Source: Acidimicrobiaceae bacterium
GTDB lineage: Bacteria; Actinomycetota; Acidimicrobiia; Acidimicrobiales; Ilumatobacteraceae
DNA: 54,678 bases
NCBI GenBank assembly: GCA_002698945.1
Contig: NZZV01000024.1
Span: 1 to 54,678, forward strand
Direction of reading: 5' to 3'
Positions 1-54,678 of this stretch are shown here, one piece after another. Under the pieces are notes generated by a model. That model saw nothing but the letters and a program-made list of their open reading frames with translations, ran no database searches and was not told the origin of the DNA. Every line of letters starts with the position of its first letter. Within the stretch, counting starts at the first letter, position 1. Made by a program: the position numbers and the translations under genes.

Positions 1-90
1 CGCCGTCAACGTCGTCTTCCCATGATCGATATGACCCATCGTCCCGATGTTCACATGCGGCTTATTACGCTCGAACTTGGCCTTGCTCAT
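1..90 (-). CDS. tuf: elongation factor Tu, N-terminal 30 residues (cut by window edge)
   Basis: Read on the minus strand, the first codons encode a typical EF-Tu start, including [16 protein letters not shown], whose GHIDHGKT is the GTPase P-loop (G1). EF-Tu delivers aminoacyl-tRNA to the ribosome as a GTP complex. The ATG ends at 90. A GAGGG about 9 nt upstream (near 104-108) is a good ribosome-binding site, so this gene has a leader. It lies directly downstream of tRNA-Thr and tRNA-Met on the same strand, which suggests a shared tRNA-tuf transcript. The rest of the gene is outside the window. Confidence 0.95.
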
Positions 91-154
91 GCTGAAATTC
101 CCTCTGTCTGTGGTGTGTGTGGGATCGTGTGTGGCGGGACGGATGTCCAACCTC

Positions 155-231
155 TGGTAGCGCCGATCGGGATCGAACCGATGACCTTCCGATTATGAGC
201 CGGATGCTCTGACCAACTGAGCTACGGCGCC
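155..231 (-). tRNA. tRNA-Met (anticodon CAT)
   Basis: This is a complete cloverleaf on the minus strand. The 7-bp acceptor stem has a G1-U72 wobble, the D-arm reads TAGCTCAG, the anticodon loop is CTCATAA, the T-loop is TTCGATC, and the 3' CCA is encoded. The first base pair and the lack of GGG/CCC pairs in the anticodon stem argue against initiator tRNA. A CAT-anticodon tRNA-Ile (lysidine-modified) cannot be fully excluded. Confidence 0.92.
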
Positions 232-272
232 AGGCCTTGGCCCCCGTCCGGGCGTACCCGAACGGTTGGTCG

Positions 273-345
273 AGCCCTCTGTGGGAATCGAACCCACGAC
301 ACCAGCCTTACCATGGCTGTGCTCTGCCGACTGAGCTAAGAGGGC
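273..345 (-). tRNA. tRNA-Thr (anticodon GGT)
   Basis: This is a complete cloverleaf on the minus strand. The acceptor stem GCCCTCT pairs with AGAGGGC, the anticodon stem is CAGCC/GGCTG around loop ATGGTAA, and the T-loop is TTCGATT. The 3' CCA is not encoded, unlike in the neighbouring tRNA-Met. It is the first gene of the presumed tRNA-tuf unit. Confidence 0.95.
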
Positions 346-421
346 GTACCTCGCCGCCGGGCGGCGAACCGCTCGGCGACATGTTGTTCCGGAGCGCGGC
401 AGCGCCACGGACCGGCGTGCA

Positions 422-427
422 AGTGTA
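422..427 (-). promoter_or_regulatory. possible -10 box for the tRNA-Thr/tRNA-Met/tuf unit
   Basis: TACACT on the minus strand lies about 77 nt upstream of the tRNA-Thr 5' end. It fits the TANNNT consensus, but no convincing -35 was found, so the call rests on the hexamer and position alone. Confidence 0.3.
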
Positions 428-526
428 GCGGCGGCGACGGCGATCACACCGCGCGTTCCGGTGCGATTTCTTCCGCTCCGCAGGCGGCGAACGACCTGGT
501 CACCGGACGTATCGGCGTGCCGTCGC

Positions 527-532
527 TACGCT
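527..532 (+). promoter_or_regulatory. -10 box, leaderless promoter of the GNAT gene
   Basis: TACGCT lies 6 nt before the GTG at 539. There is no Shine-Dalgarno sequence, so the transcript probably begins at the start codon. Confidence 0.5.
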
Positions 533-538
533 GGCGCC

Positions 539-1051
539 GTGTCATCGGCCGGACATCCCATCGTGGTGCGACTCGCGACCCTGGCCGACGCCGGGGCGAT
601 CGCCGAGATCTACAACGCCGAGGTGACCGGATCGACCGCCACGTTCGACCTGGTCGAGCGAACGGTCGACGACCAACGACGCTGGCTGGCGGAACGGTCC
701 GGGGCGTTCGCCGCGGTCGTCGCCGTCGACGCCACCACCAAACAGGTCGTCGGCTTCGCGGCGCTGTCGCCCTACAAAGAACGCGCGGCGTATCGCACGA
801 CGGTGGAGAACTCGGTGTACGTCCACCGCGATCACCACCGCCGCGGCATCGCTCGGCTGCTGATGGAGTACCTGCTCGAGCGGGCGCGCGAGTCGGGGTT
901 CCACTCGATCATCGCCCGCGTCGAGGCCTCCGGCGAGGCGTCCCGTGCCCTCCACGAGTCGGTCGGCTTCGAGCTGGTCGGCGTCGAACGCGAAGTCGGC
1001 CGCAAGTTCAACCGCTGGCTGAGCGTGGCCGTCATGCAGCTCATGCTCTGA
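539..1051 (+). CDS. GNAT N-acetyltransferase (phosphinothricin/L-amino-acid acetyltransferase-like)
   Basis: A 170-residue protein with the complete GNAT fold. IYNAEV near the N-terminus and the acetyl-CoA pyrophosphate-binding segment HHRRGIARLL near residue 99 match the phosphinothricin/methionine-sulfone acetyltransferase (Pat/YncA) branch, as do ASGEASRALHESVGF and the conserved tail. Members transfer acetyl from acetyl-CoA to the amino group of glutamate analogues such as phosphinothricin or oxidised methionine; the natural substrate here is unknown. An upstream ATG at 461 would add 26 arginine-rich residues absent from the family, so the GTG at 539, preceded by a leaderless -10, is preferred. 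It converges on the giant secreted-protein gene with only 4 nt between the two stops. Confidence 0.88.
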   Translation: MSSAGHPIVVRLATLADAGAIAEIYNAEVTGSTATFDLVERTVDDQRRWLAERSGAFAAVVAVDATTKQVVGFAALSPYKERAAYRTTVENSVYVHRDHHRRGIARLLMEYLLERARESGFHSIIARVEASGEASRALHESVGFELVGVEREVGRKFNRWLSVAVMQLML

Positions 1052-1055
1052 CCGG

Positions 1056-4000
1056 TCACATCGCGCAGGCGACCCACGCCTCGGAGTCGAACACGTTGTC
1101 GCCGACGTCAAAGGGATGTCCCTCGGCGATGGTGGTCCCACCGCCGACCATGATGCTGAAGGCGTTGTAGTAGGAACCGGAGTCGTAGCCGGTGCCGATC
1201 TCGAAGCTGTCGAGGGGCCACGACAGCGGCACGGTGAGCACGAAAGCGCCATCCGAGAGGTCCGGGACGACCACTGTCGTCACGGCCCGGATACCACCGT
1301 CCGGATGCCGGGCGGTCAGCGTGGTGTCGAAGACCAACGGTCCCTCGGGCCACGGGCAACCCGTGCCGGTCGAGTATGCGGTCCCGGTCAGGGTGATCCA
1401 CGACTCGTCGTGGTCGAGGCTCCCGCTCTGGAACACGTCGTACAGCGACAACGACATCGGCAGGGCGAGTTCGGCAACGTCGAAACCGAGGTTGTAGGTC
1501 ACGCCGCTCTCGGGGAATGTGACGTCGAGCACGAGCACGTCGGCCGCGGTGGTGAAGGTGCCCTCGACGACGAAGGTCGACCCGTCGGGCTCGACCCGGG
1601 AATGCGTCACTGTTGCGCCGGCGTCGGTCAGCCCGTCGAACCCGGCGAGCTCGACCGCTCGCACGGCGAAGGTCGGGGTCTGGTCGAGACCCGTCAGGTC
1701 GAAGAATTCGCCGTCGATCGTGAAGTCGGGGGCGATCGTCGTCTGGTCGAAGTCGGTCCCGGTCGCGTCGGTGAAGCCCGGAGTGACGAGCGGGATCGCT
1801 GCCGCCGGCGCGGGGAACTGCGGCGTGACGACGATCTGATCGGCGCCCACGGGCAGGAAGATCTCCTGTTCGTAGCCGCCGTGCTCGTCGGTCGTGAGCT
1901 CGAAGGTGCCCGACTCCACCGTGTTACCACCGTCTGAGGTCACGTAGTCGAACGCAAGTCGCCGATCGGGAGTCGGCGTGCCGTTGTTGCTGACGGTGCC
2001 CTGCAGCAGGACGCTGGAGACCACGATCACCCACGTCGACTCGGTCGTCGTGCCGTGCACGGCCGCGGTCGTGTGGCTGATCGCATGTGTGTTGCCGCTC
2101 CCTCCGGTCGACAGCGTGAACGTCGCGGTGGTCGCGTCGGCGGGCAGCGTGATGTCGCGGACGAAGCTTCCGTCGGGCTGGACTGCCAAGTATACGTTGT
2201 CGGTCGCCACTACGTTCGAGTCGGCGTCCGTCGCGACCATCGACACGAGCCGACCCTGGCTCGAGGCTGCTCCTCGCTCTGTCAACGTGCCCACTACTTG
2301 GAGCCGGGTCTCGGCCTGGTCGTAGTCGACATCAGCGAACGTGTTCAGGCCTGGCGTCAGGCCCTCGAGCATCACTGGTTCACGGTCTCCGGGTTCGCCG
2401 ATCAGGAACTCGAGCCGGGCCGACGTCGAGTCGCTCGGCCCGACGGCCGTCAGCTCGTACTCACCGGTGATGCTGTCCCGATCGACATCGGCCGGCACTT
2501 CCACGTCACCGGCAGGGGTGATGAAAGAGACTCTGATCCCGAAGTACTGGTCGATGGGCTCGCCGTTCACCGTCATCGTCCCCGTCGCCCGGAGCACCGA
2601 GGACGCCGCGGCGGTGAAGTTCACCGTGTTGGCACCGGCAACGAGTTCGAACTCGTCGGTCTGCGTGTCGCTGTCGCCGCCGGGATCCCATGTGATCCGG
2701 AGGGCCGCAACGGTCGACGGATAGTGAAGCCGTGCGACGCGCAGCGTGCCCGATCCGTCGTCGGCCGCCGTCGCGCCTTCATCCCCGATGACGTCACCCT
2801 GTTCATCGAGCAGCTCGAGTACTAGGGGTGTCGCGGCGGTGACGATGCCACCCTCGTCGACAAGTTCGGCGGTGAGATCGACTGTCACCTCACCACCGAG
2901 TTCACCGCTGAAGTCCACCGGAACGATCCCGCCCACGATCTGTTCAGGATCGATGCTGCTGGTCCGGAACGCGGAGGGAACCGGTCCGGCTTCGAGGACG
3001 ATGTCGTACAGCTCGGCCGAGCGGGGGATGACGACGTTCGAGGTCGTGAAGATCGTGCCACTCGCGTTCACGACCGCATTCCCGGTCGCGGTGAACGATC
3101 TCTGCCCGAACGCCCCCTGGGACGTTCCTGTCGCCCGCACCGTGTAGGTGCCGGGATCGATCGGCTGTCCACCGCGGGTGATCGTGCCAACGGGTTCGGC
3201 CACGGTCGGGCTGTAGTCGTCGTCGAGACCGACGAGGTACGGACCGGCGGTGAGGTCGGTGAGCCGCACGTAGACACGGTCGAGTGCCTCGGGAACGACC
3301 CGGCTGATCGCGACCGAGGCGACGTTGGTCGGCACGGAGATAGTCGTGCCGAACCTGCCGTTCTCGTCGAGCGTGACGGTCGCCGTGCGTTCCGAGGTCG
3401 GCCCGGAGTTCAGATCGATGTGGTTGCCGGCGGCATCGCGACCCGAGACGGCGACGAGTTCGCTCCCCGTCGGGACGGCCCCGTCGGTGAGCAGGATGCC
3501 GGAGATCTGCAGGTCGACCATCTCGAATCCGAAGTCCCACGTCGGCTCGTTGATCCCGGGGACGAGTCCGGACAGCACCGTCGACGGGTAGTTCGGCTGG
3601 TACTCGCCGACGATGGCGGTGGCCACGACCGACGTGACGTCCTGGCCGAACTCGACGGCGACCTCGTAGACGCCGTCGATGACGCTGACGTTACGGCCCA
3701 CCGTCGTGCCGATGTCGGGATCCAAGTTGATCTGGGCGGAGCCGGTGTACGGCGCCCCGTTGCGCTCCACACGGCCCGACAGCACCACGACCGGTGCGGT
3801 CAGGTCGATCGGGAACGTCACGTCGTTCGGCCCGTTGACGAGCCCGTTCACGGTCACCTCCGGATTGTTCGGTGATCCGAGCAACGCGGTGACGGTGGCG
3901 TCGGTGGCTCCGCTCGCGAGGTGAACGGTCGCGGCGAACCGATCGTCGACGACGGGCACATTGTTGACATCGAACGGGCTGACGCCGTCGTCGACGCGGA

Positions 4001-7000
4001 ACGAGACCCGACTCGGGACCCGTTGCCCGGTCGCGGCGAAGGTGCCGACGAGGTCGAGTACCGGCGCGTCCATCACGACGTCGTAGGTGACCGCATAGGG
4101 GTACTCGAGCGTCGCGGGATCCGGGAGGTCGAGAACCACCGGGGCGCTGCGTCGGCTTCCGAGCGTGGTGTCCAACGACGCGGACGTGGCGTCGTCGGCA
4201 AGGTAGACGTAGTGCTCGTACGAGCCGTCCGAGTCGAGTTCGATCGGAGGTCGGGCCCACCAGTTCCCGTTGGGACCGGTTTGGCGCACGAACGTCCGCA
4301 ACTCGAGCGGCTCGCCACCGTTGTACCGCATGGTGCCGGTGAGGTCGAGCCGCCGCGGCGTCGCGTCGAGCACGATCGACCGATCGTTGACACCCGGGAC
4401 GAGGCCGACCAGCGACACCTCGGCGCCCGACTGGGTGCGGGCGATCACCTCGTCGACGTCGGGCGGGACGACGACGGGGACGCGACCGTCGTCACCGGGG
4501 AACGCGCCGCTGACCGGATCGAGCTGCAGACGCTGGGCGATATCGACGACGGTGACACCGGACGAGTCCTCGGCGAGCACTCGCAACGTCTCGTCGGTCC
4601 GGACGACTTCGCCATACTCGGTGATGACACCGTGCAGCGCCAGAACCCGGGTGTCGGACGCCCCGATCGAGAGGTTCGCGATCTCGGTGGCGGTCCGCGC
4701 GTAGCCGGCCACCTCGTCGAAGTGCACGGTCGTCGACGAGGCCGTCCCGTCGACGGCTACGTCGACGACGAACGGGAGGGCCGGGTCGTCGGCGTCGAGA
4801 TCGGGCAGCAGTTCGCAGGCGTAGTCGCCCGACGGGTTCACTACTGCCTCGCAGTCGGCGAAGCCGGGGCTGGAGACGACGACCGTCGAGCCGCTCGCGC
4901 CGAGCCCGAACGGATCGACCTGGACCGCACCTCGGATCAGGTACGAGCATCCGAATTCGGTCAGGTCGGACGGTTCACGGCCGATCGCCAACTCCATCGC
5001 GATCACGTTGACCGTGTAGCTGTCGGCCGAGTCGCTGGAGCAGCGCGCACCCAGCTGGTCGAGCAGCAGTCGGGCCTCGGCGCGGAACGGTTCGAGGAAC
5101 TCGCTGGCCGCCGGGGGCCGGTTCGGCTGGTCGAAGACCGGGTGGGGAACCGTGAAGGGCGAGTCGTCGAGGTCGGTGATCCGCCAGGAGTCGGTGAACC
5201 GGTACATGTCGATGTCGTGCTCGCGGACCACGTCCAGCGTGAGGAACTCATCGGTGTCGCGAACGAGGAACTCATCGGTCACATCGTCGTTGTTCGACCC
5301 GAAGAGACCCCGCATCGGTGTCGCTTCGTCCACGTCGAGACTCAGGTCGAAGAACGGTTCGTAGTTGCCGCAGCCCAGGCACCGACCGGGGTACGACTCC
5401 ATCGTCAGTTGCGGGGTCGCGACGGTGAGCCGTCCTCCACTGACCGTCACGTCGACGCCGCCCGTCAGGCGGTATGTTCCGCTCGTCGTCGGAACGTCGA
5501 CGCCGTCGATGATCACCCGCACGTCCGGACGACGATGATGCTCGATCACGTGGCCCTCGGCTTCGACCGCGAGCGAGATGTTGACCGTCAGCCAACCGGG
5601 AAGCCCCGTCTCGCTCGGCTTGTAGCTGTCGAACCGTCCGACGACACGGGTCGAACCGTCGCCGGTCTCGGCGTACACGTACTCGCCGACCACCATCGGG
5701 GAGTATCCGACCCCGTCGAAGGTCCCGAGGTGCGGCTCGCCCCTGCTGGTCGCCGGCCGCCGCTTGCAGGTCTTGTGCACCGGATCGCGTCCCGGCCGCT
5801 CCGAGAGGACCACCGTGATGCTGTCTTCGCCACGGTCGCCGGCGGTGACCGTGGCCGTTCTCGTCTCGCGGGGCAACGCCTCGATCCCAGGCGTCCCTCC
5901 ACACCGTGCGGGGATGACCGCCGCGACTCGGTCGTCGGCGGCCGACCGCACCGTGAACGTCTGCAGCTCGTCGGCAGGTTCGAGGCTCCCTGACTGATCC
6001 GGGTCGACGAACCCGGTCGCTTCCCACTGGACGTCAGCCGATCCAGCAGTCTCGACGGTGAACATCGCACCGGCGTCCACCTCGTCCTCGACGATGTCGA
6101 CGTGCTCGTCGGTGCAGTCGACCGACGGCAACATCGCCGCCGTGTCGGCACCGTCGACTCGCACGTCATAGATCGGATCGATGGGCGTGAGCTCGTCCGG
6201 ATCGACGTCCGGACAGATCAGGTGAACGTCGAGTTCGAGTTCCTCGGGCTCGTCGAGGGTGCCCTCGCCGAAGGTGCCCGTAGCCGGGGTGATGCTGATC
6301 GTGTACCCATCCGGAAGCGGTTCTCGGATCTCGAACGCCCACGTCTCGTCCTCGTAGCCGTACTGCGACATCGTGACTGTCGCGTCGGGGTGAAAACGGT
6401 TCAACACGGGGTCGGCCGGTGCGAGTTCGACGAGCCGATCGCACGTCAGCGCGAACTCGCCGGCCCACATCGGGAACGTCGGTCCGGCGGTGAACACCTC
6501 CTTCTCACCGATCAACCGGATCTTCTCGCCCTCGCGGAACTTCGAGCACAGTTCGGTGTCGACGGTGAACGACGACGACAGCTTCAGCCCGGCGACGGCC
6601 CAGAAGGTCGGGTTGCCGCTGCCGTTCGTCAGTTCGTCCCACGAGTCACCCGAACCGATGTACGCAGTCACGTCGTCGGGTTCGAAGTTGCCGCCGACCG
6701 CCGTCGACGGTGTCATCGTGGTCTCGACGAGCACGATGTCGCCGACGCCGACCTCGGCGGTTGGGCTGGCTGCGACGACGGGGTCGTCGGTGTCGACCGT
6801 GAGGGAGATGTTGCCGGCACCCGGCATCTCGATCAGCGGAAGCGTGCGCTCGGCCTCGTAGATCGTGAGGGGCAACGCCTGGATCGCGATCTGGAACACG
6901 GTTCGCAGGCTGTCGACCAGATCGTCGGTCACTCCGATCGCCAGCGCAGCCTTCGCCTCGGCCTTGGTGTCGGACTGCGGCGACGGCTTCCCGAAGATGT

Positions 7001-9536
7001 TGGCGGTGTTCTCGACGCCGAACGACAGCTTGGGGCCGATCGACATCTCGACCGCCGTGACCTTCCCGAGGTCAGGCCGCTGGAGCACCTTACCGAACGC
7101 CTTGCTGAAGGCGCCTCCGATTCGGGTGAAGGGCGTCGCCGTCAACGACACGCCGACCTCGGCTTCGCCACGGAGTGCGGGCCCCATGCCGGTGAACAGA
7201 TCGACGTCGGACGCGTTCAGGTTGCACATCTCCTCGAACGACTTCGTTCCGAGGTGCTCGGAAGTCGACCTGGTGGTGATCGCGCCGGAAGCGACGTCGC
7301 GGATCATCAGGAACTCGAGGCGAAAGCCGGCGTCGAGCTTGCAGCCGGGTTTCATCTCGAACTGAGGTCCGGCACTGGCCTTGAGCGCTGCCGCGATAGC
7401 GCCATCGACCTGGATGCCTGCCGTGACGACGGCGGAGATCGGATTGGGTGGCACCGGCTCGAAGTCGGCCAGTCGCACGCCGCAGCTGATCTCACCGATC
7501 GCGGTCGGTGTGAGCTTGAGCTCCGCCGTCAGATCGACCGTGAGCATGAATCCGAACTCGAAGTTGATGCTGTCGGACGGGTTGGATCCCCCGATCTCGA
7601 CGTCGATCCCGCGCCCGATGCGTTTGACGGTCGCCACGTTGTTCTTCGCCAGCTTGACTTCGCCGAGGGTCAGCGAGCCGCTGATGTCGCACGGTCCGGC
7701 CTCGATCTCGGGGAGCCGCTCCGTCGACCTGAAGCCGGTCGGCGCTGCCACGAGCTCATCGTCCACCTCGACCTCGACCGTCGTGTCGATGCCGAGGGCC
7801 TCGAGCTCGTCGAACGACATGCCGGTGTTCAGGATCGCGAACAAGTCGAACAGACTGGCGTGGGTGATGACGACCAGCGTCGCCCCGTTGCGCGTCTCGG
7901 TACGGACCACCTCACCCGAGATCGGCAACTCCCCGTACGACGCCACCAACGATCCCACCGCCGGCGCCGGGCCGCGCATGACGAACGAGTACTGGTCGAG
8001 CGCTCCCGACGAGTCATGGGCCACCGTCGCCAGCAGTTCGTCCCGGGTGAACGGAGCGGCATCCGCGAGCGTGCCGGTCGTCGATGGGAATGCGATGTCG
8101 TCGGGGTGGATGTCGATGACACCGTCGTTGAGCCGTGCGTTCGTGACCCAGAGCGGCCCGGCAGTGACACCCTCGACGTCGACCACGACGACGGTCTCAC
8201 CGGTACCCGATCCGCTGACGCCGACGATCGTGCCGTCGGGACGCAACTCGAGTTCGACATCTGCGGCGCCGCGGACGCGCAGCTCCGCCGAAGCCGGAAC
8301 GGCGCGACCGGTGCGCTGGCCGTTGGAACCGTAGTGCACCAACTGGGCGCGACGCTCCAGACCAGGAGCCGTGAACGTCAGTGCGCCTGGCACGATCTGC
8401 CAACCGGGCTCAGCCGTGTCGGGGATCGCGAATGTCGGGACCACGCCCGGTGGCGTCGCACCGCCGGCGGAGTCGTCAGTCGCTTCGCCGATGTAGCCGA
8501 CCACGTCGACCACCAGATGCGACTCCGCGAACGAGAACACACACACCCTCCCCCGCGACGACACCTTCGCGATCACCTCGTTCGCCACCACCGAACCAGC
8601 CACATAATTCAACGCCGACGCCCGCGGCGTCGACCCGCACGGAAACACCGTCAGATGCCCCGCACCCGACGGCGCCACCGCCGTCACGTTCAGCACCACC
8701 GCCGACACACCATCAGCCGGCACACCACCACGACCCAACACATCGACCGTCAACACCCCACCAGCCGCCACCGGCCCATCACCTTCGAACTCACCATCCA
8801 CCGTCACGTTGTTCACACCCGACCGCGAATCCACCAACCGCTCCGGAGACAACGACACCACACCACCACCACCAGCAGCAGCAGCACCGACATCAACCGT
8901 CCCGGCCGAGCCGTCGGTGACGTAGCCGACCACGTCCACCACCAGATGCGACTCCGCGAACGAGAACACACACACCCTCCCCCGCGACGACACCTTCGCG
9001 ATCACCTCGTTCGCCACCACCGAACCAGCCACATAGTTCAACGACGACGACTGCGGCGTCGACCCACAGGGAAACACCGAAAGATGCCCCGCAGCAGACG
9101 GCGCCACCGCCGTCACGTTCAACACCACCGCCGACACACCATCAGCAGGCACACCACCACGCCCCAACACATCGACCGTCAACACCCCACCAGCCGCCAC
9201 CCGACCAACACCTTCGAACTCACCATCCACCGTCACGTTGTTCACACCCGACCGCGAATCCACCAACCGCTCCGGAGACAACGACACCACACCACCAGCC
9301 ACATCCGTGCGACCGGCCACCTCGACCGACTCGACCGGCTCGCTGGACACGGTGACGTCGGTCGCCGCTGCAACCGGATCGACGACGTCGGTCGACTGCT
9401 GCGGCTCCGACACGTCGGAGGTCGCCGCCTGGACGCCGGCGCCGAACGCCAACACGGACGGTATCGCCAGCGATGCTGCGATCGTGACCGCACACGCCGT
9501 CCGACATCGCCCGATGATCAACTTCCGACCCGCCAC
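1056..9536 (-). CDS. giant secreted multidomain protein with VWD-like domain and C-terminal beta-repeats
   Basis: About 2,826 aa, starting at a GTG with GGAGG 4 nt upstream. Upstream in-frame ATGs lie in the divergent promoter region and are rejected. Residues 1-37 form a Sec signal peptide. Residues about 80-205 and 224-348 are two nearly identical copies of a beta-rich domain found in actinobacterial secreted proteins (PERLVDSRSG start, HLVVDVVGY end). Around residues 1265-1460 is a von Willebrand type D-like module (GEPHLGTFDG, later GLFGSNNDDVTDEF). From about residue 1725 to the end, roughly eleven units of about 100 residues each begin with a strand of type LxGTxxxNGxP, resembling carboxypeptidase-regulatory/prealbumin-like folds. 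There is no LPXTG motif or C-terminal membrane anchor. A surface or adhesive/matrix role is inferred; no enzyme domain was recognised. Confidence 0.85.
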   Translation of the reverse strand: MAGRKLIIGRCRTACAVTIAASLAIPSVLAFGAGVQAATSDVSEPQQSTDVVDPVAAATDVTVSSEPVESVEVAGRTDVAGGVVSLSPERLVDSRSGVNNVTVDGEFEGVGRVAAGGVLTVDVLGRGGVPADGVSAVVLNVTAVAPSAAGHLSVFPCGSTPQSSSLNYVAGSVVANEVIAKVSSRGRVCVFSFAESHLVVDVVGYVTDGSAGTVDVGAAAAGGGGVVSLSPERLVDSRSGVNNVTVDGEFEGDGPVAAGGVLTVDVLGRGGVPADGVSAVVLNVTAVAPSGAGHLTVFPCGSTPRASALNYVAGSVVANEVIAKVSSRGRVCVFSFAESHLVVDVVGYIGEATDDSAGGATPPGVVPTFAIPDTAEPGWQIVPGALTFTAPGLERRAQLVHYGSNGQRTGRAVPASAELRVRGAADVELELRPDGTIVGVSGSGTGETVVVVDVEGVTAGPLWVTNARLNDGVIDIHPDDIAFPSTTGTLADAAPFTRDELLATVAHDSSGALDQYSFVMRGPAPAVGSLVASYGELPISGEVVRTETRNGATLVVITHASLFDLFAILNTGMSFDELEALGIDTTVEVEVDDELVAAPTGFRSTERLPEIEAGPCDISGSLTLGEVKLAKNNVATVKRIGRGIDVEIGGSNPSDSINFEFGFMLTVDLTAELKLTPTAIGEISCGVRLADFEPVPPNPISAVVTAGIQVDGAIAAALKASAGPQFEMKPGCKLDAGFRLEFLMIRDVASGAITTRSTSEHLGTKSFEEMCNLNASDVDLFTGMGPALRGEAEVGVSLTATPFTRIGGAFSKAFGKVLQRPDLGKVTAVEMSIGPKLSFGVENTANIFGKPSPQSDTKAEAKAALAIGVTDDLVDSLRTVFQIAIQALPLTIYEAERTLPLIEMPGAGNISLTVDTDDPVVAASPTAEVGVGDIVLVETTMTPSTAVGGNFEPDDVTAYIGSGDSWDELTNGSGNPTFWAVAGLKLSSSFTVDTELCSKFREGEKIRLIGEKEVFTAGPTFPMWAGEFALTCDRLVELAPADPVLNRFHPDATVTMSQYGYEDETWAFEIREPLPDGYTISITPATGTFGEGTLDEPEELELDVHLICPDVDPDELTPIDPIYDVRVDGADTAAMLPSVDCTDEHVDIVEDEVDAGAMFTVETAGSADVQWEATGFVDPDQSGSLEPADELQTFTVRSAADDRVAAVIPARCGGTPGIEALPRETRTATVTAGDRGEDSITVVLSERPGRDPVHKTCKRRPATSRGEPHLGTFDGVGYSPMVVGEYVYAETGDGSTRVVGRFDSYKPSETGLPGWLTVNISLAVEAEGHVIEHHRRPDVRVIIDGVDVPTTSGTYRLTGGVDVTVSGGRLTVATPQLTMESYPGRCLGCGNYEPFFDLSLDVDEATPMRGLFGSNNDDVTDEFLVRDTDEFLTLDVVREHDIDMYRFTDSWRITDLDDSPFTVPHPVFDQPNRPPAASEFLEPFRAEARLLLDQLGARCSSDSADSYTVNVIAMELAIGREPSDLTEFGCSYLIRGAVQVDPFGLGASGSTVVVSSPGFADCEAVVNPSGDYACELLPDLDADDPALPFVVDVAVDGTASSTTVHFDEVAGYARTATEIANLSIGASDTRVLALHGVITEYGEVVRTDETLRVLAEDSSGVTVVDIAQRLQLDPVSGAFPGDDGRVPVVVPPDVDEVIARTQSGAEVSLVGLVPGVNDRSIVLDATPRRLDLTGTMRYNGGEPLELRTFVRQTGPNGNWWARPPIELDSDGSYEHYVYLADDATSASLDTTLGSRRSAPVVLDLPDPATLEYPYAVTYDVVMDAPVLDLVGTFAATGQRVPSRVSFRVDDGVSPFDVNNVPVVDDRFAATVHLASGATDATVTALLGSPNNPEVTVNGLVNGPNDVTFPIDLTAPVVVLSGRVERNGAPYTGSAQINLDPDIGTTVGRNVSVIDGVYEVAVEFGQDVTSVVATAIVGEYQPNYPSTVLSGLVPGINEPTWDFGFEMVDLQISGILLTDGAVPTGSELVAVSGRDAAGNHIDLNSGPTSERTATVTLDENGRFGTTISVPTNVASVAISRVVPEALDRVYVRLTDLTAGPYLVGLDDDYSPTVAEPVGTITRGGQPIDPGTYTVRATGTSQGAFGQRSFTATGNAVVNASGTIFTTSNVVIPRSAELYDIVLEAGPVPSAFRTSSIDPEQIVGGIVPVDFSGELGGEVTVDLTAELVDEGGIVTAATPLVLELLDEQGDVIGDEGATAADDGSGTLRVARLHYPSTVAALRITWDPGGDSDTQTDEFELVAGANTVNFTAAASSVLRATGTMTVNGEPIDQYFGIRVSFITPAGDVEVPADVDRDSITGEYELTAVGPSDSTSARLEFLIGEPGDREPVMLEGLTPGLNTFADVDYDQAETRLQVVGTLTERGAASSQGRLVSMVATDADSNVVATDNVYLAVQPDGSFVRDITLPADATTATFTLSTGGSGNTHAISHTTAAVHGTTTESTWVIVVSSVLLQGTVSNNGTPTPDRRLAFDYVTSDGGNTVESGTFELTTDEHGGYEQEIFLPVGADQIVVTPQFPAPAAAIPLVTPGFTDATGTDFDQTTIAPDFTIDGEFFDLTGLDQTPTFAVRAVELAGFDGLTDAGATVTHSRVEPDGSTFVVEGTFTTAADVLVLDVTFPESGVTYNLGFDVAELALPMSLSLYDVFQSGSLDHDESWITLTGTAYSTGTGCPWPEGPLVFDTTLTARHPDGGIRAVTTVVVPDLSDGAFVLTVPLSWPLDSFEIGTGYDSGSYYNAFSIMVGGGTTIAEGHPFDVGDNVFDSEAWVACAM
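8493..8867. repeat. 375-bp in-gene direct repeat, copy A
   Basis: It encodes the second N-terminal beta-domain of the giant secreted protein. It matches copy B (8922-9296) almost base for base at a constant 429-bp (143-codon) offset, so the array stays in frame. The few differences are mostly single bases, which suggests recent duplication or ongoing gene conversion. Confidence 0.95.
8922..9296. repeat. 375-bp in-gene direct repeat, copy B
   Basis: It encodes the first N-terminal beta-domain of the giant secreted protein. It is the partner of copy A and is separated from it by a 54-bp low-complexity Ala/Gly linker coding segment. Confidence 0.95.
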
Positions 9537-9540
9537 GGAT

Positions 9541-9545
9541 CCTCC
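9541..9545 (-). promoter_or_regulatory. ribosome-binding site of the giant secreted protein gene
   Basis: A perfect GGAGG on the minus strand, 4 nt upstream of the GTG at 9536. It decides the start codon and implies a leader of about 130 nt from the proposed promoter. Confidence 0.75.
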
Positions 9546-9675
9546 AAACTGCCGGCGGTACGACCGCACTCGCCGACAGCTCGCCGGTGACCCGGCGGGC
9601 ATCCGGTCCGCGCCCGTACCTGATGAATGACGACCCGAGCGGCACGCACATGTCGGACGGATCGATGTCGCCGAC

Positions 9676-9707
9676 ACCATACGAAGGCGCGGTAACAGCG
9701 CGGTAAC
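9676..9707 (-). promoter_or_regulatory. candidate SARP activation site: two GTTACCG heptamers, 8 bp from a TATGGT -10
   Basis: On the minus strand GTTACCG occurs twice with a 4-bp spacer (plus-strand CGGTAAC at 9690-9696 and 9701-9707), an exact 11-bp period. The downstream copy ends 8 bp before TATGGT (9676-9681), the presumed -10 of the giant gene. SARP regulators such as AfsR bind 11-bp-spaced direct heptamers whose last copy lies 8 bp from the -10, so the geometry matches. A weaker third unit may lie at 9708-9718. The divergent gene encodes a SARP protein. Confidence 0.65.
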
Positions 9708-9754
9708 AGCGTTGTCGGGGGCGCGGTGGGAGGGGTCGGCGCGGGTGAACCATC

Positions 9755-9760
9755 TACCAT
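9755..9760 (+). promoter_or_regulatory. -10 box, leaderless promoter of the SARP regulator gene
   Basis: TACCAT lies 7 nt before the GTG at 9768 with no Shine-Dalgarno sequence nearby. It supports this GTG over the upstream in-frame GTG at 9726. Confidence 0.5.
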
Positions 9761-9767
9761 CGTCGAT

Positions 9768-12700
9768 GTGCGGGAAGAGCGAGGTCGGACGACGCGGTGG
9801 CGCGTCGGGGTGCGCGGGCCGACCGTCGTCGTCGGCGAGACGGGTGAGGTCGCCTTGCGACCGAAGGAACGAGCCGTCGTCGCCGCTCTCGCCGCACTCC
9901 ACCCGGAGGCAGCGACGACGTCACGGCTGATCGAGCTGGTGTGGGGCGACGATGCGCCCTCGTCGGCGACCAAGTCCCTCCACAACCACGTGTCGCGCGT
10001 CCGACGCAGCGCCCCGGGCCTGATCGCCGCCGACGACCGCGGCTATCGCCTCGGTGCCCGCGTCGACATCGACGTCGCCGCTCCCGGGTCCGGGCCCGGG
10101 GCGCGCCCGCTGGCCGATCTGGCCGATACGACCGACACCGACATCTACCGCGAGCGGCTCCGGACGCTCGCCGCCGACCACGACGAAGTCGCGCTCGACG
10201 AGTTGGCCACGACCGCGCGGACACCGGAGACGGTCGAGGTGCTCCATCGGGCCGTCGTCGAGGAGCCCTATCGCGAGCGCCGCTGGTGGCTGCTCGCCCG
10301 AGCTCAGGCGGACGCCGGCCAGCGACGTGACGCGTTGCTCACCCTCGACGCCGCCCGTCGTCAGCTCAGGGAGGTCGGCCTCGAACCCGGTCCGCCGCTG
10401 GTCGAGCTCGAACACTCGATTCTGCACGGCGATCCGACCGAGGAGCTGCCTTCGCTCCGGGTGCACGTGTCGATCCATCCCCACCGCGACGACCCGTTCG
10501 TCGGTCGGGCGACCGAACTCGAGACGCTCGCACGTATCTGGCAGCGCACGCGCGACGAGGCACGACCGCATGTCGTGCTCGTCACCGGGCCGGCCGGCAT
10601 CGGCAAGACCCGACTCGTCGACGAGTTCTGCCGTCGCGTCGAGGTCGACGACCATCAACTGCGGGTGATGTGGGGACGACACCGGCGCGACGGCGGGCGT
10701 GCCCTCGGGGCCCTCACCGAAGCGATCGAACGGGCCGTCGCGAGCGAACCCGACGTGCTGCCGTCCGACGACGCACTCCGCCTGCTGTTCGGCAGCGGGC
10801 AACCCGAGGGCGATCTCGACAGCGCACTCGTCCGGACCCGTCTGGGTCGCGCGCTCACCCGCCTCGTCGACCGCCTTGCGTCGCGACCGACCGTCTGGCT
10901 CTTCGATGATGCCCAATGGGCCTCGACGGATTCGATCGCGCTGCTCCACGAGGCGCTCGACGGTGCCACCGGGCCGCTGCTCGTGGTGGCGACGATGCGA
11001 CCCGACCGCGACGACGGAGCGCCCACCTTCGGCGAGATCGGCCGAACCGTCGGCTTGAGCGAGGTGCGACTCGATCCGTTCGGGCGTGACGACATCGGCC
11101 GCCTGGTCGCGGCACGCCTGACGGATCAGCTCGACGACATCAACGTCGATCTGTTGCATCATCGCACCGGTGGCCTACCGCTCTATGCGAGTGAGCTGAC
11201 CCGGGCCGCGGCGGCGACCGGTCGGATCGACCTGGCAGACGTTCCGGCGGCGATTCGAGAGTGGCTGAACCATCGCGTGTCGACCCTCGACGACGACCTC
11301 GCCACCCTGTTACGCGTCGCCTCGGTGATCGGGCAGTCGGTCGAACTCGACGTCGTGACCGAAGCGACCGGCCGCGCCAGCGTCGACACCGCCGCCGGGC
11401 TCGACGAGCTGGTCGCTCGAGGATTCCTCGTCGTCGACGCGGACTCGTCGACGGCGTCGTTCTCGCACGCACTCACCCGGGAGATCGTGACCGACTCGAT
11501 CGGCCCGATGGCCCGCCGCCAGACGCACCTCGCTGTCGCTGAGGCCCTCGTCACCGTCCGTCCGAACGAGCACGCCGACATCGCACGCCACTTCGATCTG
11601 GCGTCCGACCGGCGAGCGCACGCCCACGCGATGATCGCCGGCTCGCGCGGCCTCGCCGTCGGCGCGTGGACACACGCCAGAGATCTGTTCCGCGTCGCCG
11701 TCCGAACCGCCGACACGCACGCTGAACGCGCACGCGCCCTCGTCGGGCTCGGACGAGCCGAGCTCTGCGCCGGCAACGCGACCACGGCGAGCGACGATCT
11801 GCTCGCTGCGGTCGACCTCGCCCGCCGGCACGATGATCCGATCGTGCACGCCCGGGCGGTGTTGCACCTCGTGGGACGCGCCGGGCGCGGCGCTATCGGC
11901 GGCGACGACGGCCTGCGACTGCAGCTGCTCCGCGCCGCGGTGGACCACGTCGTCCGCCACGAGGACGTCGATCCGGTCCTCGACGCATTGCACTGCGACC
12001 TCGAGCGAGAACTGGCGATTGCGATGCTGCTCACCGATCAGCACGAGGCCCGCAACCAGCTGCTCCGCTCGGCGGTCGAACGCGCAGAGCGGCTCGACCC
12101 TCCCGACATCTCCACCCATGCCCACGCGCTCCTCGCGTACCGGTATGCCCGCCTCGGGCCGCTCGAGCTGCCTGACCGCCTGGCGGACCTCGACCGGATC
12201 GCGCAGTTCCCCGAGCACCGTCTCGATCCCGAAGCCCGCATCGCCGCACAGGTGTACCGATGCGAAGACCTGATCCGATCCAATCGACCGGAGGACGCGC
12301 GTCGGGCGCTCGCCGACGCCGGCACGATCCTGTCGCAATATCCGGACCCGTACTGGATCTGGGCGGTGCGGACCTGGGACGCCGTGCTCGACCTGATCGC
12401 CGGCGACGCCGACCGTGCCGACGCCCGCTCCGCCGCCGCGCTCGCCGAGCGCACCTCGTTCGTCGAGGCGCACATCTGCCGTGCGGTCAATCTCGTGGCG
12501 ATCCGTCTGCATCAGGGACGGGGCGGCGAGGTGCTCGACGTGCTGCGCTCGGCGGTCGACACCCAGCCTCACATCCCCACGTTCCGTGCCGTCCTCGCCC
12601 TGTGCGCCGCGGAGGCGGGCGACGACCGGCTCGCCGGCGAGCAGCTCCACTGGTTCACCGACGCCGGTGTCGACAACCTGCCCGTCGACACGAACCGGTT

Positions 12701-13007
12701 CCTCGGGCTGAACGTGCTGGGCCACGCGGCGACGCGGCTCGACGACCGATCGGCTGCCGGCGTGCTGTTCCCCCTCGTCGAGCCCTACGACCGTCAGTGG
12801 GTCGTCCTCAGCTGCTTCGGCGGCGGTGGTGCGACATGGGGGCCGGTGTCGCTCACCCTGGCCGGGTTGTCCGCGACGCTCGGTCACGACGTCTCGGCCC
12901 GGTCGTACCTCGAACGAGCGGCGACCGAGGCTCGCCACGCCCCGCTGATCGGCCCCCGCATCGCGGCGCTGGCCGCAGGCCTGTCGCGTTCGACGGCGGA
13001 ACGCTGA
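9768..13007 (+). CDS. SARP/AfsR-type transcriptional activator with NTPase and TPR-like regions
   Basis: About 1,079 residues. Residues 10-95 are an OmpR-like winged helix (RLIELVWGDDAPSSATKSL, then HNHVSRVRR), and residues about 120-220 a BTAD helical domain ending in LREVGLEPGPPLVELE. An AAA/STAND ATPase starts at FVGRATELETL (about 243), with Walker A GPAGIGKT (about 274) and a Walker B-like VWLFDDAQW (about 375). The last 500 residues are helical and TPR-like, with no LuxR helix-turn-helix. SARPs activate secondary-metabolite or secreted-product genes by binding direct repeats upstream of weak promoters. The divergent partner is the giant secreted-protein gene, whose promoter carries such a repeat. 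A start at 9726 would add 14 residues. Confidence 0.88.
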   Translation: MREERGRTTRWRVGVRGPTVVVGETGEVALRPKERAVVAALAALHPEAATTSRLIELVWGDDAPSSATKSLHNHVSRVRRSAPGLIAADDRGYRLGARVDIDVAAPGSGPGARPLADLADTTDTDIYRERLRTLAADHDEVALDELATTARTPETVEVLHRAVVEEPYRERRWWLLARAQADAGQRRDALLTLDAARRQLREVGLEPGPPLVELEHSILHGDPTEELPSLRVHVSIHPHRDDPFVGRATELETLARIWQRTRDEARPHVVLVTGPAGIGKTRLVDEFCRRVEVDDHQLRVMWGRHRRDGGRALGALTEAIERAVASEPDVLPSDDALRLLFGSGQPEGDLDSALVRTRLGRALTRLVDRLASRPTVWLFDDAQWASTDSIALLHEALDGATGPLLVVATMRPDRDDGAPTFGEIGRTVGLSEVRLDPFGRDDIGRLVAARLTDQLDDINVDLLHHRTGGLPLYASELTRAAAATGRIDLADVPAAIREWLNHRVSTLDDDLATLLRVASVIGQSVELDVVTEATGRASVDTAAGLDELVARGFLVVDADSSTASFSHALTREIVTDSIGPMARRQTHLAVAEALVTVRPNEHADIARHFDLASDRRAHAHAMIAGSRGLAVGAWTHARDLFRVAVRTADTHAERARALVGLGRAELCAGNATTASDDLLAAVDLARRHDDPIVHARAVLHLVGRAGRGAIGGDDGLRLQLLRAAVDHVVRHEDVDPVLDALHCDLERELAIAMLLTDQHEARNQLLRSAVERAERLDPPDISTHAHALLAYRYARLGPLELPDRLADLDRIAQFPEHRLDPEARIAAQVYRCEDLIRSNRPEDARRALADAGTILSQYPDPYWIWAVRTWDAVLDLIAGDADRADARSAAALAERTSFVEAHICRAVNLVAIRLHQGRGGEVLDVLRSAVDTQPHIPTFRAVLALCAAEAGDDRLAGEQLHWFTDAGVDNLPVDTNRFLGLNVLGHAATRLDDRSAAGVLFPLVEPYDRQWVVLSCFGGGGATWGPVSLTLAGLSATLGHDVSARSYLERAATEARHAPLIGPRIAALAAGLSRSTAER

Positions 13008-13042
13008 ACGGCGTCGCCCCACCGTGGTGGAGCGACGCCGTT
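13007..13042 (+). terminator. hairpin terminator after the SARP gene
   Basis: Arms AACGGCGTCGC (13007-13017) and GCGACGCCGTT (13032-13042) pair perfectly. The loop can itself fold (CCACC/GGTGG), and TTT follows. The left arm begins in the SARP stop codon. Confidence 0.75.
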
Positions 13043-13076
13043 TCGGGGTTCGATCGTCCGGACTCGCCGTGCGATC

Positions 13077-13161
13077 TGGTGGGCCGGGAAGGATTCGAAC
13101 CTTCGAAGGCAATGCCGACGGGTTTACAGCCCGTTCCCTTTGGCCACTCGGGCACCGACCC
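13077..13161 (-). tRNA. tRNA-Tyr (anticodon GTA)
   Basis: A class II tRNA on the minus strand. Acceptor GGGTCGG pairs with CCGGCCC, the anticodon loop is CTGTAAA, a long variable arm is present, the T-loop is TTCGAAT, and the 3' CCA is encoded. It sits alone between two plus-strand genes. Confidence 0.95.
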
Positions 13162-13211
13162 AAATTGTCGAACGGGCAGCGTACCGGCCTCGACCTGGAA
13201 AGACGCAGGGG

Positions 13212-13217
13212 TAACCT
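13212..13217 (+). promoter_or_regulatory. -10 box, leaderless promoter of the yajQ-family gene
   Basis: TAACCT lies exactly 7 nt before the ATG at 13225, with no Shine-Dalgarno sequence. Confidence 0.55.
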
Positions 13218-13224
13218 CGAATCC

Positions 13225-13713
13225 ATGCCCAGTTTCGATGTCGTCTCCGAAGTCGATCGTCAAGAGGTCCGCAACGCCGTCGACCAGGCCCAACGCGAGA
13301 TCGCGAACCGATTCGACTTCAAGAACACCAACTCGACGATCGAGCTGAACGAGCTCGTCATCACGATGCACACGTCGAGCGAGGACCGCCTCGACGCGTT
13401 GCGGACCGTGGTCGAAGAAAAGCTCGTCAAGCGAGGCGTGTCGCTCCGGGGCCTCGAGTACGGCGACGTCCAGGAGGCGACGCAGAACACGGTTCGTCAG
13501 GTCGCGACCATCAAGGTCGGTATCTCGTCCGACAAGGCCAAGGAGATCAACAAGATCATCAAGGCCGAGGCGCCCAAGGGCACCCAGAGCCAGACGCAGG
13601 GCGAGACGGTCCGCGTCACCAGCAAGAAGCGCGACGCACTCCAACAGACGATCCAGATCCTCAAGGAGCAGGATCTCGGGATCTCGCTGCAGTTCCAGAA
13701 CTTCCGCGACTGA
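13225..13713 (+). CDS. YajQ-family nucleotide-binding protein
   Basis: A 162-residue protein matching the YajQ/UPF0234 family over its full length. It starts MPSFDVVSEVDRQEV, has FDFKNTNSTIEL near residue 30, the central KRGVSLRGLEYG, and ends DLGISLQFQNFRD. Family members have two ferredoxin-like domains. They bind nucleotides or RNA, and a Xanthomonas member binds cyclic di-GMP; the role in actinobacteria is unsettled. The start is fixed by the conserved N-terminus and the -10 box 7 nt upstream; reading further upstream would run through tRNA-Tyr. It converges on the proline-rich membrane-protein gene with a 48-nt gap containing a 12-nt palindrome (13748-13759). Confidence 0.95.
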   Translation: MPSFDVVSEVDRQEVRNAVDQAQREIANRFDFKNTNSTIELNELVITMHTSSEDRLDALRTVVEEKLVKRGVSLRGLEYGDVQEATQNTVRQVATIKVGISSDKAKEINKIIKAEAPKGTQSQTQGETVRVTSKKRDALQQTIQILKEQDLGISLQFQNFRD

Positions 13714-13761
13714 CAGCCCGCCGCCGTCGAACGCGTCGGGCCGGGAGGTTCGCGCGAACGA

Positions 13762-16266
13762 TCAGCCGAGTTGGTCGAGTTGGCGGCCGATGAGGCCGGT
13801 CACGGTCGACGGGGCGACCGATTGCTCGGCCGACGCCCCCGGGTCGCACGCGGTGAACTGCACCCGGGCCGGATCGGTGGTCGAGATCGAGATCGTCGGT
13901 GCGGCCTCGAGCGGAGCCGACGTCGCCCAGGCGGTCAACGCCGTGACGACCTCCCCGGCGTTGATGTCGGACGGCGTCTCGAACGCTGCGGCGACGCAAC
14001 CCTGGTCGCCCTGGACATAGGGTTGGTAGACATCGGCGGTGACCAGTGCCCTGAGCCGCAGGGTGGTCGGATCGGGCAGTCGGTTCTGCCACACCAGCGC
14101 CCAGGCATCTGGCCCGAGCGCCACCGGCTCGCCGATCGCTTCGGCTCCCTCGGGCAGGTCGCCGAGCGTCGCGCGAGGATGTTCGGTGACGAGCGCGTCG
14201 AGGATCTCGTCGGGGTACTCGTCGCCGAACTGGGGGTCGGAATCGAGATCCGCCTGGTCGAGGATCGGCTCGCCGAACACGTCGACGGCGATCATCTCGT
14301 ACAGAAGCGGCAGCGCGACCGCCAGGTCGCTGTCGACCGCCGGGACATCGGTCGATCCGATGAGCAGCGCGCGGTCGACGGCGCTGGCTGCGATCTGCTG
14401 TGCGGAGGACGTGCCGGTGAGGCCCGTCGGGCCCTCCGCCGTCATGGCCTCGATGCCGCGTTGGTCGTCGAACGCCTGGAGCAGCGCAAAGCGCAGCGCG
14501 TCGTCCATCGACATCGTCGTCGAGTCGGATACATCGACGGCGTCCACACTGCCGGTGCTCGCGTCGCTGCCGGTACTCGCGTCGCTGCCGGAGTCGGTCG
14601 GAGTCGAGGCGCGATAGATCACGTCGGCGTCGGCGTCGTAGACCGCCGGACGCCACGCGACGACGGCATCGACGAGCGCCGGCGAGTCGACCGGTCCGCT
14701 TGCCACACCCAGCGCGCGCCACTGCGGGAAGGATGCTGCCCAGTCATCGCCGAACGTCGCGTCGAGCGCGGCCGTCGCATAGTCACCTCCGGCCAGTTCC
14801 TCCAGCGGAACCGGTTCGCTGAACTCGGCGCCGCCGTCGAGCTGGATCTCATCGACGATCGGGATCAGGTCCTCGTGCCATTCGGTCGCAAACAGCCAGT
14901 CGCGCCCGAACAACAACCCCGCGGCAACCACCCCAGCGATCAGCACGACGGCCAGGAAGGTCACACCGACCAAGCGACTCTTGCGCTTCTGTCGCTGGGC
15001 CTTCAGCTCGAACGATCGAACCGCGTGCACGTCGGGACCGCTCGGGGTGACCGGGTCGTCGATGACGGGCGGCGGAGCGGCTGGATTCGATGGCGGCAAT
15101 GTGGGCAAGGCTGCTGTCGTGGCCACGGGCAGGACCGGAGCGGACGGTTGATCCGACGGCGTGCGCTGTGGATTGCGGGGCAGGCTCGGCGCCGGGTTCG
15201 CCGTGTCGAAGACGGATTGATCGAACGCCGATGGAGCCGGTCGGTCAGACGTCGACGGCGACGTGGTGGCGTCCGGCGGTGTTCCAGTCGGACCGTCGTC
15301 GCCGCGCCGGCGCGGCAAGTCGTCGACCGGCCCGGGTGCATGACGCTGCGGCAAGTCGTCGACCGGCCCGGATGCGTGACGCTGCGGCAACTCGTCGGCC
15401 GGCCCGGGTGCGTGACGCTGCGGCGGATCGTCGGCCGGAGGTGGGACGGGTGGCCGCCGCCGAGGGAGCTGATCGGCTGGCAGCGGCGCCGGCGCGCTCC
15501 GGCGTGGCAGGCCGCCGGTGACGGGTTCGTCGCGTCGTGGCAACGGGCCAGGACCCGCAGGAGGCGCAGCGTCGTTCACCGGCGGCGGCGGAGTGACCGG
15601 GGCAGCGTCGTTCACCGGCGGCGGCGGAGTGACCGCGCCCGCGTCGTTCACCGGCGGCGGAGTGACCGCGCCCGGGTCGTTCACCGGCGGCGGAGTGACC
15701 GGGGCCGGATCGTTCACCGGCGGCGGAGTGACCGGGGCAGCGTCGTTCACCGGCGGCGGAGTGACCGGGGCCACGCCGTTCGTGGGCGGCGGAGTGGCCG
15801 GCGCGACCATCGGGGGCGGTGGCGGCGGCGATGACGTCGGGGCGGTGGTCTCGGGCGCAGGTGACGCCGGTGGCGGTTGGTCGAGCGGGGCGGCGGTCGT
15901 GGCCTCGGGCTCGGCGTCGGGCACCGACGCAGGCTCGTCGGCGACGGGGGCCGCTCCCGAGCTCGGCGCCCGGCCGCCGAACTTGGCCAGAGCGCCGCCG
16001 AGATCGAATCGGAACGATGACTCCGGAGATCCCGCTGTCCCCGGTCCGGGAGGCGGCGCCGACGGCGAGTCGTCCCCTGCGCGCTGCGTGTCGGGATCGG
16101 CTTCGGTCACCGAACTCCAGCTCATGCGCGTACGTGCATCGCTGCTCACGGGGGGTTCATCGGCATCGCTGCCGTCACGCTTGAGCCGACCCAGCACCTT
16201 GCCCAGCTCCGACGCCGGTTCGGCGGTGTCGTCGGGTTCGGGTTCGGCGGCGCCGGGGTCGGTCAT
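13762..16266 (-). CDS. proline-rich single-pass membrane protein of unknown function
   Basis: 834 residues. Residues 1 to about 425 are disordered and rich in Pro, Ala and Asp. They contain seven 11-12-residue repeats of type PAPVTPPPVND and nearly four 12-residue repeats of type LPQRHAPGPVDD. A basic stretch (QRQKRKSR) precedes one transmembrane helix near residue 435. The outer portion (about 455-834) has no recognised domain and contains a Ser/Asp/Gly-rich linker. With positive charges before the helix, the N-terminal repeats should be cytoplasmic. The ATG lies 7 nt after the acs stop, so the gene is probably co-transcribed with acs and perhaps translationally coupled. No homologue was recognised, and a function in acetate metabolism should not be assumed. 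Confidence 0.8.
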   Translation of the reverse strand: MTDPGAAEPEPDDTAEPASELGKVLGRLKRDGSDADEPPVSSDARTRMSWSSVTEADPDTQRAGDDSPSAPPPGPGTAGSPESSFRFDLGGALAKFGGRAPSSGAAPVADEPASVPDAEPEATTAAPLDQPPPASPAPETTAPTSSPPPPPPMVAPATPPPTNGVAPVTPPPVNDAAPVTPPPVNDPAPVTPPPVNDPGAVTPPPVNDAGAVTPPPPVNDAAPVTPPPPVNDAAPPAGPGPLPRRDEPVTGGLPRRSAPAPLPADQLPRRRPPVPPPADDPPQRHAPGPADELPQRHASGPVDDLPQRHAPGPVDDLPRRRGDDGPTGTPPDATTSPSTSDRPAPSAFDQSVFDTANPAPSLPRNPQRTPSDQPSAPVLPVATTAALPTLPPSNPAAPPPVIDDPVTPSGPDVHAVRSFELKAQRQKRKSRLVGVTFLAVVLIAGVVAAGLLFGRDWLFATEWHEDLIPIVDEIQLDGGAEFSEPVPLEELAGGDYATAALDATFGDDWAASFPQWRALGVASGPVDSPALVDAVVAWRPAVYDADADVIYRASTPTDSGSDASTGSDASTGSVDAVDVSDSTTMSMDDALRFALLQAFDDQRGIEAMTAEGPTGLTGTSSAQQIAASAVDRALLIGSTDVPAVDSDLAVALPLLYEMIAVDVFGEPILDQADLDSDPQFGDEYPDEILDALVTEHPRATLGDLPEGAEAIGEPVALGPDAWALVWQNRLPDPTTLRLRALVTADVYQPYVQGDQGCVAAAFETPSDINAGEVVTALTAWATSAPLEAAPTISISTTDPARVQFTACDPGASAEQSVAPSTVTGLIGRQLDQLG
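15313..15446. repeat. 36-bp tandem repeat, about 3.7 copies
   Basis: Units begin at 15313, 15349, 15385 and 15421. They encode the LPQRHAPGPVDD repeats of the membrane protein and stay in frame. Confidence 0.9.
15571..15807. repeat. 33-36-bp tandem repeat, 7 copies
   Basis: Units begin at 15571, 15607, 15643, 15676, 15709, 15742 and 15775. The first two periods are 36 bp and the rest 33 bp, differing by one proline codon. They encode the proline-rich PAPVTPPPVND-type repeats of the same membrane protein. Confidence 0.9.
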
Positions 16267-16273
16267 ACGTGTG

Positions 16274-18232
16274 TCATTCGTCGGAAGGTGTTTCGGTGGC
16301 CCTGCGCTGCAGTTCGTCGACGACGGACGCGTCGGCGAGCGTGGTCGTGTCACCAAGATTACGGCCTTCCGCGACATCGCGGAGGAGGCGCCGCATGATC
16401 TTGCCCGACCGGGTCTTGGGAAGGTCGGGCGTGATGAAGATCGCCTTCGGCTTGGCGATTGCGCCGATCTCCGCGGCGACGTGGGAGCGGAGCTGCTCCG
16501 GTGTCACCTCGGCGGCGCCGCTGCGCAGGATCACGTAGGCCATCACGGCTTGGCCGGTGGTGGCATCGGTGGCGCCCACGACGGCCGCCTCGGCAACCGA
16601 GGGGTGCGACACGAGCGCGGACTCGACCTCGGCGGTCGAGATGCGGTGCCCCGAGACGTTCATGACGTCGTCGACCCGTCCGAGGACCCAGAGGTAGCCG
16701 TCGTCGTCGATCTTGGCGCCGTCACCGGCGAAGTAGCGGCCCTCGAATCGCCCCCAGTACGTGTCGACGTACCGCTTCGGGTCGCCCCAGATGCCGCGCA
16801 GCATGCCCGGCCACGGCTTGGTGAGGGTGAGGTAGCCGCCGCCGCGCTCGACCGGATTGGCGTCGTCGTCGATCAGTTCGGCCTCGACGCCAGGCAACGG
16901 GTAGGTCGCCGATCCGGGCTTGGTGGTCGTGACACCGGGCAGCGGACTGATCATGATGCCGCCCGTCTCGGTCTGCCACCACGTGTCGACGATCGGGCAA
17001 CGTCCACCACCGATGTGTTCGTGGTACCACATCCACGCCTCGGGATTGATCGGTTCGCCGACGGTGCCGAGCAGTTGCAGCGACGACAGGTCGTGCTTGG
17101 CCGGCTCCTCCGCACCCCACTTCATGAAGGTCCGGATGGCGGTCGGGGCGGTGTAGAACTTGGTCACCTTGTACTTCGCGACGATCTCCCAGAACCGGTC
17201 GTTGCCGGGGAAGTTGGGCACACCCTCGTACATCACCTGCGTGCACCCGTTCGACATCGGGCCGTAGACGATGTAGCTGTGGCCGGTGATCCAGCCGACG
17301 TCCGCTGTGCACCAGAACACGTCGGTCTCGGGGTGCAGGTCGAACACGTACTTGTGCGTGTAGGTGGTGTGGGTGAGGTAGCCACCCATCGTGTGCATGA
17401 TGCCCTTCGGCTTGCCGGTCGTGCCCGAGGTGTAGAGCAGGAAGAGCAGGTCCTCGCTGTCGTGGGGCACCGCCGGGCAGTCGTCGGAGGCGTCGGCCAT
17501 CAGCTCGTGGTACCAGTGGTCGCGACCGTCGACCATGGTGACGTCGTTCCCGCCACGCTGCACGACGACGACGTGCTCGATCGTCGACGTCTTGTCGATC
17601 GCCTCGTCGGCGGCGGGCTTGAGCGGGAAGACCGACCCGCGCCGATAGCCGCCGTCGGCGGTGATGACGACCTTCGCTTCGGCGTCGTCGATCCGGTCCG
17701 CGAGCGACTGCGATGAGAACCCACCGAACACCACCGAGTGCGGTGCACCGATGCGCGCGCACGCCAACATGGCGACGGCCGCCTCAGGGATCATCGGGAG
17801 GTAGATCATGACCCGGTCGCCCTTGCGGACTCCGAGACCGGTCAGCACGTTCGCGAACTTCGAGACCTCGCTCAGCAGCTCGGCGTAGGTGATGGTGCGG
17901 GTGTCGCCCGGCTCGCCCTCCCAATGGATCGCGATGCGGTCTCCCAGGCCCGCTGCGACGTGGCGATCGAGACAGTTCGCGGCCACGTTGAGTTCCCCGC
18001 CGAGGAACCACTTCGAGTACGGCAGCTCCCACTCGAGCACGGTGTCCCACGGCTTCGACCATTCGACGAGTTCGCTCGCCTGGCGGGCCCAGAAGCCCTC
18101 GTGGTCGGCAGCCGCCTCGTCGTAGAGCGACCCGTCGTTGGTCAGCGTCTGCGCCGCGAACGACTCCGGCGGCGGGAACATCCGGTGCTCCGCCGACAAC
18201 GCTTCGATCGATTGCTGGTTCCCCTCGCTCAT
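16274..18232 (-). CDS. acs: acetyl-CoA synthetase (AMP-forming)
   Basis: 652 residues, the usual Acs length. The enzyme activates acetate with ATP to acetyl-AMP and then forms acetyl-CoA. The AMP-binding signature [18 protein letters not shown] lies near residue 265. [12 protein letters not shown] and the C-terminal hinge ([16 protein letters not shown]) follow. Near residue 610 is RSGKIMRR, with the lysine that is acetylated to switch off Acs in other bacteria. The ATG at 18232 is chosen because TACGAT lies 7 nt upstream and because the length and N-terminus fit the family. REP-like palindromes begin only 35 bp upstream of that -10. The downstream neighbour, 7 nt away, is the proline-rich membrane protein. 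Confidence 0.97.
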
Positions 18233-18239
18233 GTCGGCC

Positions 18240-18245
18240 ATCGTA
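18240..18245 (-). promoter_or_regulatory. -10 box, leaderless promoter of acs
   Basis: TACGAT on the minus strand, 7 nt before the ATG at 18232, with no Shine-Dalgarno sequence. Confidence 0.55.
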
Positions 18246-18280
18246 GAGCAGGCCTCGTCGAGGATCCCCACGGACGTCCG

Positions 18281-18307
18281 GTCGGTTGATGTCAGACCAC
18301 GACCGAC
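18281..18307. repeat. degenerate REP-like unit upstream of acs
   Basis: A 27-nt unit with about four mismatches to the consensus (core GGTCAGACCCCAACCGAC). It is the copy nearest the acs promoter. Confidence 0.7.
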
Positions 18308-18325
18308 CGACGCAGAACCCGGAGC

Positions 18326-18410
18326 GTCGGATGAGGTCAGACCCCAACCGACCAACAACCTCGCACCCACCACCGACTGACATGTCGGTTGGGGTCTGAC
18401 CTCATCCGAC
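18326..18410. repeat. inverted pair of REP-like units, left of the transposase
   Basis: Two perfect 27-nt inverted copies (18326-18352 and 18384-18410; core GGTCAGACCCCAACCGAC) are separated by 31 nt. The same unit recurs right of the transposase, the arrangement expected for REP sequences mobilised by a RAYT. Confidence 0.88.
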
Positions 18411-18448
18411 ATCCGCAACTCTGTTGCACCCTTCGTCATGGTGGCGGG

Positions 18449-19390
18449 ATGAGTCGCAGGGTTCGGGTCGACGCGCCGGGTGGGGTTCACCACGTCATGA
18501 ATCGAGGAGTCGATCGAGGCACGGTGTTCTTCGACGACGATGCCCGCCTTGAGTTCGGCCGGCAGCTCGGGGCTGCACACGAGCGGTTCGGCGCCGCAGT
18601 GCTCGCCTACTGCCTGATGGGAAACCACTACCACCTGCTCCTCCGTACCGAGCCGGGAACGATTTCGCCCGTCATGCAGTAGGTCGCAGGCCGATTCGCC
18701 CAGGAGACCAACCGACGCCTCGGTCGCGACGGTCCGCTGTTCCGCGGCCGCTTCCATGCGATTCCGGTGACGACCGATGCGTATCTGCTCGCTGCGTTCA
18801 GGTACATCCACCAGATCGACGTCGTCGGCGTTCGCTCGATCGACCAGTACCGATGGTCGAGCTACCGGACGTACCTCAGGCTGCGCTCCGCCCCGCCGCT
18901 CCTCGACACGACCCTGCTCGACGGCATGCTGGGTGGACCGGAAGCGATGCGAACGTTCCACGAGGTCCAGGGAATGGCCGACCTTGTGCGCGAGGGCGCC
19001 GACCCGGTCGGCACGCTGCGACAACTCATCGATCTGGCGATCGGTGTCGTGGCGCTCGATCTCGAAGATCAGGTGCTGACCGCCCGACTCGATCGGACCG
19101 TCATCCACCTCCTCGACGGGATTCCCGGCATCGATCCGGCCGCTCTCGCCGAACTTCGTGGCACCGGTCGCAGCACCAACGCCAACACGCTTGCACGGCG
19201 GCGAGCAGAAGATCGCCTGGCGAACGACCCGGCCGTCGAGCGGATACTGCGCTTCATCGCCGATCAGCTGGCGCCGTCGGATGAGGTCAGACCCCAACCG
19301 ACGTGTCGGTTGGGGTCTGACCTCAACCGACCCGGCGGACTTCAGGCGGGGGTGTCGTGGGGGAGGTTGGTTCGGGCGGCTCGGAGGTAG
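18449..19390 (+). pseudogene. RAYT-type Y1/HUH transposase interrupted by an in-frame TAG
   Basis: The reading frame starts [20 protein letters not shown] and carries the HUH motif in MGNHYHLLL, typical of REP-associated tyrosine transposases (IS200-like Y1 fold). A single TAG at 18680-18682 (after SPVMQ) interrupts it. The same frame continues without shift through [24 protein letters not shown] and [10 protein letters not shown]. The helix that usually carries the nucleophilic tyrosine reads [10 protein letters not shown] here, with no Tyr; related actinobacterial copies may use another residue, so this is only suggestive. The frame runs through the right-hand REP pair to a stop at 19388-19390, overlapping the 3' end of the nucleotidase gene, so the native C-terminus may have been lost. 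Most likely a decaying element. Confidence 0.85.
19276..19331. repeat. REP-like palindrome, right of the transposase
   Basis: Two 27-nt units (19276-19302 and 19305-19331) face each other across 2 nt, with one mismatch. The long hairpin ends 10 nt from the stop of the minus-strand nucleotidase gene and may also act as its terminator. Confidence 0.88.
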
Positions 19391-20766
19391 GCGAAGGGGG
19401 TGCGGGAGCCGAAGTTGGCGACGCGGCTCGTGTAGACGTCGGCGTACTTCTCCACCTGTCGGGCGAACAGGCTCTTATCGTTGCCGGCACGCATCAGCGG
19501 CCCCCAGGTCCCGTTGCCGAGCGAACCCGAGCGGATCGCCAACGGTGTGATCTTCTCGTCGAGCCGGGCGATCTCGCCGTAGAGCCGATCGATGTCGTCC
19601 GAGCGACGCGATCCGGCGCGAACGGCGTCGAGACGGGCCTGCGAGAGTCGGGTCTCGAGGTCGACCTTCGACAGCATCATGTCGCGCAGCACGGCCTCGT
19701 CGTCGGCGAACCCCACGGCGTCGAGAATCTCGGCTTCGATCTCGCGCAGGATCAGCGCAGTCCGCCATCGGACGAGCGACTTCGTCACGTGGACGTCGCC
19801 GAACAGGTGGTCGCCGACGTACAGGATCTGATCGCCCACCAGGTCGAGACTCTGCTCGACGACGGCGGCGCACCCACCGTGGTACACCTCGCCCACCGCG
19901 TAGGGGCCGTGGTGCGGGATGAACAACCCGCGGTCGGGATCGACCATCCGGAACGATCCGACGTTCGCCTCGAAGAACAGCGGCTTCGCCGCAGCCACGA
20001 CGACGATGTCGAACAGGTCGCGCCACGTGCCGCCGGCGATCTCGTCGGCGACCGCCCGATCGAACGCGTAGCGCATCATCGGCTGGGTGTAGGTCCACTC
20101 GCTGTTCGTGATGAGTAGGAGTCGTTTGCCGGCCAGACGTTGATCGAGCAGGGTGCGGGCGGTTTCGTCGTCGAGGGAACAGAACCGATCCGGGTTGCTG
20201 ATGATCTCCGACTTGAGCGCACCGGTCTGGTGCACCTTGTCGATCGATCCCGATACCAGTCGATACAGCTCGTCGTACCCCATCGGCGCGTGCCGATCGG
20301 TGCTCATCAGCTCGCCGGCGTCGAGGCGATCGACGAGCTGGGCGTACAGCGACGCCTCCGAGATCGAGAACAAGGTGTTGAGGAAACGGAAACGCGGTTC
20401 GGCCAGATCGACCACGACGTCGGAGTAGGCACGGCGCAACTCGTCGAACGACAATTTGGTGGTGCCGTGCGTGCCCTGGATCACGTACCCGAATCGCGTC
20501 GCCTTGAGCAGATTGCCGAGATCGAGGTCGATGACGAGGCCCTGTATGTAGGCGTCGGGCTCGAACGTCAGGCCCTCGACCTTGACGCCGTGGCGACCGA
20601 GTTCGATCCCCGCGTGGGCGAACGCCGCCGCCTCCCACTCTTCCGTGCGATACGGGATCAGGGTGTAGTCCATGTCGTACCCGATCGCCTCGACCGACCG
20701 CAGATTCAGGGTTCGGTTGGCGAACATCCCGCGTTCGGGCGGCAGTGCGGGCAGATCACGACTCAC
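19342..20766 (-). CDS. IG-type HAD-superfamily 5'-nucleotidase
   Basis: 474 residues of the HAD-IG 5'-nucleotidase family, related to eukaryotic cytosolic purine nucleotidase cN-II. Motif I is [16 protein letters not shown] near residue 27, whose first Asp is the phosphorylated nucleophile. Motif II is [11 protein letters not shown] and the acidic motif is [10 protein letters not shown]. The family dephosphorylates IMP, GMP or related nucleotides; the specific substrate is not visible. The GTG at 20766 is preferred because CACACT lies 6 nt upstream; the next in-frame ATG is 13 codons further in, just before FANRTLNL. It is divergent from the fructosamine-kinase-family gene, the two starts being 76 bp apart, and converges on the transposase remnant. 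Confidence 0.9.
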
Positions 20767-20772
20767 GGAAGG

Positions 20773-20778
20773 AGTGTG
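20773..20778 (-). promoter_or_regulatory. -10-like box of the nucleotidase gene
   Basis: CACACT on the minus strand, 6 nt before the GTG at 20766. The first base departs from TANNNT. Confidence 0.35.
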
Positions 20779-20830
20779 CCACGTACGCCGCGGATCGGGG
20801 CGCGCCGTTGAGGTCGGCCCTGTCCGCCCG

Positions 20831-20836
20831 TACGGT
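20831..20836 (+). promoter_or_regulatory. -10 box, leaderless promoter of the fructosamine-kinase-family gene
   Basis: TACGGT lies 6 nt before the in-frame GTG at 20843. Confidence 0.5.
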
Positions 20837-20842
20837 GAGCGT

Positions 20843-21727
20843 GTGAGGGACGCCCTGGGAACCGCATTCCGGAGCGAGGTCGTGGAAATGGCACGGCTCG
20901 GAGGCGGCGATGTCGCCGAGTCGTATCGGGTGACGCTGTCGGACGGGCGGACCGTGTTCGCGAAGACGCATCGGGACCCTCCGGCCGCCTTCTTCTCGAC
21001 CGAGGCCGAGGGACTCCGTTGGCTGCGCGAGCCGGGCGAGCTGCCGGTGCCGGAGGTGCTGGCCGTGTCCGACGGGGGTGACGATGTCGGCGGTGACGAT
21101 GAGGGCGGCGCTCCGGCGTTCCTGGCGCTCGAGTGGATCGACGAAGGCGGCCGTCCCGACGACGAGGCCGCATTCGGGCGCTCGCTCGCTCGACTCCACC
21201 GAACCGGACTGCCGAGCTTCGGACGTACCGATCGCCGCACGACCGGCAGCCGAGCGCTGCCGAACGACCCGTGCGACTCGTGGGTCGAGTTCTACCGCGA
21301 CCGGCGGTTGATGCCGCTCCGGCGACTCGCCGCCGATGGCAACGCCCTGCCCGAGCCGACCCTCGACCGACTCGATCTGGTGATCGAGCGCCTCGCCGAG
21401 TTCGGCGGCCCGGCGGAGCCTCCTGCCCGCCTCCACGGCGACCTCTGGGCGGGCAACCGGATCGTCGATCGATCGGGACGCTCCTGGTTGATCGACCCTG
21501 CGGCGCACGGCGGCCACCGCGAGTTCGACCTGGCGATGATGCGGCTGTTCGGCGGCTTCGGCGACGCCGCCTTCGTCGCCTACGACGACGAGTTCCCACT
21601 GGCACCGGGGTGGGAAGCACGCGTCCCGCTCCATCAGTTGGCCCCGCTGACGGTCCACGCCATCAAGTTCGGCGGCGGCTACGCGAATGCCACCGCTCGG
21701 GCACTCGACGCCGTCCTCGCCGCCTGA
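20843..21727 (+). CDS. fructosamine/ketosamine-3-kinase family protein
   Basis: 294 residues. The catalytic loop RLHGDLWAGNRI near residue 198, the metal-binding LIDPAAHGGHREFDLAMM, and the C-terminal LFGGFGDAAFVAYDDEFPL followed by FGGGY are hallmarks of the family. Members phosphorylate ketosamines on glycated proteins or free amino acids, leading to deglycation. Bacterial members may act on ribulosamines or other small substrates. The GTG start is supported by the leaderless -10 and by the N-terminus aligning at the ATP-binding region. The gene is divergent from the nucleotidase and converges on the LuxR-family gene with a 40-nt gap. Confidence 0.9.
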   Translation: MRDALGTAFRSEVVEMARLGGGDVAESYRVTLSDGRTVFAKTHRDPPAAFFSTEAEGLRWLREPGELPVPEVLAVSDGGDDVGGDDEGGAPAFLALEWIDEGGRPDDEAAFGRSLARLHRTGLPSFGRTDRRTTGSRALPNDPCDSWVEFYRDRRLMPLRRLAADGNALPEPTLDRLDLVIERLAEFGGPAEPPARLHGDLWAGNRIVDRSGRSWLIDPAAHGGHREFDLAMMRLFGGFGDAAFVAYDDEFPLAPGWEARVPLHQLAPLTVHAIKFGGGYANATARALDAVLAA

Positions 21728-21767
21728 GGCCGATCAGCTCCGCTTCCCCACCCCGTTCGTTCGACGC

Positions 21768-23597
21768 TCAGCAGCTGTCAGCGACCGTCGGGGCGAGCAC
21801 GGTCGCGAGTTCGGCGCGGCCGGCGATGCCGAGCTTGCGGTAGACGCTGGTGAGTTGTGCCTCCACGGTCTTGCGGCTCACCGAACAACGCTGTGCGATC
21901 TCCACGTTGCCGAGCCCGTCAGCGGCCAGCGCGGCCACTCGCTGCTCGGCCTCGGTCAGCCGACCGCCCGTCCCCGAGGCGGTTCCGCCGGCGGAACCGG
22001 CAGCACCAGCGGATCCGGCAGCGACCAGCTCGTCGCGGATGAGTCGCTCCAGTCGATGGGCGTCGAGGCGCGAGGCGATGGCAAGGCCGGCGCCGAGCTG
22101 CTCGCGGGCGGCGCGCCGCAATCCAGCGCGCCGCAGGCGCGCGCCACGTTCCAAGCTGAGCTGGCACCTGGTCAGGTGCGACGCCGTGCGGGGCAATTGT
22201 TCCAAGGCGACGCGCAGCAGATCCGCTGCGCGCCGATGATCGGGCTCGACCGCCGCTGTCGTCGACGTTGCGATCGCCCGCATCCTCGGGTCGCCGAACG
22301 ACTCGGCCACATCGAGCTGTTCGTCAGCGATGTCGCGCGCCGCCCGCGCGTCGCCCGTCGCCAACATCGACCGGGCCAGACCGTCGCGCCACTCGCAGAT
22401 CACCCCGCGCCCCCCGACGAGCGTGAACGCCCTCGACGCCTCGATCCATGCCTGGATCGCTTCGTCATGGCGGTGCGCAGCGGCGTGGACGCGCGCCAGA
22501 CCGTCGAGGAACCAGCCGTGCATCGGGGTGCCGCCCCACCGCTCCCGATGATCCGCGACATCGCACACCGCCGTGGCCTCGGCCACCTCATCCATCTCGA
22601 GCAGGGCGACGCTCACGACATAGCGCGCCGGCGCATCGGCCAAACGGGTTGCGCCCGGATGAGCCTCGATGAGATCGATCGCTGCGACTCCGTCCGACAG
22701 CGCGGCGCCCAGACGGCCGGCCAGCAGGTGGGCGTGGGCGCGCAGTGGGAGCAGGCTCACGTGCGCAACGAGGTCGTGGTGGTCGTGCGCGTCGGCGAGC
22801 TGCGCATCGAGCAGCGCGACGGCCTCGTCCGCCCGACCGGTCAGCGACAACGCTGCGCCCAGGGGCTCGAAGACCGTCCGGAGCACGGTTGAAGGAAGCG
22901 GTTCAGCCCCGAGGGCTCCGTCGACCAGTCGGCGCACGACGTCAGCAGACATGTCGACACCGAGGGCCACCTCGCCGGCGGCGCTCGCCATCAGCGCCCG
23001 CGTCGGCACGTCGGGGTAGACCGGCGGCCGGTCGAGCAAGGAGGTCAGGCGGGCTGCGACTCCAGCGTGGCGACGTCCGGACAGCAGGGAAGAGGTGGAG
23101 AGCCCGGCGACAATGCGCCCCATCGTTTCGTCATCCACGAGATCCGACGTGGACGGCTCCGAGACGAGTTCGTACGCGGCCTCGAAGTGGTCCCGAGCCG
23201 CCGGGATCAGCCCGGAGGAGTACGTCGCCTCCCCGAGGTCGGCGAGGGCTCGGACGCGATCGGCGGCTTCCAGCTCGCGGATCTGGTCGGCGGCGGTCTC
23301 CCATCGACGGAGTCCGTCCCCACCCGATGCCGCTTCGATACGGCCGAGCTCGATCACGAGACGGACTCGGTCGAGATCGACGGTGGGTGTCGATACGGCG
23401 AGCGCTCGTCGCAGGAGCACGACCGATCGCTCGAACTCGCCGGAACGTGCCGCCTCGTGCGCGGCTCTCGTCAGGACCGGCGCTGCCCAGGGAGCCGGTT
23501 GATCACCCTCGGCCAGCAACCGATCGGCGACGACCGAGGCGCGCTCGCCCCGTTCGAAGAGCTGGCGGGCGCGCAATCCTGCCTCGCTGCACGACAT
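21768..23597 (-). CDS. LuxR-family regulator with helical-repeat sensor region
   Basis: 609 residues. The C-terminal 60 are a LuxR/NarL helix-turn-helix (LTEAEQRVAALAADGLGNVE, then SRKTVEAQLTSVYRKLG). The remaining 540 are alanine-rich helices resembling the TPR section of MalT/LAL regulators, with no receiver domain and no Walker A motif. It looks like a LAL-type regulator that has lost, or never had, the ATPase. The ATG at 23597 is chosen because TAAATT lies 8 nt upstream; the longer upstream reading frame overlaps the lipoprotein gene. Its targets are unknown. It lies 85 nt downstream of the lipoprotein gene on the same strand and has its own promoter. Confidence 0.82.
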   Translation of the reverse strand: MSCSEAGLRARQLFERGERASVVADRLLAEGDQPAPWAAPVLTRAAHEAARSGEFERSVVLLRRALAVSTPTVDLDRVRLVIELGRIEAASGGDGLRRWETAADQIRELEAADRVRALADLGEATYSSGLIPAARDHFEAAYELVSEPSTSDLVDDETMGRIVAGLSTSSLLSGRRHAGVAARLTSLLDRPPVYPDVPTRALMASAAGEVALGVDMSADVVRRLVDGALGAEPLPSTVLRTVFEPLGAALSLTGRADEAVALLDAQLADAHDHHDLVAHVSLLPLRAHAHLLAGRLGAALSDGVAAIDLIEAHPGATRLADAPARYVVSVALLEMDEVAEATAVCDVADHRERWGGTPMHGWFLDGLARVHAAAHRHDEAIQAWIEASRAFTLVGGRGVICEWRDGLARSMLATGDARAARDIADEQLDVAESFGDPRMRAIATSTTAAVEPDHRRAADLLRVALEQLPRTASHLTRCQLSLERGARLRRAGLRRAAREQLGAGLAIASRLDAHRLERLIRDELVAAGSAGAAGSAGGTASGTGGRLTEAEQRVAALAADGLGNVEIAQRCSVSRKTVEAQLTSVYRKLGIAGRAELATVLAPTVADSC

Positions 23598-23605
23598 GGA
23601 CGCCG

Positions 23606-23611
23606 AATTTA
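23606..23611 (-). promoter_or_regulatory. -10 box of the LuxR-family gene
   Basis: TAAATT on the minus strand, 8 nt before the ATG at 23597. It is an unusually AT-rich hexamer for this region. Confidence 0.5.
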
Positions 23612-23682
23612 GGCAACGTGCCGCGCTCCGGCATGGTCGATCCCGACGACGACGCGACCGGTCGCCGCCTCCGCCCTCCCGG

Positions 23683-24306
23683 TCACCCGGCGAGACACAC
23701 CTCCGCTGCGGCAACCGCCTCCTCGTACCCTGTCCCGGCTTCAATGCTGATGAGCGCCGTACCGATGACGCGTTCGACCTCTGCCACATCGGCGAGCTGC
23801 TCGGCGCGCTCGGATGCTTGGGCGGCCGTCTCGAAGAACGACACCCCGCCCGCGAATCCGCTCGACGCCGCGTCGAAGGTGAGACTGTCGATCTGACCGA
23901 ACATCGACAACTGATCAGCACGCTGCTGCTCCGACAACAGATCGGAACTCGCTGACGTCTCGAATCCCGCGTCGGCGAGGCAGCTCGCGACGGTGGAGGG
24001 ATCGAACGTCGTGTCGTCGCCGCCTTCGGTCTCCGGGTCCGACGCGTCGGCGACATCCTCCGACTCGCCGGAGGCGTCGGCCGGGTCGTCGCCGCTCGCG
24101 GCAGCCGTGTCAGGCTGGTCATCGGCGTCGTCGCCGCCGCCGCATCCGCCGACCAACACGAGTGATCCGGCGACGAGGACCGCAACGGTCGATCTCCCAC
24201 CGTGGGGCGGAGCCGTTCGATCACGGCGGGCGACTCGCGACAGATGAGGGAGGGCAGTGCGCAGGACCATTCGGGCAGCCTGACGCGCGACCTGTGGTCT
24301 CCGCAT
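23683..24306 (-). CDS. predicted lipoprotein of unknown function
   Basis: 207 residues. A hydrophobic stretch ends in the lipobox LVGGC (Cys near residue 54), followed by a long Asp/Glu/Ser/Ala-rich linker. A small helical domain of about 110 residues follows, with two cysteines (VASCLADAG near its start and AEVCLAG at the end) that could form a disulfide. The n-region before the lipobox is unusually long. The ATG at 24306 has GGAGG 7 nt upstream and is preferred over the ATG at 24270. No homologue was recognised. It is divergent from a second lipoprotein gene. Confidence 0.75.
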   Translation of the reverse strand: MRRPQVARQAARMVLRTALPHLSRVARRDRTAPPHGGRSTVAVLVAGSLVLVGGCGGGDDADDQPDTAAASGDDPADASGESEDVADASDPETEGGDDTTFDPSTVASCLADAGFETSASSDLLSEQQRADQLSMFGQIDSLTFDAASSGFAGGVSFFETAAQASERAEQLADVAEVERVIGTALISIEAGTGYEEAVAAAEVCLAG

Positions 24307-24313
24307 CAGGGAC

Positions 24314-24318
24314 CCTCC
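24314..24318 (-). promoter_or_regulatory. ribosome-binding site deciding the lipoprotein start
   Basis: GGAGG on the minus strand, 7 nt before the ATG at 24306. It favours the long form with the extended n-region. Confidence 0.6.
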
Positions 24319-24460
24319 CTCGTTCGACCCCGCCGGGCTGCGACCCGGGGGAGGCCGGAGGCGCAGAGGCAGGGATCAGGATCCGGCGCCGCGGCCGGAC
24401 CCCGGGTTCATCGACAACTCGCGACCGACAAATCCCTCGCCTCGTGATGCATTCGTGGGC

Positions 24461-24466
24461 CATGAT
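24461..24466 (+). promoter_or_regulatory. -10-like box of the Thr-rich lipoprotein gene
   Basis: CATGAT lies 7 nt before the ATG at 24474. It is one base away from the TANNNT form. Confidence 0.35.
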
Positions 24467-24473
24467 GGGCGCC

Positions 24474-25232
24474 ATGTCCCGATGGATGGTGGTTCCCGTG
24501 TTGGCGCTCTCGCTCGCTGCGTGCGGCGGCGACGACGGTGACGGCGACGACGTCGGCGGGGCCGCGATCGACTCGGTGAGTACCACCGACGCCGCGACCA
24601 CCGTCCCGGAGTCGACCACGACGACCACGACCACCGTGGCGATCAGCGGCGGCGGGTCGGGTGACACGACGTCGACCGCGGCGCCCACCACCGCTGCATC
24701 GACGACCGTTGCACCGACGACGGCCGCTCCAACGACGACCCTGCCCGAGCCGTCGCCAACGACGACCGCGGCACCGACCGGCGACTGCCTGGTCGGCAAC
24801 TGGGTCATCTCCGACAGCGAGATGAACGCCTTCTACGACACGATCGAGGGCCAGATCGACGCCGGTGACGTCGAGATCTCGATCAGCGGGCAGACACGGC
24901 TCGACTTCACCGCCGATACCTTCCGGTACACGCCTGCGTTCACGCTCACCCTCGATGTGGTCGGCCAGACCGGCGAGGGTGTGACGTCGGGCTCGGTGGG
25001 TGGCACCTACGTCGGCGACGACGGGCTTCTCACCACGACCCTGACCGACAGCAATCTGGACGTGACGGTGACGGTGATGGGTCAGACCTTCAACGGCAGC
25101 GACATGGCGAATGGCATGTTGAACAGCTTCCCGATCATCGACTCGCCCTACACATGCGGCCCGAACCCGACGATCATGTTCAAGACCTCGGTCGATGGTG
25201 TCCGTCACCCGGTGACGCTGACGCCTGCCTGA
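24474..25232 (+). CDS. predicted lipoprotein with Thr/Pro-rich linker
   Basis: 252 residues. The signal peptide MSRWMVVPVLALSLAAC has the lipobox cysteine at position 17. About 80 residues rich in Thr, Ala and Pro form a cell-wall-spanning linker, followed by a compact beta-rich domain starting DCLVGNWVISDSEMNAF and ending TCGPNPTIMF. Its two cysteines could pair. The opening CLVGNW resembles lipocalin-like or META-type barrels, but this is only an impression. In-frame ATGs at 24447, 24462 and 24465 are alternatives. The stop codon abuts that of the convergent MidA-like gene. Confidence 0.8.
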   Translation: MSRWMVVPVLALSLAACGGDDGDGDDVGGAAIDSVSTTDAATTVPESTTTTTTTVAISGGGSGDTTSTAAPTTAASTTVAPTTAAPTTTLPEPSPTTTAAPTGDCLVGNWVISDSEMNAFYDTIEGQIDAGDVEISISGQTRLDFTADTFRYTPAFTLTLDVVGQTGEGVTSGSVGGTYVGDDGLLTTTLTDSNLDVTVTVMGQTFNGSDMANGMLNSFPIIDSPYTCGPNPTIMFKTSVDGVRHPVTLTPA

Positions 25233-25238
25233 TCAGGC
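25227..25238. repeat. 12-nt palindrome containing both convergent stop codons
   Basis: GCCTGATCAGGC is a perfect palindrome. Its central TGATCA holds the stop of the lipoprotein gene on the plus strand and of the MidA-like gene on the minus strand, with no base between them. Confidence 0.9.
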
Positions 25239-26216
25239 GCGCCACTCCAACACGCTGAAGGCACCGAGTCCCGCTGGGTCGAGGAGCGCCTCGGCTTCAC
25301 TGACCCGGCTCCGCATCCGCATCGCGGCGAGATCAGGACGCGCCGCGTGCTCGGCCCAGTACCGCTTGCCCTCCTCGACCAGTTCGGTGAGGCCGTGCAA
25401 CTGGAGCCATTGGGCTTGCGAACGTACGGCGTCCGGCTCGGGGAGCTGGTCGATCGCTACCTCGGTCGTGAGGTCCTGCCGTCCCGGATCCGCGAGGTAG
25501 TGCCCGCCCCGTTCGTGCCCCCGATAGGTGCGGAGCCACTCGCGCCACGGGCGGGCGGCGAGTTCGGCGGTGGTCGGCACGCAGTAGTCGATCGCGACCA
25601 CCGAACCGGCACGGACGAGACTTCGGGCACGATCGATCCATGCGTGAGCCCGGTCGTGCAGCGGTGCCCGAGCACCGTGCGGCGCCGGGACCGGCAGGGT
25701 CGACGGTGACGGATCGAACGGTGCGCTGAGCTGCTCGACCAATCGGCCGTCCGGGAGCCGGACGACGAAGGCTTCACGCCAGCCGCCGTCGAAGACGGCG
25801 AGGCGGAACGGCAGGTTGTCGAGCAGCTCGTTGGCGATGATCACCCCGTCGATCGGATCGTCGGGAAGCTCGGCCAGCGACCGGACACCGCCGGGATGGT
25901 GGTCACGCTGATGACCGGCGATCTCGACGGCGACGTAGGAGAGTGCGTGCCGGCACGCCAGGTCGGCGGCGAGGACGGAGCGGGCGAGCGTGCCCGGGCC
26001 GGCGCCGGCGTCGATCAGGGTGAAGCGATCGGGTCGCCCCAGCCGCTCCCATTCCGCATCGAGGTAGCGGGCGACGACCGCGCCGAACAGCGGCCCGACC
26101 TCGGGCGAGGTGATGAAGTCACCCCGTCGACCCGCCTTGCCACCCCCGGTGTAGAACCCGTCACCCCCGTACAGCGCGAGTTCCATGAACCCGTCGAACC
26201 CCAACGCCTCCGTCAC
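25233..26216 (-). CDS. MidA/NDUFAF7-family SAM-dependent methyltransferase
   Basis: 327 residues matching the PF02636 family. GDFITSPEVGPLFGAVVARY is the family's hallmark N-terminal segment. LIDAGAGPGTLARSVL is the SAM-binding glycine motif, and ANELLDNLPFRL is also conserved. Human NDUFAF7 dimethylates an arginine of NDUFS2, the NuoD homologue, and is required for complex I assembly. Here the gene lies just downstream of nuoN of an 11-subunit complex I operon on the same strand, but across a hairpin and with its own TAGGGT promoter 6 nt before the GTG. NuoD of that operon keeps the HRGYEKL segment in which the target arginine is expected. A complex I role is inference. Confidence 0.88.
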   Translation of the reverse strand: MTEALGFDGFMELALYGGDGFYTGGGKAGRRGDFITSPEVGPLFGAVVARYLDAEWERLGRPDRFTLIDAGAGPGTLARSVLAADLACRHALSYVAVEIAGHQRDHHPGGVRSLAELPDDPIDGVIIANELLDNLPFRLAVFDGGWREAFVVRLPDGRLVEQLSAPFDPSPSTLPVPAPHGARAPLHDRAHAWIDRARSLVRAGSVVAIDYCVPTTAELAARPWREWLRTYRGHERGGHYLADPGRQDLTTEVAIDQLPEPDAVRSQAQWLQLHGLTELVEEGKRYWAEHAARPDLAAMRMRSRVSEAEALLDPAGLGAFSVLEWRA

Positions 26217-26222
26217 GAGATC

Positions 26223-26228
26223 ACCCTA
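26223..26228 (-). promoter_or_regulatory. -10 box, leaderless promoter of the MidA-like gene
   Basis: TAGGGT on the minus strand, 6 nt before the GTG at 26216. Confidence 0.5.
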
Positions 26229-26323
26229 CGACGGACGGTGTCCGACCCGGCAACAGGTGCGTGAGCAAGTGCCGATGCGGAGCTGAGCGGATCAGATCGT
26301 TCGAATGCAAGGCGCGATGAGCC

Positions 26324-26345
26324 CCGTCGGCCTTTCGGCCGACGG
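26324..26345 (-). terminator. hairpin after nuoN of complex I operon 1
   Basis: CCGTCGGCC (26324-26332) and GGCCGACGG (26337-26345) form a 9-bp stem with a TTTC loop, about 40 nt past the nuoN stop. There is no T-tract, so it may be only an attenuating or stabilising hairpin. Confidence 0.6.
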
Positions 26346-26383
26346 CGGCGAGGCGGAACGCAGCAGTCGGGCGATCTGGCCGC

Positions 26384-27907
26384 TCAGCCGCCGAGGGCGC
26401 CGGTGAGGTCGGGAAGATCGGCGAAGCGCATGACGAGGCCGGGGAACAAGCCGAGCACGATCGTGCCGACGGTGCAGATGCCGAGGGCGGCCCAGATGGG
26501 CTGGGGCACGACGATCTCGGAGGTGTCGCCGTCCGGAACCGGACGCATCCAGATCTCGCGGAGCACCTTCATGTAGTAGGCCGCCGAGATGACCGTGTTG
26601 ATCGCGGCAATGATCGCCAACGTGTAGGCGATGCCGGTCGCGGCGTCGATCAGCGCACGGAACGAGGCCAGCTTCGCGATCCAGATCCCGAGCGGCGGGA
26701 TACCGGTCAGCGAAGCGACGAAGATCGTCATCAGCACGCCGAGACCGGGCGAGTACTGGATGAGGCCACCGAACGACGAGATCTCACCGCTCTTGGTCTT
26801 GCGGCTGACCGCCATCACCACGGCGAAGGCCCCGAGGTTCGACAGGGCGTAGATCAACAGGTAGATCACGACCGCCTTGAGCGCCGACTCGGCGGCGTCA
26901 CCGGAGGCGATGACGGCCAGCGGCATGAGGATGAAGCCACCTTGGCTGACCGACGAGTACGCGAGCATGCGCACGATGTTGGTCTGGCGCAGCGCCAGTA
27001 CGTTGCCGACCGTCATGGTGAGTGCGGCGAGCACGAAGATGAACGGCTCGTACACACCGTCGGCGGCGTAGAGCCCGACGAACAGGAGTGACATGAGGCC
27101 GACGAACCCGGCCGCCTTCGAGCCCACCGACAAGAACGCGGTGACGGGCAGCGGGGCGCCCTGATAGGTGTCCGGTGCCCACGTGTGGAACGGGACCGCC
27201 GAGACCTTGAAGCCGAACCCGACGATCACGAATGCGACGGCGATGACCTGCATCGCGAGCAGGCTGCCTTCGGTGTCTGCCAGCGCCGTTCCGATCTCGG
27301 TGAGCTTGGTCGAGCCGGTCGTGCCGTAGAGGTAGCTCATGCCGTAGAGCAGCACTCCGGAGGCGAACACGCCGAGCAGGTAGTACTTGACGCCGGCCTC
27401 GTTCGACTTGACGTCGCGCTTGCGCCACGCCGCCATCATGTAGGCCGGGATCGACAGCAGTTCGAGCGACACGAAGATCGAGACGAGGTCTCGGCTGGAC
27501 GCCATCGCCACCATGCCGAGCACGCTCACGAGCAGCATGACGTAGTACTCGCCCTGGTAGTACCCGCCTTCTTCGAGTTCGGTCTGGCTCATCAACACGA
27601 TGAGGTATCCGACGAGCAGGAACAGTGCCTTGAGGATCAACGCGTAGTCGTCGACGACGTACCGGTCGAAGAACATCGAGCGGACGTCGTCGCCGACGAC
27701 CGCGAGCGTCACCACCGGCACGAGGGCACCGAGCATGATGAACCCGGTGAGCGATGCGATCATCCACTTCTTGCTCTGATCGATCCAGAGATCGATGAGC
27801 AGGACGAGGTTGATGCCCACGACGAGGACCAGCTCGGGCGCGATGCCGTGCCAGTCGATGTCGGGCCGAGTCCACTCAGCCGCCTGGGCGAGGAGCGTGG
27901 CGATCAT
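26384..27907 (-). CDS. nuoN: complex I subunit NuoN (operon 1)
   Basis: 507 residues with many transmembrane helices. It is one of the three antiporter-like proton-pumping subunits of respiratory complex I. The proton_antipo_M core is clear: FHTWAPDTYQGAPLPVTAF, and LAYSSVSQGGFILMPL with the conserved serine-rich turn. The ATG at 27907 overlaps the nuoM stop by one base (TGATG), so the two genes are translationally coupled. It is the last gene of nuoABCDHIJKLMN; a hairpin follows. Confidence 0.96.
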   Translation of the reverse strand: MIATLLAQAAEWTRPDIDWHGIAPELVLVVGINLVLLIDLWIDQSKKWMIASLTGFIMLGALVPVVTLAVVGDDVRSMFFDRYVVDDYALILKALFLLVGYLIVLMSQTELEEGGYYQGEYYVMLLVSVLGMVAMASSRDLVSIFVSLELLSIPAYMMAAWRKRDVKSNEAGVKYYLLGVFASGVLLYGMSYLYGTTGSTKLTEIGTALADTEGSLLAMQVIAVAFVIVGFGFKVSAVPFHTWAPDTYQGAPLPVTAFLSVGSKAAGFVGLMSLLFVGLYAADGVYEPFIFVLAALTMTVGNVLALRQTNIVRMLAYSSVSQGGFILMPLAVIASGDAAESALKAVVIYLLIYALSNLGAFAVVMAVSRKTKSGEISSFGGLIQYSPGLGVLMTIFVASLTGIPPLGIWIAKLASFRALIDAATGIAYTLAIIAAINTVISAAYYMKVLREIWMRPVPDGDTSEIVVPQPIWAALGICTVGTIVLGLFPGLVMRFADLPDLTGALGG

Positions 27908-29514
27908 CAGCCGACGCCCGCCTCGATGACGTTGACGAGCTCGACGACGGCCGGGTCCATGATCTCGAACATGAGCTGCGGGTACACACCGAACACGACG
28001 ATCGCGACCAGGAACGGCGTCCAGGCGATCCACTCGAGCGGGGTCACGTCGTGGATGTCGTCGGCAGCGTGGTGATCATGGTGCTCGTCGTTGGCGGCGG
28101 CGCTGAGCGAGCGGGCAGCCGGTGCCTCGGGCATGAACTCGGGGCTCGGGTTGCCGAACGCGGTGCGCTGGTAGAGCCACAGCAGGTAGGCCGCCGCGAG
28201 CACCGTGCCGAGCGCCGCGATGACCGTGAGGACCCGGTACAGCTCGAGCTGGTCGCCGAGGATGGCATCGTTGGGGTTCCACGACGCGAGCAGGGCGGGG
28301 AACTCACCCCAGAACCCGGCGAGACCGGGCAGACCCAGTGACGCCATCGCCGAGAAACCGAGGAGCCAGCCGAGTTTGGGCACCTGGATGAGCATGCCCG
28401 AGAGGCGGCTGATCTCGAGGGTGTGGTAGCGGTGCTTGACCGAGCCGGCGATGAAGAAGAGCATGCCGGTGATCAGGCCGTGGGCGACCATGCCGAACAG
28501 GGCAGCGTTGATGCCCGTCACGGTGAGCGTCGAGATACCGAGCATCACGAAGCCCATGTGCGCCACCGAGGAGAATGCGATCAACCGCTTCATGTCGGTC
28601 TGTGCGAGGCAACCGAGCGCACCGTAGATGATGCCGATCACAGCGAGGACCGCGATGACCGGTGCCCACGCTTCGGCCCCCTGAGGCAGCATCGGCAGGG
28701 CGATGCGAACGAAGCCGTACGTACCGAGCTTCAGCAGGATCGCTGCCAGGATGACCGAGCCCTGGGTGGGTGCCTGGGTGTGGGCGTCGGGCAGCCAGGT
28801 GTGGAACGGGAACATCGGCACCTTGACGGCGAAGCCGATGAACATGCCGGTGAAGATCCAGATCTGGGTGTTGCGGCCGATGCCGGCGCCGGCCTCGTAC
28901 AAGTGCTGGAAGGCGAAGCTCTCGGCGCCGGTGTTGTAATAGATGGCCAGGAACGCGACGAGCATCAGCGCCGACCCGAACATCGTGTACAGGAAGAACT
29001 TCAGCGACGCGTACTGGCGGTCTTCGCCGCCCCACACGCCGATCATGAAGTACATCGGCAGCAGCACGATCTCGAAGAAGACGAAGAACAGGATCAGGTC
29101 CTGGGCGATGAACGACCCGGCCATGCCGACCTGCAGGATCAGCATCAGCATCAGGAACATCTTCGGGCTGCCCGCGTCGGGCATGTTGTCGTACGTGTAG
29201 AGCGCGACGAGGAACGTCACGACCATCGACAGGAAGTACAGCGGCAGGCTGATGCCGTCGAGGCCGATGTTGTAGTTGGAGTTGATCACCGAGATCCACT
29301 CCTCGTTCACCACGAACTGGAGCTGTCCGCTCGCGTCGTAGTCGTACTGCAGCAGGGTGATGATGCCCACCACCAACGTGGCACCGGCGGTGACGATCGC
29401 GATCATCTTGTGCAGCTGCTCTTCGGCTGCGGAGATGAACATCATGATCACCACGCCCACCAGCGGCAGGAAGGTGCCGATGGTGAGGAGTTCGTTGTTC
29501 TTGAAAGGATCCAT
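27907..29514 (-). CDS. nuoM: complex I subunit NuoM (operon 1)
   Basis: 535 residues, an antiporter-like membrane subunit. GLDGISLPLYFLS, FFEIVLLPMYFMIGVWGG, FHTWLPDAHTQAPTQGSV and LIAFSSVAHMGFV are NuoM-specific stretches. The glutamate in FFEIVL and a lysine in the discontinuous helices form the proton path in known structures. A His/Asp-rich stretch (NDEHHDHHAADDIHD) lies near the C-terminus. The ATG at 29514 follows the nuoL stop by 14 nt, the widest gap in the operon. Confidence 0.96.
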   Translation of the reverse strand: MDPFKNNELLTIGTFLPLVGVVIMMFISAAEEQLHKMIAIVTAGATLVVGIITLLQYDYDASGQLQFVVNEEWISVINSNYNIGLDGISLPLYFLSMVVTFLVALYTYDNMPDAGSPKMFLMLMLILQVGMAGSFIAQDLILFFVFFEIVLLPMYFMIGVWGGEDRQYASLKFFLYTMFGSALMLVAFLAIYYNTGAESFAFQHLYEAGAGIGRNTQIWIFTGMFIGFAVKVPMFPFHTWLPDAHTQAPTQGSVILAAILLKLGTYGFVRIALPMLPQGAEAWAPVIAVLAVIGIIYGALGCLAQTDMKRLIAFSSVAHMGFVMLGISTLTVTGINAALFGMVAHGLITGMLFFIAGSVKHRYHTLEISRLSGMLIQVPKLGWLLGFSAMASLGLPGLAGFWGEFPALLASWNPNDAILGDQLELYRVLTVIAALGTVLAAAYLLWLYQRTAFGNPSPEFMPEAPAARSLSAAANDEHHDHHAADDIHDVTPLEWIAWTPFLVAIVVFGVYPQLMFEIMDPAVVELVNVIEAGVG

Positions 29515-29528
29515 CTGTCGAAACTGCC

Positions 29529-31985
29529 TTAGCCGTTGAGGATGATCAGGAGGATGGCACCGATACCGGCGGCGCCGAACAGCAGCGCGCCGTACTGGTT
29601 GACCTTGCCGGACTGGACGGGTTGCAGGGCGTGGCCGCTCTCGGAAGCGGCGGTGCCCGATGCGTTGACCGCACCGTCGACCACCCGTTGGTCGATGTTG
29701 CGGTAGACCCAGCCGCCCAGGCGGCGGGTGACGGTACCGACGGTGTTGACGATGCCGTCGATGACGTTCTGGTTGAACCAGTAGGCCGCCTTGGCGATCG
29801 GGTGAGCGACCGCTCGCACGATGACCTTCTCGTAGAGGTGGTCGAGGTACAGCTTGTTCACGAGGAACGAGTGCAGCGCGCCGATCGGCCTGCTCCGGGT
29901 CGTGAGCCCGACGAACGGCGAGAACGGGTTCTTGCGGCGAGCGAAGACGGCGAGGCTCGCGAACCAGCTCACCAGGATGCCGAGCGCGACGAGGATCAGA
30001 CCCGGTGCCGCGTTGGCCCACGTGAACACCGGCGGTGCCGGCACGGCGTACGGCCCGGACGGCTCATAGCTGTGGTCGCCGCCCTCCGCCGCGGACGCGA
30101 AGGGTCCGTTGGCGCCGGCTGCGACCTCGGAGACGACGAGTGCCTCCTCGTCGCCGTGGGGTTCCTCGGTCTCTTCGCCACCGTGGTCGTCGCCGTGGTC
30201 GATCGGGAGACCGATCGACGATTCGGTCTGGTGCTCGAACCAGTAGATCTTGAGCGCCGGCGCGTTGAGGTAGCCGGCGCCGACGGCGAGCGCCGCGAGG
30301 ATGATCAGCGGGGCGGTGATCTTCCACGGCGAGTCGAACGGGGCGAACGGCAACGGTCGCCCGTGCGTCGCGTGCCCGTCATGCGCGTGATCGTCGTCGT
30401 GACCGTGATCGTCGTGCGCGTCGACGGTGTGATCGGGGATGTGTCCGTCGGCGTGCTCGGCCTCGTCGGGGTGGGCGGAGTGCTCGTGCACCTCGCCGTG
30501 GGTGTCGTGTTCGACCCCCATGTAATGGGCGGCGGCACCGCGTGGCTTGCCGAAGAAGGTGAGGTACGTCGCCCGGGTCATGTACGCCGCGGTCATGAAC
30601 GCACCGATGATGCCGGCGTAGTAGAACCACGTGTACTCGAAGTGCTTCGCCGAGTCGATGATCTCGTCCTTCGAGAAGAAGCCGGCGGTGAAGGGGATGC
30701 CCATCAGTGCCGCGGTCGAGACCATCCAGGCGCCGAAGGTGACCGGCATCTTCTTCCAGATGCCGCCCATGTCCTTCTTCATGTCGAAGCTGTGGTGGGC
30801 GGCCGTGTGGCTGATCGAGCCGGCAGCGAGGAACAGGCAGCACTTGAAGAAGGCGTGGGTGAAGATGTGGAACACCGCACCGGTCCAGGCGCCGACGCCG
30901 AGTCCCATCATCATGTAGCCGAGCTGGGACACGGTCGAGTACGCGAGCACCTTCTTGATGTCGTTCTGCACGAACGCCAGCGCGGCGGCCACGAGCAGGG
31001 TGATGCCACCGATCGCGGCGATCAGGTTGACCGATTGTCCGGCCGCGTTGATGTCGAGTCCGACGTGGAAGACCGGATAGATGCGGGCCACGAGGAAGAC
31101 ACCGGCGACGACCATCGTCGAGGAGTGCAGCAGCGACGAGACCGGGGTCGGGCCGGCCATGGCGTCGGGGAGCCACGTGTGGAGCGGGAACTGGCCGGAC
31201 TTGCCGATACAGGCGATGAACAACGCCACCGCGGTCCACATCAGCATGTTCTGGCTGTCGAACTCACCGGCGGCGGCCAGCGCGTTGATCTCCGAGATCT
31301 GGAGCGTGCCGAAGATCGCGAGCAGCATGGCGGTGCCGACGAGCAGGCCCATGTCGCCGACACGGACGGTGAAGAACGCCTTGAGGGCGGCCTTGCTGTT
31401 GGCCTGCTCTTCCCACCAGTGGCCGATGAGCATGAACGAGCAGAGGCCCATGATCTCCCAGCCGAGGATCAGCTGCACCATGTCGGGTGCGAGCACCATG
31501 GCGAGCATGCCTGAGGAGAACAAGGTCAGGGCCGCGAAGTAGTGGGTGTAGCGGCGGTCGCCGTTGACGTACTCGGTCGAGTACAGCTGCACCAGGGTCG
31601 AGATGAACGCGACGAGCAGCAGCGCCATGATCGCAAGACCGTCGATGTGCTGTCCGAGCCCGAACTCGTAGGGGCCGGACTGCCACCAGACGATCTCGCG
31701 GATCACCGGCTCGACCTCGTAGTTGCCGGCCTCGTCGTAGTGGCTGGTGGTGGACGAGATCCACTGCCAGGTCGCGCCGGCGGCGATGACGAGCGATCCG
31801 AGCATGGCGGCGAGGCCGAACTCGCTGCCACCACGGGGCAGCTTCTTGCCGAAGAACAGGATGAGGAAGAAGGCGACGGCGGGGATGACCGGGATCAGCC
31901 AGGCGTTCTCGAGGAACCACCCGCTCGCTTCGCCGATCGCGTGGCCGGATTCTTCTGCGGCGAGCAACATGGAGGGTTGGCTCAT
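29529..31985 (-). CDS. nuoL: complex I subunit NuoL (operon 1), long form with His-rich loop
   Basis: 818 residues, about 200 longer than E. coli NuoL (613). NuoL is the distal antiporter-like subunit, with a long lateral helix bracing the membrane arm. Family motifs include HTWLPDAMAGPTPVSSLL and LAYSTVSQLGYMMMGLG. A loop of about 50 residues around nt 30350-30510 is crowded with histidine and aspartate (for example DAHDDHGHDDDHAHDGH). A second acidic/His-rich stretch lies further on, at about nt 30060-30215. The subunit from operon 2 has a shorter insert in the same region. The start overlaps the nuoK stop by 4 nt (ATGA). Confidence 0.95.
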   Translation of the reverse strand: MSQPSMLLAAEESGHAIGEASGWFLENAWLIPVIPAVAFFLILFFGKKLPRGGSEFGLAAMLGSLVIAAGATWQWISSTTSHYDEAGNYEVEPVIREIVWWQSGPYEFGLGQHIDGLAIMALLLVAFISTLVQLYSTEYVNGDRRYTHYFAALTLFSSGMLAMVLAPDMVQLILGWEIMGLCSFMLIGHWWEEQANSKAALKAFFTVRVGDMGLLVGTAMLLAIFGTLQISEINALAAAGEFDSQNMLMWTAVALFIACIGKSGQFPLHTWLPDAMAGPTPVSSLLHSSTMVVAGVFLVARIYPVFHVGLDINAAGQSVNLIAAIGGITLLVAAALAFVQNDIKKVLAYSTVSQLGYMMMGLGVGAWTGAVFHIFTHAFFKCCLFLAAGSISHTAAHHSFDMKKDMGGIWKKMPVTFGAWMVSTAALMGIPFTAGFFSKDEIIDSAKHFEYTWFYYAGIIGAFMTAAYMTRATYLTFFGKPRGAAAHYMGVEHDTHGEVHEHSAHPDEAEHADGHIPDHTVDAHDDHGHDDDHAHDGHATHGRPLPFAPFDSPWKITAPLIILAALAVGAGYLNAPALKIYWFEHQTESSIGLPIDHGDDHGGEETEEPHGDEEALVVSEVAAGANGPFASAAEGGDHSYEPSGPYAVPAPPVFTWANAAPGLILVALGILVSWFASLAVFARRKNPFSPFVGLTTRSRPIGALHSFLVNKLYLDHLYEKVIVRAVAHPIAKAAYWFNQNVIDGIVNTVGTVTRRLGGWVYRNIDQRVVDGAVNASGTAASESGHALQPVQSGKVNQYGALLFGAAGIGAILLIILNG

Positions 31986-32281
31986 CCCTTCATCTCCGAG
32001 AGTTCATCGAGCGCGATCGAACGGCGGTTGCGGTAGATCATCAGCACCATCGCCAGGCCCACACCGACCTCGGCCGCGGCGATGGCGATCACGAACAGCG
32101 CGAACACGTGCCCGTCGATCGAGTTGTTCATCAATGCGAACGCGACGAGGTTGAGATTGACCGAGTTCAAGATGAGTTCGATCGACATCAGGACCATCAC
32201 CGCGTTCTTGCGGGCGATGACGCCGTAGATCCCGAACGAGAACAGGGCGGCACTGAGCAGTAGGAAGTTGAACGCGTACAT
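31982..32281 (-). CDS. nuoK: complex I subunit NuoK (operon 1)
   Basis: 99 residues, three transmembrane helices. It is the small subunit whose buried glutamates take part in proton translocation. LMSIELILNSVNLNLVAF in helix 2 carries the key Glu, and FVIAIAAAEVGVGLAMVLMI in helix 3 carries a second. The ATG lies 3 nt after the nuoJ stop; the stop overlaps the start of nuoL. Confidence 0.96.
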   Translation of the reverse strand: MYAFNFLLLSAALFSFGIYGVIARKNAVMVLMSIELILNSVNLNLVAFALMNNSIDGHVFALFVIAIAAAEVGVGLAMVLMIYRNRRSIALDELSEMKG

Positions 32282-32284
32282 CGG

Positions 32285-32821
32285 TCAGTCCTTCCTGGCC
32301 AGCACGATGGCGCCGATGGCGGCGGCGAGCAGGACGAACGAGACGGCGATCAGGGGCACGAGGTAGTCACCGAGGTAGGCGTCGGAGATCGCCATCGTGG
32401 CGCCGGTGATCTGTTCGTCGGTGGGCTCGGGGAGCGTCGCATCTTCGGTGAAGTCGAGGGTCACGTAGGCGAGCACGCCGAACATCAGCAGCCCGACCGG
32501 GATCCCGATCGCCCATCCCTGGTTGTTGACGTCGGTCTCTTCACCGATCGTGGCGCGGGTGAGCATGATGCCGAACAGGAACAGCACCATCACGGCGCCG
32601 ATGTAGACGAGCACCTGCGAGATGGCGACGAACTCGGCCGCGGCGAGGATGTACTGCGCGGCGATCCCACCGAGCACCACGACGAGCCAGAGCGCGGCGT
32701 GGACGACGTTGCGGGTCGTGACGACCCGGAACGCGCCCCACAGCATCGCCGCGGCGATGATGTAGAACCCGACGTTCTGGGCCACGTTGACCCCGTGGTC
32801 GGACGCGAACAGGGCGGTCAT
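32285..32821 (-). CDS. nuoJ: complex I subunit NuoJ (operon 1)
   Basis: 178 residues, five predicted membrane helices. [18 protein letters not shown] and [19 protein letters not shown], with the conserved YxGA turn (the pi-bulge region in structures), identify it. The true start is the ATG at 32821, which overlaps the nuoI stop by 4 nt; a longer reading frame upstream is within nuoI. Confidence 0.95.
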
Positions 32822-33309
32822 TTCTTGGCCGCCCCCGCCTCGAGTTCGGGTGCCTCGGGCACCGTCTCCATCCACTCACCGAGCTTCTCCTTGTCGTGGA
32901 GCAGGTCGGCGATGCGGGGCTCGGAGTACTCGTACTCCGGGCTCCAGAACAGGGCGTCGAAGGGGCACACCTCGACACAGATGCCGCAGTACATGCACAG
33001 CGCGTAGTCGATGTCGAAACGGTCGAGGTGGTTGACCTGACGCGGCTTGCCGCCGGCGCGGCGCGGCGGCGCGAGCTGCTTGTGGGCCTCGATGTAGATG
33101 CACCAATCGGGGCACGAGCGCGAGCACAGCATGCACGCCGTGCAGTTGCCCTCGTGGAGCGCGATGACCCCGCGGGCGCGGGTGGGCGGGGTCTCCTTGG
33201 CGTGGGGGTATTGGACCGTGGCCGCACCGTCTTTCGCGGTGCGGAACATGGTTCCCATGGTGATGCCGAGACCCTTGATCAGGCCCGGAACTTTCGGCTT
33301 CGAAGGCAT
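32818..33309 (-). CDS. nuoI: complex I subunit NuoI, 2x[4Fe-4S] ferredoxin-like (operon 1)
   Basis: 163 residues. Two complete 4Fe-4S motifs, [12 protein letters not shown] and [12 protein letters not shown], hold clusters N6a and N6b, which relay electrons to N2 in NuoB. The start ([15 protein letters not shown]) is the ATG at 33309, overlapping the nuoH stop by one base (TAATG). The N-terminal amphipathic segment and the [11 protein letters not shown] lead-in are normal for the subunit. Confidence 0.95.
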
Positions 33310-34364
33310 TAGACGGCGACCTTGAGGATTGCGGTGACACCGATGTTCAGGATCGACACCGGGATCAGGACCTTCCACGCGAACTGCTGGAGCTGATCTT
33401 CGCGGAAGCGTGGGTACGTGAACCGGACCCACATGATGATGCCGACGAGCAGCATCATCTTCGTGAGCATGATGATCGGGCCGACGACGTTCATCCAGTT
33501 GTCGACCGAGTCGACCGTGTCCCATCCGAACCAGCTGAACGGGACGCCCCATCCGCCGAGGAACAGCACGGAGGCGATGAAGGCGAACACGCCGGCGGTG
33601 GCGAACTCGGCGATGAAGAAGGTGAGGAAGCGGAACCCGGAGTACTCGGTCATGTAGCCCGAGACGAGTTCGGATTCGGCGATCGGCATGTCGAACGGCG
33701 GCTGGGTCAGCTCGGCCTGGACGGCGATCATGAAGATCACGAAGCCGACGCACTGGGTGATGACGAACGGCATCCCGATCCAGTCGAGCCCGAAGATCTC
33801 GTAGGTGTTCTGGGCGACGACGATCTGCTGCAGGTTCATCGAGCCGGCCTGGATGACCACGCCGACCGCGGCGAGCACCATCGGCAGCTCGTAGGCGATC
33901 AGCTGGCCGGCGGCGCGCAGACCGCCGAGCAACGAGTACTTGTTGGCACTCGACCAGCCGGCGACGAGGATGCCGATCACCGACACCGAGCCGATGGCGA
34001 GCGCGTAGTAGATACCGGCCTGGAAGTCGGTCATCAAGGCGTCGGGGCCGAACGGCACCACGACGACCAGGAGGAACGTCGACACGAGCACGATGAGCGG
34101 CGCCATCTTGAAGGTCACCCGGTCGGCGTTCTCCGGGATGATGTCTTCCTTCTGGAGCCACTTGCCGACCTCGGCCAGCAGCTGCATCGAGCCGTAGGGG
34201 CCGGCCTCCATCGGGCCGAGCCGGCTCTGCATGAACGACATCATCTTGAACAAGAAGACGTAGACGATCGTGCCGGCGGGCAGGAGCACCGCGACGATGC
34301 CACCCAGGACGCGCAACAGCGACTGTCCCCAGTACGGGACCTCAACAGCAAGCAGGGATGTCAC
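33309..34364 (-). CDS. nuoH: complex I subunit NuoH (operon 1)
   Basis: 351 residues, eight membrane helices. NuoH forms the quinone-access chamber and the junction with the membrane arm. [20 protein letters not shown] is the matrix-side loop, and [20 protein letters not shown] is the signature with conserved acidic residues, followed by EYSGFRF. The GTG at 34364 overlaps the nuoD stop (GTGA). It directly follows nuoD; no nuoE, nuoF or nuoG intervenes. Confidence 0.95.
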
Positions 34365-35533
34365 CGGTCGATGTCTCCGAGGATGAAGTACAGGCTGGCC
34401 AGGATGGTGATGATGTCGGGCACGTAGACACCCTTGAGCACCCACGGGGTGATCGAGATGTTGTTGAAGCTGGCCGATCGGATCTTGACGCGGAACGGGC
34501 CGAGATCGCCCTTGCTGATCACGTAGTAGCCCATCTCGCCGAGCGGGTTCTCGGTCGAGACCCAGGCCTCGCCCTCGGGCACCTTGATGATGCGGGGCAC
34601 CTTGGCCATGATCGGACCGGCGGGGAGGTCGTCGATCAGCTGGTCGACGATCTTGGTCGCCTCGCGCGTCTCCTGGAGGCGCACCCAGCAGCGCGCCCAC
34701 GAGTCGCCGTCGGGGTGGGTCCAGACCTTGAAGTCGGCCTTGTCCCAGGCCATCGGCAGCACCTGGTCGCGTCGCAGATCCCAGTCGACGCCCGAGGCTC
34801 GCAGGTTCGCACCCGACAGGCCGTACGACTTGGCGACCTCGGCGGGGATGACGCCGATGCCGCGCGTGCGGCTCTGGAAGATCTCGTTGCCGAACAGCAG
34901 GTCCTCGATCTCGTCGCAGAAGCCGCGGAGCCGCTTCATGACCTGCTTGGTCTCGTTGATCCAGCCCTTCGGCAGGTCGTCCTTGAGCCCACCGATGCGG
35001 TCGAAGTTCGGGTGGAACCGACCGCCGGTGGCGCCCTCGATCAGGTTGAGCACGTACTCGCGGTCGCGGAACCCGAAGAACGCCGGGGTGACGGCGCCCA
35101 TCTGCACGCCGAGGTCGCCGAGGAACAGACCGATGTTCGCGATCCGCGACAGCTCGAACAGGATCGTGCGGATGTACTGGGCACGCGGCGGCGCCTCGAT
35201 CTCCATCAGCTGTTCGGCGGCGAGGATGAACGGCACCTCGTTGGCGAAGCTGCCGAGCCAGTCGATCCGGTTGATCAGCGTCGTGACCTGCGGGAACGTG
35301 CGCACCTCGGTGAGCTTCTCGTAGCCACGGTGCATGTAGCCGGGCACGGGCTCGGCCCACACGACCTGCTCGCCGTCGAGCCGGGCGATGATGCGCAACG
35401 TGCCGTGGGTGGCCGGGTGCTGCGGACCGATGTTGAGGGTCATGCCATCGGTTTCGAGTTCGACGTTGAGGCGCGCGTCGGCGGCCTGGGCTGCGATGTA
35501 CGACAGCTGCTGACGTTCGTTGAGCATCGTCAT
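34361..35533 (-). CDS. nuoD: complex I subunit NuoD (49-kDa type, operon 1)
   Basis: 390 residues, related to the large subunit of NiFe hydrogenases without the NiFe cysteines. NIGPQHPATHGTLRI holds the quinone-site histidines, and GYMHRGYEKLTE the arginine near cluster N2. SGANLRASGVDWDLR and the tail [20 protein letters not shown] are diagnostic. It is separate from NuoC, not fused. It overlaps nuoC by 4 nt (ATGA). The arginine in HRGYEKL is the expected position of the methylation carried out by NDUFAF7 in mitochondria, and a MidA/NDUFAF7 homologue lies at the end of this operon. Confidence 0.97.
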   Translation of the reverse strand: MTMLNERQQLSYIAAQAADARLNVELETDGMTLNIGPQHPATHGTLRIIARLDGEQVVWAEPVPGYMHRGYEKLTEVRTFPQVTTLINRIDWLGSFANEVPFILAAEQLMEIEAPPRAQYIRTILFELSRIANIGLFLGDLGVQMGAVTPAFFGFRDREYVLNLIEGATGGRFHPNFDRIGGLKDDLPKGWINETKQVMKRLRGFCDEIEDLLFGNEIFQSRTRGIGVIPAEVAKSYGLSGANLRASGVDWDLRRDQVLPMAWDKADFKVWTHPDGDSWARCWVRLQETREATKIVDQLIDDLPAGPIMAKVPRIIKVPEGEAWVSTENPLGEMGYYVISKGDLGPFRVKIRSASFNNISITPWVLKGVYVPDIITILASLYFILGDIDR

Positions 35534-36219
35534 GAGCCGTCACCACCTTCCGCGTCGTCGTCAGTATCGTCGGCGGGCATCGGTTCGACGTCGACGATGC
35601 CGGGCCAGGGCTTGATCATCCGGGCGAGCAGCGGGAAGTCCTTCCGGAGCGGGTACCCCTCGAACTCGCCGGGCAGGTACAGATTGCGCATGTCGGGGTG
35701 GCCTTCGAACGTGATGCCGAACATCTCGTGGGTCTCGCGCTCGTGCCAGTTCGCTCCGGCGAAGGTCGGCAACCACGTGTCGAGCGTCATCGACTCGGGC
35801 ACGTCGACCTTGATGGTGACGCCCACGTGGCGGCGCAGATCGGTGAGGCGGGCGAACACCTGGAACCGTGTGTCGCCGCCCGTGTAGCCCGACGTCATCT
35901 CGGCGGGTTCGTCGTCCTCGTCGGCAGCGGACGGGTCGTCTTCGCCGTCGCCGTATGGCGACGGCATCCAGTCGATCGCCGAGAGGAAGCAGAAGTAGTC
36001 GAAGCCCTGACTCTTCAGGACGGCGCCCGTCTGCTGCCAGACCTCGGCCGTGACGCGGACCCAGAGGTCGGTCTGGGGCACGAGATGCGTGTCGAGCAAC
36101 TGATCGCCGAGTTCGGCGCGCAGCGCGTCGACGATGCCCTCGCGCAAACCGTCACCGGGCAGCGCCGCCGGCGCGTCATCGGCGGAAGCGTCGGTCGTGG
36201 CGTCGGTGGTGTCACTCAA
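35530..36219 (-). CDS. nuoC: complex I subunit NuoC (30-kDa type, operon 1)
   Basis: 229 residues. The signature [20 protein letters not shown], then [13 protein letters not shown], identifies the 30-kDa subunit, which packs against NuoD. An acidic insert ([17 protein letters not shown]) interrupts the N-terminal half. No ATG fits. The TTG at 36219 overlaps the nuoB stop region and has a GGGGGTGG just upstream, while the GTG at 36228 is the alternative (232 residues). The start is therefore uncertain by 3 codons. Confidence 0.92.
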
Positions 36220-36838
36220 TGGGGCCACCCCCGACCACGATCGGCTCGGGCGTCGGCTGGTCGTCGGTCGACCGCTTGCCGGACTGCTTGAGCGCCTTCT
36301 TCCGGGCGTCGTTCGCCGCGGCGCGAGTGTTCGAGGCCTGCAGCGAGGAGTACTCCTCGTGGCGCCACTTTGCACCCATGTCCTCGTTGCGGATCCGCTG
36401 CTGGAGCAGCACGATCCCCTCGAGCAGGGCCTCGGGGCGGGGCGGGCACCCCGGTACGTACACGTCGACCGGCAGGATCTGGTCGACACCCTTCGTGACC
36501 GAGTAGCTGTCCCAGTAGGGGCCGCCGCAGTTGGCGCACGAACCCATCGAGATCACGTACTTCGGCTCGGGCATCTGTTCGTACAGGCGTCGCACCGCCG
36601 GTGCCATCTTGTCGGTGACGGTGCCCGAGACGACGACGAAGTCGGCCTGTCGCGGGCTGGCGGGCAGCGGGATCACGCCGAGGCGCATCACGTCGTAGCG
36701 GGGCGATGCGAACGCGGCACCCATCTCGATCGCGCAGCAGGCGAGCCCCCACTGATAGACCCACATCGAGTACGAGCGTCCGATGTTGAACAGCTTCGTG
36801 AGTGGGGCGGGCATGCGCCCGCGGTCGACTAGACCCAT
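36212..36838 (-). CDS. nuoB: complex I subunit NuoB (operon 1)
   Basis: 208 residues. NuoB carries cluster N2, the last iron-sulfur centre before quinone. The paired cysteines in [10 protein letters not shown] and those in [10 protein letters not shown] and [15 protein letters not shown] are all present. The C-terminus extends about 40 charged residues beyond the core. The ATG at 36838 lies inside the 3' end of nuoA (10-nt overlap), implying coupling. Confidence 0.96.
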
Positions 36839-37194
36839 CGGAGGAGTCCTCGTTTCCAGGCGTAGACGAGGCCGTCGAGCAGGAGCACGATGAAAATCAG
36901 CATCGTGACCAGGCCGAACCAGCCGTACCGCTCCATCGCCGTCGCCCACGGGAAGATGAACACGGCCTCGACGTCGAAGATGACGAAAAGGAGCGCGAAG
37001 ACGTAGTACCGGACTTGGCTCTGCGACCACCCCATGCCGACCGGATCGACGCCGGACTCGTATGCGATCAGCTTCTCGGCGTTGGGACGCGACGGCCGAA
37101 CCGCCGCGGCAATGCCGAGCAGCAGACCGGCCAGAACCAGCGCGGCGAGGCCGAACCAGACGACGGTGAGGTAATCGCGCAGAAACAGCGACAT
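36829..37194 (-). CDS. nuoA: complex I subunit NuoA (operon 1)
   Basis: 121 residues, three transmembrane helices. [20 protein letters not shown] is the conserved loop contacting the quinone site, and [17 protein letters not shown] is the acidic second helix. It is the first gene of an 11-gene operon (nuoABCDHIJKLMN, 37194 to 26384). TAGCCT lies 9 nt upstream of the ATG, and the operon is divergent from an MFS transporter gene. Confidence 0.96.
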
Positions 37195-37203
37195 CGGGCA
37201 GCG

Positions 37204-37209
37204 AGGCTA
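37204..37209 (-). promoter_or_regulatory. -10 box of complex I operon 1
   Basis: TAGCCT on the minus strand, 9 nt before the nuoA ATG. TTGGGA (37229-37234) could be a -35 at a 19-bp spacing. Confidence 0.45.
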
Positions 37210-37320
37210 CCAGGGGTCGTGAATCGATTCCCAAACCCCCGTCGGGTGAAATCGCCCGCTTTCCACGGGTCGCGCGAGTCGTGGCGCCGAACGCACCGGT
37301 GGCTCGCGAGCGGGGCGGGC

Positions 37321-37326
37321 TAGCGT
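37321..37326 (+). promoter_or_regulatory. -10 box, leaderless promoter of the MFS gene
   Basis: TAGCGT lies exactly 7 nt before the ATG at 37334. Confidence 0.5.
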
Positions 37327-37333
37327 CGTCACG

Positions 37334-38566
37334 ATGCGCGACACGATGTCTGCGACGGGGATCTCGACGCGACCGGTTCTCCCCCTCGTATTCGTCGCCA
37401 CGTTGACGAGCATCATGGGCAACTCGCTGTTGGCGCCGCTGATCCCCGACATCCTGGACACCTTCGATCGTTCGGATGGTTCGGCCGGACTCCTCGTCGC
37501 CGCCGCATCGCTGCCGGGCATCGTGATGGCGCCGGTGATCGGCCTGCTCGCCGACCGGTTCGGGCGTCGCCCGGTCCTCGCTCCCTGTCTGTTCGTCTTC
37601 GGTGTCGCCGGCATCTTCGTGGCGACCGCTCCGTCGTTCGAGGTGATGCTCGTCGCCCGGTTCTGCCTGGGCGTGGGCGCGGCCGGGCTCGTCAATCTCG
37701 CCGTGGTGCTGATCACCGACCATTTCGACGGCGACGCACGCACCCACTGGATCGGAGCGAATTCGGGCGTCCTGACGGTCGCCCTGGCGACGTTGCCCGT
37801 CGTCTCGGGCGCGATCGCGGCGGTGGCCGGATGGCGGTGGGCGCTCGCTCCCCTCTCGCTCGGTGTCGTGTCGGCCGCGTACGCGTGGCGCATCCTGCCA
37901 CCCGGCCGACCCGAGCGGCAGGTGTCGTTCCGCGAACAGCTGGCCGGCGCCCGTCAAGCGTTCACCGATCCTGCGATCCGGACCAGCGTCGTCGCCGCCG
38001 GCGTCGGCTTTGCCGTGATCTTCGGTGTCTTCCTGGCGGCGCTGCCCACCCACCTCGACGACGAGTTCGGACTGAGCGCCTGGGGGCGCGGGATCGTGTT
38101 CGGCCTCCCCGCGGTGACCGCGTCGCTCGCGGCGTTCAATCTCGGCCGTCTCCGACGCCGGGTCGGCGTCGACACCGTCCTGATCGTCGCCGCCGTCGCC
38201 TGGACCTCGTCGTTCGTGCTGATGGGTCTGGCCGGGTCGCTCGTCGTGCTCGCCATCGGCGCGCTCGTCTACGGCATCGCCGAAGGCGCGCTCATCCCGA
38301 CGCTGCAAGACGGGGCGATGTCGCGCGCTCCGTCCGACCAGCGCGCCGCGGTGATGGCCGGCTGGACGGCGATGGCCCGCGCCGGCCAGACGACGGGCCC
38401 GCTGGTGGCCGGGCTGCTGCTCGCCGGCCCCGGATCGAGCGCCGCGTTGCTGTCCGGTGCGGTGGGTGCCGGGCTGCTCGTCGTGCTCTTCGCGCTGCGC
38501 CCCGTGGGTCGTGGCGTCGACGCCGCTCGCGAACCGGATGCGGGCGGCGAAAACACGGCCCACTGA
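37334..38566 (+). CDS. MFS transporter (drug/metabolite:H+ antiporter type)
   Basis: 410 residues with about 12 membrane helices. The motif between helices 2 and 3 reads [16 protein letters not shown], and [14 protein letters not shown] is the helix 4 motif. The six-plus-six organisation resembles DHA1-type drug efflux carriers. The substrate cannot be read from the sequence. The first ATG is chosen because of the leaderless -10. The gene is divergent from nuoA and ends 38 nt before the desaturase start, with a TetR-like palindrome in between, so the two genes are probably transcribed separately. Confidence 0.9.
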
Positions 38567-38571
38567 TGCTA

Positions 38572-38587
38572 CCTACCGGTCGGTAGG
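38572..38587. promoter_or_regulatory. candidate TetR-family operator upstream of the desaturase
   Basis: CCTACCG-GT-CGGTAGG is a perfect 16-bp palindrome ending 4 bp before the -10 (TAGTGT). It occupies the -10/-35 spacer, a classic repressor position. Its form (TACCGGTCGGTA core) is typical of TetR/FadR-type operators that control fatty-acid genes in actinobacteria. No regulator gene is adjacent. Confidence 0.6.
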
Positions 38588-38591
38588 GCGG

Positions 38592-38597
38592 TAGTGT
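38592..38597 (+). promoter_or_regulatory. -10 box, leaderless promoter of the desaturase
   Basis: TAGTGT lies 7 nt before the GTG at 38605. It supports that start over the in-frame GTG at 38596, which lies within the -10 region. Confidence 0.5.
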
Positions 38598-38604
38598 GTA
38601 CCTC

Positions 38605-39555
38605 GTGCGCCCCGACCAAGCAGTCCTCGACGACCTCGACGCCACCGTCGAGCAGTTGCTCGAACGTCACCTGACGACCACCAAGGAGTGGTTCCCGCAC
38701 GAACACGTGCCGTACGGCCGTGGCCGCGACCCGATCCCCGGCGAGGAGTGGTCGCCCGACGACGCCGACCTGGCCGGTGCCGAGATCGACGACGCCGTGC
38801 GCTCGTCGCTGCTCGTCAACCTGCTGACCGAGGACAACCTGCCGTACTACTTCCGCACGGTCGAGAAGGTGCTCGGCGCCGACAAAGCGTGGGGTGAGTG
38901 GGTCCGACGCTGGACCGCCGAGGAGGGTCGCCACTCGATGGCGATCTACGGGTATCTCATGGTCACCCGGGCGATCGACCCGCACCACCTCGAACGCTGC
39001 CGGATGGCGCAGGTGTCGGGCGGCATCACCCCGAACCCACCCACCGTCCAGAACGCGTTCGTCTACCTCTCCCTCCAGGAGCTGGCCACCCGGATCGCCC
39101 ATCGGTCGACCGGCCAGATGATCGGCGACCCCGCCGGCTACGACGTCATGATGCGCGTCGCGTCCGACGAGAACCTGCACCAGCTCTTCTACCGAGATCT
39201 CGCCAAGGCGGCGATCGACGTCGACCCGAGCGGCATGGTGATGGCGATGGAGGAAGAAGTCACCGGGTTCGCGATGCCGGGCACGGGCATCCCCGGCTTC
39301 GCCGAACACGCCAAGCGGATCGCCGCGGCGGGCATCTACGACCTGGCCATCCACCACGAGCAGATCCTCGTCCCGATGGTGATGCGCACCTGGGAGCTCG
39401 AGTCGATCGAGGGCCTCGACGCCGACGCCGAACAGGCTCGCGAGCGCATCGTGAAGTACCTCACGAAGAGCGAGCGGGTGGCCAAGCGACTGGCCGAACG
39501 CAAAGCGAAGGCCAAGGCCTCCGCCGGCGCCGACGGGGAACTCACCACCGTCTGA
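38605..39555 (+). CDS. acyl-ACP desaturase (ferritin-like diiron, DesA family)
   Basis: 316 residues. The diiron ligands of soluble acyl-ACP desaturases are present: LTEDNLPYYF near residue 74, EEGRH near 105, QELATRIAHRSTG in the third helix and SDENLH near 188. These enzymes introduce a cis double bond into an acyl chain bound to acyl carrier protein, using O2 and reduced ferredoxin; actinobacterial DesA1/DesA2 serve membrane or mycolate-type lipid synthesis. The C-terminus is Lys/Ala-rich. Regulation by a TetR-family repressor is suggested by the palindrome at the promoter. It converges on the oxygenase gene. Confidence 0.9.
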   Translation: MRPDQAVLDDLDATVEQLLERHLTTTKEWFPHEHVPYGRGRDPIPGEEWSPDDADLAGAEIDDAVRSSLLVNLLTEDNLPYYFRTVEKVLGADKAWGEWVRRWTAEEGRHSMAIYGYLMVTRAIDPHHLERCRMAQVSGGITPNPPTVQNAFVYLSLQELATRIAHRSTGQMIGDPAGYDVMMRVASDENLHQLFYRDLAKAAIDVDPSGMVMAMEEEVTGFAMPGTGIPGFAEHAKRIAAAGIYDLAIHHEQILVPMVMRTWELESIEGLDADAEQARERIVKYLTKSERVAKRLAERKAKAKASAGADGELTTV

Positions 39556-39608
39556 GCGTCGCCGACGACGCGATCGGCAGCGTGTGGCGACCGGTGACCG
39601 GCCCGTCG

Positions 39609-40448
39609 TCAGCCGTCACCGCGGAGTTCGGCGATGCGCTGCATCAGGAACTCGTAGGCGGTGCGACCCTCGGAGAGCACGACGTCGTCGGCCGGATGCA
39701 GGAACAGCGGCAGCGACATGCGCGAGACGCGCGCCGCCTCCCCCATCGGGTTCACGACCCGGTGCTTGGTCGCCGGGTAGTAGCCCTCGGTCGCGAGGTC
39801 GAGCATCTCGCCACCGTTGACCGCGAGCGAACCGGGGTCGGTCGGCACCGGGAACCACTCCCCATCGGCACCGAGCAACTCCAACCCTGGTTGGTCGGAC
39901 GCCGGCAGCACGGTGAGCAGATTGATGTCCTCGTGCGCCGCCGCGCGAACGGCACCGTCGGGTACCTCGGGCGGCAACGGCGGATACCGCAGCACGCGCA
40001 ACAGGGTGCGGGTGCTGCCCTCCATCATCTGTGACAGCGGCATCGACAGTCGGCCGGCGATGTCGGGCGGCAGTTGGTCCTCGACCCAGTCGAGGAGCGT
40101 GAGCGCCACGTCGATCGCCTGGTCGCGGTACCGCATCGCGGCGTCGGTCACCTGCGTCGGATAGATCGACCACGGGTAGACGTGGAAGAACTCCTTCAGG
40201 TCGCGCACCGCGAAGCCCTTGGCGGTCTCGCTGACGTCGGGCGGGAAGTAGCCGGTCAGCGAATCGGACGTGGTGTAGTCGGCGACGTCAGGGTCGTCGA
40301 ACAGCGCCGACCACTCGCGGTAGACCTCCTCCACGAGTGACCAGTCGAGCGGATGGTTGGTGATGACGCCGAACCCGGTCTCCCGGAGGCTCGTGGCGAA
40401 CTCCTCCGGAGCGGTGGGCGACGTGTAATCGACGACAGCGACGTCCAT
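39609..40448 (-). CDS. 2-oxoglutarate/Fe(II)-type oxygenase, isopenicillin N synthase family
   Basis: 279 residues with the jelly-roll Fe(II) site. HxD lies in AHEDINLLTVL near residue 171, the distal His in ATKHRVVNP near 227, and the 2-oxoglutarate-binding Arg-x-Ser in ARVSRMSLPLFLHP, although here it reads RMS. The N-terminal DIOX_N-type segment (GFGVITNHPLDWSLVEEVY) is present. Family reactions range from hydroxylation to ring formation, and the substrate is unknown. The ATG at 40448 follows GGGGA and a TAGCCT box. It is divergent from a lipoprotein gene; neighbours give no pathway. Confidence 0.88.
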   Translation of the reverse strand: MDVAVVDYTSPTAPEEFATSLRETGFGVITNHPLDWSLVEEVYREWSALFDDPDVADYTTSDSLTGYFPPDVSETAKGFAVRDLKEFFHVYPWSIYPTQVTDAAMRYRDQAIDVALTLLDWVEDQLPPDIAGRLSMPLSQMMEGSTRTLLRVLRYPPLPPEVPDGAVRAAAHEDINLLTVLPASDQPGLELLGADGEWFPVPTDPGSLAVNGGEMLDLATEGYYPATKHRVVNPMGEAARVSRMSLPLFLHPADDVVLSEGRTAYEFLMQRIAELRGDG

Positions 40449-40453
40449 TCCCC

Positions 40454-40459
40454 CAGGCT
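40454..40459 (-). promoter_or_regulatory. -10 box of the oxygenase gene
   Basis: TAGCCT on the minus strand, 5 nt before the ATG at 40448. The same hexamer occurs before nuoA. Confidence 0.4.
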
Positions 40460-40507
40460 ACGGGCCGACAACGTGAGAGCCGACGTCCCCGACGCCCCGA
40501 CCGGTGC

Positions 40508-40513
40508 GAGACT
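40508..40513 (+). promoter_or_regulatory. -10-like box of the lipoprotein gene
   Basis: GAGACT lies 6 nt before the GTG at 40520. The first base departs from TANNNT. Confidence 0.3.
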
Positions 40514-40519
40514 GCGCGG

Positions 40520-41137
40520 GTGTCTCAGCGCCGCCTCATCCCGTCAGCCGCCCTGGCCGCCGCGCTGGCACTGAGTGCCTGCGGCAGCGACGACGCGGAC
40601 GCGCCGACGGCGGGGGGCGCCGCGCAGATCACTCCCGCGACCAGTTCGACGGTCATCTCCCCGCCCGAACCGACCACCGGAGGCACGACCATGACGACCC
40701 ATCGGCCCGACGGCACCGACCCCGCCGCCGACGACGACGACGTTGACGATGACGACGTTGATGATGCCGACGCATCTCGGCCGTCGATCACGCTCGAGCT
40801 GAACCCGAAGATCACGTCGCCGGGCGCCTCGCCATCGTTGCCGGGCGACGGCCGGGAGGTCCCCGTGCCGGCCGAACCGGCAGGTGACGACGTCGGCCGG
40901 GCGATCGCCCACGTTCGGCTCCTGGTCGACGACCCCCGGGCCGACGTGGAGCTGGTGGTCGCCGAGGAGGTGACGTGGCGGGACGGCGCGATCGGGTGCC
41001 CGGAGCCCGGCATGGTGTACACCCAAGCATTGGTCGACGGCAGTCGCGTCGTCGTCCGCCACGAGGGCGTCGACTACGCCTACCACCGAGGTGGCAGCCG
41101 CGACCTGTTCTGGTGTCCGACTGCGATCATGCCCTGA
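40520..41137 (+). CDS. predicted lipoprotein with acidic linker
   Basis: 205 residues. The signal peptide ends in the lipobox LALSAC (Cys 21). A linker rich in Thr/Pro and then Asp (DDDDVDDDDVDDADA) precedes a domain of about 110 residues with two cysteines (IGCPEPGMVYTQALVDG and LFWCPTAIMP). The IGCPEPGMxYTQ...G segment with a downstream YHxGG recalls a small secreted domain seen in other actinobacterial lipoproteins, but no function is known to me. The GTG start places a basic n-region (SQRR) before the hydrophobic core. A strong hairpin separates it from the convergent protease gene. Confidence 0.82.
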   Translation: MSQRRLIPSAALAAALALSACGSDDADAPTAGGAAQITPATSSTVISPPEPTTGGTTMTTHRPDGTDPAADDDDVDDDDVDDADASRPSITLELNPKITSPGASPSLPGDGREVPVPAEPAGDDVGRAIAHVRLLVDDPRADVELVVAEEVTWRDGAIGCPEPGMVYTQALVDGSRVVVRHEGVDYAYHRGGSRDLFWCPTAIMP

Positions 41138-41159
41138 TCGGCACCACCGAAAACGGCGA

Positions 41160-41188
41160 GTGGGGAGCGCCGCGACGGCGCTCCCCAC
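41160..41188. terminator. bidirectional hairpin terminator
   Basis: GTGGGGAGCGCC and GGCGCTCCCCAC form a perfect 12-bp stem with a 5-nt loop, lying between the convergent lipoprotein (stop 41137) and protease (stop 41219) genes. AAAA on the left and TT on the right suit both directions. Confidence 0.85.
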
Positions 41189-41218
41189 TTCGATCGATCG
41201 TCGGAAGGTCTGGGCGCG

Positions 41219-44200
41219 TTAGCCGCCGACCTCGACGATGGTGAAGTCGGTTCGCTCGTCCACCGGTCCGTGCGAGACGACCCCGAGGTAGTCATCACCG
41301 GCCAGGTCGGTCGGCCAGCTCGCGTCGACCGTCGCCGTGCCACCCAGCACTGCGGTGTCGGTCGAGCTGACCTCCAGGTTGCCGTCGGTGGCGAGCGGGA
41401 CGTCGGCGACGTACACCGGGACGTCGATCGGCCCCCCGCCGGGCACCAACCAGCCGTGCACGGCGATCAGGTACGCGTTGTCGGCCGGCAGCAAGAGGTC
41501 GACGAGCTCGTCGGTGCCTCCGTTCGTCGACGACGCGATCTCGGCGATCGTGTTGCCACCCACGAACTCGTACACGAACACGTCGATGTCGGCGTCCGGC
41601 GACGCCTCGATGGGCGGCACGGTGATGCGCACCAGCGCTGAGCCGTCGGTCTCGATGATGCGATAGTCACCCCACGGCGCGAAGAGGTCGTTGAACTCCC
41701 ACGTCTGGTCGGGGTCCTGGGCGACACTCAGCGGGGTGTCAGGATCGAGCGGCAGTGCCTCGGACAAGCCGTGGCCGAGCGCTTGGTACGCGCCGTTGTA
41801 GCCGAACTGGACGTCGAACGACACACCACCGTCGGCGATCGGAACCGGCCCGATCTCGAGTGGAGCGGCAACGGCGACGGCACGCACCGCGATCGGGACT
41901 CGGGCGGAGTGCTGTTTGCCCTTCCCCTTCGACGTCTCGGTCAGGGTCATCGACCCGAACGCCCACTGCTTGGGCTGCGGGTCGACGGCGGTGACGGTGA
42001 TCTCGAACGTCGCGGTCCGGCCGACGGGCACGGTCACCTTGGACGGAGAGATCGAGACCTCGAAGCCGTCCGGCGCCTCGAACGAGGCCGTCAAGTTGAG
42101 CGCCCGTCCGGCGACGTTGGTCATGGTCCGGGTCACGGTCTGCGTGCCGGCGAGCTCGCCGATGGCGATCGACGCCTGGTTGTAGTCGCTCGCGTCGGTC
42201 GGGTAACCGGCGCCGACGATCGAGTCGCACGTCGCCCGGGTGAAGAGTTCGAAGCCCTCACCGCAGGTGTAGGCCACCGCACCGTAGATGTCGTTGTCGA
42301 ACACGATGCCGGGGTTGAAGATCGAGCCCTCGGCGGCGACCGGACCGGCCGGATCGACGTGACCGGCACCCATGTCGAACGGGTCGGCCGGAGTCGAGCC
42401 GTCCTCCTTCAGCACGTCCTGACGGGCCGTGGTCATCAGCGCCGACTTCACCGCTGCCGGCGACCAGTCGGGATGCGCCTGGTCGATCAGCGCCATCAGA
42501 CCGGCGACGTGCGGCGACGACATCGAGGTACCGGAGATCGCCTGGAAGTACTGGCCCGGGCGACCGAGCGTCGGCGTCGGGGTGTTGCCGGCCAGGATGT
42601 CGACGCCGGGTGCGGTGACATCGGGCTTGAGGATGTCGGCGCTCAGCAGGTTCTCGCCACGAGACGAGAAGTCGGCCATCACCGAACCCGGCCGTTCGAC
42701 CTGCTCCCAACCGTTGATCTGCGCCACGGGTGCCTCGGTGGCCGCCAGGTAGTTCTTCACGACGGCGCCGTCATCCGCGGTGATGTGGATCGCGGCGAGG
42801 TAGTGCGGGTCGGCGGTGAGCGTCTCCGTGGGCGAAGCGTTGTACAGGATCATGCCGGCGGCGTTCACCTGCGCTGCCGCGAGCGACTTTTCGACTCGTG
42901 CGTTCTGCCCGCGACGGCACAGGACGATCTGACCCGTCAGGTCGGTGCCCGCCGCCCAAGCGCCGGGAAGGCACAACTCGTTGCCCAGGTCGACCGCGTC
43001 GACCAGTGGGACCATGTCGGTCGACTCGGTGATCGATGCGCCCTCGAGGACCGTCCCGTCGCCGAGCGTCATGGTGCCGCGGTAGGTCCGGGTGTGCGTC
43101 GACGCGCCGACGGTGGTGAGCCACGGAACCGAGGACGGCGAGCCGAGCGTCGCGGCGCCCGGTCCGGAGTTACCGGCCGAGGTGGCGACGTGGACGCCCG
43201 CACCGGCTGCGAAGAGGAACGCGATGTCGTCGGGCCCGATCGCCGGGGACGACGAGCCGATCGAGTAGTTGATGACGTCGACACCGTCGGCGACGGCGAG
43301 GTCGATCGCCAGTGCCAGATCGGAGCCGTAGCCGCCGTCGATGCCTAGTGCCTTGTAGGCGACGACGTGCGCACGCGGCGCGATGCCGGTGACGAGCCCG
43401 AAGTCGTTGCCGAAGATCTCGGCTTGCACGTCGGCGTTGCCGGCAGCGGTCGTGGCGGTGTGGGTGCCGTGACCGTCCTCGTCGCGTGCCGAGGCGTACT
43501 CGACCTGGGTCAGGCCCGGGGAGTCGAGATATGCCGGCATCACGTGACGAGCACCGATGAGCTTGTTGTTGCACGTGAACGGAGCGTCCTCGAGCCCCGC
43601 GGCCAGCGCGTGCTCGGTGTCACCGAAGTCGCAACCGTCGTAGACGACGCCGTCGAGGTCGACCGGGTCGATCGAGACCGGCGGGGCGGCGTACGTGCCG
43701 TCGTCGGCGAGGCTCGGATGTTCGGGCCAGATGCCGGAGTCGATGACGCCGATGACGACCCCCTCACCGTCGAGGCCGCTGGCGTACGCGCCGCCGGCGT
43801 CGTTCAGTCCCAGGAACTCCTGCGACACGTCCGTATCGGGCTGGTAGAGCAGGTCGGGCAGCACCGTGCGGACGCCCGGTTCGGCGGCGATCCGCTCGAT
43901 CTCGGCCGGGGACGCCTGGACGGCGAATCCGTTCAGGGCGTTCACGTACGACGCCGTCTTGTCCACCTGTACGCCGGCGTGTGCGATCAGTTCGTCGTGG
44001 CCGCGTGCGATGTCCCGGCCCTTGCGTTTCGCGTTGTCCGACCGCAGTTGGTCCTGGCTGAACTCGACCAACAGCGGATCGTCGTTCACGACCACGATGT
44101 ACCTGCCCGTCGGGCTCGCCTCGACCGCCGGGAGCAACTGCCCCTCACCGACCGGGGTGTCCGCTTGGACCCCGCTCGGCGTCATCACCGATCCGGCGAC

Positions 44201-44257
44201 CGCCGCCGACACTGCGAGCGTGGCGGCGACTGCCGTCCGCCTCCGTCCCTGTCTCAT
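41219..44257 (-). CDS. secreted subtilisin-like serine protease (S8) with PA insert
   Basis: 1,012 residues. A Sec signal peptide is followed by an I9-type propeptide (GRYIVVVNDD to about residue 130). The catalytic triad is complete: Asp in GVIDSGIWPEHPSL (about 172), His in DEDGHGTHTAT (about 262) and Ser in SGTSMSSPHVAG (about 576). A protease-associated domain (about 415-510, including GQIVLCRRGQNARVEKSL) lies between His and Ser, as in plant-type subtilases. Beta-sandwich domains fill the C-terminal 300 residues, and there is no membrane anchor. It should be an extracellular protease supplying peptides. GGAGG lies 9 nt before the ATG, so the mRNA has a leader. It is downstream of a two-component pair. 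Confidence 0.95.
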   Translation of the reverse strand: MRQGRRRTAVAATLAVSAAVAGSVMTPSGVQADTPVGEGQLLPAVEASPTGRYIVVVNDDPLLVEFSQDQLRSDNAKRKGRDIARGHDELIAHAGVQVDKTASYVNALNGFAVQASPAEIERIAAEPGVRTVLPDLLYQPDTDVSQEFLGLNDAGGAYASGLDGEGVVIGVIDSGIWPEHPSLADDGTYAAPPVSIDPVDLDGVVYDGCDFGDTEHALAAGLEDAPFTCNNKLIGARHVMPAYLDSPGLTQVEYASARDEDGHGTHTATTAAGNADVQAEIFGNDFGLVTGIAPRAHVVAYKALGIDGGYGSDLALAIDLAVADGVDVINYSIGSSSPAIGPDDIAFLFAAGAGVHVATSAGNSGPGAATLGSPSSVPWLTTVGASTHTRTYRGTMTLGDGTVLEGASITESTDMVPLVDAVDLGNELCLPGAWAAGTDLTGQIVLCRRGQNARVEKSLAAAQVNAAGMILYNASPTETLTADPHYLAAIHITADDGAVVKNYLAATEAPVAQINGWEQVERPGSVMADFSSRGENLLSADILKPDVTAPGVDILAGNTPTPTLGRPGQYFQAISGTSMSSPHVAGLMALIDQAHPDWSPAAVKSALMTTARQDVLKEDGSTPADPFDMGAGHVDPAGPVAAEGSIFNPGIVFDNDIYGAVAYTCGEGFELFTRATCDSIVGAGYPTDASDYNQASIAIGELAGTQTVTRTMTNVAGRALNLTASFEAPDGFEVSISPSKVTVPVGRTATFEITVTAVDPQPKQWAFGSMTLTETSKGKGKQHSARVPIAVRAVAVAAPLEIGPVPIADGGVSFDVQFGYNGAYQALGHGLSEALPLDPDTPLSVAQDPDQTWEFNDLFAPWGDYRIIETDGSALVRITVPPIEASPDADIDVFVYEFVGGNTIAEIASSTNGGTDELVDLLLPADNAYLIAVHGWLVPGGGPIDVPVYVADVPLATDGNLEVSSTDTAVLGGTATVDASWPTDLAGDDYLGVVSHGPVDERTDFTIVEVGG

Positions 44258-44266
44258 TGCTGTCTT

Positions 44267-44271
44267 CCTCC
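44267..44271 (-). promoter_or_regulatory. ribosome-binding site of the protease gene
   Basis: GGAGG on the minus strand, 9 nt before the ATG at 44257. Confidence 0.7.
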
Positions 44272-44301
44272 CTGGGTCCCGAGCGCACCCGGAACGTCTG
44301 T

Positions 44302-44328
44302 TTCACCGCCTGCTGGAGGGTGAACTTA
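44302..44328 (-). promoter_or_regulatory. possible promoter and inverted repeat of the protease gene
   Basis: TAAGTT (44323-44328, minus strand) is a candidate -10 about 65 nt before the ATG. An inverted repeat TTCACC-N11-GGTGAA (44302-44307/44319-44324) overlaps it and the first transcribed bases. Confidence 0.35.
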
Positions 44329-44430
44329 GGCGTTCCGATCGTCGGCGCGATCTTCGGGCACGTCAGCGGAGCGCGAGATTTTCACGCTGAGACGTCAACA
44401 GACCACAAAGTAGGACACCTTCGGGTGACG

Positions 44431-45096
44431 TCAGGCGCGGAGGAAGGTCAGGACCGCCAACACGCGACGATGGGCGCCGTCCTCGATGTCGAGACCCAGT
44501 TTCATGAACACGTTCGAGATGTGCTTCTCGACGGCGCCGTGGGACACGACGAGCCGCTCGGCGATGCCGGCGTTCGACAAGCCCTCGGCCATCAGCTGCA
44601 GCACCTCTCGTTCGCGCGGGGTGAGCCGTTCGAGCTCGTTGCCCCGTCGGGAACGCCCCAGGATCTGACGCACGACCTCGGCGTCGACGGCGCTGCCGCC
44701 GGCAGCGACACGCCGCAGCGATGTGAGGAAGTCCTCGACGTCGATGACACGGTCCTTCAAGAGGTACCCGACGCCCGACACGTCGCCCTCGAGCAACTCA
44801 CCGGCGTAGCGCTCCTCGACGTACTGCGACAGCACCAGCACCGCGGTGTCCGGCGAGCGTCGCCGGATCTCGAGGGCCGCCTTCAGCCCCTCGTCGGTGT
44901 GGGTGGGCGGCATCCGCACGTCGACGAGGCAGAGGTCGGGGTCGTGCTCGGTGACGGCGTCGAGCAGGGCATCGGCGTCACCGACCGCGGCGACCACGTC
45001 GAAGCCGGAGTCGGTCAGCAGGCGGACGACCCCGTCACGGAGCAAGACGCTGTCGTCGGCGACGACCGTGCGGATCGCGGTGTGGTCGTCGTTCAT
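44431..45096 (-). CDS. NarL/FixJ-type response regulator
   Basis: 221 residues. The receiver domain has acidic residues in VVADDSVLLRDG, the phosphorylatable Asp in LVDVRMPPTHTDEG (near residue 57) and the conserved Lys in YLLKDR. The LuxR-type helix-turn-helix (LTPREREVLQLMAEGLSNAG, then SHGAVEKHISNVFMKLGL) makes it a DNA-binding activator or repressor. It overlaps the kinase gene by 4 nt (ATGA), a firm sign of partnership. The next gene downstream is the secreted protease, a possible target. Confidence 0.95.
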   Translation of the reverse strand: MNDDHTAIRTVVADDSVLLRDGVVRLLTDSGFDVVAAVGDADALLDAVTEHDPDLCLVDVRMPPTHTDEGLKAALEIRRRSPDTAVLVLSQYVEERYAGELLEGDVSGVGYLLKDRVIDVEDFLTSLRRVAAGGSAVDAEVVRQILGRSRRGNELERLTPREREVLQLMAEGLSNAGIAERLVVSHGAVEKHISNVFMKLGLDIEDGAHRRVLAVLTFLRA

Positions 45097-46577
45097 CGTT
45101 TCGTCTCCTCGTTCTCGGTCCGGTCGATCCGGTCGTCGTTCTCGGTCCGGTCGTCATGGTCGGTCTGGTCGTCGGCCCGAACCACGTGGCGCGGGAGCTC
45201 GACGACGATGGTGGTGGGTCCGCCGGGGGGCGACGAGACGTGGAGCGATCCGTCGACCGCGTTGGTGCGGGCGCGGATGCCGGCCAGCCCCGTTCCGTGG
45301 GTCGGGTCGGCTCCACCGACACCGTCGTCGTGCACGGTGACCCGCACATTGGCAGCGATCCGCTGGACGTGGACCGACGCGGCGCGCGCCGCGGAGTGCT
45401 TCAGCACGTTCGCGAGTGCTTCGTTGGCACAGAAGTAGACCGTCTCGGCGACGTCGGTGTCGAGGTCGAGCTCAGGGTCGACGTGCACGGTGATCGGGAT
45501 CGGTGAATCGCTGACGATCGCCGAGAGCGCAGCGTCGATCCCGCGGTCCTCGAGGATTGCCGGATGCAGGCCACGACCGAGCTGGCGGAGTTCGCCGATC
45601 GAGCCCTGCACCTTCTGACGGGCGTTGACGACCAGCTCACGGGCCCGCGCCGGGTCGCGGTCGAGCTGCTGCTCGGCCATACCGAGATCGAGCCCGATCG
45701 CCACGAGCTGTTGCTGGACGCCGTCGTGCAGGTTGCGTTCGATCCGTCGCCGTTCCGCGGCGACAGCATCGAGGATCTCCTGGCGCTGGCCCGACAGCAC
45801 GGTGACCCGTTCTTCGGCGCGGGCGAGGCGGTCGGGGCCGAGGAACCACGAGGTGATCTGGGCTTTCAACATCCCGACCCAGGCCGCGACGCGAGGCGCG
45901 CCACCGAGCGCCGCCGCGCCGATGGCGAGCGCGACCACACCGGCGACGGCGTTGAACGGGAAGGTGTCGAACACCGAACCGGTGAGGCCGCCGAACACAG
46001 CCTGGAGCACGATCGAGTAGAGGAAGCTGCCGATCGCGAACAGGCCCGAGGCGAGCACGGTGTTGATGGCGAGGTAGCCGACGACGCGCCACCGCTCGGG
46101 GTCGGTCAGCGCTCCGAAGCCCAATCGGCCGGCCGGGCGCAGTGGGCGCTGCTCGATCGTGACACCGACCCAGGTCGCCATGCGGCGTTCGGCGGTCGCG
46201 AAGACCCCGGTCAGGAGAAAGAACGGTCCGATCAGGAGCAATCCGACGCCGATGAAGGAGAGGCCGAACACGACGGCGGCCGCCGACACCATGGCACCGA
46301 AGAACACGAACCCGGTGAGCATGCCGACGAACAGGTAGCCGAGCGCGCGCCAGCCCTCGGGCTGCAACAGCGGCCGGAACCACTGCTCGGCCAGATCCCG
46401 AATGCGGTCCCAATCCCAATCGGATGGTCCGCCGGCACCGCCGCGCCCGTGCCCCGCAGGCCGTCCTGAAGGCACCTCGGGCGGCGGGAAGCTCGGAGGC
46501 GGGAGCTGGCTCACGTCGCCAGTCTCGCGCTCGGCCCCGGCGCGGTCGTCGATCCGGCTACCGGACGGTGGGTTCAT
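45093..46577 (-). CDS. sensor histidine kinase, HisKA_3/NarL-partner type
   Basis: 494 residues. A proline-rich N-terminal segment and a multi-pass membrane sensor (about residues 65-240, two repeated four-helix halves beginning EGWRALGYLFVG and ERWRVVGYLAIN) precede the dimerisation helix ERRRIERNLHDGVQQQL, with the phospho-accepting His near residue 282. The HATPase region has NEALANVLKHSAA and DDGVGGADPTHGTGLAGI. The tail is very acidic (ENDDRIDRTENEE). The sensor resembles the putative-sensor family of actinobacterial cell-envelope kinases; the signal is unknown. An inverted repeat lies 24 bp upstream of the start codon and could be an autoregulatory site. Confidence 0.93.
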   Translation of the reverse strand: MNPPSGSRIDDRAGAERETGDVSQLPPPSFPPPEVPSGRPAGHGRGGAGGPSDWDWDRIRDLAEQWFRPLLQPEGWRALGYLFVGMLTGFVFFGAMVSAAAVVFGLSFIGVGLLLIGPFFLLTGVFATAERRMATWVGVTIEQRPLRPAGRLGFGALTDPERWRVVGYLAINTVLASGLFAIGSFLYSIVLQAVFGGLTGSVFDTFPFNAVAGVVALAIGAAALGGAPRVAAWVGMLKAQITSWFLGPDRLARAEERVTVLSGQRQEILDAVAAERRRIERNLHDGVQQQLVAIGLDLGMAEQQLDRDPARARELVVNARQKVQGSIGELRQLGRGLHPAILEDRGIDAALSAIVSDSPIPITVHVDPELDLDTDVAETVYFCANEALANVLKHSAARAASVHVQRIAANVRVTVHDDGVGGADPTHGTGLAGIRARTNAVDGSLHVSSPPGGPTTIVVELPRHVVRADDQTDHDDRTENDDRIDRTENEETKR

Positions 46578-46600
46578 GCTGCACCCCTCCCCGAGACACC

Positions 46601-46635
46601 TGCCCGGAGTGGCGGGGTACCAGATACTCCGGGCA
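46601..46635. promoter_or_regulatory. inverted repeat upstream of the two-component operon
   Basis: TGCCCGGAGT (46601-46610) and ACTCCGGGCA (46626-46635) pair perfectly around a 15-nt spacer, starting 24 nt upstream of the kinase ATG. It may be an operator for the response regulator or a leader hairpin. Confidence 0.5.
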
Positions 46636-46742
46636 CATGGGCGTGGGTCGTGGTGTGCATGGTTCCATCGTGCAGATCGCGACCGCCGGACGACATGGAG
46701 TCCGCTGGCCGAATACCGGTGGGGTTGTCCCCACCACCGGAC

Positions 46743-47696
46743 TCAGACCGTTGACGCCGTGGTGAGCAGGCCAGTGGCGACGACGACCGAGAGCAGCACG
46801 GACGTCTCGACGAGCACCGCCGTGCGAGCGCGACGCTCCGCCACGTCGGGAAGGCGGGGGACGATGACGAAGTGCTGATACGCGCCGACTGCGGCGGCGA
46901 GGGCCACGAGCAGCGTCTTGACGATCAGGACTTGCCCCCACTCGGTGCGGAACAGGTCGCCCCACGAGTCGAGGACGAAGACCGCCATCACCGCGCCGGC
47001 CGCGGCGACCACGACGAGCGCCGCCGTTGCGAAGGTCGAGTACCGGTGGAGCAGCATCGTCCACGAGACTCGTGCGGAGCCGGGCCTGGCCAGGGCCAGC
47101 AGCGCGAGCGCGGAGAGCCCGCCGACCCAGACCGCGCCGGCACCGACGTGGACGGCATCGGTCATCGCGTGGACGACGCGCGGACCGCGCGACACGGTGT
47201 GCCCGTCGAAGGCGAAGGACAGCCCGGACAACGCGGCGCCGGCGATCGCGAAGAAGGCGGTCGGTGGTGGCCGCCACGTGTCGGACGTGCTCGTATCGGT
47301 CGCGCCCGTGTCGGCGACGTTGCCATCGGCGGCGAACCGGTCGGCGAGGCCGAGCACGACGAAGGCTCCGCCGAGTGCACGCATCATGACGCCCGCGCCG
47401 CCGGTCCCCGACACGACATCCAGGAGTCCATCGTCGAGGATCGTCGCGGTGCCCATCGCTTGGAGGATCGATCCGACCAGCGTGACCGCCCCGCCCACGA
47501 CGATCGCCGCCTCCAGCCGACGCCTCGACCCGACTTCGGCGGACCAGATGAATCGGAGGAACACCATCACGCCGAGCGTGACGAGTGCACCCGCCACACC
47601 GAGTACGACACCGACTCGTTGGAGCGCCTCGGCCGACGTGGACGGTTCGGCGCCGGCGAGGAAATCGTCGAGCGGCGGCGACGAGCGTGGGATCAC
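46743..47696 (-). CDS. CopD-family copper-handling membrane protein
   Basis: 317 residues, about eight membrane helices. The C-terminal half matches the CopD domain: a HVGAGAVWVGGLSALALLAL stretch with a His before the helix, a later RYSTFA segment and VKTLLVALAAAVGAYQHFVI. CopD moves copper across the membrane together with periplasmic CopC. The GTG start overlaps the copC stop by 4 nt (GTGA), so the pair is an operon. It begins 50 nt after nuoN2, suggesting a link to respiratory metalloprotein supply, though cytochrome oxidase genes are not in view. Confidence 0.85.
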   Translation of the reverse strand: MIPRSSPPLDDFLAGAEPSTSAEALQRVGVVLGVAGALVTLGVMVFLRFIWSAEVGSRRRLEAAIVVGGAVTLVGSILQAMGTATILDDGLLDVVSGTGGAGVMMRALGGAFVVLGLADRFAADGNVADTGATDTSTSDTWRPPPTAFFAIAGAALSGLSFAFDGHTVSRGPRVVHAMTDAVHVGAGAVWVGGLSALALLALARPGSARVSWTMLLHRYSTFATAALVVVAAAGAVMAVFVLDSWGDLFRTEWGQVLIVKTLLVALAAAVGAYQHFVIVPRLPDVAERRARTAVLVETSVLLSVVVATGLLTTASTV

Positions 47697-48352
47697 TCGC
47701 TCGACCGGGCCCGGAACAGCACGAAGGCCGCACCGGCGATGACGACCGCCAGCGCGATCGCGATGATCAGTCCGGTCGAACCACCCTCGTCGGTGTCGCC
47801 CTCGCTCGTCGGCGCCGTCGCCGGTGTGGTGGGCGGAGTGTCCTCGGTCGTCTCGCTCGGGACGATCGCCGGCGTGGTGGTGGTGGTGGTGGTGGTGGTG
47901 GCGGCGGCCGACGTGGTCCCGGGTGCCGTCGTCGGCGGACCCGTGGACGTCGGAGCGGTCGGGGTGCTCGTGGTCGTGGTCGTGGGCACGGGTGCATCGA
48001 CGGCGAAGGAGAAGCCACCCGAGATGACGTGGCCGTCCGCCGACGTGACCTCGTAGATCACGCCGACGTCACCGCCCGCGAGCGGTTCGTCGAAGATCAG
48101 CCGGAACACGATGTCGTCGTCGGTGATCGGCGTCGGGAGGACGACCTGCCCCTGTGGGTCGAGGACCTCGAAACCGTTGCCGACGAGCGTCACCGGTTCG
48201 GTGAACGCGACGCGGATCTCATCGAGCGGCTCACCGACCGTCGCCCCGTCGGCCGGGAGCGTGTAGTCGAGCGCCGCGTGTGCACCGGCCACCGCCGGCG
48301 AGAAGAGCACCCCGCCGAGGAGCGCGAGGGCCGCAACCGCCAGACGCTTCAT
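47693..48352 (-). CDS. CopC-domain secreted, membrane-anchored copper-binding protein
   Basis: 219 residues. The signal peptide is cleaved before His 25 (AGAHAALDYTLP), which puts a histidine at the mature N-terminus as in CopC copper sites. The second ligand region reads SADGHVISGGFSF. A Thr/Pro linker of about 60 residues (with a GGT-microsatellite at 47875-47903) leads to a C-terminal transmembrane helix. CopC binds Cu(II) outside the membrane and hands it to CopD. TACGAT lies 7 nt before the ATG, so this exported protein has a leaderless transcript. It precedes copD in a two-gene operon downstream of nuoN2. Confidence 0.9.
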   Translation of the reverse strand: MKRLAVAALALLGGVLFSPAVAGAHAALDYTLPADGATVGEPLDEIRVAFTEPVTLVGNGFEVLDPQGQVVLPTPITDDDIVFRLIFDEPLAGGDVGVIYEVTSADGHVISGGFSFAVDAPVPTTTTTSTPTAPTSTGPPTTAPGTTSAAATTTTTTTTTPAIVPSETTEDTPPTTPATAPTSEGDTDEGGSTGLIIAIALAVVIAGAAFVLFRARSSE

Positions 48353-48359
48353 GCGACCG

Positions 48360-48365
48360 ATCGTA
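48360..48365 (-). promoter_or_regulatory. -10 box, leaderless promoter of copC
   Basis: TACGAT on the minus strand, 7 nt before the ATG at 48352. The same hexamer and spacing occur at acs. Confidence 0.55.
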
Positions 48366-48402
48366 CCGATGACACCGGAGCCGACCGCGACGCAGGGTCG
48401 AC

Positions 48403-49902
48403 TCAGCGGGCGAAGACGGCGACCGACTCGGCGGTGTCGAGCACCCACTCGGGGTAGATGCCGACGACGACGGTGAAGATCGCGGCGATCCCGATCGCGA
48501 GCACCGTGGAGATCGGCGCCTGCTCCTTGGCGACCTCGGTCTCTTCGACCGTCAACCAGGCGCTGACCATGATCCGGAGGTACATGAACGCCGCGATCAC
48601 GGCCGACAACATGGCGATGATGCCGATCGCGTAGCTGTTGACGTCGACCGCAGCCTGGATGACGCCGAACTTCGCGACGAACCCCGTCGTGAACGGCACG
48701 CCTGCCTGTGCCAGCAGGAAGACGGTGAGGGCGAGCGTGATCGCCGGCCGGCGGCGCGCGAGGCCGTTGAACGCGGTGAGCGACGTGTCGCCCCCGTTCG
48801 AGTGGGCGACGACGGCGACGACGGCGAACGATCCGATCGTCAGGACCGAATAGAACAGCAGGTACGCCACGACGCTCGCCGTCCCGTCGTTCGGACCGGC
48901 GTGGCCGGCCGCCTCGACACCGACGAGGATGAAGCCGGCGTGGCTCACCGACGAGTACGCGAGCATCCGCTTGACGTCGCTCTGGACGGCGGCGAGGAGC
49001 GAGCCGATCACCAGCGACAGCACCGCCAGCACCCAGATCACCGGACGCCAGTCGTCACGCTGGAACGGCAACGCCACGAGCAGCACCCGCAACATCGCTG
49101 CGAACGCGGCCGCCTTGCCGACGGAGGCCATGAACGCGGTGACCTGGTTCGGCGCGCCCTGGTAGACGTCGGGCGACCAGACGTGGAACGGCACGGCCGC
49201 GACCTTGAACGCCAGCCCGACGAGCAACAGGGCGAGGCCGGCGAGCACGAGCGGTGAATCACCGTCGAGCGACACCGTGGTCGTGAACGAGGCGGCGATC
49301 TCGGAGATGTTGGTCGACTGGGTGCCGCCGTACACGAGCGCGATGCCGTAGAGGAACACCGCCGAGGCGAAGCCGCCGAGGACGAAGTACTTGATACCCG
49401 CCTCCTGGCTCTCGGGCGTCCGGTACGACGCCGCGAGCACGTACAGGGCCAACGACAACGTCTCGAGTCCGAGGAACAGCACGATCATGTCGTTCGCCGA
49501 CGACATGACGACCCCGCCGGTGGCGGCGACGAGGAACATCGCGTACATCTCGGGAGCGTCCTTGCCGGCGATCGCGAGTTCGTCGATCGTGAGCAGCGCG
49601 ACGAGCGCCACCGCCACACAGATCGTGATCGTGAGGAACAGGGTGAGGTGATCGAACGCCAAGGCGCCGTCGACGATCGTCGCCGGACCGTTGTCGTCGA
49701 TGTCGCTCCACTGCAACACGGCGAACACACCGGCGGTCGCCGCGGTCACGATCGTCACGATGCCGTACAGGCCGCGCGGCCAGCGGGGAGTGAGGGCCCC
49801 GACGAGCAACAGGAACAGGGCACCGCCGACCAGCGCCAAGATCGGGCTGAGGTGCCACCACTCGATGTCGGGTGCGGTGAAGAAGGTGTCTTGCGCCAGC
49901 AT
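48403..49902 (-). CDS. nuoN: complex I subunit NuoN (operon 2)
   Basis: 499 residues, an antiporter-like subunit. Motifs include FHVWSPDVYQGAPNQVTAF and LAYSSVSHAGFILVG. It is clearly a different copy from NuoN of operon 1 (VWSPDV versus TWAPDT). Its ATG overlaps the nuoM stop by one base. It is the last nuo gene of operon 2; the CopCD pair follows on the same strand. Confidence 0.96.
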   Translation of the reverse strand: MLAQDTFFTAPDIEWWHLSPILALVGGALFLLLVGALTPRWPRGLYGIVTIVTAATAGVFAVLQWSDIDDNGPATIVDGALAFDHLTLFLTITICVAVALVALLTIDELAIAGKDAPEMYAMFLVAATGGVVMSSANDMIVLFLGLETLSLALYVLAASYRTPESQEAGIKYFVLGGFASAVFLYGIALVYGGTQSTNISEIAASFTTTVSLDGDSPLVLAGLALLLVGLAFKVAAVPFHVWSPDVYQGAPNQVTAFMASVGKAAAFAAMLRVLLVALPFQRDDWRPVIWVLAVLSLVIGSLLAAVQSDVKRMLAYSSVSHAGFILVGVEAAGHAGPNDGTASVVAYLLFYSVLTIGSFAVVAVVAHSNGGDTSLTAFNGLARRRPAITLALTVFLLAQAGVPFTTGFVAKFGVIQAAVDVNSYAIGIIAMLSAVIAAFMYLRIMVSAWLTVEETEVAKEQAPISTVLAIGIAAIFTVVVGIYPEWVLDTAESVAVFAR

Positions 49903-51488
49903 CAGTGATCGCCCTCCTCGGTCTCGTCGGCGTCGTCGTGCTCGACGATCACCGGCTCATCGGGCGATGGTGCCTCGAAGTCGGCGACCGACTCCACATG
50001 ACCGATCAGTCGGTCGACGGCCGGCTCGATCCGGTCGAGCATCGGCTTCGGGTACACGCCGGTGAACACGATGATGCCGATGAAGGGCAGCAGCGTGGCG
50101 GCTTCTTTGAGCTTGAGCTCGGCGAACCCTTCGTTGGCCTCGCCGGGCTCGCCGTGGAACACCCGCTGGTATGCCCAGAGCAGGTACAGCGCGGCGAGGA
50201 TGACACCGGTCGCCGCGATCGCCGCGTACCACGGTTCGGCGAGGAAGGTGCCGATCAGGATCAGGTACTCACCGACGAACCCGTTCAGGCCGGGCACACC
50301 GATCGAGCTGAGCATGACGACCATGAACCCGGCGGCGAAGATCGGTGCCACCTTCTGGAGACCGGACAGCTCGGCGATCTGGCGGGTGTGGCGGCGCTCG
50401 TAGATCCAGCCGACCATGAGGAACAGCGCACCGGTCGAGACGCCGTGGTTGACCATCTGCATGACCGAACCGGTGATCGCCTGGCTCGTGAACGCGAACG
50501 TGCCGAGCACGATGAAGCCCAGGTGGGCGACCGACGAGTACGCGACGAGGCGCTTGAGGTCGGTTTGCATCGTCGCGGCGATCGCGCCGTAGAGGATGCC
50601 GACGACCGCGAGTCCGAGCCACAGGTAGCGGCTCCAGTACGCGGCCTCGGGGAACAGGTAGAGGCCGAAGCGGAGCAGGCCGTAGGTGCCGAGCTTCAGC
50701 ATCACGCCGGCCAGGACGACCGAGCCGGCCGTCGGCGCCTGCGTGTGGGCGTCGGGCAACCAGGTGTGCAGCGGGAAGACGGGTACCTTGACGGCGAACG
50801 CGATCGCGAACCCGAAGAAGAGCCATCGCCCGGTGGAGGCAGCGAACTCGGCGTTCTCGGCGATCTCGACGAGGTCGAACGTGACGCCCGAGACGCCGTT
50901 GCGGCTCGCGATGTAGGCCGTCGCCATGATCGACACGAGCATGAACGCCGAACCGGTCATCGTGTACAGGAAGAACTTCGTGGCGGCGTAGACCCGGCCC
51001 TCGTAACCCCATCCGCCGATGAGGAAGTACATCGGGACGAGCACGATCTCGAAGAAGACGAAGAACAAGAACAGGTCGAGGCTCAGGAACGAGCCCATCA
51101 CGCCGGCCTCGAGCAGCAGGAGCCAGGCCAAGTACGGCTTGTCGCGACCCGGCTCGTCGTTGTGCGGGTCGATACCGAGGATCGCCAGCGGGAACAGCAC
51201 ACCGGTGAGCAGCACGAGGAACAGCGAGATGCCGTCGACGCCGAGGTGCCACGAGATCCCCCATTCCTCGATCCACGGTTGCTTGGTGACGAACTGGAAG
51301 CCGTCGTCGCTCTGATGGAACTCGGCGGTCAGCCAGATCGCCATGGCGCCCGTGGTGACCGACGTGATCGCCGCGACGAGCTTGGCGTACTGCGCCTGCC
51401 GCGAGCTGATCAGGGCGATGAGCACGGCACCGATCGCCGGGGTCAGCACGAGTGCGGTGAGGATGGGGAAGGAGAGTTCGTCGTGCAT
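49902..51488 (-). CDS. nuoM: complex I subunit NuoM (operon 2)
   Basis: 528 residues. GVDGISLFLVLLTGVLFPLA, FFEIVLVPMYFLIGGWG, LHTWLPDAHTQAPTAGSV and LVAYSSVAHLGFIV are NuoM hallmarks. The C-terminus is strongly acidic (EHDDADETEEGDH). The ATG at 51488 overlaps the nuoL stop by one base (TGATG); an in-frame GTG lies one codon earlier. Confidence 0.96.
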   Translation of the reverse strand: MHDELSFPILTALVLTPAIGAVLIALISSRQAQYAKLVAAITSVTTGAMAIWLTAEFHQSDDGFQFVTKQPWIEEWGISWHLGVDGISLFLVLLTGVLFPLAILGIDPHNDEPGRDKPYLAWLLLLEAGVMGSFLSLDLFLFFVFFEIVLVPMYFLIGGWGYEGRVYAATKFFLYTMTGSAFMLVSIMATAYIASRNGVSGVTFDLVEIAENAEFAASTGRWLFFGFAIAFAVKVPVFPLHTWLPDAHTQAPTAGSVVLAGVMLKLGTYGLLRFGLYLFPEAAYWSRYLWLGLAVVGILYGAIAATMQTDLKRLVAYSSVAHLGFIVLGTFAFTSQAITGSVMQMVNHGVSTGALFLMVGWIYERRHTRQIAELSGLQKVAPIFAAGFMVVMLSSIGVPGLNGFVGEYLILIGTFLAEPWYAAIAATGVILAALYLLWAYQRVFHGEPGEANEGFAELKLKEAATLLPFIGIIVFTGVYPKPMLDRIEPAVDRLIGHVESVADFEAPSPDEPVIVEHDDADETEEGDH

Positions 51489-53536
51489 CACACGACCCCC
51501 CGACCGATCACGAACCAGGCCAAGAGCAACACGACTCCGATGCCGACGATGCCGGCGTAGTTGCGGACATTGCCGGTCTGGAGCCGCCGTACGCCGGTGC
51601 CGGTCCCGCCGACCATCCTGGCGGCGCCGTTGACCGCGCCGTCGACGATGTGCTGGTCGAACCAGGCGATCGCCTCGAACGCCTTGCGGCCCGGGCCGCC
51701 CATGAACGCGCTGATGGCGGCGTCGTAGCGCCAGCCGTCGGCGAGGATCTGCGGCTCGATCGGCTTGATCGCCTTCTTGCCGTAGACGGCGACGGCGATC
51801 GCGATGCCGGCGAGCGCGACCGCGATCGCGAGCAGCGCGAGGAGGCCCTTGGCGTCGTAGGCGGACGTGCCGCTGATGTCGTTCTCCGCCACCTCGACCA
51901 CCGGGTGGAGCCAGTGTTCGAGCTGGTGCTGCCAGTCCTTCGGGATGAACGAGAACGACGGCAGGTTGAGCACACCTCCGACCGTCGACAAGAAGGCGAG
52001 CACGACGAGGGGGAACAGCATGACCCACGGTGACTCGTGCGGCTTGAACTCGCCGTGGGCGCCGTGTGTCTCGGGCTGGTGGGTTTCGGGCTGGTGCTCG
52101 TCGAGGTTTTCGGCCTCGGCGTTCTCCGTATCGGCAACGGTGTCGTCACCGTCGACGAGGTGGGCGGCCTCGGCCTCGTTGGCGTGGCTCCCCCATCGGG
52201 CCTTGCCGAAGAAGACGAGGATCACCTGACGGGTCATGTAGAACGCGGTGAGCAGCGCCGTCACGAGGCCGATCACGTAGAGGACCGTCGCGCTGGTGCC
52301 GCCCTTGGCGAGGGTGAACAGCAAGATCTCGTCTTTCGACCAGAAGCCGGCGAACGGCGGCACGCCGGCGATCGCGAGCCAGGCGATGATGAAGGTGCTC
52401 GCCGTGATCGGCATCACCTTCCGGAGCGCTCCCATGTGGCGCATGTCTTGCTCGTGGTGCATCCCGTGGATGACCGAACCCGAGCCGAGGAACAGCAGGG
52501 CCTTGAAGAAGGCGTGGGTGACCATGTGGAAGATCGCCGCGACGAACGCTCCCGAACCGACGGCGAGGAACATGTACCCGAGCTGCGACACGGTCGAGTA
52601 CGCCAGCACCTTCTTGATGTCCTGCTGCGCGACCGCGATCGTGGCGGCGAACAGTGCGGTGATCCCGCCGACCCAGGCGATCAGGGTCGACACCTCGGGC
52701 GCCGCGGCCGCGAGCATCGGGTTCATGCGGGTCATGAGGAACACGCCGGCGGTGACCATGGTCGCGGCATGGATGAGCGCCGACACGGGCGTGGGGCCTG
52801 CCATGGCGTCGGGCAACCACACGTAGAGCGGGAGCTGCGCGGACTTGCCGACCGCGCCGATGAACAGGAACAGTGCGATGCCGGTCGCCGTGGTCGTGCT
52901 GAGGGCCCCGCCCTCGGCGGCCTCGTTGAGGCCGAAGTAGCTGACGGTGCCGACCGCCTTGAAGCCGAGGAACATCGCGAGCATGAAGCCCCAGTCACCG
53001 ATGCGGTTGGTGACGAAGGCCTTCTTGCCGGCGGTCGCATTGGCCGGGTTCGTGTGCCAGAACGAGATCAGGAAGTACGAGCACGTGCCGACGCCTTCCC
53101 AGCCGAGGAACGTCACGAGCAGGTTCTCGCCCAGCACCAGCAGCGTCATCGACAACACGAACAGGTTCAGGTACAGGAAGAACTTCGAGAACTTCTCGTC
53201 GCCGTGCATGTACCCGATCGCGAAGAGGTGGATCAGGAACGCGATGCCCGTGACGAACAGACACATCACGATGCTCAGCGGATCGGCGAGGAACGCCATG
53301 TCGATCTGCAACGAGTCGACCGGAACCCACGAGAACAGCGACTCGACGTGGCTGCGCTCCTCCTCGTCCATCGACAACAGATCGAAGTAGGCGCCGACCG
53401 ACACGACGAACGACGCGAGCACCATCGCAGCGGCGAAGTAGCCCGACTTCGGATCGCCGAGCTTGCGGCCCAACACGAGGAGGGTCAGGAACCCGAACAG
53501 CGGGAAGGCAGGGATCAACCAGATGACGTCGAGCAC
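51488..53536 (-). CDS. nuoL: complex I subunit NuoL (operon 2)
   Basis: 682 residues. The conserved core includes LGWEGVGTCSYFLISFW, VWLPDAMAGPTPVSALIHA and LAYSTVSQLGYMFLAVG. An insert rich in Glu, Gln and His (for example DEHQPETHQPETHGAHGE) corresponds to the longer His/Asp-rich loop in the operon 1 copy, so the insert seems a lineage trait that has expanded there. The GTG start lies 3 nt after the nuoK stop. Confidence 0.95.
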   Translation of the reverse strand: MLDVIWLIPAFPLFGFLTLLVLGRKLGDPKSGYFAAAMVLASFVVSVGAYFDLLSMDEEERSHVESLFSWVPVDSLQIDMAFLADPLSIVMCLFVTGIAFLIHLFAIGYMHGDEKFSKFFLYLNLFVLSMTLLVLGENLLVTFLGWEGVGTCSYFLISFWHTNPANATAGKKAFVTNRIGDWGFMLAMFLGFKAVGTVSYFGLNEAAEGGALSTTTATGIALFLFIGAVGKSAQLPLYVWLPDAMAGPTPVSALIHAATMVTAGVFLMTRMNPMLAAAAPEVSTLIAWVGGITALFAATIAVAQQDIKKVLAYSTVSQLGYMFLAVGSGAFVAAIFHMVTHAFFKALLFLGSGSVIHGMHHEQDMRHMGALRKVMPITASTFIIAWLAIAGVPPFAGFWSKDEILLFTLAKGGTSATVLYVIGLVTALLTAFYMTRQVILVFFGKARWGSHANEAEAAHLVDGDDTVADTENAEAENLDEHQPETHQPETHGAHGEFKPHESPWVMLFPLVVLAFLSTVGGVLNLPSFSFIPKDWQHQLEHWLHPVVEVAENDISGTSAYDAKGLLALLAIAVALAGIAIAVAVYGKKAIKPIEPQILADGWRYDAAISAFMGGPGRKAFEAIAWFDQHIVDGAVNGAARMVGGTGTGVRRLQTGNVRNYAGIVGIGVVLLLAWFVIGRGVV

Positions 53537-53539
53537 GGC

Positions 53540-53859
53540 TTATCCCTTCAGCTCTGCGAGATCGTCGGCGGTCGCACCGGGGCGGCGCCGCAGGACCGAG
53601 ATGATGATGCCGAGGCCGACGACGACCTCGGCGGCCGCGACGACCATCACGAAGAACACGGCGGTCTGGCCGTCGATGTTCCCGAAGCGTGTGGCGAGTG
53701 CGACGAAGGTGAGGTTCACGGCGTTGAGCATCAGCTCGATACACATGAACATCACGAGCGGGTTGCGGCGGACCATGAGCCCGACCGAACCGATCGCGAA
53801 GACGAGGGCGGCGAGCACGAGGTACCACGTCGCCGTGGGTTCGACAGCGGCGAGCAGCA

Positions 53860-53863
<4 letters not shown>
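53540..53863 (-). CDS. nuoK: complex I subunit NuoK (operon 2)
   Basis: 107 residues, three helices. [18 protein letters not shown] carries the key helix 2 glutamate, and [18 protein letters not shown] the helix 3 one. The GTG at 53863 overlaps the nuoJ stop; the following ATG (53860) is an alternative start. Confidence 0.95.
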
Positions 53864-54381
<518 letters not shown>

Positions 54382-54401
54382 CAACGATCAGCCTCTTCAA
54401 T

Positions 54402-54505
54402 GGTCGGGACTGGCCTCCGCTGCGCTTCGGCTGCTCCCTCCGTGCAACTCGTCGCTGGCGCTTCCCTGTCGACGGTCGGGACTGGCCTCCGCTGCGCTTC
54501 GGCTG
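54402..54505. repeat. 32-bp direct repeat in the gap upstream of nuoJ (operon 2)
   Basis: Two identical 32-bp copies (54402-54433 and 54474-54505; core TCCGCTGCGCTTCGGCTG) lie 72 bp apart. The element interrupts an otherwise tightly packed operon. Confidence 0.9.
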
Positions 54506-54508
54506 TCG

Positions 54509-54678
54509 TCATTGGTCGGACTCCTCTTGGGGCGGTTCGGCGGCGCGTTCGCCGTGGCCGAGTTCGTTGCTCCAGCCGACGACGCCGCGGAACGTCGCGT
54601 CACCCGACGGCGACGTCGCGCGCATCCATCCCGACGTCAGCGCGTCCTCGCCGTCACGCCAGTCCTCCCACGGCAGCG
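54509..54678 (-). CDS. C-terminal end of the gene upstream of nuoJ, probably nuoI (cut by window edge)
   Basis: The minus-strand frame reads LPWEDWRDGEDALTSGWMRA at its beginning and ends QEESDQ before a TGA at 54509-54511. About 55 residues are visible and no iron-sulfur motif is among them. Gene order (nuoI precedes nuoJ in almost all operons) and the acidic, soluble character make NuoI likely, but the identity rests on position alone. No nuoEFG evidence is available because the window ends here. Confidence 0.5.
   Translation of the reverse strand, partial: LPWEDWRDGEDALTSGWMRATSPSGDATFRGVVGWSNELGHGERAAEPPQEESDQ

Follow-up and report, generated by a model that had tools for sequence, protein, structure and literature searches.

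Two genes diverge from a short intergenic region in the genome of an Acidimicrobiaceae bacterium (contig NZZV01000024.1), one encoding a giant secreted protein and the other a SARP-type regulator, and a pair of direct repeats lies between them. The question raised by this locus is whether the repeats form an activation site for the giant gene and, if so, whether the neighboring SARP would act there. To our knowledge, SARPs have been studied almost exclusively as switches of antibiotic clusters. The window, i.e., the whole stretch of DNA that was analysed, comprises 54,678 nucleotides, and its relevant features are as follows.

9768..13007, plus strand: large SARP gene, GTG start, 1,079 aa; winged helix, BTAD and AAA_16/STAND-type ATPase
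9795..10061, plus strand: DNA-binding domain of the SARP, residues 10–98, with recognition helix KSLHNHVSRVRR
9755..9760, plus strand: TACCAT, presumed -10 of the SARP transcript, 7 nt before the GTG at 9768
9710–9700 and 9699–9689, minus strand: the box, in which the 11-mer GCTGTTACCGC occurs twice in tandem without mismatch
9681–9676, minus strand: TATGGT, presumed -10 of the giant gene, 8 bp (9689–9682) after the second heptamer
9536..1056, minus strand: giant secreted-protein gene, GTG start, 2,826 aa, with GGAGG at 9545–9541
8910..9290, minus strand: first copy of a beta module in the giant protein, about 125 aa
8484..8861, minus strand: second copy of the beta module in the giant protein (profile)

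Repeats upstream of the giant gene

The sequence-only reading had described the heptamer GTTACCG as occurring twice at an 11-bp period, with the last copy 8 bp before TATGGT. Both statements are exact; the heptamers lie inside the box at 9707–9701 and 9696–9690 on the minus strand, and the 8-bp gap was confirmed. The perfectly repeated unit is, however, the 11-mer GCTGTTACCGC, which is longer than the heptamer first noted. SARP operators have been described as 11-bp repeats located 8 bp from the -10 (PMC10936776), and the box has direct repeats at the 11-bp period, one of the two (11 or 22 bp) that typify these operators. From the presumed -10, transcription of the giant gene would start near 9669. 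The pattern GTTACCG-N4-GTTACCG has one match in the window and none in 100 dinucleotide shuffles, and the composite pattern GTTACC-N5-GTTACC-N9-TANNNT likewise has a single match in the window, even when up to two mismatches are allowed, and none in shuffles. Neither a sigma-70-like promoter nor a terminator was found at the box site.

The divergent regulator and the giant protein

The product of the divergent gene had been proposed to be a SARP with winged-helix, BTAD and ATPase domains, an assignment borne out by Pfam domains above cut-off: Trans_reg_C (28.7 bits; cut-off 26.2), BTAD (44.9 bits; cut-off 22.1) and, in the C-terminal part, AAA_16 (76.9 bits, above cut-off), where the TPR families gave no Pfam score. 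The order characteristic of the SARP family, an OmpR-type winged helix followed by BTAD, was found both with Pfam and in the AlphaFold model of residues 1–225 (pLDDT 92), whose best fold matches are the AfsR complexes 8hvr and 8k60 and EmbR. Comparison with the NCBIfam model SARPRegAfsRStmc gave 41.6 bits against a cut-off of 1430; the protein is AfsR-like in architecture and is not AfsR itself. The SARP mRNA is probably leaderless, because TACCAT lies 7 nt before the GTG codon and the spacing TACNAT-N7-GTG found in the own genome (G000) is kept in two congeners (G001 and G004). A search of plasmids for relatives of the SARP found none. The five neighboring proteins of the window that were scanned comprise an acetyl-CoA-synthetase-like AMP-binding enzyme, a 5'-nucleotidase, a LuxR-type regulator and two without a match.

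The giant protein begins with a signal peptide (by inspection) and contains at residues 1265–1427 a weak VWD-like stretch, just below the Pfam cut-off. Its beta module is an all-beta unit of about 125 aa which has no name in Pfam or NCBIfam and is common in large secreted proteins. The eight Ilumatobacteraceae genomes that were searched hold from 28 to at least 150 copies each. Comparison of the module with Pfam gave nothing convincing, one member matching DUF2807 with an E value of 0.25. The AlphaFold model of the module (pLDDT 91) resembles fibre tips and carbohydrate-binding folds weakly (TM about 0.4–0.5), and because this resemblance is weak no function was assigned to it.

Conservation of the box in relatives

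Those loci for which an organism name is available assign the group to Ilumatobacter/Ilumatobacteraceae. Two genomes of the same genus (G001 and G004) encode SARPs with 58–59% identity to that of the window, in both cases still divergent from a beta-module protein. Conservation of the repeat and the 8-bp gap in orthologous pairs, which the sequence-only reading had named as support for its proposal, was found between the SARP and giant genes of both these congeners. In G021, the box lies upstream of the ortholog of the giant gene, which now adjoins a gene resembling panB (by inspection), with the SARP ortholog about 49 kb away. The same stretch of G021 encodes a second SARP (29% identity), whose recognition helix also carries Asn-His. 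Three targets were checked in this genome: the -10 is shifted by one base at one, absent at another, and at the third, which is the ortholog of a PKD target described below, the box is degraded. In G062, from another family of the order, the sole strict site lies between a SARP gene (32% identity) and the next gene, which encodes a putative lipoprotein. In FR_3, an Acidimicrobiia bin, CTGTGACC-GA-TCTGTTACC, followed by CATACT, lies between a SARP gene and a divergent gene for a secreted, propeller-like protein, one half-site of this box being altered. The SARP of G002 has 48% identity, yet this genome has no box at up to two mismatches. The gaps directly upstream of the SARP orthologs of G002, G005, G009 and G021 contain no box.

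Since the box of the window is situated in the gap shared by the SARP and giant genes, it might serve mainly for autoregulation of the SARP, the giant gene being incidental. The distance from the box to the SARP start varies (77, 62 and 50 nt in G000, G001 and G004, respectively), whereas that to the -10 of the giant gene is fixed, and most boxes are located away from any SARP and upstream of secreted-protein genes. These observations make autoregulation as the main role very improbable.

Box sites elsewhere in the genome

The genome-wide scans were pattern searches. In the own genome, GTTACC-N5-GTTACC-N9-TANNNT has four exact sites, i.e., that of the window and those at C20:4424, C81:4987 and C223:16763. 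The reversed pattern, used as control, has no match in this genome and one match across 397 genomes of the order, compared with the four exact sites in the own genome alone. All four sites are upstream of genes for secreted proteins, their signal peptides being recognized by inspection. The other three targets encode a 3,251-aa protein with FG-GAP, carboxypeptidase-regulatory and fn3 domains, a PKD protein (1,637 aa or more), and a propeller-like protein interrupted by the contig end. The results from profile scoring indicate that the beta module is present in the giant protein and in the C20 and C81 products; the C223 product has what appear to be the first 25 or so residues of the module before the contig ends. 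Many other beta-module genes have no box, which, like the box-less G002, the box-less upstream gaps and the irregular sites of G021, counts against the proposed role of the SARP.

The proposed control of a huge secreted protein by the SARP is supported at the giant gene, but the notion of a single target did not stand, because the box precedes secreted-protein genes at no fewer than four places here and at five in G001. The SARP thus probably runs a small regulon of secreted proteins. Targets of the box are loosely clustered, no further than about 10–50 kb from the SARP, in three genomes (G001:C1 954–978 kb, G009:C1 4033–4047 kb and G021:C1 865–918 kb).

A chance repeat or a dispersed element with no regulatory role might also produce recurrent copies, and a different repeat, GTTACCACGGCGTTACCACG, is indeed dispersed near tRNA-like sequence in the own genome and in G003. 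However, shuffled and reversed controls gave almost no matches, the -10 register of the boxes is fixed, and the sequences that flank the box sites of the own genome are otherwise unrelated, which renders this explanation extremely unlikely. The GTTACCACGGCGTTACCACG copies (L007, L008 and L028 on contig C4 of the own genome, and L091 in G003) are box-like and lack the -10 register. Treating all GTTACC-N5-GTTACC matches as one class was rejected, and the C4 and G003 copies of GTTACCACGGCGTTACCACG, together with the matches inside coding sequence in G079 and G281, were set aside because they either lack the -10 register or are inside genes. Palindromic GTTACC/GGTAAC matches were also set aside. 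Near-palindromic sites of this kind occur in the own genome at C17:5815, C43:20090, C100:406, C158:5496 and C210:6247, and are possibly the operator of another regulator.

Promoter register and co-occurrence with the SARP

Boxes in 100 relatives were picked by the repeat alone (GCTGTTACCNNGCTGTTACC, at most two mismatches), and a score of over 600 bits was taken to identify a clear SARP ortholog. Among the 17 boxes of genomes with such an ortholog, NANNNT starts exactly 9 nt after GTTACC in 14, the same register as in the window, with 8 bp between the 3' repeat and the -10, and the stricter TANNNT is found at this position in nine. Either motif occurs at most once at any other offset between 0 and 24. 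None of the seven matches in genomes lacking the SARP ortholog is in this register. The nominal binomial p of about 1e-20 for the register overstates independence, because some of the box sites are orthologous. Boxes are present in six of the seven genomes with a SARP ortholog and in eight of the 93 others (Fisher p=1.6e-5), and the matches in the latter, with the exception of G062, are not upstream of secreted-protein genes. The targets in relatives belong to several unrelated gene families, and no genome without the SARP yielded an ortholog of the giant protein or of the PKD target. Because the box recurs before large secreted proteins mainly where the SARP is present, the SARP most likely runs a secreted-protein program. 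The sequence-only reading of the site as SARP-type is thus supported both by conservation of the box and by its co-occurrence with the SARP ortholog across the 100 genomes.

The box might instead be bound by another regulator with an OmpR fold, above all one resembling MtrA or PhoP, the SARP being a mere neighbor. MtrA is worth considering because the consensus for S. coelicolor, [GT]T[GA]ACC-N5-GT[GT]AC, is one position from the box (PMC5650626). The MtrA operator similarly consists of two short direct repeats of near-identical half-site with 5-nt spacing (PMC5650626), the own genome holds MtrA-family regulators, and cell-wall genes belong to the mycobacterial MtrA regulon (PMC6265350). In contrast to the box, MtrA sites have no fixed 8-bp register to the -10; that of bldD overlaps the -10, and the two at whiI are at different distances from the start. 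The fixed 8-bp gap is a hallmark of SARPs (PMC10936776), and the box is next to a SARP in three lineages with differing gene neighbors. Each of the 16 genomes tested, even where the box is missing, has MtrA-like regulators, none of which reach the NCBIfam cut-off; the distribution of boxes follows the SARP ortholog and not the MtrA homologues. Since MtrA-like regulators are in every tested genome and boxes are not, MtrA or PhoP was rejected as the main binder, and we consider binding by any such regulator unlikely. Conversely, a secreted-protein regulon under control of the SARP is probable, because the box tracks the SARP and MtrA-like regulators occur everywhere tested.

Recognition of the box and comparison with known systems

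In the AfsR complex there are two base-specific contacts per repeat: the first T of GTT is contacted by Arg92, and the base pair that follows GTT by Thr88 (PMC10936776). AfsR recognizes the repeat CGTT(T/C)ATCGNN (PMC10972967), and the base after GTT in the box of the window is A. Asn73 of the SARP aligns with Thr88 of AfsR, and Arg77 with Arg92. The Asn, which occurs in all box-bearing lineages, is invariant in the nine aligned SARP homologues, G062 included, and the Arg is kept in the box-bearing lineages. The SARP of G002 also has the Asn despite the missing box, and three more distant SARPs that lack a box have Thr or Ser at this position. From this alignment we infer that Asn73 may read the A of the box.

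The closest known system is AfsR/afsS of Streptomyces coelicolor, with which the locus shares the domain order of SARP followed by ATPase, the best fold match, and a pair of 11-bp direct repeats across the -35 region, the 3' copy lying 8 bp from the -10. In afsS, the -10 is CACTGT and the repeats extend from -40 to -19 (PMC10936776). The differences concern the repeat unit (TGTTACCNNGC versus CGTT(T/C)ATCGNN), the Asn in place of Thr, and the targets, which are secreted proteins here and not afsS. Regulators of the PimR type (SARP-LAL) share the heptamer with a 4-nt spacer and the SARP-ATPase layout (PMC5930380), but the main PimR operator has three CGGCAAG heptamers which do not overlap the -35, and the gene under its control is the regulator of an antifungal cluster. 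Mycobacterium tuberculosis EmbR, the second-best fold match, shares the SARP fold and differs in having FHA where the SARP has an ATPase domain. Its reported influence is on genes for secretion, virulence and lipids, and not on an antibiotic cluster (PMC9239209).

Proposed mode of action

With high confidence we regard the site as a predicted SARP-type activation box, and the neighboring SARP is its most likely regulator. A pair of SARP N-terminal domains would occupy the adjoining 11-bp repeats, which overlap the -35 region of a promoter devoid of a -35 consensus. RNA polymerase would thereby be brought to the -10 located 8 bp downstream, in the manner of AfsR at afsS. At copies of the box elsewhere in the genome, the SARP would act in trans and so control a small set of large secreted proteins, many with the common beta module. 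The SARP would bind the box and activate rather than repress; its ATPase part may sense a signal, and the targets may have a surface or adhesion role. The best explanation for the repeat, and quite probably the correct one, is that of an operator of a SARP-class activator, the neighboring SARP acting on a secreted-protein regulon.

The activation mechanism is already known, being AfsR-like, and it is the changed specificity and the target class that are new. Searches of the literature found no papers linking Ilumatobacter with SARP and secreted, or the SARP family with extracellular matrix. We consider it fairly likely that, in the Ilumatobacteraceae and some other Acidimicrobiia, a dedicated SARP (Asn for Thr), together with a box changed to match, serves a dispersed regulon outside antibiotic clusters, whose giant secreted proteins are probably attached to the surface. 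If so, an AfsR-type mechanism would serve the cell surface in a little-studied actinobacterial class. With one amino acid and one base pair changed in concert, the way in which SARPs read DNA could be tested directly, and the box would help to show when these bacteria make use of the largest proteins they secrete.
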